Positions 1 to 64,000 of a stretch of 64,000 bases of DNA are shown piece by piece (position 1 is the stretch's first letter; the number at the start of each line of letters is the position of its first letter). The notes under the pieces are model-generated. The model was given only the letters and a program-made list of their open reading frames with translations. It was not told the DNA's origin and did not search any database. Position numbers and translations under genes: made by a program. The DNA is from Takashimella koratensis (lineage: Eukaryota > Basidiomycota > Tremellomycetes > Trichosporonales > Tetragoniomycetaceae): the NCBI GenBank assembly GCA_003116875.1, contig BCKT01000004.1:1794891-1858890 (forward strand), in the 5' to 3' direction.

Positions 1-1455
1 CTAATATCGTTCGACCCAAGACCAAACATCCCACTTCCTCCACCAGCGCCTGCCATTGCCAGTTTCTCCACGACCAATTTCAGATCGTCCGCTTTCTTCT
101 CTGCGTCCCTCCGACCCCTTTCTTCTCGCTTACACCTCTCCTCCAGGACCTTCTCGCGCTCGTCGTGGCTTAAAACGAGCCGTTCCAGCTCCGCCTCGCG
201 ATCCGAGACCGTCGCGCGCGCTTCGTCCCCGCGTTTCTCGAGCACCCGAGTCTCCTCAATCAATCGGTCAAACTCGAGTCGGTATGAAGCCTTTTGCGAC
301 GCAAGGGAAGAAGTCAAGGTGGCGATGTGAGCGTGCGCCTCACCAAGGCGTCGGACTTGCTCGTCATAAGTGCGTTTTAGAGATTGCAAGGAGCTGTCGG
401 TGGTGGTGAATCGGTTCTGGATCGTCTCGTGTTCAAGTTGCAGCTCGAGGTACTCAGATTGCTAAGAGGTTGATGAGCAAAAGATCGTCGATGAATGAGG
501 GTAAGACATACCCTCTGAGTGCGGTACAGCGCAAACCTTGCGTCCGTGTCCGCATGCGCATTGGTCAACGCAGAAACCTCGAGTCGAGCGTTCTCAAGCG
601 CCTTGACGCTTCGTTCCTCGTTGAACTGATCCACAAGTCAGCTAGTTTTCTCAAGGAGGTACTCTGAGCTTCTCACCTTGGCAGACTCAGCGGCCATTCG
701 CAACTCCGACACCTCAACATCAAGGTGTGCAATCTTCTGCGACGCTTCGCTTTTCTGGGATCGCAGGGTGTATAACTCCTCTAATAGCGACAAGGCGCAA
801 CAAAATTGGCTACGTTAGCTCGATTCACGGGTAGTAGTAGAAGCTAGAACGTACGAGTTGAGCGTTGAGTCCGTTCTTGGAGCCTCTGAATCTCATCAAC
901 AAGCTCGCGTTTCTCTCGCTCGGCAGCCTGTGTTCTGTCAGCGGCAGCTCATGAAACAGATGGTCAGAGCGACCTACATCGACGCGACTTTGAAGAACAT
1001 CGAGTGCTGATGAGCTCTGCACGTGGCTAGACTGGAGAGTAGACAGCTGCGCTCTCAACTGATTAACCTGTGAGACTGTGGATCCCGAACACATCTTGTC
1101 AGCTCTTGTCCATGCACATCAAACACGAATCATGTTCCAGCATAACCTAAAAGTCCTAAAGCAAGGTTGTCCTTCACTCACCAGCTCCATCGTTGTCCGC
1201 CTGCGCCTGCTGTTTCTCAGCTTTGATCTTCTCCAACTCTGCATCTTTCGCCTTGACGAGCTGCTCGAGATCAGCAAGAGCCTGCTCGCGCTCGACCTGC
1301 GCGCGAATGTCGTCCGCTGAAGGAGGCGCGGACGCCGACGCGGCGGAGAGGTCGGCGAGAGGAGAGGGGGTAGGAGCGGAGATGGGAGTCGGGTCGGTGG
1401 GTTGGGTAGAAGCGTCGGCTGTTCCTCCTCCTGCAGGAGGTGGGTCCGAGGACAT
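1..1455 (-). CDS. MLP1: TPR/Mlp1-like nuclear-basket coiled-coil protein, N-terminal part
   Basis: The gene runs off the left edge, so only the N-terminal part is present. Exons that keep frame are 1455-1182, 1075-978, 927-855, 780-677, 625-512 and 461-1. The first 50 residues are Pro/Ala/Ser rich. After that the product is almost continuous heptad-like coiled coil rich in E, K, Q and L. The last exon, with segments such as SEYLELQLEHETIQ and LEFDRLIEETRVLEKR, resembles the conserved early region of fungal Mlp1/Nup211/TPR filaments. Those proteins line the nuclear basket and help mRNA export and quality control. It is divergent from NMT1 with a 301 bp shared promoter. Other long coiled-coil proteins (golgin, kinesin tail) cannot be excluded, because the diagnostic middle of TPR lies outside the window. 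Confidence 0.6.
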
Positions 1456-1756
1456 GGTTTGAGAGTGGGATGAGGATGGAGGGCGATGAGGAGAGGAGAG
1501 GAGAGGAGGATCAGAGGATCAGAGTGGGAGGGAGGAACGGTGACGAGCAGATGAAATAGTAAGTTTGTAATGGAAGTTATGGTTTGATTAGAACTGGCGA
1601 GAATCAATTAGAAATCCAAATGGATTCGCTTAGAGTTGACATCTATTTAAGTATTCCCTCCCTTTAGGCCCGGATGGCAGCGAAAAAGACGTCAGCGACG
1701 GTTGATGCATTCATTGTTCACTTTGCACCACCACACACCACACACCACCGCCCAGC
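1456..1756. promoter_or_regulatory. Bidirectional promoter between the TPR-like gene and NMT1
   Basis: This 301 bp spacer lies between two start codons that point away from each other. It holds a G/A-rich stretch (about 1470-1540) and an AT-rich TATTTAAG element near 1644. The last 35 bases before the NMT1 ATG are CACCACACACC-like and resemble a CA-rich 5' leader. Function is inferred from position only. Confidence 0.5.
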
Positions 1757-4227
1757 ATGCCCGCCCCGACTGACGACGCCATGCCAGAGGGCAACGCCGC
1801 GGGCTCCTCTTCCCACTCTGCTCCCGGAGATACAGCCGAGGCCATGATCGCCAAGTTTCAAGAGCTCGGGACCCAGGCAGCTCAGGACGAGGCGGAGAAC
1901 GGTGACGATAACGACGATGATGACGATGATGACGACGAGGACGGAGAGGAAGGTGAAGGTGTCGCTGGACCAGGCGCGACAGATGGCGCAGGTGGTGAAG
2001 GAGGGAAGAAGAAGAAGAAGAAAAAGAAGAAGAGCAAAGCGGCAAAGGCAGTCGCCAAGTTGAAGTGAGTGATGCGTTTGAAGTACCAGGGTGAACGCAG
2101 AAAACGTCGCCTGAGATAGTTGCGGCTAACAATGGTGTAGGAACCTGGCTACGGGTCAGGCACCACAAGAGCTGGTCGACGCGTTGCGGGAGAAGATGGA
2201 CCCGTCAGACCAGGCAGCTACAGATGGTGAGCTCAAAGATTCTTTCTTCATGACTCGTAGCTAATAGTCTTGTGACAGAGGAGATCCGCAAGGCGCTCAA
2301 GGCGGTCGACCTGATGAAGCTATTGGACGGACAAGTGGCTCTTGGTAACAAATCCAACACGAAAGCTTTGGGAGAACACAAGGTTAGTTCAGCATTACTC
2401 CGTCGCTGTCGTCTGATACTCAAGGACCTGGCTGACTCTGGTACAGTTCTGGAAGACACAGCCCGTTCCTCAGTTTCAATCAGGTGACGCAGAAGCGCTC
2501 GAGGGCCCCATCGACGAGATCAAGACTCCCTCTGAGGTCAAACAGGAGCCCGGATCGCTGCCTTCCGGATTCGAGTGGAGCGTTGTCGACGTCACCAACG
2601 AGGAGCAGGCAAGTTCATCGTCTATCACACAATATGTGCTGAGCTGATCGCTTGCGCAGATGAAAGAGGTCTATATTCTGCTTTCCGAGAACTACGTCGA
2701 GGATGACGAAGCCATGTTCCGATTCGCTTATACCAAGGAGTTCCTATTATGGTGAGGCTTGACAGCTAAGCGATCCATGTGTCAATGAGCTGGAGCTGAT
2801 CTTGTGCTGCAGGGCGTTGACGGCGCCGGGATGGCTTCCGGAGTGGCATATTGGTGTCCGTGTGCAGAAGACCGGCAAGCTCATTGCTTTCATCTCTGGT
2901 ATCAAGGTCGAGTTGCGAGTCCGAGCAAAGTGAGTAACTTTCACGATACTATCAGAAACTCTCCCAGATCGTTTCACTTTCCACATCGAGCTGACTGCGG
3001 CAGGTCGTTTGATGCCGCCGAGATCAACTTCCTCTGCGTTCACAAGAAACTCCGATCCAAGCGTCTTGCTCCCGTACTCATCAAAGAGGTCACTCGGCGA
3101 TGCAACATTGCCAACATCTGGCAAGCCATCTACACGGCCGGTGTCGTTCTCCCTACACCTATCGGAACGTGTCGCTATTTCCACCGCAACCTAAACCCTC
3201 CCAAGCTGGTCGACATTGGTTTCTCCCCGCTCGCGAGAGGTATGACGGTCGCACGACTCGTGAAGCAGTTCGCGGTTCCCTCGCACACTAAGATCCCTGG
3301 GTTCCGGGAGATGGTCCGTGACGACGTCCCGCAGGTCGGCGATCTCCTGCGCAGGTATCTCTCCCGCTTCGAAGTGGCGCAGACGTTTGCGGGCAACGAT
3401 GAGATCGAACACTGGTTCCTCTCTGGCAGCGGTAGGGAAGAAAATGGCCAGCGCGTTGGCCAAGTCGTGTGGGCCTATGTCGTCGAGGTGAGAACGAACT
3501 CTCTTTAAACCATGCGAATGACCTTGCTGACGTAGATCGCCGATGAAGGACCCCACGACACACCTCATCACCGACCTCGTCTCGTTCTACTCCCTCCCTT
3601 CCAGCATTATGAAGCACAAGAAGCACACTGTACTCAATGCCGCATACATGTTCTACTACGCATCAGACACAATCTTCTCGCCCTGTGGGAGCGCAGATGA
3701 CGCGGCGACGCACGAGGCTAAAACGAAGAGCAAGCTTGGCGAGAGGCTGAACGCGTTGGTCGGGGATCTTCTCGTGGTTGCGTCGAAGGTGAATCAGCTG
3801 AAAATGCTTTTGAGTACGCATAGCTGACCTCGATCATCAGGCTGGCTTTGACGTTGTAAATGCTTTGACTCTAATGGACAACAACTCGTTCTTGCAAGAG
3901 CAGAAGGTAAGTAGTCTGGATCATGGACGAAAGCCTTGCAAGCCCTGCTGACCAGAATCACAGTTTGGCCCGGGTGATGGCTTCCTCGTGAGTAACTCTA
4001 ACAATACTGATTTTGCTTGTCGTAAGCTGACCTCCGTTTCCCATCTCTCTCGCCATCGCACAGAACTGTAAGTTGTGCTCCCTTCTTTTCCGCGGCGTCG
4101 TCTAGGGTGGGCCCAGCTGACCTCTTCCTCAGACTACTTGTACAACTGGTCGTGCGCGCCGATCGACGGCGGTAGCAAAGGTATCGCGAACAAGGAGAGC
4201 GCCGGTATCGGAGTTGTCATGCTATAA
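1757..4227 (+). CDS. NMT1: Glycylpeptide N-tetradecanoyltransferase (N-myristoyltransferase)
   Basis: The enzyme transfers myristate from myristoyl-CoA to N-terminal glycines of cytosolic proteins and is essential in yeasts. Twelve exons keep frame and give 593 residues: 1757-2064, 2141-2226, 2279-2382, 2447-2608, 2660-2751, 2813-2929, 3004-3487, 3549-3788, 3841-3906, 3964-3987, 4064-4067 and 4133-4227. Family hallmarks are the [10 protein letters not shown] entry motif, the [18 protein letters not shown] acyl-CoA site, [10 protein letters not shown], and the FGPGDG...YYLYNW C-terminal block ending in the hydrophobic -VML. The first 100 residues are an acidic poly-Asp run followed by a poly-Lys run, as in ribosome-binding N-termini of other NMTs. 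Three splice oddities stand out: a GC donor after 2608, an acceptor at 3548 that skips a nearer AG, and a 4-nt exon. Identity is very secure. Confidence 0.96.
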
Positions 4228-4377
4228 ACGAACGACGAACTGATCTTCCGTTGACATCCTCATATCCACTCATACACGCATTACGACACTTGATGCCATG
4301 CACCGAGCTTCATGCCCCTCACTGCGGTACACTACTTACATCCCCGCGATTCCAAGATCACATGAACGAAATTGACA

Positions 4378-6722
4378 TTAAAGACCGCTGAGCTGAACAA
4401 CACAGACGGCGACAAAGACAGCCACGAGTTCCGCGGCCACAAGTAACCACCGATCTCGTCCCCAGTTCACCATCTCGAGCTGGGCCGAATTGTCAGCGGG
4501 GTATCAGAAACAAGGGGAATGTGTGAATGAGTGAACGTACACCAGGGACGTCGGGACCGAATGGGAGGCCCTCAAAGGTCTTGGCGAGCCACGAAGGGGT
4601 CGGGGGCTCAACGTGCCGGGAGACGCGCTTGAGCTTGGTGTTGGATCGAGAACGGGTTGGAGAGGGCAGTGGAGACCGTGAGCTTCTTTGGCGATTTCTT
4701 GTCTTTTCAAGATCTTCTTTGAGCTTCAAATGTCTCTCATGTCTGTCGCGCCGTTCCTCTTTGTCGCGTCTGTCCTCTTTGTCCCTTCTCTCGCGCCTCT
4801 CGCGTCTGTCTCGCTCGCTCTCGCTTTCTTCCCGCTTCGAGGCATGTCTCCTTTCTCGCCTGTTCTCGTCAGAGTCGGACCTATGGTCCTCACGTCGGTC
4901 CTTGTCCTCGCGGTCGTTGTGTCTTTCAGAGGTCTTGCGTGTACTGGATCGTTCGCGCCTACGATCCGTGTCCTCGCTCTGCGATCTAGTGTCTCTCGTC
5001 TCTCTTGTCTCATCTCGCTTCTGACTTCTCTTCCGCTCTTTTCCATCTCTCTCCTTCTCCCTTCTCCTCTCTCTTTCGCGACCACTATTTGCCTCATCGT
5101 CATTGACTTCATCGACGTACGATTCGAGTACTGCTAACTCCTCTTCCCCCTCTTTGTCCATTACATTTCCTTGATCGAAAGCTTCAGGACGGCGAGAGAC
5201 ATCCAATGCGGGACTTTCCAGTCCCCGGTTGAGGTCTCGGCGGGACGACTTTACCCTGCGCTCGTCTGAAGGAGGAAAAGGGGATAGAGGGAGAGGTGTA
5301 CGATGTGCCACTTGTAGAGTTGGAGTTTGCGGGCCATCCAAAGTCCGATGGCGAGGCGTAGACGGCCGAGACCGGGACGGTGAACGGAGCTCCTCGCGAT
5401 GTGCAGGCACTAGTCGATCTCTAGGCAGAGACGAGGGAGTGGCGTACTTGTTCTCAACTAGGGGTGACGGTAAAGCTGACCGAGGTAAGGGGATGCGGTG
5501 AGGGGCCTCGGCGGATGGTGATAATGGAGCTAGCGTGTCTAGAGGTCGAGGTGAACGTGTCCGAGAGGGGGGTGGACATGGTCGAGACTGTGGGAAATCA
5601 GGTTCGAGGTTCTCCACTTTCAGACGAGGTGGAGCTTTTTCATGAGGGTTGGGTTCAGGGGAGCGTTCTCCATGAGGAGCCACAATTGAATCTGGTGTAT
5701 TAAGGAATCGGTCAATTGATGAAGTTATCGGCTCAAGAGGAGGTGACTGTGGTGGTCTTCGTGAAGCCTCAGGTGGTCGATGAATCTTGGGGATCGGAGG
5801 CAACTTCGGAACTTCAGGTCTTTGTTGAACCGGTTCAGGCGGTGTTTTTTTCCCTAAAAACAGAGGTCGAAGAAAGTTTCGCTTCTTAGGCGTTTGCGGA
5901 TCATTCTCGATCCCAGGCGGTGGAGATGGAGGTAAGACAGCAGGTAAGTCTATGTCTCTTGGTCGTGGCGAGGGACGAGGAGGAGGCATGCGAAGAGTGT
6001 TGTCTTGTCGTGGTGAGCGTGGCGTCCGCGGTGTGTTTTTCGATTCGGCCACCATCCCCTCGACACGAATTGGTGTTAAAGCTCTTCTTGGGCGAGGCTG
6101 TGGAAGCTCTGCCGGTGATCTGGGGCGAGAGACAGTACTCCCCTCTCGTCTCGCACTCTTCGGCTCATCTTGCCTCTGGCTCTTCTCATCACTTCTCACC
6201 CCTATCGAGCTCGTATCGAAGTTCTTCAAAGCCTCTATTCTCGACCTTCTCTTCACCCGCTTCTCTTCCTCCGCCCCCCCAGGCGTCCCACTGGCGAAAC
6301 TCCTACTCAGTCGAAGAGGCTTCAGGCTCTCTTCTGTACTTCGAGCCCGCTCGAAGACGATCCATGCTGTCTCTGGAGAGATAGCCGCCGGGGAAGAGGG
6401 GGTGGCGCGTGATGGGCGGGAGGAACGGACGGATGGACGACGAGGTTCGGGAAAGAAAGATTCGGCAAGAGGTTGGAGGAGATGGGAGAGGTGGTAAGGG
6501 TCGATAATGTCGGGAGGAACGGATAGTGTCGATGCCAAGTGGGCGAGAGAGAGGGCCTGGAGTGAACAACGAGTGAGTGAAAGAGGGATTGAAAGTGAGT
6601 GGAAGATAAGGGAGAAGGGGAGAGATTAGACTCACCGGTGCACCAAATAGGACGTTGGGGGAAGAGTTCGTGTCGAGGATAAGTAACGCCGAGGCAAGAA
6701 TCTCACCGTCTTCCAGAGACAT
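4378..6722 (-). CDS. Arg/Ser/Pro-rich protein with C-terminal membrane anchor, unknown function
   Basis: Three exons (6722-6636, 6556-4541, 4479-4378) give 734 residues. The first about 70 residues are a hydrophobic, conserved-looking helix region (start MSLEDGEILASALLILD). The middle 400 residues are proline/serine/arginine-rich and probably disordered. A 150-residue block of R/E/D/K repeats (units like RRDKEERRDRHER) follows, as in RS/RE-domain nuclear proteins. The last exon encodes DRWLLVAAELVAVFVAVCVV followed by a few residues, a clear single membrane helix at the extreme C-terminus. It would therefore be a tail-anchored protein, possibly of the nuclear envelope or ER. I do not recognise the family. 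It is convergent with NMT1, with only 150 bp between the stops. Confidence 0.75.
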
Positions 6723-7506
6723 GGTGTTGCGCGGGGTCGATACATCTAGTCCAGCCCAATGCGCAGGAAGGAATGTGACAGAAACGGTAGGGCGCCAGAG
6801 GCGGCAGTAAAGCTTGTGAGACCTAGTGGGAGTGTGTTAGAAGCAAGTGGGGTCGGGTTATGTAGAGACTGTGTTTGGCTTGCGTTGGGAGAGGGTGGGG
6901 AGACATCCTTTATCATTTGTGTTTCGCAGCGCCGGAGGCTGAAATGAAAGGAGGTGACGACGGATCCCGTCTCATCTGTTGCATTCACCGACGAGACAGT
7001 GCGCGCTTCCAAATCTCCGATTTTGTCCTCAACGGAGGTAGGCGGAGAGGCAGACCGCATATCACCTTGGGCAGCTTCCTCTGTCTCGGCGAAGGCGCTC
7101 TTGTAAAAGCTCTTTTAGGTATTCAGCCTGTTCGTCCGGGTTTGAAAGAGGGATTCGGCCTGCGTGACACTCCTTGGTGAGACTGTGAGAATGTGTTTCA
7201 ACGACGACTTTTGAACCGGCGCAGGTCAATAGAAGGCTCGAGACGCGCTCTCCCTTCTACGATAGCGATTACCAGCCTCTGCAACCAGCTGCACGTTTCC
7301 TACATAACCCTCCGATCCATGCAAACTCGACTCACGAGAACCACGAGGTTATTCTAAGCCAAGAATACTGACACGATTTTCAACATGCCGATTTATCCAG
7401 CGCCTCCGAGCGATGAAGAGGAGAGATCAATTTATTGGGAGGAGTGGAGCTGGCAGAGGAGGCTGCTAGCGGTACCCCACTTCACACCCCCGAGGACCTT
7501 GCCAAG
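6723..7506. other. Gene-poor stretch with one possible small minus-strand ORF
   Basis: The stretch separates the tail-anchored gene from the first gene of the paralog island. On the minus strand 7060-6746 encodes 104 residues (start MRSASPPTSVEDKIGDLEAR) that are Ser/Pro/Thr-rich. A second frame just upstream reads NPDEQAEYLKELLQERLRRD, which looks protein-like. The two frames cannot be joined with convincing splice sites. A short plus-strand frame (7385) begins MPIYPAPPSDEEERSIYW but stops after about 40 codons. I treat this as mainly promoter sequence plus a doubtful small gene. Confidence 0.25.
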
Positions 7507-8553
7507 ATGACCTCCGTCTCCTCGATCAGAGGGATCATCGCCGCATGCTTAGAGGCATGGGGTAGCGCTTGGGCTACCGGTGAAGATAGCAAAGAGCAGC
7601 CGTTGAGTGACTTTGCTGATACCGAATTGGCGCTGTTAAACGATGCCCAGCGAAGCAAGATTGGAAACGAACTGAACGAAGTCACAGAGGGCGTTGTCAA
7701 CACCCTCTGGACTAAAGTGCACCAAAGGCGCAACGGGCAAACACGTGGATGGATTCCCGGGCTGCAGTTCTCCTCTGGGCTGTCGTTGAGACGGCCTTTC
7801 GTACCCGAATCATCAAGTGAACACGGTCGTGAGGAGGAAACCAGCAGGGCTTCTCCTGTGGATCTAGTCCTCGAAGTCTGGTGTGACACCCCTGGGGTCT
7901 ATGGTCCGATATTCAAACATGGACTCCAGTGCGCTATCAGCCTCGATTCTACCAACCCTGCCGGCCTTTCCAAGAAGGAATTGGCGAATATCACAGACGC
8001 CGATCTTCGGTACTTGATAGACTACACCGAGACTCACGTAGAAGCAGCCAGAACCCCTCAAGCGAAGGTGTTCAAAACTATAACTAAAGACGTTTTGGAC
8101 TGCCTAAAGTCGTGGACCACTCCCGATGCCGGCTCACCTTCCACAACTAATAGTAGTGACTCAGAAGATGATGAGGATGCCGAAAACTGCGACCGGTTGG
8201 AACTTGCCAAGCTTTCAGACCATCAACTGGAAAAACTGCAAGCTGCAATCTCAGCAACGATGGAAGCAATCGTCTCCGATTGTCGAGAGAAAGCCGCCAA
8301 TTTCAGAATGCCGACCGAGGACAGTCTAAGATATAGGCTGTCGATCGGCGTTTCGAACCAAGTAGGAGAAACCGGTACTCATGAGAGACTTGAGATTGAC
8401 ATTACTTATCTCGCTGGTCACCAGACCCTGCGTGCGGCATGGCTCCGCTGTCTGGTCTCATCGGAACATGATGATGGCTTTTGGGGGATGAATTGGACGT
8501 CGGGTGAGCATACGCAGGAGTTGGAACGGTTATCGCGAAGTGACCGGGACTAA
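7507..8553 (+). CDS. Island family protein, member 1 (unknown function, intronless)
   Basis: A single uninterrupted frame encodes 348 residues. The ATG at 7507 is the first in frame after a stop. Five blocks recur in order in the genes at 9239, 11453 and 14387. Block A is FADTELALLNDAQRSKI. Block B is VDLVLEVWCDT followed by a tyrosine/leucine strand. Block C is YTETHVEAARTP. Block D is LSDHQLEKLQAA then CREKAANFRM. Block E is LEIDITYLAGHQTLRA. An acidic Ser/Asp linker separates C from D. There is no signal peptide or membrane segment, so it is probably a soluble intracellular protein. I recognise no known domain. The closest relative in the window is the neighbour at 9239. Absence of introns contrasts with the intron-dense genes elsewhere in the window. 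Confidence 0.75.
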   Translation: MTSVSSIRGIIAACLEAWGSAWATGEDSKEQPLSDFADTELALLNDAQRSKIGNELNEVTEGVVNTLWTKVHQRRNGQTRGWIPGLQFSSGLSLRRPFVPESSSEHGREEETSRASPVDLVLEVWCDTPGVYGPIFKHGLQCAISLDSTNPAGLSKKELANITDADLRYLIDYTETHVEAARTPQAKVFKTITKDVLDCLKSWTTPDAGSPSTTNSSDSEDDEDAENCDRLELAKLSDHQLEKLQAAISATMEAIVSDCREKAANFRMPTEDSLRYRLSIGVSNQVGETGTHERLEIDITYLAGHQTLRAAWLRCLVSSEHDDGFWGMNWTSGEHTQELERLSRSDRD

Positions 8554-9238
8554 ATCAGATGCTCAGTATGATATACAGTATCAGTTAAGTAGAACGAGCT
8601 GATGCAGTGTGTATTGATGGCAGGAGACATATGTGGGAGGATATGAATTTGGCATTTCGTCCGCTGTGTGCGTCCAAAAGGGCGTGGTCGAAGGAGGCCG
8701 CAATGAAGATCGCCGTCATAAACGATGGTCAAGCTACATACAGATGGAGATCTGGGCTTATGCCCAGCACCGTTTTACCGAATGTCCTTTCTACGTTTTA
8801 GACTGATCTCTACTCGTTGCGAGGGCGGTGCGTAAAAGCTTCACACTGCAGTTTGCTGGCCAATCCATGCGTGAGTTGGAGTTCATTCGATTGCACATTT
8901 TTGTTGTCGAAAAAAGTGGGCTTAGGTGATTTGAAATGGCATTGTGCTCTTTTGTACCCCAACGTTTTGGTGGAAACGTTTCAAGATATTTGCTCAAAGG
9001 AGACCGCTGTTGCAATGACGGTCATCAGCTGTTTCATGGCGTTTTGCTTGGTGAGACGGTGTTGGCGGCCTTCCATGTTTGACGGAGCAACGCACGTCAC
9101 GTATCAATCCTTTCAACTCGTTTGAGGCTTGGTATGCGCGCTAGAGTAACACTGGAACATATAGTTGTCCATCAGTTGATAACAGTAGGATCCACTTTCT
9201 GCCGCTCGCGTCGCCTTGGATTTGATCAATTAACAACA
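8554..9238. other. Intergenic region between island members 1 and 2
   Basis: The 685 bp hold no credible gene. The sequence is more AT-rich than surrounding coding DNA and contains several short frames without family blocks. The part just upstream of 9239 is the likely promoter of member 2 and contains TTGATCAATTAACAACA immediately before the ATG. Confidence 0.4.
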
Positions 9239-10288
9239 ATGGCCGACGATCACAAGCAATCACTCGGCGAGAAGAGTCTTGTCGATTCCGTTGCAATGCA
9301 ACTCAATCAGCGATTCGATGCCATTAACAGGACTTGGCCGAATGGCGAGGATGATTACAAGCAATCCCTCAGTGACTTTAATTACACTGAATTCGCCCAG
9401 TTGAGCACGAAACAACGAGGCGAGCTCAAGTCCGAATTTCCCGACATTGCCAGAGATGCCGTTAGACCATTGCTGACTGAAGCCAGGAAAAAGGTCGATT
9501 ATCAAGATGAAGCCTTATCCACCTTACGAATCACGCCTAAGCTGTCGTTCCGGCGACCTTTCAGGTCTCCTTCTACGACTGAGGGCCAATCAAAAACTGA
9601 CAACACAGCCGATTCAAAGGCGGTTTTGCCAGTAGAACTCGTGCTTGAATTCTCTTGCGACCAGCCAGACTCTCACCAATGGATATACGGAAGTCAATGT
9701 GTCCTTAACATCAGCGCCACCATGGAGAACGGCTACACCGACGGTATTTGGGCTCGTATTGCTCGAGAAGACATGATGAAGCTCGATAGATACACAGAAA
9801 CAGACGTAGATGCCGCCAAGACTCCTATAGACAAACCCATTGAAGACGTGGTGCGACAAGTCTTGGACAGCTTGAAGGAATGGCTGGAACCTGACCCTGA
9901 TGCTTCTTCTTCCGACTCGGACGATTTGAAGCATAAATCCGAGGTTATCAGAAAGAAACCTGAACCCAAACCGTTGATGCTGGCAAAGCTAACAGACAAC
10001 CAGATGATGTCATTAAGAGCCACATTGAAGACCGCTACTGCGAACATGGTCACCAATTGCCGAGAGAAAGCTGCGAACTACCGAATGGATGCGGAGCAGA
10101 CCTTGGATTTCACCGTGAGATTCAACATTCTCAGCACAAATTATGATCTGCCCCAGCCGGGGGAATTGATTGAAATTGAGATCGAATATTCAGCTGGCCT
10201 TCAGTCCCTTCATTCCCAAATGCTCAGCGCTACCGTAAATATCAATAGTGTGAACGGGGTTCGGGATCTGAAATGGGGGGATTCATAA
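9239..10288 (+). CDS. Island family protein, member 2 (unknown function, intronless)
   Basis: A single exon encodes 349 residues from MADDHKQSLGEKSL. It is the closest visible relative of the gene at 7507. Shared segments include LSDF.YTEFAQL (block A), VELVLEFSCDQP (block B), YTETDVDAAKTP (block C), LAKLTDNQMMSL and CREKAANYRM (block D), and IEIEIEYSAGLQSLHS (block E). The Ser/Asp linker before block D is followed here by a short Lys/Pro run. It ends in LKWGDS. The CREKAAN[FY]RM motif is the strongest signature of the family and suggests a structural or binding role, but no enzyme motif is visible. The gene is in tandem with members 1 and 3. Confidence 0.75.
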   Translation: MADDHKQSLGEKSLVDSVAMQLNQRFDAINRTWPNGEDDYKQSLSDFNYTEFAQLSTKQRGELKSEFPDIARDAVRPLLTEARKKVDYQDEALSTLRITPKLSFRRPFRSPSTTEGQSKTDNTADSKAVLPVELVLEFSCDQPDSHQWIYGSQCVLNISATMENGYTDGIWARIAREDMMKLDRYTETDVDAAKTPIDKPIEDVVRQVLDSLKEWLEPDPDASSSDSDDLKHKSEVIRKKPEPKPLMLAKLTDNQMMSLRATLKTATANMVTNCREKAANYRMDAEQTLDFTVRFNILSTNYDLPQPGELIEIEIEYSAGLQSLHSQMLSATVNINSVNGVRDLKWGDS

Positions 10289-11452
10289 CACGAGGGCGAA
10301 GAATAGTCGGTGTTTTCAAAGAGAATTTATCAGATCGTTGTCTTCTCATTCCTCGAAGAGACGCACTTGGACTGGTCATTAAATTAGACACGTTTTTCGG
10401 AATGGAGCGAAGATCTTGATGGTACTGTAGTCCACTAGGGCACAACTCTCCTAATTGTTTGTGGACGTTGGTAAAGGTCCTAAGCCGTGGGCTACATGAG
10501 TCTACTCTCACGTCCTCTCTGATATGTGTGTAGGGCAGTGGCCGGCGTTTTATCATTACACCACTGGGGAGGTCTTGCTTGTCAGGTATGGCATCTGAAG
10601 ACATCTTGAAGAGGCCCGAGCGGTCCCGAAGTACCTGGGATGCCGAGAGGGGACCGAGCGGGGTGGCGCAGGTCGAGGCCACGGAGAACAATAAAGACCA
10701 CTAGTAGGGGCGATGCAGCGCTGCGGCGCACGAGCCCGCGAGCGGCTGCGGCCTCGGGGAACGACGGAGATGCATGAACGACGCGCAAGCGGTCGAGGCC
10801 GATCTGGTGCATTTAAATAGCATTCTGTAGCGTCGAGAGATGAATCCCCAACCCGTTGAAACCTAACATTGCTCTTCCCCTCTGGACCTCACATAACAGT
10901 GGCGCGAGTATGTGAGAGTCAAAAAGAGGGCTGGGTGAGTGCGCTCCCTTGATCTCCTCGGGTGATCGCCAAACGCAACGTGCATACATTGAGCGCAAGC
11001 ACGCAGTACTACATTGATATGTTCATAAGGACCTCGGTTACGGTGATTGGCTGCCTTCGACGTTTTATTTGATATTGTTGCCATAACGGACAAGGCTTGA
11101 AAGGAGTGTCATTTCATGTGTCCATACGTGGTGTTTCACAGTCAAGCTTCACAGTCAAGCGCCGCGTTTCACGACAGCAGATGAAAGGGTGCCCATGAAA
11201 CGCGTATATGCTCCTTGGGCGCTGAGGAGAGACAACTGACGTATAACTTGAAAGGAGAGGTTGTCGATGTCGCTTAGTTGATAAGGCAAGTGAAGGGTGG
11301 AAGGCGCCGGCACAGGTTGAGAGATATTACAGTGGAGCTCGGTAAACATATATAAACAACAATTTCGGGTCACGACAACGACAATTTTTCAAACACTTTC
11401 AAGCCGCTCAAACAAGTGAACCCCGGTTACCGTCTTTCTTGACTTCATTAAC
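10289..11452. other. Intergenic region with TATA element before island member 3
   Basis: No convincing gene is seen in these 1164 bp. Around 10620-10760 there is a GC-rich patch (for example GCGCTGCGGCGCACGAGCCCGCGAGCGGCTGCGG, cut here only as description) flanked by AT-rich DNA. A TATATAAA box lies at 11349-11356, about 100 bp ahead of the ATG at 11453, a sensible core-promoter spacing. A short direct repeat of CACAGTCAAGC occurs at about 11138-11160. Confidence 0.4.
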
Positions 11453-12388
11453 ATGTCTCAGCTCTTTTCCACGAGGGAAGATGCTCAGACGCTTTTGGAA
11501 GCTCAGCTGAATGCAAAGCTGGACTCAGTGGAATGGTCTTTAGCCACTGATATCGACGCGACCGACGATAGAAACCAACAATTGCGTCTCCTTCGAGGTA
11601 CCCACTACCAAGCCTTGAGCAAAGCACAGTATCAATCGATCATAAGTCAGATTTCCGAATTTGTTTTCAGATCTCTGGAAGTCTTGTGGAGCGATGAAGA
11701 GTCGGAGGCTCGATGTCTTCACCCAAAGGTGTGGTTCCGTTTACCTAACGAGCAAGACGTCTCCGAAAAAAGACCACTCAGAGCAGTCGAACTCGTGATG
11801 GAGTTGGGGTGTACGAAAGCCAATGGAGAATGGGATGATGGAACCGTTTCCACCTACCTTCTCGATTCTCGAAGGGAAAGAGGTTTCAGCGAGCAGCATT
11901 GGTCATATCTCATTAGTAACGCGATGTTTGAGAGCATCGGATTCACTGAGGTGGCCCTGGCAGAAGCCAAGACGGAGGTGAGCACGATTGCCGCCCATGT
12001 GGCGGAGGATTGCAAGGGTCTTATCGACACATGGGAGAGGTCCAACTCAAACGATGATTTGGGTGATCAGGCCCAGTCTAGGAGTGAACAGGACAAGAAA
12101 CTTAAACTCTCCGAAGAGCAAAGGTCCAAACTTGAGAAGGCCATGCAAAGCCCCTCTGTGGACATTGTGAACGAATGTCAATCAGGAGCTCGCAACTATA
12201 GAATTCCTGAAAGCGATGCCTTAACATACCTTGTTCGCGGATTCAACCCGATTATCGGCAAAGAAGGATACTGGTCCACTATGGACGTCGATTACAAGGC
12301 TGGAGAACAGGAGCTATTCGCAGTGCAGCTGTTTGGTACGATCGATGCACAGTGTGAGGATGGCTTCAGTGGATTAGGCTACAGGTAA
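11453..12388 (+). CDS. Island family protein, member 3 (unknown function, intronless)
   Basis: A single exon encodes 311 residues from MSQLFSTREDAQTLLEAQL. The family blocks are present but more diverged than in members 1 and 2. They are HYQALSKAQYQSI (A), VELVMELGCTKANGEW (B), FTEVALAEAKTE (C), LKLSEEQRSKLEKAM then CQSGARNYRI (D), and MDVDYKAGEQELFAVQ (E). The loop after block A is shorter than in the other members, which explains the smaller size. It ends DGFSGLGYR, and member 1 likewise ends near DGFWGMNW. A TATA box about 100 bp upstream suggests it is expressed. The protein looks soluble and function is unknown. Confidence 0.72.
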   Translation: MSQLFSTREDAQTLLEAQLNAKLDSVEWSLATDIDATDDRNQQLRLLRGTHYQALSKAQYQSIISQISEFVFRSLEVLWSDEESEARCLHPKVWFRLPNEQDVSEKRPLRAVELVMELGCTKANGEWDDGTVSTYLLDSRRERGFSEQHWSYLISNAMFESIGFTEVALAEAKTEVSTIAAHVAEDCKGLIDTWERSNSNDDLGDQAQSRSEQDKKLKLSEEQRSKLEKAMQSPSVDIVNECQSGARNYRIPESDALTYLVRGFNPIIGKEGYWSTMDVDYKAGEQELFAVQLFGTIDAQCEDGFSGLGYR

Positions 12389-12942
12389 CTCGATAGTGAA
12401 GAGACATACTTGGTGACCATATGCAATAGCTAATGAGAATGCACTGGCGCCACCACCAGAGGTATGGCTGACGGCACACGTTCGGGTGATGTTTCAATGT
12501 GCTCGCCTGTACTGATCTCCAGGGCCTTACACTTACATATGTCAGAGACTCAAGGAGTAACTGTAGAGTCAAATCCTGACGTCATAGAGCAGTTAGCATG
12601 CTTGCAAAAATGAAAAATTGCAAAAACGAAATGTCCTTTTTTCGTGACTTCCCGCAACAAAGTAGACGTAAACACCGCGTGAGTCATGGAAATGCGTGAC
12701 TCAGCGGGAACGAAGTGATAAACCTCAAGCTTGATGTGGAATAGGCCGTTGTGGTAGCTGAGTAAGCCTCTCCGGATCCTTTCAGTGTGTCGAGAGACCA
12801 CTTTCAGACCTGCCAATCATGCCCCGACGAGTGGTATTAGAAGATAACAACACTTAAAGACCGCTATCCCCATGACAAACTTCCTCTTGCTTCGCTCACC
12901 GTCTCACTTTGTTCTGACTTACTTGCATCCTCAACCACCATC
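12389..12942. other. Intergenic region between island genes
   Basis: The 554 bp contain no supported gene. Near 12600-12660 there is an A/T-rich stretch with near-repeats of TGCAAAAA (TGCAAAAATGAAAAATTGCAAAAACG) and a short inverted TGACTC/GAGTCA pair around 12684-12705. The region is probably the promoter of the gene at 12943. Confidence 0.3.
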
Positions 12943-13479
12943 ATGGCGAGTGCCTTGAAACAGAAACTCATTTCGAGAATCGAGTCTGAGTTGCAGCCCG
13001 ATTTGTGTTCTTTTCGAGACGTATATGAACGCACCGTTGACCTCATTCAATGGGGACTGAATCCGTCTTGTTCTCGGTCGTTACATACGTCGAAAGACCT
13101 CACGAAATTCGTGCTCGACAAACTGAACAAAAATTGCGCCTCGATTGTCCAACGGACACGCGATCAGATCCACAAAATTTCGCCCGGAGCCGGACCCCAA
13201 TCGAACGACTACTTTTGGGCGCTCGACCGCGAAGACTGGTCTATCCAGTCATTCATCATCTGGGAAGGGTCCCACTGTCGCCTCATTCTCGAAGCCAATG
13301 TCCAGTCCACTACCGGATCGAGCATCACTTACATTGCCTTCGATATCGATATCCTGGAGAGACGATCCTCTTGGATGTTCGAGGTGATCCCCGATGCAGC
13401 CAGTTCCGAGGCGGGCTGGTCGACCCCGGAAACCTCGACCCCGGAAACTTCGATCCCGAGTTCCCCTGACACTGATTGA
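12943..13479 (+). CDS. Small unknown protein, possible truncated island-family member
   Basis: A single exon encodes 178 residues from MASALKQKLISRIESEL. The middle part (LDKLNKNCASIVQRTRDQIH) loosely resembles family block D, and the following strand CRLILEANVQ...ITYIAFDID resembles block B or E. The clear CREKAAN signature is absent. The C-terminal 25 residues are Ser/Thr/Pro with a nearly repeated STPETSTPETS unit. The ATG follows a CACCATC context, and the gene lies between members 3 and 4 on the same strand. I would call it a shortened or rapidly evolving relative, but this rests on weak similarity and should be tested by profile search. Confidence 0.55.
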   Translation: MASALKQKLISRIESELQPDLCSFRDVYERTVDLIQWGLNPSCSRSLHTSKDLTKFVLDKLNKNCASIVQRTRDQIHKISPGAGPQSNDYFWALDREDWSIQSFIIWEGSHCRLILEANVQSTTGSSITYIAFDIDILERRSSWMFEVIPDAASSEAGWSTPETSTPETSIPSSPDTD

Positions 13480-14386
13480 ATCATTCAATCCGATTCCACC
13501 ACGTCCCCCTTCATTGTCGGTACCAGCCATACTGTTCATACTCTCATATGCATGTCCGCTGCAGGAGAAGAAACTGACTCCGACCGTTTCTCTGACTACA
13601 TACCCCAAAAGCATCGTCCTTTCACAGGGTACGGCTTTATTTTATGCTATAGGATTATGCACACTTTCTGCTCCCTCCATTCAGTCCCACTAAAGTCTCT
13701 CTACAGGGTTGTCGTTGTGGACAATGAGCTTTTGCCCCTCGTCTGAGGCGTGTTTTTCACGTCTGAGTTTCAGTCTCACCCTTGAGAGGTCAAGACAGAC
13801 AGTAAGGCAGCCCAGAAGGCTGACAGCGCATGACCCCTCTTTCTTCTGCCTCTTCTCCCTCCTCATCCCTTGTTTAGCCTTCCTTCAGAGCCTCGACTTA
13901 TGTAATTAGCAATTCATGTCGAATCCTGCAACAACCTTCACATGTCTGCAGCTCTCATTGCCATGTTGTTCATCTAAGGAGGCTGGGAGACGTATTGGCT
14001 GTGGGTGGAACAAGAGCTCGAGTCAACCAAGACGAGGAAGCCACTTCACCACTCCACCGCTCCATCATTCAATGGAGGAGCGCGTTGCACAGGAGCTGAG
14101 GTGAAAAGAAGGATTTTTCACTTCGTGTTTCGAAAGGCATGTGTACGCGAGCGAAGTCGAAAAGGCCTTCGACATGTTCTGTTTCTCAATCAGTTCAAGC
14201 GGCGTGAAGTACGGACACTTCCTCCCTCTTCCCTGTTCCCCTCTCTCTCTACCTCTTCAATCCCCTCTACCTCACCACCATACGTCGATCACAATGTGAC
14301 CCGAGTCAACCAACACCCTGAGCGAGTGGGTAAATCGGCTCTCGCTCTCGAGCAACGCGGCCGAGTTCTCCGACGCTTGCCAGCAA
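13480..14386. other. Intergenic region and leader before island member 4
   Basis: No separate gene is supported in the 907 bp. Short frames exist but lack start context or family similarity. From 14218 to 14280 the plus strand is a CT-rich tract typical of fungal promoter/leader DNA. It is followed by an ATG-TGA pair at 14294-14299 that is in frame with the downstream gene (see findings). Confidence 0.4.
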
Positions 14387-15457
14387 ATGTCGGAGCAAGT
14401 TACCCAAACACTTCAGACCTGGCGAGCTGCGTTGGACGCCACCGACGCTGGATCCAACTCGCAAATCGTCGATCGCATGGGAGCGACTCGTTTCAAAGAC
14501 TACACCGAACTTCAGCACAACTACTTGCTTGGCACAATTCGCCCGCTTGTCGACCACTCAGTTCGCACCATCTCCCAATCTCTTGAACGCAACTCGCCTG
14601 CCTTTCTACGAGACACAGCGGATGTCATGCTTTTCAAAGCCAACATTGGGGCCATACCCTGCAAAGCAAACGACGAGTTCGACGCCGACGAAGATGCCAT
14701 GACGACTGGCATCCGAGCCAGCCACGCAGAGGCAGAGCTTGACGGAGTTTCCTCGGGCGATCTTGTCATGATGATCAGCTGTTACGAGAAACAACCAACC
14801 ACCAATTCGCCGGGTCCGTATCCGAAATGGTTGTACGGTCTCGAACACACGATCTCAATTGATCTCGAGCACGGCGACTTCACTACTCGTTGGGCGTACG
14901 TTCCAGATGACGCGAAGCTGTACTGGGGCAAAAGTACAGACACAAAGTGCAAAGAGGCCCAAATGAGCTTCGACGTGTTCGCTGAAGGTCTCTACACGGA
15001 CATCATCGATCGAATGGCCCTCAAAGACAGCAACAATGAGAGTGAATCGATTTCGATTCCCGATGCCCTGTCGGTGCTCTCCCCTCAGCAGCTTGACTCT
15101 TTCAAACTTGAGCTCAAGAAAATGACGATCGAAATCGCGAGATGCCTTCGCAAAGCTCCAAACTACAAGATCGATGAGTCCGACGATCTCAACACCGATT
15201 TGGATGTCTCGTACTTTCATCACGATTCGTCGACGGATTCTGATTTCCAAAGCCTCGCCGCTTCTGAAAGGTGCAACGAACTCAGCGACAACGTTTTCGA
15301 AATCGATTACAGTGCGGGATCTCAGTCACTCCGGAAAATCAAAGTCGAAGGGGTCGTCGATCCCGGTGTGTCGCCCTCGGGGCTCCGAAGTCTGACTGGA
15401 GACTTGATCGGGGTCCCTGACGATAAGTTTTCGGGACGGCTTTCTGGGTTTGTTTGA
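14387..15457 (+). CDS. Island family protein, member 4 (unknown function, intronless)
   Basis: A single exon encodes 356 residues from MSEQVTQTLQTWRAALD. Family blocks are RFKDYTELQHNYLL (A), GDLVMMISCYEKQ and WLYGLEHTISIDL (B), STDTKCKEAQMSF (C), LSPQQLDSFKLELKK then CLRKAPNYKI (D), and FEIDYSAGSQSLRKIKVEG (E). Block E continues with a Gly/Ser/Leu-rich tail. The ATG at 14387 aligns with the start of member 1, so I prefer it, although the same frame stays open upstream to 14300. GC content and codon use are closer to the housekeeping genes than those of members 1-3. No known domain, signal peptide or membrane helix is visible. Confidence 0.75.
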   Translation: MSEQVTQTLQTWRAALDATDAGSNSQIVDRMGATRFKDYTELQHNYLLGTIRPLVDHSVRTISQSLERNSPAFLRDTADVMLFKANIGAIPCKANDEFDADEDAMTTGIRASHAEAELDGVSSGDLVMMISCYEKQPTTNSPGPYPKWLYGLEHTISIDLEHGDFTTRWAYVPDDAKLYWGKSTDTKCKEAQMSFDVFAEGLYTDIIDRMALKDSNNESESISIPDALSVLSPQQLDSFKLELKKMTIEIARCLRKAPNYKIDESDDLNTDLDVSYFHHDSSTDSDFQSLAASERCNELSDNVFEIDYSAGSQSLRKIKVEGVVDPGVSPSGLRSLTGDLIGVPDDKFSGRLSGFV

Positions 15458-15996
15458 GCCTTCTTCCAGTTGCGTTGCATGAATGTTTTGTTGTCGTGTG
15501 GCGCCTTCCATGGCTTGACAAGTACAGTAGCTTTGATGAAGCTAGCAACTGAGCTTAATTGTGCGAAGGCAAGGTGGTTCTGCTAACTGCAACCCAAAAC
15601 GAGGAGACGCCGCCCGCCAATCGCAACGTAGTGAGAAAAAAAAAAAGCCCCTTCAAAATACCATGTCAGCGACCGCGAGACTCCTTCCATTGGCGGTGAC
15701 AGGAGTGGGATTTCATTCTCCTTTAACATTTTTTATGTGTGGGTCTCGTTGGGCATAAGCAAAAGAAGGATGACCACCGTGAGGCTGTTCAAAATGACTG
15801 CCTCGGTCTTGGGGTGGAGAGGGGGAAAGTGGCACAGGACACTTGGGGTGAAGCATAGGGGCTAGACCCAGGAAGGCTCTGTCATCCTTTGAGCGGTGTC
15901 GGAGTGATCGTATCCAAAACCTTTCAGCGTGGAGCGGAGATGTAATTACGCCCACCAGGGTAAGAGCACTCGTCCTTCGCGCTTTATCCGTATTCT

Positions 15997-16062
15997 TCTC
16001 TTCATTGGCCTCTTCATTGACCTCTTCATTTCCCTCTTCATTTCCCTCTTCATTTCCCTCTC
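15997..16062. repeat. 12-bp minisatellite, unit CTCTTCATTTCC
   Basis: About five near-perfect copies of a 12-nt unit (CTCTTCATT plus GGC, GAC or TCC) lie head to tail. Three consecutive central copies are identical. The array sits in the likely leader of the broken gene at 16111. Confidence 0.85.
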
Positions 16063-16110
16063 CGTTGATAGATACCTCGATTGCATACCGTCGACCGCTA
16101 CTTCGTCCTC

Positions 16111-16805
16111 ATGAGGAAGTCTCGCGCCATACACTCTTCCTCGCAGAAGAAGACCTACAACTCTGCTCCAGAGGCGATTCACGCGGCTGAGAAATCAGTC
16201 AAGTTGGAGAGATACCTCGAAAGGGCCCAGATCAAGAGCCTCCGCAAAAAGATTGGCACTCACCTGAAAGAAATTGTCAGGATCGCCCGGGCGCAATCAT
16301 TGACTCTCTCCAATCCACTGTCACGACTTCTTTTTTCAATCGACCTACTAGAGATCTTTCGACAGAGCACCAATGGGAGACCGAGTACGCCCCCTTTCAA
16401 CAAGAGGAATGGACTGTGGAGCCGAGAATCACCGCTCTCGATGACTTCCTCGGAGAGTCCTACAAGCAGCTATCGCCGATCGACCGCGCGGCACCGTCAT
16501 ACCTCTTCACTCTGGCGACAAGCTTGAAAATGACAAAGGAGGGAAGCAGAACGAGCAAGGCGAAGGAGACGACCAAGACGACCACGACGACCAAGACGAG
16601 TCAGACCTTCTTCATGTGCGAGCTCAACCATTCTTTCACAGACGGTTTTGCTCATTTCCAGGTAATCTCGGACGGCAGACATCAAGACCACTGGAAGACG
16701 ATCAAGAGCAGTTGCCCTGCTACGTGGGCGGCAAGAGGATCTGGCCTGGGAGACGAGGCGGCGGTCGATGAAGGAGAGGCTTCAGATGATAATATTACAC
16801 AGTGA
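16111..16805 (+). pseudogene. Frame-broken relic in the island, possibly a family relative
   Basis: An ATG at 16111 opens a frame reading MRKSRAIHSSSQKKTYN. Its segment AQIKSLRKKIGTHLKEIV has the helix pattern of the region around family block D. Near 16280 protein-like sequence moves to another frame (…IIDSLQSTVTTSFFN…WETEYAPFQQEEW…), which stays open to a stop at 16805 and ends DEGEASDDNITQ. No good donor/acceptor pair joins the two frames, so an indel is the simplest reading. The 3' half has a Lys/Thr repeat (about 16545-16600). Either it is a decaying gene or an unusual intron was missed. Confidence 0.4.
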
Positions 16806-17254
16806 TTTGTATCTGAGTGACCGTTCTCTCACCCCCGCTATACCATCTCTCTCGAGTTCAGTTTTTTTTTTCTGCGTGTGAGGTAGCACTTTACTGGATA
16901 TACATTTAATGCAATGGTGGGGGGCAAGGAACTAACGGTCGAAGCGGAGTTGACATGTACTGCGGTCGGTTCGGGAGCTGCACTACGGGGAGGGCTCAAA
17001 CCACTGCGAGAGAGAACTCACCTTTGAGTGCACAGCCTCGTCCAGTGTTGAAACTCAGCTCCTCGTATTGTCCCTGTCCTTTGACCATGAGAGTCGAAAG
17101 GCAAGACGGGAGCGTGTCGGGGTCCAGTGGTCTCTCAGTTTTCTCCAATCCCTCCTACTTCCCCATTTTTCCTGACAACTCACTTCTCCAACCAAGAGTG
17201 ATTCCTTCGCCTGCTCTCTCCTCTGCTTCGTACTCTCCATACACTTCGCACACC

Positions 17255-17986
17255 ATGCCCACTCATCTCACCAAGTCTATCGACATCATGGATCCACGCA
17301 CCGTTTCCATTGTCGCGTCGCCTTCCGATTTCTCGGAAGAGGAAACGATCGGTTGGATCAAGTCTGACATCCACGAAAACGCCGTGCGAATCCGCTTCTC
17401 CGAATTGGAAGAATTGGAAGAGTCGGGGACGTCTGAGCTTTGCCTGGCGAGGTTCGAAGATTGGGAAGAAATGAAGCCCTTGCCGCTTCCTACTGGTTGC
17501 AGCCCCAATCTACAGGACTGCACTCAACACACCAAAAACACGGGACAGTTGCCGCCTCCGGATCTGTTCAGACCGCAGTACCCGAATTTTGGAGACGTGG
17601 TGCAAGCACTCCAGGACCAGTCTGAGCTGTTGTACGAGACGAGCAAAATGCACTCGAGCTTGGAACCCCACCTCTTGTGGAAGACGGAAATGCGGCTCTT
17701 CATGATTGACAAGCCCGACTCGAACCGATTGATCAGCCGATACGCCAAAGAACTCGTTTTCTGCCTAACCCGCAAGTCTTCCGAGACTTCAGGGGTTGAC
17801 ACGGTCCTTCGCGCCACGATCGACCCCGTTCTTGAGGAGGGATGCCGGTCCCTTCAGATTCGAACGATGGAGGAGGACAAAGCCGAAGCTCGAGAGAAAG
17901 GTTACTTCAACCTGGCGTACCCGGCCGAGTCTGACGAATCGAGGCGTGGCAACCTGGACGGGCTGGCGCTCATCAAGGAGACCTGA
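17255..17986 (+). CDS. Unknown acidic protein, possible distant island-family member
   Basis: A single exon encodes 243 residues from MPTHLTKSIDIMDPR. The frame is open further upstream, but the CACACCATG context and the CT-rich leader favour 17255. The N-terminal 60 residues are acidic with a run of ELEELEESG. The C-terminal part contains YAKELVFCLTRK and ATIDPVLEEGCRSLQIRT, which follow the spacing and hydrophobic pattern of family blocks D and E but lack the exact motifs. It is the last intronless gene of the island before RRP12. Function is unknown; homology to the four clear members is an inference. Confidence 0.55.
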   Translation: MPTHLTKSIDIMDPRTVSIVASPSDFSEEETIGWIKSDIHENAVRIRFSELEELEESGTSELCLARFEDWEEMKPLPLPTGCSPNLQDCTQHTKNTGQLPPPDLFRPQYPNFGDVVQALQDQSELLYETSKMHSSLEPHLLWKTEMRLFMIDKPDSNRLISRYAKELVFCLTRKSSETSGVDTVLRATIDPVLEEGCRSLQIRTMEEDKAEAREKGYFNLAYPAESDESRRGNLDGLALIKET

Positions 17987-18304
17987 GGGCGGAGGCTCGA
18001 CGGACGAGCCGGATGGGTAGACTTCCACTTCCTTACTACCCGACTACATTCATCTATACCGTCGTGTACACTTCTTCCCTCATCTTTACTTGACCTTCTT
18101 CGGTTTGCCTCTGCTCCACAGTGCTATAGTTGGCACCCTGCTTTCATGATTCCGACCCATGTCACGTGACCGATTTGATCCAGAGTGGAGGTTTTTCCAG
18201 ACAGGCAGATTTTTTGGAATTGCTGTAGTTCAGATTTTTCGAATAGGATCTCTCTCGTCACCACCACCATCCACCACCACCACCACCCCCGACCCCACCT
18301 CGCC
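17987..18304. promoter_or_regulatory. RRP12 promoter region
   Basis: This 318 bp spacer ends in a leader rich in CACCACCA immediately before the RRP12 ATG. A CACGTG E-box lies at about 18160-18170 within GTCACGTGACC, a palindromic bHLH-type site. No gene is seen. Confidence 0.5.
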
Positions 18305-21300
18305 ATGGCAAGCAACACGGCCCCTGCGTCGTTCGCGACCCAGCTCGCCAACGTTCGGCGCCTCACCTCTTCCAAAGAGGCGCACCAATCCAAGCCTGCG
18401 CAGCTCCTCGTCGCTATTGAATCCACCATCTCCTCTCAACTCTCTTCCTCCGGCACCTCGTCCACCCCAGTTCCTACCATCCCCCACAGCCCGACCGCCT
18501 ACTTCGCTTCACTCCTCTCCGTTCTCCAAAAAGCATGTGCGGACGAGATTGCCCCCGGTGAGACGGGCGAGGAGATCTCCGAGACTGAGAAGATGAGCGG
18601 TGGAGCTCTGATCCCTGCGATTCTCTACATCTTTGCCATCGTGGTCCCCGAGACACCTAGCTCGGTGGTCAACTCGAAACAATCGACATTGCTCGACCTC
18701 ATTCTCCCGCTTTACGAGACGGCACTACCTCACCCTCCTGCTCTTCGCGCCTTGCTCCAGATCACGACTTCGGTCCTTCTCTTTGCTTCGGCACAACAAC
18801 TCTCCACCCCGCTTCCTCGCAAGGCCTGGAACTACCTTCTTGAGCTCAATCTCGACCCGCGGCCCAAGGTACGGCATGTCGCTCAAGAAGGCGTGCGCAA
18901 GGTACTCACGACCCCTATCCCACCGAGGCTCACACCGGGGGCACACCCGTTCCTCCCCCGCGCGAGGGACTGGGTCACCGCCGTGCTCGACGAGGAGATC
19001 AAGGCCGGTAGTACTGGCGTCGTCTCGGGCAAGGGGAAGAGCAAGCAGGCCAAGTTTGCGGAAGGTGACGATGCCGAGGGAAAGAAGGCGATCTGGATTG
19101 TCCAGGGGCTCCGAGGTTGGGTCGCTGTCTGGGGTGACGAGGTGAGTGCTTGCTTGCTCAAATAGGATTCGATCTCGTCTTGCAAGGTCGTGTACACCGC
19201 TGACCTCTGCAGCAACTGGCCAAGCTGTGCTCCCAGCTGCTCGCACTCCCTCCTCACGAGCACCTCACTTCCCAAGTCTATTCCCTCCTCGCTCTCCTCC
19301 TCACTCCTCCTCCAGCCGACTCGACCGCTCCTGCCCCTTCTATCCTCTCCAACCTCTCAACCATTGTCGACTCTCTCCTCTCTTCCCCTCCCTCTCTCAC
19401 CTCGCGCACCGCCGACGTCCCTGCCTACCTCTCGGCCCTCACGTCCGCCCTCATCAAGATGTCGCACCAGGACACGCTCAGCCTTAACCAGTACCTCCCC
19501 AAGGCCTTTTCCTTCATCTTCCACGACGTGCTACTCGCGTCCTCCGACTCGACCGTCTGCAAGGCCGCGGCCGGTGCGATTGGGTCAGACGGGTTGATCC
19601 GGTTCTGCCTCAACGACGAAATGATCCTTTCTGCGCTCAACTACATGCGCCAGGGGTCACACGTTCCCGGAGCGAGGAAGAAGCAGAAGACACCGTTCAT
19701 CACGCGTGTGATCGACGCCGTCGCCGAAGGACTTGACAAGCACGCGCTCAAGATGACTTACCTCCTTTCGATCTTGTCGGCGCTCATCTCTCGGCTCAGG
19801 CTGAGGGTCACCGCAGGCGGTGAAGCCAAGGTTGACTACACCGGCCGAACAGCGGCGGAGGAGCTTCTGCTCGAACTTGTCACCGAGATTGGAGACTTGA
19901 AGTCGCAGAAGGGCTTCGAGGCGAAGGAGCAGGTTGACCAGGTGATTGGGACTGCGATTGAGGTCATGGGCGTCGAGCCGGTCCTCCGAGCTCTTCCTCT
20001 CAACATCGAGCCAGACGCGTGAGTCAGTTCTTGCATCTTGTTCGACGTGTAGCCGTACTAACTCCAGATCCTAGGTCTGGTCGAGCTCCTCAGCCCGGTC
20101 GCGCGTTCATGCTCCCGCTCATCCGCGGCAACACTTCCAACGACTCGCTCGCCTTCTTTGGCTCCTACTTCCGGCCCCTGTCCGAGCGTCTATTCGAGCG
20201 CAAGGTCGCTGCCGACGAAGGCGGGCGAGATGCCGAGGCGAAGATCTGGGACACGCTTGTTGGGCAGATTTGGGACTGTTTGCCAGGATTCTGCGAGATG
20301 CCCCGGGATGTCAAAGAGGTGAGTTGTTTTGAATGGATCCGAGAGACTCAAGCTGACTCAGTGGCTACAGGGGTTGTCGGGTCCGTTCTTAAGCCTCTTG
20401 ACCAACTTGCTCTACACTCAGCCGATGCTGCTCTCCTCCCTTATCCGTGCCCTTTCCCTCCTCGTCACCTCAACCCAACGTCTCCTCGCGTCCGCCACGT
20501 CCTCTGACGAGCTCCTCCGTCAATTCGGTGTCGACCAGTCCGGAGCTCAAGAGAACATGGAACACCTCAAGACTCTCGCCAAAGACATGGTCTCTGTCCT
20601 TCTCAACGTGTTCAGTAAACTGCCGCGTGACCAGCGCGCCGTCGTGGGCGACTGTATTGGTACCTGGGTTGGGATCATGACTGAGGGCGATATGATCGAG
20701 ACCTATACGACCATCGCCACTCACTTGTCGAACAACCTCGAGAACTCCGCGGCTCCCGCGGCCGGCGCTTCACCCGTCTCGCATACCATGCTCGACCTAC
20801 TGATGGTGTTTGTCCCGAACTTGCCAGCGGCACAGTCCGCCGCGCTGTTCAATGCGACTTCAACAAAGACAATGTTGGAGCACCACGACGCGACGGTCCA
20901 GAAGAAGAGCTACAGGGTGTTGAAGAGGCTCATCGAGGCTGGCAAGGTCGGCAAGGCCGCAGAGGGGCAGAAAATTGAGGAGTTTGTGGCGAGATTGAAC
21001 GATGTCGCTGCGAGGGTCGGGCCCGGTGCTCAGAAAGTAAGTCAATACGAGATGGGTTTAGGAAGAGACAATGCTGATTGGGAAACAGGAGCGATTGCAG
21101 CTGCTTTCGACACTTGTCGAGGCGCTTCCCTCCGACTCGCTGCACATGATTCCCGAGCTCTTGTCGGAGGCTGTGCTGGGTACCAAGGAGGTCAACGAGA
21201 AGGCTCGTGATGCCGGCTTTGATTTGCTCGTGGTTATGGGCCACAAGATGGCGCAGGGTGGGCAGGTCAAGCAGCCGGCTATGGAGGAGGACGAGGACAT

Positions 21301-22981
21301 GGGCGCTGGCGGTGAGTCTGGCTTTTTGCATCGATGGAGGAGGATAAATTTAACTCCCACGCAGCCGCTACGGTCGAGGCCAATGCTGAAGAGTATATCA
21401 CTATGGTCGGCGCTGGTCTGACCGGCGAGACGCCACACATGATCAGCGCGAGCATCAACGCGCTCTCCCGATTGCTCTTCGAGTTCAAAGGTGAGCTTAG
21501 ATGACTATGACCGATGGAAGGGCTCAAGCTGACACCGGCACCAGATGACATCTCCACCGAGATGATCTCCGAGCTCGTCGCCACCGTCGTCGTCTTTGTC
21601 GGCTCCAAGAACCGCGAGATCGTCAAGTCTGCACTTGGTTTCATCAAAGTCGCCGTTGTCGCACTCCCTCACGAATCGGTTGAAGTTCACTTGCCAACTC
21701 TCGTCCCTGCCTTGCTAGGCTGGGTGCATGATCACAAGAACCACTTCAAGACCAAGACGATCCATATCTTTGAGCGCATGATTCGCAAGTTTGGCTTCGA
21801 GGCTGTTTATGGAAGTGCGGGAGAAGGGGAGGGCGGGCAGAAGAAGGTCCTGGAAGGGATCAAGAGGAGGAAGGATCGGGCGAAGAGGAAGAAGGATGCG
21901 GCTGCTGCTGCTGGCGATGACGAAGAGGGTGACGAGGTGAGTAGTTGCTCTCGCACCATGCTGTGCTCGGAGGAGAGAAAGTGCTGATTTTGTGTCCTCA
22001 GAAACCTAAAACGACAACGGGTAACGCGTTCGATGATATCCTATACAATTCGGACTCGGACCTCGAGTCTGACGGCGAGGGCGACGAGTCTGCCCAGCCC
22101 CGCCGTGGTGGTGGGGCCAGGGACGACCGTTCGATCAAGCCGCTCAGCAAGAAGCAGCAGAAGCGCGCCGCGGCAGCGGCAGGACAGGCGTATATCCGAA
22201 ACGAGGGTGACGAGCCGATGGACTTGTTGTCTCGCTCTATTGCGGGTGGCGTTGCTAGTGAGTGCAGCTAATATTGGGTTGCTAGTTGCGGTAGCTGACA
22301 CGATTACAGCTTCTGATCCGTCGGCTTCTCGACGACGAAAGCCAGGCCAGGACGCTGCACACTTCAAGACTGACAAGTCTGGTCGACTTATCATCGACGA
22401 CTCGGACGACGAGGCCCCGCGCTCTCGTCCCAACAAGCCTACCGGTGCTGCCGCTGGCACCAGTGCCGAGGACAACGCGTACCTCTCCGCCATGACCGGC
22501 GTGGACGGCGCGACCCGAACAGCCCGTGGTGGTCTCAAGTTCAACAAGAACACAAAACGCGCCAGGGAGGGCGAGAGGGAGTTGGAGGAAGGGATGGACG
22601 CTATTGATTTGGACGAGTTGATCGGTGATCGACCGAAAAAGTCGAAGAAGAAGGCCGGGCCAGGCGGAGCGGGTGGAGCTGGCGGTGGTGTTCAGCGGTT
22701 GGGCGAAGAGTTCCGTGCAAAGGTGAGTTTGGTTCGGGTTTCGCTATGTGAAATTACATGCGCTGACAAGACGTGATTCATCCTTCTCTTCATTCGATTC
22801 ATCTGTTGTTCTGCCTACGCTACGTTTGCAGCGCGCTGGGGGAGATATCAAAAAAGCCGGCGGACCCGATCCTTATAGCTACGTCCCCATCGGGCAGGCC
22901 GCCCAGCGCCGCGGTGCGGGTGGAAAAGGCGGTCAGGGCAAAGTCTCGCTCACCAACAAGAAGAAGGGGTCGCGGAACTGA
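18305..22981 (+). CDS. RRP12: Ribosomal RNA-processing protein 12 (HEAT-repeat, NUC173)
   Basis: Rrp12 is a karyopherin-like HEAT-repeat protein needed for nuclear export of both ribosomal subunits and for 18S/25S rRNA maturation. Ten exons keep frame and give 1370 residues: 18305-19141, 19213-20018, 20075-20318, 20371-21036, 21089-21311, 21365-21490, 21545-21936, 22002-22257, 22310-22722 and 22832-22981. Almost the whole protein is alpha-helical repeats. The GETPHMISASINALSRLLFE segment and the following helices are the highly conserved NUC173/Rrp12 core. The C-terminal 350 residues are acidic then Lys/Arg-rich (KKSKKKAG, KVSLTNKKKGSRN), as in other Rrp12 proteins with nuclear/nucleolar signals. 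Length fits the family (about 1200-1300). Every intron has a CTGAC/CTAAC-like branch site. Identity is secure. Confidence 0.93.
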
Positions 22982-23314
22982 GGATCCTGAGGAAGAGTTG
23001 CCGAGTAGGAGTGGGCGGGACTGGGATGAGATGAGTGTATATAGTTGGTCGTTTATTGTCGATTTCGTCTTTTGTCATGGATCTATCGATTGTTTTTTGC
23101 CAACGGAGTGAGAGTGGTCTGATCTCGTCATGTCGTTGCATCGGCACGTTGAATTAACAGAAAGAAGCACAAATAGTAGCCTATCAAACCCACGTCTGAC
23201 CCGCCTGACCCGCTTGGACCGCCTGATCTCATCGTCGATCCCGCTCCAGCCTGCTCGAAGATAGTTTTAGTCTCTTCACCAAACGCTCTCTGATTTCTTG
23301 CCCAGGTCCATGGA
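22982..23314. other. Convergent spacer between RRP12 and the proton channel
   Basis: The 333 bp lie between two converging stop codons. No gene is supported. A near-tandem CTGACCCGCCTGACCCGCTTGG stretch is seen near 23192-23213. Confidence 0.4.
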
Positions 23315-24690
23315 CTAGATGAGGTATCCGTCCCCGGCCCTTTGTCTAAGCTGAGCCACCTCCTTCTCCAACTCGGCTATGCGCGCTCGAGATTCGGCAA
23401 GCGCAGCGACCGACGCTTCGTCCCATGATCCGACCCCGACGGCGACTGTGATATGACCGATAGCACGAGAGACAAGCGGGGCGAGGCAGAATGACGAGGA
23501 AGAGAGTGTCAGTAGATTGACCAAGACCCTGGTTGGTCCAAAAGAAAATCAGCAATCGAGTTGGACTAACCTCCGCCGACCTAGAAAGGAGTCAGCTTTT
23601 GGTCTCTACAAAGTGAACAACAAGGATTAAGGAGATCATCATGATGAGGGGAAGAGTGGTGTCAGTGTGTAGATCACTTACCAGCTTGATAAGTCGCCAA
23701 AGACGGAGCAAGACGAGCAAGCCAGCGAGTTCACGCTCTTTCCCCTGTTCACGGTGTTAATGGCTTCCACATCTCGATGGGAGAGTAAGTGACTAGGTTC
23801 GGGATGGACGAGTCACACTCACGCGGAGGAAAATCTCAAAGACTGCCGTACCGAGCACGACCACCGCATCGAACAAGTGCAAGTACGCATCTACACAAAG
23901 TCCATCAAGCTCCTCATGCTGAAAAGACCGACCTTCCAAATCCACTCACGAGTCACCGCGGGCCTCGAGGGACTTATCCCAAACCACCTCGGCCCAAACG
24001 CATAAAAGCTCGCCGGGATTTCAAGGAGGAAAAGACAGGTGATTGTTAGGGAAAGGTAAGAGAGCGTTTCGAGCCAGTCTGGGGATTCGGGGGTTTCGGA
24101 TCCGCATGTTGGGTGAAGCACGGCTGTGAGGTAAGTGAGCAGATAGAATAGAGTGGGAGGGTAGTGGGTAGGGATGAGACTGGGTTGTGGGATTGGGAGA
24201 GAAAGAGCGGGAGGAGGGGGGGNNNNNNNNNNNNNNNNNNNNNNNNNGGGGGGGGGGGAAGGGCGAGACATACTGTAGGCGACGTCGGTGAGGACAAAGG
24301 CGGCGTCGATGGAGATCTGCAAGTGGACAGAGGACCCGAGTACATAACGTTAATACAAGGACGACATGGCTTGCCCGGTCTGTGCGCAGGACGACGGCAA
24401 CGAGTGAAGGTTCCTACTACCCAACCTCGGTAGCAGTGTCGACCCCGAGCACGGCTCGAGCCGGCTTCCTTCCCAAGTTGGCATAGCCATTTCTCCAAGT
24501 CCTTGACGACTCTAGCCCGTTGGGCGGATTGCAGACCTGATCTCAATACACCACTCACCAGGGATAGAACAAACCGGTGCATCCGTTTACTTTCCAGATG
24601 TTCACCCACCCAGACTTGGCGCTCCGACCGACCGGGGTCGAGTTCCTCTGCTGGGCGAGGGACAACGAGGAGCGGAGTGGTTTCGGCCAT
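23315..24690 (-). CDS. HVCN1: Voltage-gated proton channel (Hv1/HVCN1 type)
   Basis: Seven exons (24690-24559, 24316-24274, 24123-23950, 23890-23823, 23744-23682, 23580-23571, 23445-23315) keep frame and give 206 residues. There is a voltage-sensor domain with no separate pore, followed by a coiled coil. S1 is FVLSLISIDAAFVLTDVAY, with the Asp that serves as selectivity filter in animal Hv1. S2 carries LLEIPASFYAFGPRWF, with the conserved Glu. S3 is HLFDAVVVLG. S4 is LLVLLRLWRLIKLV, where two gating arginines are kept and the third position is lysine. The C-terminal ARIAELEKEVAQLRQR heptads suggest a dimer. Such channels extrude H+ from acidified cytosol at the plasma membrane. One exon is only 10 nt, and a 25-N gap lies in the second intron. 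Confidence 0.9.
24223..24247. other. Assembly gap (25 N) inside a poly-G tract
   Basis: Twenty-five N bases are flanked by G runs on both sides (GGGGGGG before, an 11-12 G run after). The gap falls in an intron of the proton-channel gene. The true length of the homopolymer is unknown, but no coding sequence is lost according to the exon model. Confidence 0.95.
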
Positions 24691-25264
24691 TGGGTAAGCG
24701 TGGGGTAGGATTGGGGCTGGGGCTGGGATGTTGAGGTGAGAGATGAAGAGGTGGGAGGGGGAGAGGTCGGTGGGAGGACGGATGAAGGAGTGAGCCGAGA
24801 ATAGAAACATGCACCGCAGGATTCAGATCTGCGGATCACCTCCACCGAGAAACCAAAACCAGCAAACCAGCCAGCCAAATGGTCAAGGGTCCCCCGTCAA
24901 CATCCACCGTCTCAACACGACGTTGCTCTGCCCTCTGGCTTCTCGACCAACAGCCGAGCCAGCGGACAAGCGAGTAGTCCTCAGCAAGCACTTGCGAAAG
25001 ATAAGATAGCTGCTCAGGCTGGATCCACAGCACGATATAGAGATCTCATGACCCCGATCAATAGATCAACCAACTTGGTCTCGCAAATCTGACAAGGTCT
25101 CATGACTGCACGACCCACACGCTGGGCAATGAGCAGCTCTTGTCTGCGATTTTTACATGGCAATCTGCGATTTTGATTCTTGCAAACACGCCACGCTACA
25201 GCTCCACCCTCAATCCACCCGGCCCTCATCCTCCGCCCATACCGCTGGCACCTCGATTCCTCCT
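24691..25264. other. Spacer between SmE 3' end and proton-channel 5' end
   Basis: The 574 bp separate two genes on the minus strand and should contain the proton-channel promoter. The part next to its ATG is a CT-rich minus-strand leader. No additional gene is supported. Confidence 0.4.
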
Positions 25265-26048
25265 CTATGCAGTTACAGGCTGGACGAGGGTGATGTTGTC
25301 GCCCTTCAACAAGATCCGACCTGTGAGAGTGAAGTGTCAGCCGACTGCACAGTAAGAGAGTGAGGAAGCAACTGGGGAAGGTCGCGAAACGATTGCAGCA
25401 GATTGTGGACGTGGATGATAATGGATGGCCGAGTCAAAGTGGAGTTAGCAACTTACCCAGCTCCCGACTTGGCTTTGCGGGCTTGCCAGGCTTGGCAGAG
25501 CAGTCGTACACTTCCTCAGCCTCGTCAAGGACGACATTCATGAACTCGTCGAAACCCTGTGGGGCAAAAGGTCAGCATCTACTGAGTCTTGCAATCATCC
25601 AGCCAGCAGCCAGCAAAAGTCCACCAGCAGACATTGAATGGCAACTGTCTGAGAGCTGAAAGAAGCACGCAGATACGTACGATGATGTACGCCTCGATAC
25701 GGAACTCGGTGTTGTCGTAGAGCCAGACAACGACGCGGGTGTGCTGTGAACGAGAACGGGCGCGAGAGGGGGAGAGCACAACGAGAACAAAGGGTTATCA
25801 GCGACATCCCAGATTGTGGGTTAAGGTAGAAGACGTGTGTAAGATAAAGAGCGAGTCAAGGTTGCATTTACTTTTTGGAGGTAGTTGAAGAGGATGTTGA
25901 TGGGCTGTCACGCGAGTAAGAGATTGGAATCAGTCTCTGTCTCTTTTGATTCTCGGCTCAAAACGTCGCGACATCGCTTCAACCAAACAAGAGGCTGCTC
26001 TGAGACAGTTTGGGTACTCACCTGAACCATCACCTTTCGGCCAGACAT
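25265..26048 (-). CDS. SME1: Small nuclear ribonucleoprotein E (SmE)
   Basis: SmE is one of seven Sm proteins that form the ring on U1, U2, U4 and U5 snRNAs. Five exons (26048-26022, 25904-25872, 25743-25681, 25556-25457, 25320-25265) keep frame and give 92 residues, the usual SmE length. The start MSGRKVMVQPINILFNYLQK leads into Sm1 (RVVVWLYDNTEFRIEAYIIG then FDEFMNVVLDEAEEVY), a short basic linker (AKPGKPAKPSRELG) and Sm2 (RILLKGDNITLV). The RNA-contacting Sm2 motif LKGDN is intact. The first exon has only nine codons. The 458 bp upstream are shared with divergent THR1. Confidence 0.95.
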
Positions 26049-26506
26049 GATTACTGAGGGAAAGAAGGGTAAGAGTCGCCGCCAGGCTTAGAGTCTTTTG
26101 AGAGAGAGACGAGGAGTAGACTCGATCCAACACGCCGAGTTGGGAGTGGCCGGTAGAGGAAAACGGGAAGCGGGATGCAAGCGGGTGGTCGATGAGGATA
26201 CTTGCAGTTTGATGCGCGCGATGTGAGGTTGCCTGATGCCAGAGCTGCTGTCGAGAAGATGGATGAGGGTGGATGGGTTGTTGGTGGTTGGAGGTGGATG
26301 GAGGTGAGGATGGTTTTCGTTTTTCAGTGTAAACCGGGGGGAGCAGATAAAGACCCCTTGTAGATGGGGTAATTGCTTCCGCTACCCGGATCTTCCTCCT
26401 CCTTTGGCTTTTTTTTCGAAATCCAGACTCCCATCTCACATCTCATCTCTCTACACTACCTCACGTACAACCCACACCTCACACCACACTCCCTACCGAC
26501 CTCACC
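26049..26506. promoter_or_regulatory. Bidirectional promoter between SmE and THR1
   Basis: This is the 458 bp spacer between divergent start codons. It contains a TTTTTTTT run near 26408-26415 and a CT/CA-rich THR1 leader on the plus strand. The SmE side is GA-rich on the plus strand. No gene is visible; function is inferred from position. Confidence 0.5.
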
Positions 26507-27861
26507 ATGCCCGCACGCCGCGTCAAGATCCAAGTCCCCGCGACGAGCGCCAACATTGGCCCTGGCTTTGACGTCTGCGGTATCGCTCTCTCCCTCTCCC
26601 TCTCTCTCATCGTCACCATCGACCCTTCTGCCGCCTCTGCCTCATCGTCCTCTACTATCCCCGTCATCGAGTACACTGGTCTTGACGCGTCCAATGTTCC
26701 CTTGTCCCCATACAAGAACCTCATCACCCGTGTAGCTCTCTACGTTCTTCGCTCCAACGGCGTCCCTACATTCCCTTCTGGCGTCCATATCGCAGCCCAC
26801 AACGAGATCCCTTTTGGTCGCGGGCTCGGTTCCTCTGGCGCGGCCGTCATCGCTGGTGTCCTCCTCGGTAACGTCCTAGGCGAGCTCAACCTCCCTACTT
26901 CTCGCTTGCTCGATTTTGCACTCATGGTCGAGCGTCACCCGGACAACGTGACCGCCGCGCTCGTCGGAGGCTTTGTGGGCTCGTACCTCCGTGAACTCAG
27001 TCCCGAGGATACCGAGGCAGCGTCTATCCCTCTCGCCGAGGTACTGCCAGAGTACCCACCCGACGCAGGGCCCAACTGGGGAACTAATCCGCCAATGGCA
27101 CCTAGGGGTATCGGCCACTACGTTCAGTTTGGATGGGCAAAAGAGATCAAGGCTATCGCGGTCATGCCCAGGTTCGAGCTCGCTACTGCCAAAGCACGGA
27201 GCGTGCTTCCGGATACCTACTCGCGGAAAGACATGGTGAGTGAGGGATTGGAGTTTGCAAAGTCTTGTTTCGCCGGAGGTACCATGATTTCGAAGCGAGC
27301 ACTCTTCACCTTTCGGAGTCTTGCGAATCTCGGGTGTCCCTGCGTGCAAGGTCTTCACGCCAACTTGAGGTCTTCGATAGATGTTGACCCCACCAGGTGT
27401 TCAACCTTCAACGGCTCGCGGTGCTAACCACCGCTCTCGCGCGATCACCTCCCGACTCGGAGCTCATCTACGAGGCAATGAAGGACCGTATCCACCAGCC
27501 TTACCGGGTTCCTCTTGTGAGTGTTTCCTACACCAATCACACTCCTTTCCGCCTTCCCTCCATGCCCCATCTCTCTCTTCCCTGGCTCTCGGTCGCTCCA
27601 CTTGGAACCCAGCTGACGCCCAACGCCACTTAGATTCCCGGCCTCCAGACTATTCTCTCCACACTCACCCCTGACTCTCACCCTGGCCTGTTGGGGATCT
27701 GCCTCTCCGGCGCGGGGCCTACCATCCTCGCTCTCGCGACTGATAACTACGACGCGATCGCTTCTGAGATTGAGCGGATATTCGGGACCGAAGGTGTCCA
27801 GGTTGACTGGAAGGTATTGGATATTGATCAGCGAGGGTCGTGGACTGAGGAGATGGCTTAA
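26507..27861 (+). CDS. THR1: Homoserine kinase (GHMP family)
   Basis: The enzyme phosphorylates L-homoserine with ATP, the step before threonine synthase. Three exons (26507-27235, 27397-27516, 27634-27861) keep frame and give 358 residues, matching yeast Thr1. The N-terminal motif is VPATSANIGPGFD. The GHMP ATP-binding loop is PFGRGLGSSGAAV, followed by the LVERHPDN-like segment MVERHPDNVTAALVGG. The C-terminal GHMP motif is GICLSGAGPTILAL. A poly-Ser patch (ASASSSS) sits in the first quarter and looks like a surface loop insertion. Intron 1 is 161 nt, longer than most here, and begins in an open frame that is not homologous to the family. Identity is secure. Confidence 0.95.
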
Positions 27862-28103
27862 AGGGAAAGTTGCAGAGAAGTAGGTTGAGAAGCAGCACAG
27901 TTCAAGATAACCAGACGTCGTATAAACGCATACAGTAACTTGTTGTCGGCGTGTGGGGAGTAGTGGACTTTGAGTTGACGCATTGCATTTCTTCACATGC
28001 ATCCTGCGCATGGTTACAGTCACATGCTTCCCATCATTCGTTCATTTCAGCCTAACACACCTCCTCCTCTCCACACCTCTCCAAACCTCACTGGCCCAGA
28101 CAT

Positions 28104-28913
28104 CTACTGAACCAAACACAACGGCTCGTCCCATTTATCAGTTGCTTCTTTCGCTTCTTGCGGGAGGATATTCACCATCCTTGCGTGGATGGGAACGAGT
28201 ACGCCGCCTCGAAACGATGTACCTGCTGGGAAGTAACTGCGAGGTTTGTGAATCGGTTTCGAATATGAAATCGAGATTTCTAGGTGTTAAACTTACCCGC
28301 CATACTTGAGGACTGTCATGGGCGGCATTACAGCGCCGAGTGGGAGCATCCTGGATGCGAACAACCGATATCAGCGACGCCGTGATCTCGACGCTGCCCC
28401 TTCCTTGACTCGGGACTGATCACTCACGAGCCCGCGGGGACGAAATACCCATCAGCAGCTTTCCCAGCCTTGGTGACGTTCTTCAAACACGCGTCGTCGT
28501 CCTGTCGATGGTTCGGGATGGATCTCGATATCAGCAAATCACCAACCATCGGCATTCCTACACCATCACGAGATCACAAGCCATGCCATGTGAGGCCCGT
28601 GCCACGCCTCTCCTCGCTTCGCTCCGAGCCCAAGTCTACTTACAAACTCTATAGGTGCCCAAGCCGGTCCCCAATCTCCATCTGTAAAGTACTCTTTCCC
28701 TACATCTCCGGGATCTACCACACTCAGTACTGTATCCGGTTTAGCCTTTGCCGCGTATTTCCTTCCTTCAGCTTGTTTCTCTGCTGCCCTTTCTTTTGCA
28801 GATTTGGTCTTTTCTTTAGATGATGATGAAGAGGAGCCGCCACCGGAGGCTGCGGCTTCTTTCGCTTTACGCTTGGCGCGTTGTTCTTCCGTCTCGCCGG
28901 GTGGGCCGGGCAT
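28104..28913 (-). CDS. Small conserved-looking protein with charged N-terminus, unknown
   Basis: Four exons (28913-28644, 28501-28428, 28350-28297, 28236-28104) keep frame and give 176 residues. The first 60 residues are Lys/Glu/Ala/Ser-rich, with a run of serines, and form a probable coiled coil (QRAKRKAKEAAASGG, KERAAEKQAEGRKYAAKAK). The C-terminal half is compact and rich in aromatics and glycine (FTDGDWGPAWAPIEF, ADGYFVPAGSMLPLGAVM, GGYFPAGTSFRGGVLVPIHA), suggesting a small folded domain. I do not recognise it. It is convergent with THR1 (242 bp between stops). Confidence 0.65.
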
Positions 28914-29262
28914 CGTGGTTCAACAAGAGTCGGAGGTGGTGGATGAGGGAAAGGTGACGAGATGAAAAAGTGTAAAGTCGAGGACGACGTTGGGTGAGAG
29001 AGACTAGGATGAAAGGAGACGTAGACGAGGGTTGGAAATCGGGTGATCCGTCACCTCCTTTGTTCGAGATCCTTTGAAATAGGACTTGTAGAGGCGCTCT
29101 CGCCTCTCTGTAACCCCTAGCACTGTACGACATTTCAACCTGAACTAATCCAGGTAAATCCAGATGTATACTGTGCAACTCGTGTGCTGTGCATAACAAT
29201 TCCTAAGTGGATTCAAATTTGACCATCAAGTCCACTGGTCTCAAGGGCTCTTACCTCACCCC
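28914..29262. other. Spacer between two small minus-strand genes
   Basis: The 349 bp hold the likely promoter of the 28104-28913 gene. The first part (28915-29030) is GA-rich on the plus strand, as is common for leaders here. No gene is supported. Confidence 0.35.
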
Positions 29263-29910
29263 TCAATTCTTAAACGACAAATTGTCTCCCTTGTCGCGAC
29301 TTTCTACTTCTGCCCAATTCACTCGAGCTAGGCTGTGAAACTTTGCCCCGGCATCAGTAGGGGTAGGCGGCGGGGTCGCTGTCGGCGCGGTGGTCGTCAA
29401 CACTTCGAAATCAGTCTTGACCGGTGTTGACGAATGCACTCGCCTCCGCGCGTCTGCAAAACTCGTTGCGTCTTTGAACAATGTCAATGTCCTCCCTCTT
29501 TGTCGATTTTAGTCAGTACTCCTGAATAAGTCCCCAGAAAGACGTTTACGTATATTCAAAACCTCTCATGAATGGACATACAAAGCATCGTCGTCATTTG
29601 TATACCAAGGTCGAATAGTCTCCCAGACTCCACTCGCTTCGTCCTCTGTCGGTGTACTGTGACATGGAATATCAGATCGAGGTCCGATGCCTGACCACCG
29701 CTCAGAGGGTGACGTGAGACGGAGGAGGAAGGCTTACTAGTTTGTTTCGGTCTCTACCAACGACATGAGACGATCACGTATAGACAAAGGTCCATCCGCA
29801 TCGATATCCGTGATGCTGTAGTTGTAGTCGTTGTCGTTGTTGTCACCAATCATGCGATCGTCAAAGCCGGTGCTTGTGAACTCGGATACTCCCTTATCTA
29901 GCTTGGGCAT
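29263..29910 (-). CDS. Small acidic/Thr-Pro protein, unknown
   Basis: Three exons (29910-29738, 29656-29582, 29497-29263) keep frame and give 160 residues from MPKLDKGVSEFTSTG. The frame is open upstream, but this ATG follows the probable leader. Features include an Asn/Asp run (GDNNDNDYNYSITDIDADG), a helix (LSIRDRLMSLVETETN), a mid-section with Trp residues (SGVWETIRPWYTNDDDAL), a threonine/proline linker (TTTAPTATPPPTPTDA) and a C-terminal SLARVNWAEVESRDKGDN. I recognise no family. A palindromic TATAAATA-type element lies at 30079-30090, about 170 bp upstream of the start. The last intron uses an AAG acceptor, so that boundary is less sure. Confidence 0.5.
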
Positions 29911-31262
29911 AATATGTTTGTTTATCTGTGCTACTTGTACGTGAAAAGAAGAAGAAGGCTGACTTCTCTGTGGTATTTGAGTCCGAGCACGGATCTGGAA
30001 CTTGGGTTTAACGGTGAGCGATTGGATTGTGGGAATGAGTAAGAGGGGGAGAGAAACGCTGCCCTCTTCCGAGATTGGGGTATTTATACCTTTTGACTTG
30101 AGACTCCAAAGTTGAGGGTCTCTCTCCCCGTTTCGCACTCTACAGTGGGTGTATGACGGTACTGTACTGTACGATTCGGATATCAGTACTTGTACTGCTT
30201 ACCGGTCAAAAAGGAAGACGTGTCAAAGGATCCGTACTGATCATCCACAGATATCTCGAGGTTGTTTGCCTGCCTCGTATGGTACGACCGGTGAGACGGT
30301 TAGCCGAGTTGCCGTTCTGCTGAAACCGCGGACGACAAAAGGAACACCAAGGCTAAACCGTCGATTGCTGGGTGGTAGTATACCCAAGGAGCAGACGTGA
30401 GGCCAATGACCAAGATCAAGTATGTTGGAAGGGAAAGTCGCATCTATTTTGTATCTGTGTCGGAAGACAACAATGGATTGAGGTGGGGGGGTTAATTGAG
30501 GTGGGGGATGAATATTTGAAAAAACGGTAGAGAAGTAAGAGGAGTAGGAAGAGTAAGAAGTGAAAGGAGAGAAAGGGAAGAGAAAGAAAGAAAAAAGTAG
30601 CAACTTAAAAAGTATCGCAATGTAGAGAACAACGCTGCGAAATTTGGATTTGTTTTGGGGTTTTCTATTTGTATTAATGAGGAAGACAGAAGGAAGGAAA
30701 GATGGAGAGAGAAGAGAAGAAAAAGCTAGCAGAGAACACTGAGCGAGGGCGAGTCAAAAGTGAGCCGAAAGCGAGCACGGACAGGGTAAGAGCTATACGG
30801 ATTGGATTGACGAAAGCCGATTGAAAACGAGACGAAGAGAGAATAGAAGAGATGAAGACAGAAGAGAGGAGAAAGGAAATGTAGGAGGAAAAAAAGACGA
30901 TTGTAAGAATTTGAGGGATAGGAAAGAAAGAAAGAAAGTTGAAAAAGAGGGAGAGAGAATATGAGAGAAAATCAGAGAGGAAAGAGACGAATCAAGCCTT
31001 GACGAGTCAAGTCGACACGAGGTCAAAGTCGAGGTCCAGTTATCTGTATATTGTATTGTCCGTATCCTACAACCGCGACAGACCAAAGTCTGCCACAATC
31101 ATAATTCGTGTACTGTGTTCAATCGGCCCCACATCTATTTGTTTGGTTCTGAGGGTTTGGCTTCTGTCCACTATCGTCATTTTGTCGAGAAACCTTGGTC
31201 GTAAACTCTATATTTTGTCGTCTAGGCCCCAGGGAGCTGCTTGCACCACTTGCGACCGCAAA
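29911..31262. other. Gene-free stretch downstream of the Mig1/CreA gene
   Basis: These 1352 bp lie between the 5' end of the 29910 gene and the stop codon of the zinc-finger gene, both on the minus strand. From about 30490 to 30960 the plus strand is strikingly purine-rich (GAGGAGTAGGAAG, AGAAAGAAAG and similar), so the minus strand is CT-rich. It probably contains the long 3' UTR of the zinc-finger gene and the promoter of the small gene. No coding frame is convincing. Confidence 0.4.
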
Positions 31263-34245
31263 CTATGCCTGCCCGTCGAGTTCCATGAGCCGGATGGGGC
31301 TAGGTCCGCGACTGAACGACGGCAAGACCTGTTTCCCGTCCGACCCGGCGCTCGCATGTCCCGATGCCGAACCAGCCGACGATCCTCCATTGCCCAGGGG
31401 GGCCAGCTTCGGTGGCGGGGAGACGAGTCCGCCCGACCCTGGCGCGTGGCCGATCAGGCTCTTCGGAGACGGGTTGGTGGTAGAAGTCGCTGTTGACGGA
31501 GTGTCAGTACCCAGCTGACTGTGGGAACCAGAGTAGGCAGAGTGGTAGCTGTGAGACTGGGTGGTAGGATGATGGTGATTGTTGTGGTGGGTGGAGTGGT
31601 GGTGGATCGCGTTGGAAGGAGGCATACCAAACGCAGCCCTGACCGAGTGCGCGAGCTGTTGCTGTTGCTGTTGCTGACTGAGGCTCATCATCCCTGGGAC
31701 GGGTGACGACGCGCGCGACCCGACCGGGGACGCGTGGGCGGACGACGTGGTGGAGAGCGAGTAGCTGACCGAGGGGACGGACGCGAACGACGCCGACGTG
31801 TTAGGCGGAGGCAATGTCCGGTCTGACGGTGGAGGCGGGGGTGGGATCGACGACGAGTTTAGGATATCCTCGACCGACTGTCGGTGGTCGCGCGGCGGCA
31901 TGCGGGGAGGGGACATGCGTGACGACGGCTTGCTCGAGACAGGCAGGGAGTGGAGGTGGTGTCCACTGTGGCTGTGAGTCGGGAGCGAGTGAGAGAGACC
32001 GCCGCTGTGACCCCCGTGCGTGTGGTGCGAGGAGGAAGAAGTCGACGAGGGTGTCGCAGACATGTGCGAGACGTGGGCGCCGTGCGAGTGGCCGAGGCTG
32101 TGAGCGACGGAAGTGTGGCTACCCGTGTGGAGGTGGTGGGACCCCGAGCCGTAAGGGTGGGATCGGTGCTTTGCGTCGCGGGCGGTGTGGGAAGCGTGCC
32201 CGTGCCTGCCAGAGGAAGCGCTATGACCCGTCAAGTCCGGACTGGCGGCTCTCGACGGCGCACGCGAGTGCACGGGGCTGGTCATAGCGGAACCAGGCGC
32301 GGTGGACGGGTTGATCACAGTAGTACCCACGGGGAGGCTGGCGCGGCCGTGGAGGAGCGACATTGCGCGCATCCCAGTGAGAACGGGCGAAGTCGCCGGC
32401 GTCAGATCGGCACCAAGGAAACCCGCCTCGTCGTCTGAGCTGTCATCGGAGACCGGCGTTGCCGCGCGGGACACGTCGACTGAGGGCCCGTGAGACCGGT
32501 GGCCGTACAGGTTGACAGGGTAAGGGTGGAGCTGGTGGTGCAGATGGGTATGAGACGATCCCGTTGAGTGACGCGACGAAGCCGAGACGGCAGCGGCGGC
32601 GGCGTTGCGCGATTTGGCCAACGAGCGCTGGTGCTGCTGTTGCAGGCGGACAAGCTGTTGGGTGAGGTGGTGGTGGTGCAGGCTGTACGCGCTGCCTCCT
32701 TGCCCGCCACCTCCGCCGCCCGCGAGTTTCGTCAAGTCGTCCGACGAGCCGAGGTTGGATCGGTCTTTCGGGGTAGAGCCGTTACTGCTGTGGTCGCCGC
32801 CGTTACCGCCGCTCCCACCGCCATTGCCGCCCGCACCCGCGCCGCCGTTTCCGTGGCCGGCGCCGAGGGCGCTGCCGTGCGCTGGGGTGAGGCAAACGGG
32901 GCACGCCTGGGTCTGACGCGCGACCTTGAGGCGCTTGCGATAGCTCTTGTGGCAGTCTTCGTGGCAGCACGTCGGGGGGACGAGGTACGTCGGGTCCGCG
33001 AGCGAGCCCGCGGGGACCGCAGGGTGGCTGGCGGTTGCAGGCTGGGCAGCGGAAACGGGGAAGACGACTTGTCCGCCACCTGGTGCCGGTGCGCCCTGAA
33101 CGAATCGTTCGCGCTCGCTGGAGAAGCCGTACGCAGCAGCGGCGGCGGCAGCGCCAGGGGTGCCGACGGGGCTGTTGCCGTTGGACTTGCGGCTCGCGCT
33201 CGCTGCGATCTGGCGGTGTCGGAGGTCGTACTCTGCCCGTCGGAACGCTTCGTGTCGCTCGAGTTCGTACAGCTGGTCCGAGGCCGCTGCGGCGAGTGCC
33301 GAGATCTGACCAAGCCCAGAGTCGCCGACGCCACCGGGGCCACCGGGAAGACCAGAGAGGCTGTAAGGGTTGGAACCGTATTCGCGGTCAAAGTCGAGGC
33401 CGCCGTACGACGGACCGAGATGGCCGAGGTGCCGCCGGTCGTCGTCGTGGTCTGCGGGTATTGTAAAGGTAGTTGTAATAGGCGAGGGCAAAGGAAGATT
33501 GAGGAAGGGATTGCAACGGTCAGCTTGAATGCACGTGTATAGCAGGTGAAGGGAGGTTATGAAATTGCAAGACGCAAAACGCAGCCCCAGAAACAGACGC
33601 ACCTTTTCCGTTCTCGTTGGGGTTCGAGGTGATGTGGATTCTCGCATGGCGAGTGAGTTCATCGGAGCGTGAGAAACGCTTGTCGCATCCTGGCTGGGTG
33701 CATGCATGGGGCTTCTCACCGGTATGCGTGCGGATGTGTCGAGTCTGCGAGGAAAAGAAACGTGGTCAGGCCCGTGCTCCAACGTTACGTGAAGTGAGAG
33801 GGTGGAGTGGACTAGGTGGGAAGTAGAGCTTGGACCAGGCGCGGCGTGCTTATCGCTTGTATCTAGTGCTTTGCGGGGTTTTATATCGCGGCGAATGTCT
33901 CGGAACGTTTCAAGCGCAACGAAGGCAGACTTGGGTGGAGGGGTAGGGGGGAAGGATGGAGAGAAGACTCACCTGGTGCTCTAGTCGGTAGAATGCGCGG
34001 TCACACAATGGACACTTGTACGGCCGTGGGATCTTGGACTTGTCCATGTTGAGCGCGGCGTCGGTGAGGGCCTTGACGGCGGGATCGTTGGGGTCCAACC
34101 GACCTGTGATGGGATCTGGGATCGGGGTGGGCAACGACGCGAGCGGGTTGCTCGGGTCGATGATCATTGCGTTGGAAGCTGCTGCGGCGGGGGCGGGGGA
34201 GCCTGAGTCCGCCGAGGCCATGGTAGCTGGTTGTCCGTTGGACAT
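31263..34245 (-). CDS. MIG1: C2H2 zinc-finger transcription factor of the Mig1/CreA carbon-repression family
   Basis: Mig1/CreA binds GC-rich promoter sites and represses genes for alternative carbon use when glucose is present. Three exons (34245-33973, 33744-33603, 33451-31263) keep frame and give 867 residues. Two adjacent fingers lie at about residues 76-127: [23 protein letters not shown], then TGEKPHAC...[18 protein letters not shown]. The finger helices (RLEHQ, RSDEL) match Mig1/CreA. The first intron splits finger 1 right after EHQ. The rest is low complexity: poly-Ala, Gly/Asn, Gln and His/Ser tracts. One Cys/His cluster ([20 protein letters not shown] then ACPVC) stands out near residue 280. 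The final exon also has Pro/Ser motifs such as [14 protein letters not shown] ends. Regulation probably involves its 3.8 kb upstream region. Confidence 0.88.
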
Positions 34246-37200
34246 GGTGAGGATGAGGGATGAGGTAAGGTTGTGGAAGGACAAACAGGTGGTGGTTGAG
34301 GTTGAGAATGTGCCTTTGCCGTAGTCGTGGCCTGTGTAGACCGAGGGGCTGGGCGATGGCCCTTGGGTCGGCGTTAGTGAGGGTGCAAACAATGGGCGGA
34401 GAGCGGCAGGGGTTGGGGACGGGGACGGAGAGGTCGGTCCGGGGTGCAGCGTACGGCAAAAGGAGGAGAGGTAGGGAGAGGAAGGGACGTGGCCGGGTGA
34501 TGGGTTGATGACCAACGGGACAGGGGAGGGGACGAGGGGAACCGGGGGCAGGGGGATGGATCCGGCGGCGGGCGAGACCGGAAAGGGAGGGGGGAGGGCC
34601 GCGGGGAAGAAGGACGTGACAAGGTGAGAGTGGATGGGGATGTAGATGGGAGATGGGGGATGAGAGGGAGGGAGATGAGATGGATGGGTGATGGATGATG
34701 GCGATGATGGACGAGTACGAAGCGGGGCAGCGGGGTAACCAGAGTGACCAATGAACCAAGATTGGGTGGCTACGAGTCTATCCCCGTCGCAGCTGATTCA
34801 AACGTGATGAAGACTGGAAGAGAAAGGGAGAGAGGCAAGGGATGGGAGAGAGATAGATAGGGAGGAATGAGAGTGGGAGAGAGGAGAGGAGAGAGAGGCA
34901 GAGAGAGTTGACAAAGGTGGACAGGTACGAGAATAGAGTTGTCGTGACTGGAATTTACAATCGACAAAGAGACCAGCACGAGCGCGAGCCGAGCAAGAAA
35001 CCATATACTCGAACCAGGGCAAGCACGACGACGGATCGAATCAAGAACCCAGCAGAGATAAAGAATAAAAAAGAAAGTTTTCGTCGCGACGGTGTGGGGA
35101 ATCACTACAGATTGGAGGAGACTCGACTCACTTGGACAGAGGTGGGCTGGAGGTGTATGACCGCGCAGACCAGCTGAGACGATGAGTGGTGGTGTGGTTG
35201 TAGACGGAATGAAGCGTAGTCACGGTTGAAGGCGGGGAAGGAGGGGTAGGTAGGTAGGTGGGTGGGTGGTGGTTGGAACGGTGGGTGCTCGGAGCAAATA
35301 CGCGATAGGACGATACACAGGGTGAGAGTGATAGGGTGGGTTGTGATTTGCCACCGCGAGGGGGGGGGGAAAGTGTCAACGTGTCGATGGGCGGGGGCGG
35401 AGGTAGTGGCGAGGGGGATGAGAGATTGGGTGAGGGTGAGGTTGAGGATGAGGATGAGGATGGGGTTGGGGATGGTGGTGAGGACGAAGAAAGAGAGAGA
35501 TAGTTGTGGGCTATGGTGTGATTGTGTGGGGGTCCTCCCCCGCTGTAGCCCCACCCTGGTGCAAGTTGACAGCAGCCGCCCGAATCGTACACGGGGGACA
35601 CGGGGGTCTTGGGGTCTTGGGTCACTGGCTACCCCTCCTATCGACGAATCGAGACACAGGCTCAGGTGCCAGATACAGGGCCAGACGCAGAGCTGTCAGC
35701 CCAACCCACCACCGCAACCCCAGGGTCGTTTTCCTTTTTCTTTCTTTCTTTCTTCTTGACCCTGGGGATGAAAAAAAAAAAAAAAAAAGCGACGTTGCCC
35801 AGCCCAGGCCCAGGGATCCAGGCAGGCAGGCAGCCAGGCAGATTCAACTCAACTCCGGACCCGGGTCAATCCTCTGACTCTGACTCTCACTCTGCATCGC
35901 GCTATCAATTGCCCTCTCCCGTGGACGTACAAATACTGTACATCCTGGTGACATCCCGCCAAGCACAGCAATCTGCTACCTCGCAGCTGCCGTGTCTCGG
36001 GTGACCAAGTAGCAGTGGACTCGATCGCTTGTGCTGGTCTGGGCTCAGTGACGACAACGACGACGACGACGACGGCCGTAGTGTGCCGTCTCCGTCCGCC
36101 TCTCGATCAAAGCCAAAGCCACCGACAGACAGCTATAACGCTGTGACGGTGTTACTGTTTGTTCTTTACGAGCAACAACTCTGCACCTGAAGCTGAAGCT
36201 GCACCTCGGCTGCCCACCGCTCGCTTCGCTCGGCTAGGGACCAGTGACCAGGGGCAAGCAGGATGCATGCATGCGATGGACCGTCATCGTGTTTGTTGCT
36301 TGCTTGTTCTGGAATCTCTGTACCCCAGGTGGGTGGTGGGTCCCAGTTGGCCGGTGGCCTGTAACCTGAGCTTGCCTGCCCATGTGAGAACCAGGGTCGG
36401 ACAAGCGCACAAACCCAAACGAAACGTGAACGGCGAGCAATTGAGGTGAGAGCAGAGAGTACCAGGTATCTGACGAAGGGGAGGAGGGAGGAGGCAGGAG
36501 GGAGGGGAAGAGAGCAACACCTCCGTGAATCGGGCCCAGCGACAGCAACAAGTGCCAAAGAGCAGACAAAAAGGTCGGGCGCGTACACAAGTGGGAGGGG
36601 CGCGTGAATTTCCACATTCGGAAATTTTCTCCGAGTTTCATTAGAAACCCTCCATTAGCTTTCCAAGAGTCATTATAACTCGTATTACAAACTGCAACTG
36701 CCAGCTTGACCACGAATTTCATTACAAAATTCCAAAATTTCCTATTACTTTCGAGCATTTTCACAAGGAGTTTGATTACAAACTTTTTCCCAGTGTTGAT
36801 GCATCTTGCTTACCAAGTTCACTGTATTATTGCTTGAAATTTGGGATGTCTCTAGGTGTGCATCCCAGTGGCTACCTGAACCAGTTGCATGCATGAAAAC
36901 ATTGTAACTTTTGCTGAGGATCTGCGTGGGAAGATATGCAATTAGAAAGTTGGGAAAAAAGTCATTAGGAAAAAGTACGCGCCCCTCCCCACCTGTGTAC
37001 GCGCCCGACCCCGCTGTCAAAGAGCAACTTGCCACGTCCCCAGCTACCCTGAATGTGGGCGCCCGCAAAATCAGGAGGGTGGGGGCAAAGGAGGGGAGGG
37101 AGATCTGCTCTCTCGGCCGTAAACCCCGTTCCTCTAACGCCGACGTATAGCAATGTGGCACCGAGGAAGGAGAGTCACGTGATATACCCCTCTTCTCTGG

Positions 37201-38028
37201 CCTCTTTATGTCGCCCCCCCTCCTTACGAGGGTAGTCACGGTGGCTGGGGCCTACGCAGGCAGTGTGTAATGACGATTCATGAGTCATGGCAGCCCAGTG
37301 AGCAGTGGGCACCCAGAGGGCCAGGGCATGCATGCATGGAATGGAGGGAAGAGAGACAAGAGTCAAGCCACAGCAAGCGAGTGCAAGAGCAAGAGTCAGC
37401 GTCTCCACTCACCCACCACTCACCACTGCTGCCAATCAGTCACCGCAAGGGGCAGGGGCAAGGGGCAAGTGGCAAGTGGCAAGGGGCAAGTGGCAAGAGG
37501 CAAGAGGCAAGAGGCAGGGCGGCGCTTGGGCCAATAGTCTGACAACAACGACTCCAGCAGTCGCACGAAGCGAGTTCAGTCCCGTGCAGGGAGACAACTA
37601 AGCCACGACCATAGTCCCTGCCATGCTACATACATACCTTGCTACCTGTTGAGGGGGAAGGGGAGTGTTGACGACGACCCCTGTGCGAGGCTCGATGGCC
37701 GCTGCTCCGGTCTCGATCTAGTAAATATGAGAATGGAAATGAGTATGAAAATGAAAAATCCTCCAATCGCCCGCGTGGTGCCCGGGTTTACAGGTGCAGC
37801 CTGCAGCAAGACTAGCCAGTCACCAGTCACCAGTCACCCTCCACTCTTCCCTCACCACCCTATCTCCTCACCTCGACCTCAACCTCACCCACATTCATCC
37901 TCCATCCACCTCAGCTCCGACTCACCCTCCCACCCTCCCTCCCACTCCCCTCCCTCACCCCCTCGCCCCCGACACTCGACTTCCCGGGACACTCCAAGTC
38001 CTCTCCCTCCTTGGGCCGGCGCGTAACC
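34246..38028. promoter_or_regulatory. Large intergenic region between divergent MIG1 and the hybrid histidine kinase
   Basis: These 3783 bp contain no supported gene. The first kilobase (34246-35250) is CT-rich on the minus strand and is probably a long MIG1 5' leader, with a GTGAGT donor-like site near 35129 that may start a leader intron. Simple repeats follow: an 18-A run (35771-35788), a GAC run (about 36050-36075) and a 7-bp minisatellite (37445-37517). An AT-rich block with repeated ATTA words spans 36640-36968. The last 250 bp before the kinase ATG are very CT/CA-rich on the plus strand. Its size is several times larger than other spacers here, which fits a complex control region. Confidence 0.5.
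37445..37517. repeat. 7-bp minisatellite, unit GGCAAG(T/A/G)
   Basis: About ten head-to-tail copies of a 7-nt unit lie here: GGCAAGG, GGCAAGT and GGCAAGA variants, the last three copies identical. The array is in the promoter-side DNA of the histidine kinase. Confidence 0.85.
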
Positions 38029-41000
38029 ATGTTGGATCCACCATCCTCGGCTCGACCACCTTCGCTCTCCATACCCGCATCTACCTCTGCCTCTGCCTCT
38101 GCTTCTATCCACGAACAATCGCATCGCCCTTCTCAATCCCCTCCCTCACCCCGAATTCCTTTCTCTCGATCCAGCAACAGACCTAAAAAGCGTCAACCTC
38201 TTCGAGCGCCCGTGACCACTTCAGAATGGGACGCGTTTCTTACCATGTAAGTGTACCCAACCCCGCGTTGTGCCCTTGAGATCCGGCCAAGAGAGTGAAG
38301 GCGCTGACTCGTTCCTAGGTACTCGGTCGGGGGCTGTTGGAACGCAAAATTTACTCCAAAGGGAGACGATGGTGTTTCACCTGATTCTCTGACCAACTCG
38401 CCCGACGAGGTCGAAGCTGAGACCGGGGCTGGGGCAGGGGCCGAATCCGAATCGCCAATGGACCTCGATAGTGAAACTCACCCTCGTGATTTTGCATATG
38501 AGCAACCTGAAAGCGAGAAGGCGTCTTCGTTGGATCAAAACCAAGCCGAGTCTCGTCGACCGTCGAGTATAGCTACCGAGAGAGGACCAGTCAGTCAGCC
38601 GGGCGAGTCTCAGCCTCATCGGTTACGCTCCATCGATGATGAGGGTGATGACTTGAGTACCGGTGCGGATGACGAGCGGGACGACGGCCAAGACCAAGCC
38701 GAAGACAGCGATACCAGACATCGAGACGAAAGCGACTCTGACGCAACCAATCGTCAAGGTCATCATCAAAAGCCGCAACCTGCATCCGGTCTGTCCAACC
38801 AAGATCCCGAGATCCCTAACATCCCTCCGAGCGAGCTCCGGGGCGCCCAGCCCAACGCTGACGCCGAGATGGAGCGCCGGCGCGACAAACAACCTGCGAT
38901 GGGCGGCGAAGCGCTGACGAGGGAGAACATGCGGTTGTTGAAAAAGGGGCAAGATGACGCTGATCGGGAGAAGAAGGACGAGGAAGACGAAGAGGAGAAA
39001 CGGAATCCCAATGATCCAAGGAGGGACAAGGACGGTGCTTGGAATACAGGAACGGCAGGTGAAGCAAACCAGTCGATCCGAGTCGAGCTTTTGAGGAGGA
39101 AAGGGAACGATGAGATGACAGATGACGAGGAACCTGAACCAGCAAGCTTCTCTCGCCGTCAAAGCGGAGAGGCGTCTACCGTACAACCTAATCGACGAGG
39201 CGGTGACGAAGACAACGGTATGGAGACCCGACCTGGCCTAGGCCGAAAGCAGAGTCGATCGTCGACGGGCACAGGGAAGCGGAAAGCAGGTTCTCGCATT
39301 GCTGGTCGACGGAGCGGGTCAAAGGCTACCGATACTGCAACACATGGAGACGATATGACTGCAGGACCCCGGCCTCGTCGATCCACGACCAGTCGCGGCG
39401 AGTTAGACGAGTCAACAACCGGAAGTTCCCTCTCTGGTAACCCCGACACTCTCCCTATCGACCTGCTTGTTGAACGTGAACGCCTTCAGAAATTCTACGC
39501 TCAGCACGGGTACATGCCTGCACCTGTCCAGTCTGCGGGCGCCGTTCGGCGGCGCCTACGAACTATCCGCCGACTCGGTCTCGACGGGTTCATTAGGCCC
39601 AGTAATCGCGAGTCAGACGCTGAACAGTCCGCCGCGGTCCGTATTGAGCAACGAGAAACACTCGATCGACTCGTTCGACTAGCCAAATCCATCTTTGGGA
39701 CTAGCATGGCCTTTGTCGATATCATCACTGAAGATAAACAAGTGTTCCTCTCGGAAGAAGGGATGGGGGTTCCTTCGACAAACCTCGACGTCTCCTTCTG
39801 CTGCCACTGCCTACTTAGTCCCGTCGGTGGCGGACAGAGGTGCTTGATCGTTCCTGACGCGGATAGGGATTGGCGATTCGCTCGCAACCCTCTGGTCTCG
39901 AGCGGCAAGATCAAGTTTTACGCCGGCGCTCCACTCCTCGTAGGTAGTAAGAACGGCAAGGGTACGATTATTGGGACGCTCTCGGTGTTGGATAATAAAC
40001 CGAGATCGTTCTCGACTCAGGACGCGAAGTTGTTGCAGGATCTCGCAGAATGTGTGGTCAGTGAGCTCGAACTGCTATATAGTCGACAAGAGACGATTGA
40101 GACGGCGAAACTGCACCATAGTGAGTAACAAGCCGCAGGTGATAAGATGAACAGGGAGAGAGCACCCACTGACAACTGCAGTCTCGGTCGAATTTCTTCG
40201 TCGTTCGTTGAGGCACAGACCACACGAGCGCGCGGGCCAGGGCTCGAATCGGCAGTCGGGGACCGGCGGGACGGGAGACACAGGGACCAGCTCAACCGGT
40301 GACTCTGGGACAAGTGGGACAGGCAAACGCCGATCAGGCGCCGACGCCAACCAGTCCGAGGACGACGTGGACATTTACGACGAAGCATGTCGTGAGATCC
40401 GACTCGCGCTTGATGCGTACGCAGTAGCCGTCGTCGACTTGTCGCAGTACCATATCTTCTTTCCGACGTACCAGTCGAGCTCGATCGCGCCATCTACGAC
40501 TAGAGCCGGGTCGTCATCCCTCCGCGCTGGAAGCAGTATGGATATGCGGCAGTCAAACGTCCCCAGCAGGGTATCTTCCACATCTCTGCCTCTTGGAGCC
40601 GGCGAACATGGTCCCCCCAGTCTGGGCAGCGGGAGCGGTCTACCTGGTGTTCCTTCCATGGCTGGCCCGACTCCATCTCACCTGCCTGTGCCTGGTCTCG
40701 GTGGGTCTCCACCCAAACCGTCTCCCCTCGCTGCTCGGCTCGGTGGCGCCAAATCAGCCTCATCCTCGTCCTCCTTCCGCGCGCCACACAGCACCGCCTC
40801 GGCTGCCAAATCCCTCCAGCCCGGGGCGACCTCCATGGCCGACGCGGACGGGACGGTCGATAGCACCGAATCGGCATACGGGAAACAGTTTAATAAGAAA
40901 CGAGCAAGGCAGACATGGGCGTTGACGGACCCAACGGCGCCTGGACGAACACCGCAGGTCTTGTTCATACCCCGAAGAACGGCACGAGAGGCACAAGGAG

Positions 41001-44000
41001 GCGCGTCACTATTGATGCCTGGCTCCACCGCTGCGGCGGACGCCGACCAAGGCCAGAACGATGTAAGTGCTTCGAGATACTAGATTTCAGTGAAAAGATG
41101 AGAAACGTAGCTGATGATGCCTGACCTCACATAGCTTGCCATGCTAGGGTACAGCTGCGAACGTGAAGGATTCGCCTTCAACTTTACATCGACACCAGCG
41201 GCTCGCCGTATCATCTCTGATTTCATCGCCACCCATGTTCAGGTAAGCAAACGTTGCCACACAGTGATAAAACTGAGCTGATTGTCCTTTACAGACTCGG
41301 CGAGTGTGGTTCACTCGGGATGACAGTCTCGACGTTGCCCAGTCCATCAACCATCTCATGCCCCCGGGTACCGAGGCGTCGCTCGCCATGCCTGTGTTTG
41401 GGTTCGACGGGCAAGTCGCATTTGCTGTCGTCGCATGCTGGACCGACCCCTTGTTCACTTACCCAACAGGCACGGTCCAATTCGTTGAGACCATTGCGGG
41501 TTCCTTGCTCGCTTCCGTGATGAAGGAGAAATTGCACCAAGCTGAGCGAGCTCAACTCCATTTCGCCTCGGCGGCAAGCCACGAGCTGCGTACCCCGCTT
41601 CACCAAATCAATGCGGCCGCGGCGTTACTCCGTCAAACGCTTCAACCGGAACTCTTCTCACCGGTTCCATCACCTAAACCGGGCGAACCCTTTGCGCCAC
41701 CCCCTACGCCCTACTCGGACTACTCGACACCTACACCGGGGGACGAAGTGGGCACCACCTCCATGTTCTCGAATAGTCGATCCGAGGCGATGGCGCAGCT
41801 CGAGATCATCGAGTCCAACGGTGCCGCCCTAGGCAATATCCTGGAGAATATCATCGATACACTTGATATTGGGCGCTCAGGGATGAGGGAGAGTCAAAAG
41901 CGAGGGGAGAAAGCCGAGGATTTCGCCAAGGGTAAAGGGGACACTGCGGGGCCTGGGAACATTGCGATTGAAAGAGTGGTTTTAACTACAGCGTTGAGTG
42001 ATCCGTTCAACGGTGCTCAGCCGGATCCCGAGCGCGCATTCAACCTGGCCGACACGGTGGAGAACCTTATCCGCGAATCCGTTGCTGCGGAAGTCAAGGC
42101 GCGTCGAGTCGCCGAGCTGCCCTCATTCAACAACGTCGAAGTCATCGTCGAGGTCCTGCCTCGCACCCGTGGCGGATGGGTGACCACCAACGAGCCCGGA
42201 CCGCTCGTTCGTGCACTCAGCAAGATTATCCACAACGCCTTGAAATTCACAGACCGAGGATACGTCCATGTTACGATGCAGGACGTCTCGCGGGACGTGA
42301 GGTTACCTGCCGGATATGATAACCCGATCAAACTGTCAACAGTGGCAATCGATATCAAAGACACAGGGCGTGGGATGACCCCGCAGTTTCTCGAGACAGA
42401 GGTACTACGACCATTCTCAAAGGCCGACCCGTTCATGCCTGGTTCCGGCCTCGGTTTGGGTTTGGCGCAGAGGATGATCGAGATCTTGGGAGGGAAACTC
42501 GCGATTGCATCGACGATAGGACAAGGGACATTGGTTCATGTCGAGGTGCCGATGCACCTCCTGAGCGAGGATAACGACTCGGACGTCGAGGACGCGGATG
42601 AGATCGCGGTCGAGACGGAGCGAAGCGGCGGAAGTGGGTCTCGCAAGCTTGGCAGTGGTAGTGGGGGCCGTGCAGGTGGAGGAGAAGGAGAAGGAGGGGC
42701 GGGCACAGTCACAGGTAGTGGTAGCGGTGGCAGTGGCGCCCGTGAGCGTTCAGCATGGGACACGATGATCAACTCCCGCCTTGACGTCCGACAAGACGGG
42801 ATTCTCCTTGTTGGCTTCGCTGGCGCCGCCGACCTAGGCACCCGTCGCCTTGGGAAAGTGCTTACCCGGAACCTCAAGCTTCAGTTCTGCCGACTCGTCA
42901 CGGACGCCTTGTTCGCGAGCCTCATCGTCTGTCCTGACAGAGTGCGGGAGGTCGAGCTTGCAGCGCTCGTCCGTGCCGCTCGACCTGGCGCCGAGGTCAT
43001 TATCCTTGGTAGTAAAGAGGTCGCCGCGAGTTTGGGGACTTCGTGGGCCGGGTCAACCGTTATCGAGGGGAGGTCAAAACAGACCTCTGCGTCGGACCCT
43101 ACCTCGACGACACCGAGCGTGCCGACTTCACCGACCTCGGTTTCACGCAGCGGCGCGTTATCAGGAATGACACCGCTCGAGCTCAACTGGCAGCGCTTTG
43201 TCTCTCCGCCCTTGCCCACAGACGCAAACGATATCGACCAGGCCAGGGAGGTATTGTCGGGCGTGAAGATAACAGTGCTTGTAAGGCCGTTCGGACCGTC
43301 CATGTTGCAGAGAATAGTGGAGCCGCCCGAGCCGGTGCAACATGTTCAGGAGACGTATGTCTCGGATGTCGTGGGTGGAGACGCCGCGCGTGCGCCGGTC
43401 ACGGGAGCAGGTACGGGGACAGAGGCGGGAACTGCAGCTGGCGCTAGGGCTACCGCAGATCCTGGGATCGACCGACTACGGACAGCGGTGGACACTGCGC
43501 ATGTCGGGGACGAAGAGCAAGGGAAAGAAGAGAAAGACACTGGGGAGAACGAAGATGAGATTCTTCCTTCGCCTCAGCTCGGACCGTCCTCGCTTCCGCC
43601 CATGGAGGTCGACCCTGTCTCATCTGACGAAGACGGGGGACTTGGTCAAGGCAGTGATCGAGCGCCTACCCCGAATGATGACGAAGGCGGAGGCGTGGGG
43701 ACGAGCGAACAGCCTGGTCCGGAACTTCAAGACGAGGGAGAGCCGCCACTGACGTTGTCGGGAATGGGAACGCCCGAACCGATCAAAGTTGAGGGAGGGG
43801 GCGGGGGCGGGGACGAGACGGGTAGTCGAACGCCCAGAGCGAGCGTGGGGGAGCTGCCAAGGCAGCGAGAGAGGACGGTCGTGCCTACGGGATCGCAGGC
43901 GGCCACGGTGGCTGCAGCAGCAGCAGCAGCAGCATCAGCGGCGGCGACAACAGCAACGTCGACGTCGACAGCTGGCGCGGCTGGGGTACCTGGAGTAGCG

Positions 44001-44867
44001 GAGTCGATGGGAACAAGTACGCAGACGAGCTCCGCAGGTCCGGGCTCAGGCCAAGGTCAAGGTCCAGACCAAGCCCAAGGGACCGGGACCGCCCAACGAA
44101 CGGAAAGGCTCAAAGTTCTCGTTGTTGAGGATAACGCAGTCAATCGGCGGATTCTGACAACGATGCTTCGGCGTGTGGTAAGTTTCTCTTCTCCTCTGAT
44201 CTCAACTCATACTCTACCGTCTCCATTTTTTACTATCCCAATTCCTATGACCATTCTTTACTCCTACATCTCATACTTGATCGACAGTACTAACTCTACC
44301 TAGGCATGCGACTTTGCCGAAGCCATCGACGGTGAAGACGCCGTTACCCAGTTCAAAGCGTTCCATCCGGATTTGGTACTGCTCGATATCAATATGCCGA
44401 AGAAGGACGGGTTCGAGGCGGCGTCGGAGATGAGGGCGGTCGAGCGGGCCCGGGCGAGGGCAGCGAGTGGACGTGGGTCCAAAGGGTCGAGAGGAGGAGC
44501 GTCGACAGCTGCGGCTGCGTCTGCTGCACAAGAATCGCCTTCGTCGACAGCCTCCACAGTAGCCAGTCCACCCGTTAGCGAAGGGAGCGAGAGCACATCC
44601 ACCGGTACACCTACCACGCCCACACCTACCACTCCTCACGCCAACATCACACCTACCGCCATTACAAACACCACCACCACCCCGGTCTCGACCAACAGCA
44701 CCTCCTCGCCGTCGGCGCCCAAACGCGCCCGGATTATCGCAGTCACCGCCATGTCGAGTGAAGGTCAACAACGACGTGGTATGTTGGAGTGCGGTATAGA
44801 CGAATGGCGTACCAAACCTGTTAGTTTGAAAGAACTACGGGCGGTCGTTGAGAAGATGATCGAGTAA
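38029..44867 (+). CDS. Hybrid histidine kinase with GAF domain(s) and C-terminal receiver
   Basis: This is a phosphorelay sensor probably feeding the Ypd1/HOG-type pathway. Six exons (38029-38246, 38319-40120, 40182-41062, 41135-41242, 41295-44177, 44304-44867) keep frame and give 2151 residues. The first about 480 residues are disordered and acidic. A GAF domain lies at about 515-665 (LAKSIFGTSMAFVDIITED, DVSFCCHCLLSP, KIKFYAGAPLLVG). A second GAF-like region split by an insertion follows (EIRLALDAYAVAVVDLS ... VQTRRVWFTRDDS). HisKA has the phospho-His in ASHELRTPLHQI (about 1097). HATPase boxes are IIHNALKFTDRG, DIKDTGRGM and GSGLGLGLAQRM. The receiver begins KVLVVEDNAVNRR (about 1942) with the phospho-Asp in LLDINMPKKDG (about 1992) and the lysine in RTKPVS. 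A roughly 90-residue Ser/Thr insertion interrupts the receiver. No membrane helix is seen, so it is likely cytosolic. Confidence 0.93.
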
Positions 44868-45712
44868 GAGGAGACGAGGGGTGGAAGAGATGGTTCGGTT
44901 CGAGTTGGGTTCGGTTTTCCTTCATTTTTTTTTGGGTTCTTCAGGTTCTCCTTCTCCCCGCATCTCTTCTCTACCCCCGCCCCCAATCCCACCCTACGCT
45001 TATACTTTCACAACATGGAAGCTCCCACTCTACACTCTCGAACCTCCCTACTTTTTCCCTCCTGCCTCTGCCCTCCTGCCCCTTCCCTCCTGGCTCGTCC
45101 CTTTTCTCGTCTCGTCTCGATAACTTTTGTACTTTGTCTTTGTATCACTCGCTAGTCTAGCATACACGAACTCAGCACGCGTGCGATCGTTCATACACAC
45201 CACACATATACCTTCACATACAAACACGCAAATAACACAAACACACAAACACGTTTCCTTCACTTTCACTTTCATATACAGTACAGTACACGGTTGCTAT
45301 TCATACTTGTACACGCACACACACACACACACGCCAGACCCATGCATACACGCCAAGCATTTGTCTCTTGTCTTTTGCCTGTGACATGCGATCATGTGGT
45401 TGGTAAATGGACACGAGTCAGCTCTTTTGTCAGGTGCCATTGGTACAGTATATTATAGCACCTTAGCTACGTCCCCTCTCAACCCACTCAAGATTTTCGA
45501 CACAATACAACCCAGTACAAGATGCAAAAGAAGACTTGACATGACCCGATTTTCAACTGATAAACTACAGTAGTGTTGTAAATCCACCCTTTATCTTAAA
45601 ACAACAGATGACAATGCAAATAAACCAAAGGAGCTCAATGAGGGTGGTGAAATCGTAATGATGATATATGGCTGACCAAGTTCTTTGGGTATGGGAAAGA
45701 TGCGAAGTAGGG
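44868..45712. other. Convergent spacer with CA microsatellite
   Basis: The 845 bp lie between converging stop codons. The plus strand is CT-rich up to 45120, then ACA-rich, with a perfect CA run at about 45311-45333. No gene is supported. Direct CAGTACA words near 45280-45295 and 45440 are noted without function. Confidence 0.45.
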
Positions 45713-48700
45713 CTATAAAGCAGTGGGTGAAGATTTGTATGGCTGAGAAGAGAACTGCGGGAGGTGTGGTGAGGACGATGTGGATCCAGTGGACGATGGC
45801 GGGAGGGGAACCGGCAGCGACAAAGGGGACACAAATAATGGCGATGGCAAGCGCTGCACAGCTTGTATGTCTGTATCCAAGGGCAAAGGATCAGTCGTTG
45901 AACGTTGCGGTTGCGGTTGCGGTTGTGGCTGGGACGGCGAGTCACTGCGCGGTGAATGCCCGTGAGGCGAGAGTTGATGTGGAGACGTCGGAGAGTGTAA
46001 AGATTGCGGTGAATACGGAGAATGAGGTCGTGAAGATGGAGGTTGGAGTCGGACCTGTAACGACGTTGGTCTCTCCCGCTCGCTTTGTGGTAGGCTAGTA
46101 AGTACCCCGTCCGACCCGAGTCTTGGAGCAGAGACACTTGCTTGCTCTGTGAATTTAACAATGACCTTTCCGTCGGGTCCAAGGTCACCTTCACTCTCGT
46201 CGCTCCCGCTACCCCGTTTCCCGATTCCACTTCCACTTCCACTTCCGCTCCCACTGCCACTGCCACTGCCATTGCTGTTCCCTTCGACGACGACGTCTTG
46301 ACCACCTGACCGACCATATTTCCCCCCCGACTGATTCGAGGCCAACATCCAGTCGTACCCAAACACACCACCACTGACCTGACTCATCTGCCTTCCCCCA
46401 TTCGCCTCGGTCTCCAACTCTTCATCCCTCACTCCCCCTGCACCGCCAATTCCACCTGCGCGCGGCACGTAGCTACCTCTTCGACTAGGGTTCACGCTCG
46501 TCCTTCGACTAGGGTTCGGGTCAAATCCTCTACTCCATTTCGGATCCAGCCACCTCCCATTCCCCATCATCCACAACCCGACCAAGACCATACCCAAAAA
46601 CGTCCCTGCCGCGACCCACCCGCCTCGCCTTGCCTGGTCGACGATCGCGGCGTCGGCGGTACTGCTCGAATCCCTTATCGCCGCAGGGAGGAACGCCGCG
46701 CTTGGCCAGACCGCTCCGCCCACGATGCTCGCCACGAGCGCGATGGAAATGATCTTTGTCCGTCGTCCCTGGCCACGCAGCGCCATGGCGAAGAGCGTGG
46801 GGAACAAGGGAGCCTGGAAGAAGAGGCACATGATGAGTGTGGCCACGCCCCGTGATCCGGCTGCCTGAGGGATGAGCGGGATAGCGATGGCTGTAGCGAA
46901 TGCTCCAAGGGAGCAGAGGAGGAAGAGTACCCTCGGTGTAAGGATGCGCCAGTAGAAGATGGCCGAAGCGAACATGCGCGAGATAGCGAATGCGATCCGT
47001 GCTCCAAAGTGCGCCCAGGACGCCGAGTCGCCCGGTGCTAAAGTAAGCACCATGTTGTTCCAGTAGTTATCGACGGTTTCTTGTCCGCCGACATAGAGGA
47101 ACATTGCGAACACGCATAACGCGAACGACAGACCACGGAGCGAGATGTGTAGGGTCCGACTCTTGGATATCCGAATATCGGTCATCGGGTGGTGTGGGGG
47201 TTCGAGGTTTGCCGCTTCGGCACGGAACAGCGCGACCGACTCGAGTTCTGCATGGTCGGCTTCCGAGAGCGGCACGTAGAAGAAGATGAGTGCGAGAAAG
47301 ACGACAAAGACAGCGACGGCGAGGTAACACCACTGAACAGCGAACAGCGCGACCCTGCCATTCGATTGGACAGAGGTGAAGAGCACGCGTGAAGCGAGGA
47401 TAGGGGAGATGACGCTCCCGAACCCCTGAGCGGCCTGGGAGAAACACAACCGAGCCTCGGCGTGCTCATTAGGCCCGGACAAAGCGATGTATGGGTTCGC
47501 AGCGACTTCGAGTAAAGACAGGCCAGCAGCGACCATGAAGTTGGAGAGGAAGCAGCCAGCGTAGGAGAGCAGGACCGACGATGGCCAGAACGCCATGCAC
47601 CCGACGGCGTAGACTAGAAGAAGTCAGTCAAGCTCATAGTGGAGGAAGTAGACCAGTAGTGTGCCAACTCACTGCTGAGACCCGTGATGAATGTCGCTTT
47701 GAAGCCGTGCTTTAAGAGCACATACGATCCGATGGTCAGTGGCGAGACAAAGTATCCGATCCAGTACGCGTTCGTTAACGAGATCGCGCGAGATGGAGGT
47801 GCCGCAGCGGGTATGATCGCCTCCATCTCTGCGTTGAGCGTCCCGAGGAGACCGTACGAGAACCCCCAGAGGAGGAAGAGGAACGTGACAAAGAGGACAG
47901 GCCACCAAGCCTCCTTGTTGCTTAGTTCAGTCAGCGGTTTTCGACCTCCCATCTGGACGAAGTCGAAGAACGTGTGCGTCGGCGCCTGAATCGCAATGTT
48001 CGGCGACGGCGAGCTGGTGGTGGGTGTGATCGTCTCAAACACCGACGGCGGGACAGAGTCAATCGCCACGTTGAAATCGGAGCCGAGGGTTTGTGACCGC
48101 TGGTGTTTGGTTGGTCGACTGCTGATGGAAAGAGAACCAGGGAGGAGCGAGTCGAGAGTGACCGTCATCCGCCGAGAAGCCGCAGACGAGTTGCGCGTGA
48201 GCCGGGATCTGGTCGACATTCGTGTAGTCGCAGGGGCGAGGCGAGGTAACTGCACTTCGAGACCGTTTCCATTCCCATTTGCGCCATTCCCAAACGACGA
48301 CCCGTTCGCACCGGGGTTTGGTGTATACCCATTGCCCGTATCTCCCGGCGGTCCGTTGGAGAAGAACTGGTAAATGTCCATCTGGTCCTCGTCTGGCACG
48401 TCGTCTGACGTCTCGAGGATCGCCTGTAGTTGCATCTGCGGGGATAGTTTGATTTGGTTGGCGGTAGGGTTCCCACCGATGCCGTTCCCGTTGGCACTGG
48501 AGCCCGTGATCGTCCCGGAGGTGCTCAAGATCCCGAGTCCGCCCAGACCCAGACCGAAGCCAAAGCCCGTTGCCGTGCCCCCTCCGCCTCCTTGGCTCTT
48601 GTACTCGGACACGCCGTTGGACTCGCTCGCGTACGTGCCCTTGGTCGAGCGGGTCGCACCCCCAAGGAAAGAAGGGATGAACCGCTGCATCAGTGGCTTG

Positions 48701-49759
48701 AGCACAAGCACACAGCAGCACATGAGACCGATACTCGTTTCGATCCCAGACCACATGAACGAGAAGCTCGCGTCGTACACAAAGTTGGGAGGGGTCGACG
48801 AGGCCGATACGGCAGCCACGCCGGATTCGAGCAACTCGTTCCGAAGCGTGTCCTGCAGATAGGCAATACGGACTGGCATGTGTTAGTTGATGGAACTAAC
48901 CGTGAGAGTGAAACGTAACAAGACTTACCAACGTCGACAGCGGCGACAAAGCCGCCGAGAATAAAAGTGATGATCAGTGCCACCTTGGCACGGATCTCGA
49001 TACGAAGAGAAGTAAGGACAGGAAGAGGGAAGAGTAAAATGGCAAAGTCGGTGATGATGTTGATAGGTGCGGAGGAGAGGTAGAGGGTGACGAGGTCGAT
49101 GCAGGTGCCCTCTTCATCGCTGAAAGCAGATTTCACAGGGTGGCATTGCTGGTTGGAGAGGCAACGTCAGTATCGCAATTAAAGAAGAGACGTTGATCCA
49201 GATGGCAAAAGAGACTTTGATCCAGATGGCGAGGGGGACGAGGCTTACAAAGATGCTCAAGAAGGTCAGGACAATCCCGGCAATGTTGACGACTGCCATC
49301 GTCGCCATTGACGCATAGCGAAGGAACCGATGAGCAGCGGCGAGGCGGATGTAGAGAATGAGAATCGCCGTCTTTGTGGCCATGAGTACAGGGTTATACA
49401 GCACGGTAAATGCGTAGATCGACCGTTTCAGTGCGCTCTCCCATTCTGGTTTGATCTCTGCCGAGTCTGGTGTTAGCGGGGTCGAACAACAAACTGCTAT
49501 CCACTTCTTGGATCCTTTGCCTTTAATCCTAGAGATCTCGCTCACCTGAGTCAACCTTGCCTAGACCATAATGCGACCCGACCATGATACAACCCATGAA
49601 CAAGGTGTTGAGTATCCAAGCGAGGACAGTGATCCAGTCGTCTGGATCGCTGCGCCTTCGGATGAACCATTTCGAGATACATCGCGCAATGGTGAAGACG
49701 GTAGCGAGGATGGTGAAAACGAGGGAGACGACGAAGACGGCGGTCGAGCGATCGGGCAT
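45713..49759 (-). CDS. Fusion of a Pth11-type seven-helix receptor domain and a FucP-like MFS transporter
   Basis: Five exons (49759-49546, 49457-49249, 49148-48929, 48872-47673, 47613-45713) keep frame and give 1247 residues. Residues 1-280 look like a fungal rhodopsin/Pth11-type domain. They contain several helices, the RRRSDPDDWITVLAWI loop, the CHPV motif after helix 4, APINIITDFAILLFPLPVL, and FSFMWSGIETSIGLMCCCVL with K-P-L-M. A Gly/Asn-rich linker of about 250 residues follows. The MFS domain then begins at WWPVLFVTFLFLLWGFSYGL (about 535) and continues with SLLEVAANPYIALSG and GQETVDNYWNNMVL, as in L-fucose:H+ symporters, to about 965. A 280-residue Ser/Pro/Gly-rich tail ends the protein. 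The whole junction, from the last receptor helix to the first MFS helices, lies in one 1200-nt exon, so it is not an artefact of joining exons. Confidence 0.82.
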
Positions 49760-50983
49760 GACGCGAGTAAGGGAGTCGACGTTTACGCCCCGTCGCGACG
49801 GGCTCGAGTGAAGGCCTCCTCTTTGCTAGGCGAAAGCAAGGGGATGGATGAAAGAGGGATCAAGAGAAACGCCTGGTAGGTGAGAAACAAGCGACAAGGA
49901 GGAAGAAGTGATACGATCGGTCACCGCCGAGACGAGGTCATCGGTGCTTGTGGGATCTTGGTTTCAAATCGCGGGTGTTGACGGCGGAGGATATGGGTGT
50001 GTTGACAAGTCCGACTTGAGCAGGTGGGTAAGGTTGAGATCGTCGTTAGCGGCGTGTCGTCGATGCGTGTTCTTGACAATGGACAGAGGTAGAGGCAAGC
50101 GTCGAATGTACGAGTGTACGAGCATACGAGTACAATAATGGTCAGGCCACTTTACTCGACTTCCCAATGAGGGTCGAGGGTCGAGGGTTGAGGGGTGGTC
50201 AATTGAGCCGCCATGCGAAAGTCCTCCCTCCCGCTTGCGCCGGTGATCATGGCTGCGTTATTGATGAGTGCGGTCTCTGAGTGTTAATTGGGACAGGAGG
50301 GTCAGTGGAGCGCGGGGCCTGGAGGCAGCAGGAGGCTGGGGCAGCGGGGGGAGGGGGAGGGAGAGGGAGGGAGGGGCAGAGGGGTTGGGTCCAGGTTCAT
50401 GTCTGGGTCAGCTGGTCGATTGGTCCCCCTAAGTTGGGTCCGACGACAACACAAATTCATTAGCCGTCGTAGGGGTTAGTCATCGTGCTCTCGTCCCCCG
50501 CGCCTTCTGCAGCCCACCTGCTCTGCTCTGCTGCCATGGACAGTGGTTAGCACTCTCTGGTACTGTATCCCGTCAGCGTCGACTGAATGGGCGGCACTCG
50601 CACAGTGGTACCTGTTGATCTCGTAGGGGTCGTAAACAGGTCAACCTAGATTCGATAGTTGGTTACGGCGTCGTAATCGAGCTGCTCTGGGTTGCCCGGG
50701 TCTCTAGGATGAGATGTCCCCTCTGCTCTGGTGGCCCCCTCGTTGCTTTGGGACTGAATTGAACATGAACCTGGTGGATGGACCAACTGATAAACATCTT
50801 TGCTGTCGCCTTGTCCGAATCGAGCAAGACTGAGACGTTTCAATTGAATCCCTGTCTCATCCTCTCCTCATCTCATTCCTCGTCCACCCTCGTCCAGCCG
50901 TCTCCTATTCTCTCATTGTCCCATTCACACTCAAGCATACTCGACCCTCACTGCTCATCCCTCATCCTCGGCACATCCTCATC
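49760..50983. promoter_or_regulatory. Divergent spacer between the receptor-transporter fusion and the UCH gene
   Basis: These 1224 bp have no supported gene. A G-rich stretch lies at about 50325-50395 on the plus strand (repeated GGGAGG words). The final 130 bp before 50984 are CT-rich and are the probable UCH leader. A short GAGGGTCGAGGGTCGAGGGTTGAGG direct repeat lies near 50168-50192. Confidence 0.45.
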
Positions 50984-51932
50984 ATGCAGGCCGAAACCGG
51001 GCCCGTTCCAGCAATCAGAGACTGGCACCCTTTGGAGTCGTCGCCCGAGGTGTTGACCTCCCTCGCAAGGGTGAGTAAGCGTAGGCTTCAATGAGATCTA
51101 CGAGTCAGACAGTCACTCATCGGATTGACACTTCCGTGTACTGTAGCATTGGGGTCTGCCAGAGCAGTACTCGTTCGTCGATGTGCTTGGCGTCGACGAG
51201 TCGCTCCTAGCGATGATCGACCTCCCTGTCCATGCAGTTGTCTTCCTCTTCCCAGATACACCGAGCATCGTCGCGATGCGCGCGGGAAACAAGTCTGGAC
51301 CATCAGGTGTGGGCGCGGAACCTCTATGGATACCGCAAGTCGGCGTCGGTGCGTGGTCTCACCCCCCACTTGCTTGATGCGGTCGCTGACTTTGCCCAGG
51401 CCATAGCTGTGGGACATTCGCTGTACTCCATGCGCTGGCCGAGACCCGATTCGCACCCCTCCTCGAGCCGTTCTACGCCGCCTGCCGCGGTAAGCTCTGC
51501 CTCGCCCCCCTCTCCCACACACGCCTTCGATTGGGCTGACTCCCACCCCCCAGCTGTCCCCGCGGCCGAGCGGTCTGCACTCGTCGCGACCAGCACTCTT
51601 ATCAAATCCGCTCACAACGCTTGCGTGGCCGCCGGTCAAGTCCCCGTCCGACCTTCCGACTGGGACGACTGCGACCATTTCCTTTCGTTCGTTCCGCACG
51701 ATGGCAGGCTGTACGAGATGGATGGGAACAAGCCGTGCACTGGGCCCGTGGATCGCGGAGAATGCACGGACGTCTTGCGGGTGCGTCAAGATCATGCGGT
51801 GCGAAGGGAAGGCGGGAGTATCTGCTGATCAGCGTCCAATCGTAACAGGACGCCGCTCGCATCGTGAGAGAGATGTATCTTCCACTCGCGGAAGGCAGCC
51901 TCAACTTCTCCCTCATTGCACTGGTCGGTTGA
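50984..51932 (+). CDS. YUH1: Ubiquitin carboxyl-terminal hydrolase, UCH (C12) family
   Basis: UCH enzymes remove small adducts from the ubiquitin C-terminus. Five exons (50984-51070, 51147-51348, 51400-51489, 51554-51780, 51849-51932) keep frame and give 229 residues, the length of UCH-L3/Yuh1. The N-terminus WHPLESSPEVLTSLAR leads to HWGLPEQYSFVDVLGVDESL. The active-site region reads GHSCGTFAVLHALAE, with Cys in the usual context. The catalytic His lies in DHFLSFVPHDG and the Asp in LYEMDGNKP, exactly 15 residues apart as in UCH-L3. The C-terminus ends LNFSLIALVG. One key residue differs: the oxyanion-hole Gln six residues before Cys in UCH enzymes is Val here, with a Gln one position earlier. 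It may be weakly active or adapted; the splice choice at 51348 affects this reading. Confidence 0.9.
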
Positions 51933-52480
51933 AGGGTGGAGAGAGGCGACGAGTCGAAGGCGACCGAGCAGGACACACGTCCTCTGGAGATCCGCCTCTC
52001 GGCCGAGCTCAGTTTCGGTTCCAATCTCGCCTTCTCGTCGCTGATGCAAGGCTTCACCGAGGATGGCATGACCCGGCCGAGCAACCCTCTGTCGCCACCG
52101 CGACTTATCAGCCGTCTTCGCACCACCCCACGCGGCTCTCTCACACAACACTTCGGCGTTATTCGGGCTTGCGCCATGTGAAAGGATCATCATCGTGTTT
52201 CACCTCCCACTTCGTCAGATTTCTCCAGTGTCGGGCGGAGCTCGTGAGGACAGACAACGGCAATAGTGCAGGCCCCGAGCGGGCATAGCTGTCGGCCGTC
52301 CTGGAGCATGTCGTGAGACGTTTTCGAGTCAAAGGTTCGTCGAGCGGCGTGGAGCTTTTTGGCTCCGATATCATCACCTCGGTTTGCCAGAATATACATA
52401 TAATTTGGAGGACTATGTAATCGACTCGTTTTCTATCATTTCAAAACCAAGAACAGCTCAGCACTTGCCCAGCAATCACG
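51933..52480. other. Spacer after the UCH gene
   Basis: The 548 bp carry several overlapping frames on both strands but none with family similarity or good start context. AATATACATATAA at about 52390-52402 lies 80 bp before the next ATG and may act as its TATA element. Confidence 0.35.
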
Positions 52481-52801
52481 ATGTCGACTCAGAATGCCAA
52501 CAGCACCTATTTCTCATTTCCGCCATTCAAGGTGAGTTTTCATGATTAACGACAAAAGTGAATGAGCATGAGCTGAAGTGTTATCCAGGCAAGTGCCGAC
52601 AGCGAATGCACGACCACTGTGGCTACATCCAAGCCCAACTCAGAAGTAGCCACGAGCGCGCCTGATACTTCTGGGACTACTTCTGCACGAGACAAAACGG
52701 TCATTCCTCCTCTCAAGCAGGAGGACAGGTCGAATACGACTAACTCGACTGGTTCGTGGAGTGAACGTCTTTTTGGCAAGAGCAAGGGGGTCCCCGATTG
52801 A
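52481..52801 (+). CDS. Small Ser/Thr-rich protein, unknown
   Basis: Two exons (52481-52531, 52589-52801) give 87 residues from MSTQNANSTYFSFPPFK. The intron has GTGAGT, a GCTGA branch and CCAG, so expression is plausible. The product is rich in Ser, Thr and Asn, without signal peptide or membrane helix, and ends GSWSERLFGKSKGVPD. The next gene (53395) also begins MST, has an aromatic/Phe-rich opening and a phase-0 intron at a comparable place, which hints at a duplicated pair. Function is unknown. Confidence 0.5.
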
Positions 52802-53394
52802 AGAGCGAGTTCTAGCTCGTACAGCTTTCTTGGGAGCGGCGCATAAATATCAGGTTGATAGATTGGCGGCGCCAGCTCAGTATGCAAACTGCGATTTGCC
52901 TCACTACCTTATGACTTCATTCTAACAACCCGATGTTTCGAGCCGTCTTTGGGCCGATCTTCCCCATTTCCACGGCGAGCTTCACGAGAGATCTAACGGA
53001 GATCGGATCTCAAACCCCACTTCGGCGAAGTACCCGCTCCGCACATCTTTGCGAGAGTTGCTAAAGCAGGACACGAAAGGACCTGCAGCGTGTCTTGAGA
53101 TAAAGGGGGTGAAAGGATGTGAAAGGGTCGACTGAACGAGGGGCGCGGTGCGACAACATGAAAGTAGAGCATGTTTATATCCTTTCAGGATGGGAGCGGA
53201 GTCGATTTCAGTCTCTGCACGAGCACACTCGGTCCTACTCCCCCATATTCGATGCGTGAACAGAACCCCCCCCCCCCCCCCCCCCCACCCCCCAATTTTC
53301 CCAAAACCTCATTCTGCCTACTTTCTCTCATCTCACTTCATTGACACAGGTACTCATAAATACAACTCTTTTGACCCGCAAACACGTCACAACG
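52802..53394. other. Spacer with a long poly-C tract
   Basis: The 593 bp contain no supported gene. A run of 21 C (about 53266-53286), one A and six more C lies about 110 bp ahead of the next start codon. The remainder resembles promoter DNA. Confidence 0.5.
53266..53293. repeat. Poly-C homopolymer tract
   Basis: Twenty-one consecutive C, then A, then six C on the plus strand. It may be variable in length and prone to sequencing error. It lies in the promoter of the 53395 gene. Confidence 0.9.
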
Positions 53395-53847
53395 ATGTCC
53401 ACCGCCCCCTCCAACCATTTGGAATACACGTCGTTCACGTGCTTTGATTCACTCAAGTCCGAAGCCCCGCTTGTAAGCTGCTTTTTGCAAGTCACTTTGT
53501 TAGCCACTAACATTGTACAGACATCTGGGGCTGGACCAAATGCCGATGAACGGGCAGCACCTTCTCGAGTTTCGAGCTTTGACAGCAACGCCAGCAGCGC
53601 TAGCGCTGGAGACCCGCTTCGCAAACAATCCGCCTTTGACAGCACAAAGCCACCAGAGGGCGCATACGATCAAAAGCCGAACTACTGGAATGGGTGTGTG
53701 ACAATCTCCAAGAACAGCAACAGAAACGCCAGTGAAACCCTCTTAGAGATCCTGAGAAAATATCCGCTCCCCCACACGAAATGCGATACAGCCCGATCGC
53801 ATGATACACACACTCCCCTTACAGAGTTTGGTGATTTGAGGCATTGA
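53395..53847 (+). CDS. Small Ser-rich protein, unknown
   Basis: Two exons (53395-53472, 53521-53847) give 134 residues from MSTAPSNHLEYTSFTCF. The intron is only 48 nt, with GTAAGC, a CACTAAC branch and ACAG. The product contains a Ser/Asn/Asp region (SSFDSNASSASAGD), then YDQKPNYWNG and a C-terminal helix-like NASETLLEILRKYPL. It has no known domain. A second donor-like GTGTGTGAC follows WNG, so the C-terminus may differ. Position and opening residues suggest kinship with the gene at 52481. Confidence 0.45.
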   Translation: MSTAPSNHLEYTSFTCFDSLKSEAPLVSCFLQVTLLATNIVQTSGAGPNADERAAPSRVSSFDSNASSASAGDPLRKQSAFDSTKPPEGAYDQKPNYWNGCVTISKNSNRNASETLLEILRKYPLPHTKCDTARSHDTHTPLTEFGDLRH

Positions 53848-54270
53848 AAAGGCGAGACGACCGGCGAGTCCAGAGAATGCGTTTGGTTGATACACGTTCC
53901 CAACCGTACTCAATGTCACGCCACACTTACCACGCTCCTCGCGGAGTTCAGCCACTACCGCCTGATGCCGTTTGGCCTTCGTTTGACACCTCCTGTCACC
54001 GACGGTCCTTTCGTTGTCGGAGTACGCGTTACTTCAGAGAGCAGCTTTTTGATTTGTTCAGTCTAGAAAGTGCGAGGGAGTCTGGAACTCTCTTTCAGTG
54101 TTGCCCACTTTACAAGACGACAAGACAACTTGCCCTCTTGCCGACAACTGAAAGACCACTTCCATTACCAGACCAAATTTCAACCAGCCGCCCACCCCTC
54201 GTGCGACAGCTCACGACCATTTACCGATACCTTGGCGAGTACGCGCAAGACCCAGCTTTTCCCCCGCTTG

Positions 54271-55206
54271 ATGAGCAACGAACAAGCTCCGTCCGACGGA
54301 GAGGACTGCAAGGGTTGGAGGCAGAGGAACAGAAAGTTTGCCGCTTCTCTTCTTCCACCCTCCGACGTCAATGGAGCTCATGGTTCCGCAGCGACAACTT
54401 CCACTTTTCTGGAAAGCTCTCTCATCCCCCTTCTCGACGACACCTACCTGCTATTGCTGAAGGGGGCTGAAGACGATGTTCGACAGCTTGAAACCTCGCT
54501 CTCGATATTCAGGGACAAATACGACACCTGCAAGAAGTCGTGGCAGTCCTTGGAGGGCGAACTCAGGGACCCACTCCAGCCCCTTTTCACAGTCACTGCT
54601 GTCATGAAGAAGCCCCCAACACTGGAATCCGCGTGGACGACTCTGTCCAAATACTGGTCCGGGCGAAACAGCACGGGAGGATCCAAAGACGAAATGCTTT
54701 GGGGACACAAGAGGGGTGCCAACCGGTGCATGGCAGCTTTGAAATACTTTCACGACGAACTTTGCAACACCCAAGCCCTGACAGCAGTCGCCCAACGTTC
54801 GATCACTGTCGGGTCCCACCACATCCGCAACAATCAAAGAAGTGTCCGATCACCGATCACCGGAGCTCGCAAGAAAGAGGAAGTATACTCACCTACGAGT
54901 TCCGCACAACACTCAGCCTCTCAGTCACCCACGTCCTCCGACCTGGAGTCAATTTGGGATCCGTCAGGCTCAGTGAACCTCCACACCCCGACCGAGCTCA
55001 GCCGCACGCCCTCAGACATCAGCCTTGAGGACATTGCAGCAACCCCCATGACGAGCGTTTCCTACTCTTCGCTCTTCGAAAAACTTCGCGACGAACGCCC
55101 TCCCGACTTGTCGAAAATGACTCGACCAGCCTCGCACCGTCGTTCAGCAAGCTCCGGTGCCCGATCAAAGCACCCTCGAGCCGTCTGTTCAGAGAGAAGC
55201 CTCTAG
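54271..55206 (+). CDS. Unknown protein with helical core, 3' end uncertain
   Basis: The frame encodes 311 residues from MSNEQAPSDGEDCKGW. An open frame extends upstream to 54070, but that part looks like translated leader. The core is helical (LESSLIPLLDDTYLLLLKGA, DDVRQLETSLSIFRDKYDTC, WQSLEGELRDPLQPLF) and is followed by a Ser/Thr/Pro-rich tail. Near 55060-55200 a second frame also reads protein-like and continues past the stop at 55206 (PLGSPNIPNDTSSPSATT ... DHDEWMQEQLW). The true C-terminus may therefore lie in that frame through an unseen intron or a frameshift. No known family is recognised. Confidence 0.45.
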   Translation: MSNEQAPSDGEDCKGWRQRNRKFAASLLPPSDVNGAHGSAATTSTFLESSLIPLLDDTYLLLLKGAEDDVRQLETSLSIFRDKYDTCKKSWQSLEGELRDPLQPLFTVTAVMKKPPTLESAWTTLSKYWSGRNSTGGSKDEMLWGHKRGANRCMAALKYFHDELCNTQALTAVAQRSITVGSHHIRNNQRSVRSPITGARKKEEVYSPTSSAQHSASQSPTSSDLESIWDPSGSVNLHTPTELSRTPSDISLEDIAATPMTSVSYSSLFEKLRDERPPDLSKMTRPASHRRSASSGARSKHPRAVCSERSL

Positions 55207-55834
55207 GGTCGCCCAACATTCCGAACGACACTAGTTCTCCGTCAGCCACCACCTCTGGAACCATTGGTACTTCCAGCATTGTGCAAGATGTTCAGACATC
55301 AATTTCTCCTATGACTATCGACGACGAAACTTTCGAACCTACTTCTACCTCCCAGACAGAGGACAATGGCCCAGGAGATCACGACGAGTGGATGCAGGAA
55401 CAGTTGTGGTAGAAACGCTCGTGGGAGGAAAGGGAGATAGGAGGGAGCTTCTTCGTTGGCGGATCCGACTCGCCGGTATCGCCTCTCTGCTTACAAGAGT
55501 CCCTTCGAAAGACGTCAAGGACAGACCAAAACGACATTTCAATGCTTTCCATGACGGTCCTCGAATGCAGCAGACCCATTCCGAAGACAACCCTTCTGCC
55601 ATCACCCGAGCAATGGCCACACTCTTAAAGACGAACGAGATGAACTCATGCGAACCCTCGACGCCTTCACGAACATCACCCGGACCCCAAGAGCCTGAAT
55701 CGACAATAACTTCGCTGGGTTTGCAAGAGTTTACGATTTACTCACGTGCCCTGGACGACCCTGTGGATTACGCTTACAAATGGATACAAGATGGACCAGG
55801 AGGATGGGAAGGGAATGATGAGAGAAGACTGTGA
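55207..55834 (+). pseudogene. Continuation of the 54271 gene in shifting frames
   Basis: Three stretches in different frames look like protein. One, open from about 55035, ends DHDEWMQEQLW at a TAG near 55410. After that TAG the same frame resumes with SWEEREIGGSFFVGGSDSPV. A third frame (start 55388) ends DYAYKWIQDGPGGWEGN at 55834, and a short overlapping frame holds LKDERDELMRTLDAF. No splice pair joins them cleanly. The simplest reading is a gene with frameshift and nonsense changes; a multi-intron gene that I could not resolve is the alternative. Confidence 0.3.
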
Positions 55835-56157
55835 TCGATGGGATGAGACGATGGTTGTCAGGGCTTGGAAGTAGCAAGAGACGATGCTGAGAGGTTTGGG
55901 GTATTGTAGCTGTTGTTCGTTTCGTGTTCGCAATCGGAAGCTTCTCCCTCCGTTGCTTTCTTTCCCAACATCTCTTTCTCTATCCCCCCTCCCCCCTTCC
56001 CCTTCCAAATCCGATGGGAAGGAAAAACGTAGTACCTGTCATTCTGTTCAAGAACCTCCGCCCAGTTCTCCGCTGTGAGGTTGTAGATATTGCACTCTGA
56101 CCCCCTCCTTAGACCCCCTCCTCACACGTACATTACATACATACAACGTCGCTGTCC

Positions 56158-57356
56158 TCATTGCGCAAAGCAGCGAAGAATCTCCTCCAACAGTTCCTCT
56201 GGCTTCTCTTCTGCGATATAATGGCCACAATCGAGAGAACTCCCATCAACCTCCACCGTCTGCTTACAATATCCCTTCCAAACCTCCACGGGGTTCTCAA
56301 AATTGTTCATCATTCCCTTCCGGCCCCAATACACATGGAGTTTGTTGATACCCAGCTTATTCCCAGCTTCCAAGTCCTTTCGGTCATGTTGCAGATCGAT
56401 ACTCGCTGCAGCTCGGTAATCCTCGCAGGACTGGGGACAGTCAGTTCTGCGAGGACAAACTTCGGCTTACCGCATGGATTGCGTCTGGTTTATATGCAGC
56501 GGCCTTGTACAACTCAATGTCGGAATCAAACCAGATGACGTTTTGATGCGACTTGCGTCCACCTAGCATCTGCCAAAATCGGTCCGTGTCTGCTGAAATC
56601 ACGTTTTCCTGAAAACAGTCAGGTCATTTCGCTCGCAGGAGAGGAAAACATACTGGTCCAGGAGCGGGTTGAATCAGGAAGAACCAATGCCAGTAACCTT
56701 CCGCCTAATCGAGTCAGCATTTCCATAGGCACCCTTCGAACAAGGTTTGACTCACAAATTGCATATTGGTGTGGTCATAGAGGTAGAGAGTGGGCAAAAT
56801 GTCCAGCACCATCAACTGCTCCACCGATGCCGGATAGTCCAGGGCGAGTCGATGCGCAACACGCGCGCCGCGATCATGGCTGACAATCTTGAACTTGTCG
56901 AATCCGAAATGTTTCCTTGAGTTATGATGAGTATGGGGCATGTCGAGTGATAGCTATAGGGGTGGCTTACATCACCTGCACTTGATCCGCGGCCATCTCG
57001 CGTTTACTGTACTCGACGTGGGAGTCGCTTCCTGGTGGTTTGGATGACTCTCCATACCCTATGACAGATCAGCACTTCCGTCCATCCTACTTGAAGAATC
57101 ATTGCTCTCACCTCGCAAGTCGGAAGCGACCACCGTGAAGTGGAGGCTCAGCCTGCCTGCGATCTTGTGCCAGATACTAGAAAGCGTCAGGGCTTGCAAG
57201 CTTGTGTACTCACTGCGCAGTTTGGGGATATCCGTGGAGAAGGAGTAGAGGAGGCCCCGTGCCTGACTTGCGACAAGCGATCGACAAGTCCCCAACCACC
57301 TCACTGTGCACCGTGACCTGATGTCTCTCAAAGGTATCAAAGTCTGGATTGCTCAT
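56158..57356 (-). CDS. Alpha/beta hydrolase of the haloacetate dehalogenase/epoxide hydrolase group
   Basis: Seven exons (57356-57214, 57176-57112, 57058-56971, 56915-56756, 56704-56654, 56608-56471, 56430-56158) keep frame and give 305 residues, the size of fluoroacetate dehalogenases. The oxyanion motif is LLLLHGYPQT. The nucleophile Asp sits in VSHDRGARVAHRLALDYP, with the paired arginines typical of carboxylate binding. The halide-pocket His-Trp is in GYWHWFFLIQPAPGP. The catalytic His is in LDCGHYIAEEKPEE. Such enzymes hydrolyse C-halogen or epoxide bonds of small acids; the real substrate is unknown. Downstream neighbours are an acid permease and a local regulator, which supports a catabolic role. 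There is no signal peptide, so it is cytosolic. Confidence 0.88.
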
Positions 57357-57868
57357 CCTGGTTCAAACGTGGATGCGCAGGAAACACGACGCGGATGACC
57401 GATGTCGGTCGAAACGAGTAAGCGGAGAGTTTACGTCATGTTTATTTTAGGCGATCGCATAAGACCGGTGGCTCTCGAGCCCACCTATGGTAAGAATAGA
57501 CTTGGAAATGGGCACGCTCGGATCGAAGCCTCGCAGCGGAAGGCTGGCAGGAAATATGCTCCGTGGGTCAATGATACGTATACCTCTCGCCCGAGCCCAG
57601 CCGTGCAGCGGTACGCATTCAGCTCTTTCCGCTCTGGTGTGTGGCGGCTATCACTCGTGGGGCGATTCTCTTGTTCATGAAACCCTTAGCTTTCGCAATT
57701 CATGCTCAGCTGTATAGTGGACAACGTATGGATGCGGACAGAATGACGACAACTTTAATGGTTTGGCACGACTGTAGTGAGTTCAAAACGATTCTGGGAA
57801 GACCTTTTGTGGACAATATTTTTGGAGAGGCTTCTAGGTAGAGAGCATGTTGGTTTCCCGGCTGCAGC
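57357..57868. other. Spacer between the hydrolase promoter and the permease 3' end
   Basis: The 512 bp lie between two minus-strand genes and should hold the hydrolase promoter. No gene is supported; short frames show no similarity to families. Confidence 0.4.
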
Positions 57869-59702
57869 TCAGAGGAAGTAGAGGAAGTGGGGGTTCTTGT
57901 CACCGAGCTCAGGCTGGTTAGGTGCTCCTGCCTCGATCTGAGCACGCTTCTTGTCGTTGTCGCGTTTACAGATCCAAATCTGCAACAGACGTCAGCTGCT
58001 GTTCATCTTCATAAGTAAAAGAGACTCACGAGGAGAGACGTTCCCAGCATGGACATGAGAGTCATTCCAATGTCGAACCAAAGGCCCTTGAAGTAGCGAG
58101 GCGCAGACTGGGTAGTGAAGACGAAACCGACAGTGGCACCGGACGAGTCTGGGATCGTCAGCATAGGCTATGTCCATGCCTGGTTCTAGACTCACTGCCG
58201 ATAAGTTGGATGAAGCCCATGACAAGAGCGCGCTTGTAGTGAGGGGCCATGTTCAAACCAGCCCAAAGAACGTTCTGAGGAAGGAGAAAAATTAGCGCTG
58301 ACATAAATGGGTGAGAGAGAAATGCTTCGCTCGACTCACCATGCCGGTCGGGATGTAAAGACCCGCAGCAGCGAGGAACACGGCAAAATAGCGAACGCCG
58401 TTGTTCTCCACCGTGGCGAGAATGATGTACCCGATGAGATTGCAGGTGAGACCGCCCAAGATGAAGACACCACGCTGCTTGTACTTGTCCGAGAGCCAAG
58501 CGCAGATCATGAAGCTCGTTGCGGCGATCACGTACACGGGGACAGTGAGGAGCTGCGAGGTGGTTGTGGATGTGAAACCGAGGCCGGCAACAATCTTGGG
58601 CATGAAGGTAGTCAGGGAGTAAAGGGTGCAGTCGATACCGTAGTGCGAGGCTGCCCAGATATACGTGCGGTAATCCTTTGCAGCAGCGGCGAGGCTGGCC
58701 CAGGCAAAGTGCTCGTCCTCGTCGTAGATGTGCTTGTTGCGCGCCTGACGAGCAGCGAAGAGCTCGCGCTCAGTCTTGTTGAGGAACTTGGCGTCACGGA
58801 CATTGTTTGGCAGCCAGATAGCGACCATGGGCACGAGGCAGATGGAGATAAGGCCCTCGACGAGGTAAAGCCACTGCCAGCCGTGCATGCCTGCAGCGTT
58901 GATCTGCGAGAGACCGTAGGCGAGGAGACCACCTGTCACGCATGTCAGCATGACTCAGGCAATTAGGGACGGCAATATTCTAGAGGAGAGCGCAGGTTAA
59001 ACTCACCGAAAGCGCCAGAAAGAGCCGAGCCCAAGAAGATAAGGGATGCTCGCTGCATAACCTCGTCACGACCGTAAGTCATTGTAAGGTAAAGAGTAGC
59101 AGACGCTATAGACAAGTCAGTTTCATTGCGCCCTCCCAGCTCCGGCAAGCTCACGGATCATTCCGCTCTCTACCATGCCTAAAAGAACTCGCACGGCGAT
59201 GAGCTGGTCGTAGTTCTTGATGAAAGCGCCGCCGATGGTCAGGATGGACCAGCAAAAGGTTGTGACAGTCACTAAAGGGTTGGAATTAGTTTCCCGTTTG
59301 CTGCTGTTCCAAAGGACGTTACAGCTTACAGAGGATCTTCGGGGTGATGATCTTCAAGAGAGTGGTGTAGACGGGCTCGAAGACGACGTAGGTCGCGTAG
59401 ACGACACTGGTCGCTGCGCCGAACTGGTTACCGACGAGGCCAAGGTCGGTGGAGAAGCCCCTGAAAGGTCAGCTTTCGATCGCTGATAAGGTTACCTACG
59501 TCAAGTTGGCGTTACCAATGTTGGCCCTGTCGAGGAAAGAGAAGGCGTAGAGCAGGGAGAACATGGTGATCAAGTTACGGTCGATCTTCCTGAGCAGCTT
59601 TTGCTCCGCCTTGACATCGATCACCTCGTCGGCGTGCTCGTGCTCTTCCACGGGCTTGACGGAGAACGTGGCCTCCTCCTTGGACAACAGATCGGTTGAC
59701 AT
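57869..59702 (-). CDS. MFS permease, anion:cation symporter (Dal5/Tna1-like) family
   Basis: Eight exons (59702-59500, 59460-59330, 59271-59155, 59105-59007, 58932-58340, 58274-58196, 58148-58030, 57979-57869) keep frame and give 483 residues with about 12 membrane helices. Family hallmarks are LLRKIDRNLITMFSLLYAF-SFLDRANIGNANL in helix 1, the GFSTDLGLVGNQFGAATSVV loop, RVLLGMVESGMIP, LTMTYGRDEVMQRA, and the central loop KTERELFAARQARNK. The N-terminal 50 residues are cytosolic and acidic. Relatives import organic acids such as allantoate, nicotinate or other carboxylates with H+. It shares a 433 bp promoter with the Zn2Cys6 regulator and precedes the hydrolase, so it likely imports the hydrolase substrate. 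Confidence 0.92.
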
Positions 59703-60135
59703 GCTGGGTGACGGTTGGGTGAGCTAGGGGCGATGACGAGGAGGGGAGGGGTGAATCGTTAGATGACTCGGCCCACAGGTTAGCTTTAAACCCTCAGCTA
59801 GACGTGTGGGCAAAGGCGATGGCATGGCGATGGCCGAAACCCGTGTATTGGTGGAGGGGTGTCAAGTCGAGTTTAGCAACCACCCAACATCCCGATCTGA
59901 CTAGGCGTTGTTGCTGGATTCAGGGACAGGGCTTGAGGTAGGAGCCACCCGAGGTGGCCCCCGACCCCCCACTCTTGGCGATAAGAATAGACCCGCCAAC
60001 ACGGAGAAAAGGGAGAGATAAGGCCACCCCCCTTCCTTCCCCACCCTCCCTGTGTCTGATGTGTCTCCCAATCATTGACTGCATTTGACACCGCTCAACG
60101 CTCAACCTCACACATCGTTCCATACTCTCGCAGGC
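59703..60135. promoter_or_regulatory. Bidirectional promoter of the permease and the Zn2Cys6 regulator
   Basis: This 433 bp spacer lies between divergent start codons. Zn2Cys6 factors bind CGG triplets in pairs. A near-palindrome CCACCCGAGGTGG lies at about 59946-59958 and CCGAAACCCG near 59837. The part upstream of 60136 is CT-rich. A very similar CCACCCGAGG word recurs at about 63915 near the dioxygenase start (see findings). Confidence 0.5.
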
Positions 60136-62351
60136 ATGTTCGAGACTGTCCGACCCGAGCATCCCGAGACGACTCGGTCGGTCAAGCGGAGGAAGACCAC
60201 CCGAGCGTGCGACTATTGCCGAGCGCATCGAATTAGGTAAGCCAGGTGAACACCGAGCATCCGAGAACACAAAAGAGGTCAAGGAGGACTTTCGCCTGAC
60301 ACACGCAGGTGCGAGTACCTCTCGCCTGATGGGGTATGCAAGCATTGCCGAGACTATGGGTTTGTGTGTGAACAGGTTGCGCCTGCGCCCAAGGTGAGTG
60401 TGTAGCCCTGGGACACGGTTGACGGCAGGATGACCGGCCGAGAAAGGCTGGGACGGGGCGATCCGAGTCCGCGGAAGATGTGGATAGCTCGCAAGGTCTT
60501 GAGCCTGGGTACCTAGGTGTGTCGCAGCAGACTTCCACCGGCTAAACCAACAGGTCCATCCAGTTTGTCATGCCTGATCACGGAACACCTGGGGGCCAAG
60601 GGCGAGCCCGCCCTCGCAGACATTGATGCAAAGCACGACCAGTATCGCGTGACAATTGGAGATCGTGGAGAGCAGGTGCTCCTCCTTGGTCGCGATGTGG
60701 GGGGAGAGACCCCAGACGATGAGTACTATGGGACGCAGAGAACGGGTACGCCTCGAAGGCAGTCGCAATTGGCGCTGTCCGTTGGCGCGGAGTCTCTCAT
60801 GGACGATCGTGAGCTCTTAGCGACTGGACGTAGACTAACCTCTAGTGCTCAAGACTTGTCGCAAGCGGATCATCCCCCTATTTCCTGTAGTCTCCATCAG
60901 CGAAAGGTGAGTCTGAGTGTTGTACAGCCTTGTTGATCGACGACCAGTTTTATCAATTTAGTTTGGGACGTCGAATCGAGCGATCTATTTGGGCCCATCA
61001 CGTACGAATCAACTCCTCCGACTCCATTACCGCGTATAATCAAGCTGGTCTTATGCGCGATCCCTGCACTCTCTCGCCGTGTTCCTGCAAGTATACGAAG
61101 TTCCGTTCTGGCAAGCTTGCACCACCGACTCGAGTCACCAGAATGCGCCGCACTGCTCAACACTAGCAGCTTGTCGAGTATCCAACTCTTACTGATGCTC
61201 AGCCTCTCGACGGAGCTACAGGCCCGGGACGCATACCAAGCTCAGAGTCTGAGGTGGTTGCGAACCGGGACGGCGATTCGAATGGCGTTTGAGATTGTGA
61301 GCGGGCGTTTTGTGACTTGGGCTGATTGGATAGGCTCTTCATCGGGATTTGACATCGCGGATGATCCCTGTTGGCCAGCTTCGACGACGGCAACGAGTAT
61401 GGGGCGGGTGCTTGATCGTTGATAGATGGTGAGTACGTCTATACTGGTCCTTGCTCATAGTCAGGATGTCTATAGGGTACGGACAACCGCTCAGTATCCA
61501 GGTAGAGGACTGCGACGCACCTCTGCCCAATTGGTTTCCAGACCACATGCGGCCTAACGCAATCTCCCCTACACCTTGTTTCCGATTCCATCACGCTCTC
61601 ACCCAACTAAGCCTGCTCATGGGCCGAGTCTGTAAGTCAACTTTCTAAATTAATACTAACTGTGCCAGACCGTTTGACGAGTTCACCCTCTGGGCTGAGA
61701 CGGGCGGAAGATTCGTCTCTCTACGTGCTACAAAATGATCTCGATGTGTGGCATCAAAACCTTCCTGCCAAATGGCCGTATTATGGCCCGTTTGACGTTC
61801 CCGAAGCCGACGAAGTGTTGAATCTCTTGTCTACTTGCGTGGAGGTAAGCAAGACCAGTGGATATGGCTGACGAGGTAGTTCTCCTTTATCAAGGCGTTC
61901 ATGTGGTCTCAAACACCAATCCAAACGACAATAACGTACCGTCCCAGTGCATCCCGGATCGACTCGTTGACTAAACGCGCGGCACGAGGGATACAGTGGG
62001 CAGCGGGGAACGGCGAGTTCTACTTTGATACGTGGTACAAGCTCAACTATGCGCTTAGTGAGTGATTCAAGAGTAGTCACACTTTAGAGCTAACCCATGT
62101 GTGCAGTGTGTTGTGCGTTCTTACAGTTTAGGGCGTACGAAAGTAGAGGACTCACAGAGGCTTTGCGGTCTCTTGATACCGCAGTGGACATCTTCCGTCT
62201 GTGGGCGAACGCGAGAGTAGACGATGTTTCTGGAGAGAGATCACATCGAGAGAAATTGGCACAGTACGTGATGATGCTGCGGGTGGCTGCGACAGGGGAC
62301 GGGCCGCTGCACGGAGACTTGAGAGAAGTCCCCTTGCCTTCACCACTCTGA
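60136..62351 (+). CDS. Fungal Zn2Cys6 transcription factor
   Basis: Exons are 60136-60236, 60309-60393, 60429-60516, 60554-60906, one beginning at about 60955 and ending 61296, then 61334-61428, 61465-61631, 61669-61844, 61880-62057 and 62107-62351. The binuclear zinc cluster spans about residues 24-53: CDYC, then C at +7, C-K-H-C and a final C (CX2CX6CX8CX2CX6C), preceded by the basic SVKRRKTTRA. The middle-homology domain is clear: LVLCAIPALSRRVPAS, LSSIQLLLMLSLSTEL, WLRTGTAIRMAFEIALHRDL, DRWMSIGYGQPL and CDAPLPNWF. Frames of exon 4 and exon 5 do not join by a convincing splice at 60907-60960. An unseen short exon, a frameshift or a sequence error is possible there. It probably controls the adjacent permease and enzymes. 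Confidence 0.83.
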
Positions 62352-62416
62352 CACTTTGAGCTTGGCATGTATCCCCCAGTCACAGCTATACATGCATTTC
62401 TCATATCGATACAAGC

Positions 62417-63739
62417 TTACAACGGGAGGAGAACCTTGACACCCTGGTACATCTCCTCAGTGTACTTGATACCGTTTACAATCGAAATCTTACGCCTCGG
62501 GGCTGTCACTTCTGGAACATTTGCGATCTGAGATTCACGCCACTCCTTAGTCGTCGGAATCTGAGCAAGTTTAGTTTCAGTACCACACCGATGATGCTCG
62601 ACTTGTGACTAGACTCACGCTCATGCCGGCCTGGATACGTTTGTGGAACTCTTGGAAGACACCTTGGGAGAACTCGTAACCCTCCCTCTGGATGAGCGGG
62701 GACTCGTCGATAGGTTGAACACGAAGGTCGCCCTCGGATCCATTGAATTGGACGATGGACAATCTCTGCTCGTGTTTCTGGTCCTCGGGCGGGTCGAAGA
62801 CGCGGTGTCGGGTTGCCCGGAAGTGTCCACCAGAGACGACCTCGAGCACGTCGCCGATGTTGATCACCAGGGCACCGGGGTTGTACTTGACAAAGTGCCA
62901 CTTGTCGTCCCTGCCCCAGATCTGAAGCGCGGTGATGGGCACAGAGAAGAGCATGGTCGTGGTCCCGTAGTCGCTGAGGCTGTCAGTGGGTGCGGAGTAA
63001 AGGGGCACTCACGTGTGGCCGGGCATGCGAAGACCGTTGGAAAGCGTGCGCGCGTCGTCGTCGATGGGGTAGAAGAGGGCGTGCCTGTAGTAACCCTGCG
63101 CGACGGGTCCACCGTGAGACTGGATCTTGTCAAACAGGTAATCGTCGGGGAGTTCGAGCACTTTCGAGAAAAGAGTGAGTAGTCGACGGTTGACGGATTC
63201 GCTCAGGTAGGTGCAGAACGAGGTGATCTCGTCCATGAACGGCTTGATGCATTCAGGGACCTTGTTCTGGGCAAACTCGTCGGCGTAAAAGTTGAACTGC
63301 TCGATCCCGTCAAACTTGCCCTCCTCGCGCTGGAACCAAACGTCAGCGAGGTTTCACTTTAACTACGGCTGTCGCTCACCTTCCAGCCGGTGCGCTTCTT
63401 GAAGCCAGCAAAGAGGCCGGTTTCGGGACTCCACTTGAGCGCCTCCTTGTCCTCGTCTGAGATGTTCGAGTGGAGGTACTGGGCGAGGTCGAACTGGCGC
63501 ATGAGCTGGTCGTAATCGATCCCGTAGTTGACGAGGTAGAGGAACCCGTCGTCCTTGATTGCGCCCTTGGCTGTCTCGACGAGCTTGGCGACGACAGCCG
63601 GGTCGGGAGAGTCCAGCAGGGAGAGGTCGATGGTTCGTAGCTTGGCCCAGTCTTGCTCAGTCTTGGTGGGCTGAGGCGGGACCCACTTGGGGACAAAGGG
63701 CTTGCCCTCGGTAGAAGGGGAGACAAACGGTGCGGCCAT
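62417..63739 (-). CDS. 2-oxoglutarate/Fe(II)-dependent dioxygenase (isopenicillin-N-synthase-like)
   Basis: Four exons (63739-63380, 63329-63013, 62973-62619, 62560-62417) keep frame and give 391 residues. The N-terminal DIOX_N-like part has LRTIDLSLLDSPDPAVVAKL and KDDGFLYLVNYGID. The jelly-roll core shows the iron ligands His-x-Asp in GHTDYGTTTMLF, the distal His in SGGHFRATRHRVFDPP, and the 2-oxoglutarate-binding Arg-x-Ser in QRLSIVQF. Such enzymes hydroxylate, desaturate or cleave small molecules. The intron between exons 2 and 3 falls inside the HTD motif. The stop is 66 bp from the converging stop of the regulator. A TATATAAA box (minus strand, about 63801-63810) lies 65 bp ahead of the ATG. 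It may act in the same catabolic route as the hydrolase and permease. Confidence 0.9.
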
Positions 63740-64000
63740 GGTCAAGGGGTGTAGAGTTGAAAGGCGTGGGTGGGACTGAGCACGACAGAGGGATGTCTGC
63801 TTTATATATGTTGAGCCATGCTGACGACTGCAGTACGCTGAGAGACCCAAGGTCCCGAGTAGACTTACTGCTGCTGACCGATGTGGTCACCCATAGTGGA
63901 CCGGAGATAGCCGCCACCCGAGGACCCGAAGTGCCACCGCCCACCCATGTTGAACCCTCAAAGTGTTCACCGAGCAGACGCAACGCCGTCGAGCTAGCTT
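63740..64000 (-). promoter_or_regulatory. Dioxygenase promoter
   Basis: The region upstream of the minus-strand start contains a CATATATAAA TATA element at about 63801-63810. CACCCGAGG-type words lie at about 63915-63923 (GCCACCCGAGGACCC), similar to those in the permease/regulator promoter. The window ends here. Confidence 0.5.

Follow-up and report, generated by a model that had tools for sequence, protein, structure and literature searches.

A candidate lineage-restricted tandem array of four diverged single-exon paralogs in the tremellomycete Takashimella koratensis

Within the window, the whole stretch of 64,000 nucleotides analysed here, four genes (g1 to g4) lie head to tail on the plus strand. 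The first-pass annotation had described them as intronless, and each is indeed a single uninterrupted ORF from the start given in Table 1; g2 has an alternative in-frame ATG upstream at 9134, which would yield 384 aa. With 3 stops among 64 codons, a random sequence would stay free of stops over such a length with a chance of 3e-7 to 4e-8 per gene. Position -3 of the ATG is A in three of the four genes and C in g4. The codon score of the coding frame exceeds that of both forward off-frames in all four, and codon bias is weak in g1, where one reverse frame scored 0.086 vs 0.059 for the coding frame. Across 264 kb around the island, both strands together hold 29 ATG ORFs of at least 300 aa, the four core genes included, and the homoserine kinase gene of the window is split in two by tblastn. 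The array does not appear to be subtelomeric: the contig end is ~150 kb away and the last 553 bases read contain no telomere repeats. The locus adjoins RRP12.

Table 1. Features of the island, in window coordinates
Feature	Coordinates	Strand	Description
Paralog g1	7507..8553	+	348 aa, single uninterrupted ORF; leave-one-out HMM 160 bits
N-terminal repeat unit of g1	7507..8007	+	helices 4-24 and 46-74, then four strands (AlphaFold and profile alignment)
Paralog g2	9239..10288	+	349 aa, ORF; leave-one-out HMM 157 bits
C-terminal repeat unit of g2	9797..10285	+	helix 198-214, Ser/Asp-rich linker, helix 253-278, strands 289-348
Solo LTR	10580..10868	.	between g2 and g3; TGTCAGG...CTAACA, TTGCT on either side; outside the family
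Paralog g3	11453..12388	+	311 aa, ORF; leave-one-out HMM 98 bits
ORF 12943	12943..13479	+	178 aa, inside the island; family membership not supported
Paralog g4	14387..15457	+	356 aa, ORF; leave-one-out HMM 47 bits, lowest of the four
Relic, first piece (MRKSRAIH...)	16111..16524	+	family membership not supported
ORF 17255	17255..17986	+	243 aa (343 aa from ATG 16955); membership marginal at best

The relationship among the four genes was assessed by a leave-one-out test, in which an HMM built from three genes scored the fourth and 500 shuffles per gene served as the null. The genes scored 160.3 (g1), 157.1 (g2), 98.5 (g3) and 46.9 bits (g4), and the best shuffles 6.7, 5.2, 6.3 and 6.0 bits, respectively; 376, 445, 402 and 364 of the 500 shuffles yielded any score. 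The similarity of g1 to g4, 47-160 bits vs at most 6.7 for shuffled sequence, thus extends beyond chance over most of their length, indicating real paralogs. Five shared blocks had been proposed from the sequence. Their fixed order holds in the alignment of the four, and the strict motifs give way to a looser consensus: the block written as CREKAAN[FY]RM reads CQSGARNYRI in g3 and CLRKAPNYKI in g4. Invariant columns number 25 of 417, among them T50, L134-V135..C140, T186..A193, L251..Q255, C274..A278.N280 and Y317.AG.Q.L.

Three further loci in the island had been put forward as distant members, and two of them fared no better than shuffles. ORF 12943 scored -1.9 bits against the family HMM (best shuffle 9.2, with 432/500 shuffles scored) and 9.5 and 15.2 in hhalign, where the highest of 40 shuffled scores were 18.9 and 19.9. 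The relic at 16111, whose second open piece runs in another frame to 16802, behaved alike: the ORF that holds it (16072-16524) reached only E = 4 with the family HMM, and its pieces gave hhalign scores of 13.8, 16.9, 18.6 and 8.6 vs best-of-40 values of 16.4, 18.8, 21.9 and 17.7. Both were rejected as family members, their scores lying under those of the best shuffles. ORF 17255 is marginal at best. It scored 1.7 bits against the family HMM (best shuffle 8.9, 382/500 scored) and 14.8 against the profile of the N-terminal half (best of 40 shuffles 18.0); its score against the C-half profile, one of eight such comparisons, was 21.2, above the highest of 40 shuffles (18.3), and was equalled by 1 of 300 further shuffles. 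The positive control, g4 against a profile built from g1 to g3, scored 89.4 (prob 97.6). As queries against their own genome, ORFs 12943 and 17255 each matched only themselves.

Comparison of the N- and C-half profiles of the family gave scores of 37.8 and 39.6 (prob 75 and 81) over an alignment of 85 columns that spans helix A to strand 1 only, vs maxima of 20.8 in the column shuffles scored (199/200) and 20.7 in 100 block shuffles. When the repeat was first tested on more narrowly cut halves, the signal was far lower (prob 25 and 10, P 8e-4 and 3e-3). All four proteins are built of two related units with a variable, Ser/Asp-rich linker between them. AlphaFold models of g2 (me1efad517d68, pLDDT 72.0, pTM 0.58) and of the g1 N unit (m5f5add142656, pLDDT 76.8, pTM 0.70) were built from four sequences and are of moderate confidence; of the five models made for the g1 N unit, two came out poorly (mean pLDDT 51.1 and 45.3). 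The g2 model places strands at 97-105, 132-142, 147-158 and 166-174 in the N unit and at 289-299, 309-319, 322-333 and 341-348 in the C unit, and the g1 model places those of its N unit at 87-95, 119-127, 137-146 and 154-162, so that a like unit is predicted in models led by two different paralogs. Each unit is predicted to comprise helix A, helix B and a four-stranded sheet in a cystatin/NTF2-like arrangement, the sheet being read as antiparallel from its short connections, as pairing of the strands was absent from the output.

The helix followed by four strands predicted here resembles the cystatin-like fold (e.g. 4r80, 1cew), in which doubled units occur in latexin or fetuin, and the two-unit organization of g1 to g4 recalls that doubling. 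They differ from this fold in the extra helix A and the long inter-unit linker. Foldseek returned no significant match; 2bo9_B and 7uai_H appear among the structural matches with poor scores, and a PatG DUF (4uvq), 3cyg and RsiV (5jen) are listed among the closest known systems. The cystatin family is marked by QxVxG and PW motifs, both absent from all four genes, which places them outside the family by that measure. RWD domains carry a YPxxP motif, which is not universal, and follow the order helix, four strands, two helices. It is possible, if somewhat unlikely, that the array belongs to a known fold family from which it has diverged so far that no sequence signal is left; candidates are the cystatin-like, NTF2-like/VirB8-like and RsiV/DUF3298-like folds and a tandem pair of RWD domains such as kinetochore subunits have.

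Within the reach of the tools used (Pfam, NCBIfam, PHROGs, PADLOC, protein and PDB searches), the family remained unrecognised, as had been claimed. Pfam gave just two matches, both to g2 at E 0.087 and below the cut-off, and NCBIfam no family (best E 0.034, one member); no family match for g1 to g4 was found among PDB sequences. A phage family was rejected (PHROGs, best E 0.11, one member only), as was a defence family (no PADLOC match). Viral origin was likewise rejected: none of 32 pattern matches in viral contigs was confirmed, and the best BFVD match had E 2.3e-3 with TMq 0.13, the next E 0.013 with TMq 0.24. So was prokaryote origin, with none of 9 pattern matches in genome contigs confirmed. 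Among 5.8 billion proteins no relatives of g1 to g4 were found. Own-genome protein searches, which score the best candidates only, took each of the four genes and a C unit as queries and recovered copies in the island only, and the full family profile found none elsewhere at E <= 3 over the 264 kb.

These protein searches need shared 5-residue words, on which the lineage restriction depends. That an ordinary conserved family has been overlooked through detection failure, rather than a new one found, is a substantial possibility: the paralogs are just 20-34% identical, and full-length g4 as a query missed the other three in its own genome. Detection failure as a cause of apparently lineage-specific families is a general point raised by PMC7660931. 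Against this reading, an alignment search with words from all four genes gathered 5737 candidates and left none of them at E <= 10, whereas the control, the homoserine kinase of the same window, found 5325 relatives among 7998 candidates scored, the nearest named ones being tremellomycete. An array restricted to its lineage, and without recognisable kin in the searched databases, would resemble the lineage-specific (orphan) fungal tandem families in its clustered paralogs, lack of detected outside homologs and lack of a known domain; it differs from them in the internal unit duplication and, by the evidence here, in not being subtelomeric.

Two origins had been suggested for the array, recent local expansion and retro-derivation. 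Local tandem origin agrees with the confinement of the copies to the island, and recency does not agree with their divergence: pairwise identities are 20.5-34.0%, and in the closest pair third bases agree at 11 of 34 identical fourfold residues, where codon usage alone predicts 9.4. Pooled over six pairs, which are not independent, agreement was 47/133 vs 35.4 expected, a value reached in 16 of 1000 simulations; since this is somewhat above codon usage, saturation is incomplete. The best reading of the sequences is that the copies are old, their fourfold sites nearly saturated. That they are retrocopies, intronless through reverse-transcribed mRNA, is very improbable. The uninterrupted ORFs, LTR copies in the genome and the solo LTR between g2 and g3 would fit it, but own-genome searches found no intron-bearing parent (a diverged, intron-split one could escape them), and an arrangement of all four copies head to tail on the same strand is what tandem duplication would give.

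Strong divergence within a clustered, lineage-restricted family might also mark genes of conflict or self-recognition that evolve fast. PMC10684091 reports for Neurospora that lineage-specific genes near telomeres cluster with HET-domain genes, and such genes are postulated to act in genetic barriers. For g1 to g4 such a role appears improbable: a scan of 17 window ORFs, among them several single exons, turned up neither HET nor NLR nor any other conflict domain, and PADLOC gave no match. As fourfold sites are nearly saturated, positive selection between the four genes is not readable.

Taking these results together, we give about an even chance to an old, lineage-restricted tremellomycete tandem array of single-exon genes encoding soluble, acidic two-unit proteins, putatively with a binding role. 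A single-exon founder would have arisen through internal duplication of one unit and then been tandemly duplicated into the head-to-tail array of four, after which the copies would have drifted far apart while keeping the core of both units. The four products have pI values of 4.56-4.86 and a best 19-residue hydropathy mean of at most 1.01. In the first 30 residues the best 10-residue means are 1.77 (g1), 1.11 (g2), 0.44 (g3) and 0.21 (g4); the moderately hydrophobic stretch there in g1 could conceivably serve membrane or organelle targeting. A doubtful proposal, drawn from the predicted fold type and the soluble composition, is that these soluble products act inside the cell as binding or adaptor proteins, not as enzymes or secreted proteins; the helix-plus-sheet faces might hold a partner protein or ligand, perhaps a different one for each copy. 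The fullest version, in which an undescribed family and unit fold (helix A, helix B and four-stranded sheet, doubled around a Ser/Asp-rich hinge) was born in one tremellomycete lineage and its array members diverged to recognise partners of their own, perhaps for self- or parasite-recognition, would be quite improbable. At present the importance of the array is modest. If it is truly lineage-restricted, a single array would allow the birth of a gene, its internal duplication and its tandem amplification to be traced, and its four diverged products to be compared.

The four core genes of the island, g1 to g4, are related copies, as the first-pass annotation had proposed. When an HMM built from three of them was scored against the fourth, g1, g2, g3 and g4 gave 160.3, 157.1, 98.5 and 46.9 bits, against top shuffle scores of 6.7, 5.2, 6.3 and 6.0 bits (500 shuffles per gene, of which 364 to 445 gave scores). 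The closest pair is g1-g2 (34.0% identity), the two 5'-most genes of the array, followed by g1-g3 (24.2%), g2-g4 (23.2%), g2-g3 (22.6%), g3-g4 (21.6%) and g1-g4 (20.5%); g4 had the lowest profile score, yet by identity g3 is about as distant as g4. At identical A/G/P/T/V residues the third base agreed in 11/34, 7/23, 8/20, 7/18, 10/22 and 4/16 cases for g1-g2, g1-g3, g1-g4, g2-g3, g2-g4 and g3-g4, against 9.4, 5.8, 5.4, 4.5, 6.0 and 4.3 expected from codon usage alone. Pooled agreement (47/133 vs 35.4 expected) is a small excess, reached by 16 of 1000 simulations, the pairs being non-independent. Since agreement is so close to the codon-usage expectation, synonymous sites are nearly saturated; the copies are therefore old and Ka/Ks is of little informative value. 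Together with the low identities, this does not support the recent expansion suggested earlier.

Coordinates of the core genes, the neighbouring genes and the repeat in the window
Feature	Position	Strand	Description
N-myristoyltransferase	2831		neighbour of island
g1	7507-8553	+	uninterrupted ORF
g2	9239-10288	+	uninterrupted ORF
289-base repeat	10580-10868		starts TGTCAGG, ends CTAACA
g3	11453-12388	+	uninterrupted ORF
g4	14387-15457	+	uninterrupted ORF
RRP12	from 18305		neighbour of island
Homoserine kinase	26507		neighbour of island
MFS transporter	58292		neighbour of island
GAF/histidine kinase			neighbour of island

Comparing profiles of the N and C halves of the proteins, whose alignments had no residues in common, gave scores of 37.8 (prob 75) and, in the reverse direction, 39.6 (prob 81) over 85 columns covering helix A, helix B and up to the first strand. 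Column shuffles reached at most 20.8 (199/200 scored), 100 six-column block shuffles at most 20.7, and the reversed profile 14.6; an earlier comparison of narrower halves without helix A was weaker (prob 25 and 10). AlphaFold predictions from a g2-led alignment (pLDDT 72.0, pTM 0.58) and from the N half led by g1 both put helices ahead of four strands, each 8-12 residues long, an arrangement present twice in g2. The best of the five N-half models had pLDDT 76.8 and pTM 0.70, while two were poor (pLDDT 51.1 and 45.3). The profile match and these predictions lead us to the conclusion that two homologous units stand in tandem in each protein, which the first-pass annotation had not described. The predicted sheet was read as antiparallel from its short strand connections. 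At the beginning of g2 the conserved DDYKQSLSD stretch is present twice owing to a 26-base near-repeat (81%; 9245-9270 and 9350-9375); g2 may therefore have a real start or N-terminus unlike those of its sister genes.

The proposed distant members fared less well. The ORFs at 12943 and 17255 had HMM scores of -1.9 and 1.7 bits, under their best shuffles (9.2 and 8.9). When profiles were compared, 12943 fell under the best of 40 shuffles, as did the two pieces of the 16111 relic, leaving neither 12943 nor the relic supported as a member. Against the C-half profile 17255 scored 21.2 (best of 40 shuffles 18.3), a value reached by 1 of 300 additional shuffles; with eight comparisons made in all, its membership appears marginal. 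In the same program g4 scored 89.4 against the other three, as positive control. Since their scores per codon are coding-like (0.147 and 0.127), 12943 and 17255 may be genes of another kind; in own-genome searches each matched nothing besides itself. The relic (16111-16802) consists of two open pieces in different frames overlapping at 16191-16524, which could mean that the gene is broken, that it has an intron or that the assembly is wrong here. Immediately upstream of the 16111 ORF, the 12-base unit CTCTTCATTGCC stands in tandem (5.3 copies, 15998-16061).

The 289-base repeat matches at least 39 other genome places over most of its length (85-96% identity), one of them adjoined by two short partial matches. 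It was read as a putative solo LTR because 5-base repeats flank the window copy (TTGCT) and three of four other inspected copies (TCCGG, CGACG, GGGTG); the fourth, L042, lacks them. Same-strand pairs of copies, for example C14:23371 and 28674, might represent a complete element. The LTR does not explain the gene copies, because two other intergenic stretches matched nowhere else in the genome.

As a control for the search for relatives, the neighbouring homoserine kinase matched 5325 proteins at E <= 0.001 (7998 candidates scored), the best named relatives among the 120 matches listed being from the tremellomycetes Vanrija, Kwoniella, Naematelia and Cryptococcus. A tree built from 21 named rows and the window sequence placed the latter within a 19-row group (support 100/100) with no finer supported position; Vanrija albida was the row closest in identity (82% across 240 columns). 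Four homoserine kinase relatives (P0009, P0058, P0102, P0104) are called 'Trihydroxynaphthalene reductase' at NCBI, a name that seems to be mistaken and to have spread among fungal records. Elsewhere the window holds a 25-N run (24223-24247) and an uninterrupted 311-aa ORF (54271-55206) with no Pfam match at E <= 0.01.

In protein searches within the 25.1-Mb genome (24 contigs; window at C4:1794891-1858890), full-length g1, g2 and g3 each matched two other copies and g4 none; the g2 C unit recovered all four genes and nothing more, and scanning 264 kb around the island with the full-profile HMM gave no further copies at E <= 3. In the protein database, where the search reached relatives sharing at least one 5-residue word with any of g1-g4, g2 had no match at E <= 1 (1432 candidates) and the four-row alignment none at E <= 10 (5737 candidates), though the control worked. 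None of 32 pattern matches in viral contigs or nine in prokaryote contigs was confirmed as a relative. Within this reach the family is thus unrecognised, as first supposed.

The proteins are acidic (pI 4.56-4.86), and none has a hydrophobic stretch long enough to span a membrane (the highest 19-residue hydropathy mean is 1.01). Invariant residues are single scattered positions (e.g. C, T, Q, G, A, N, Y) with no obvious catalytic set among them. On fold type and composition only, the plainest reading would be a soluble protein of two units with a binding or adaptor role. The four genes form a genuine tandem family of orphans that is old and carries an internal duplication; as far as searched, it appears novel as a family and ordinary as a kind, that of lineage-restricted tandem genes.
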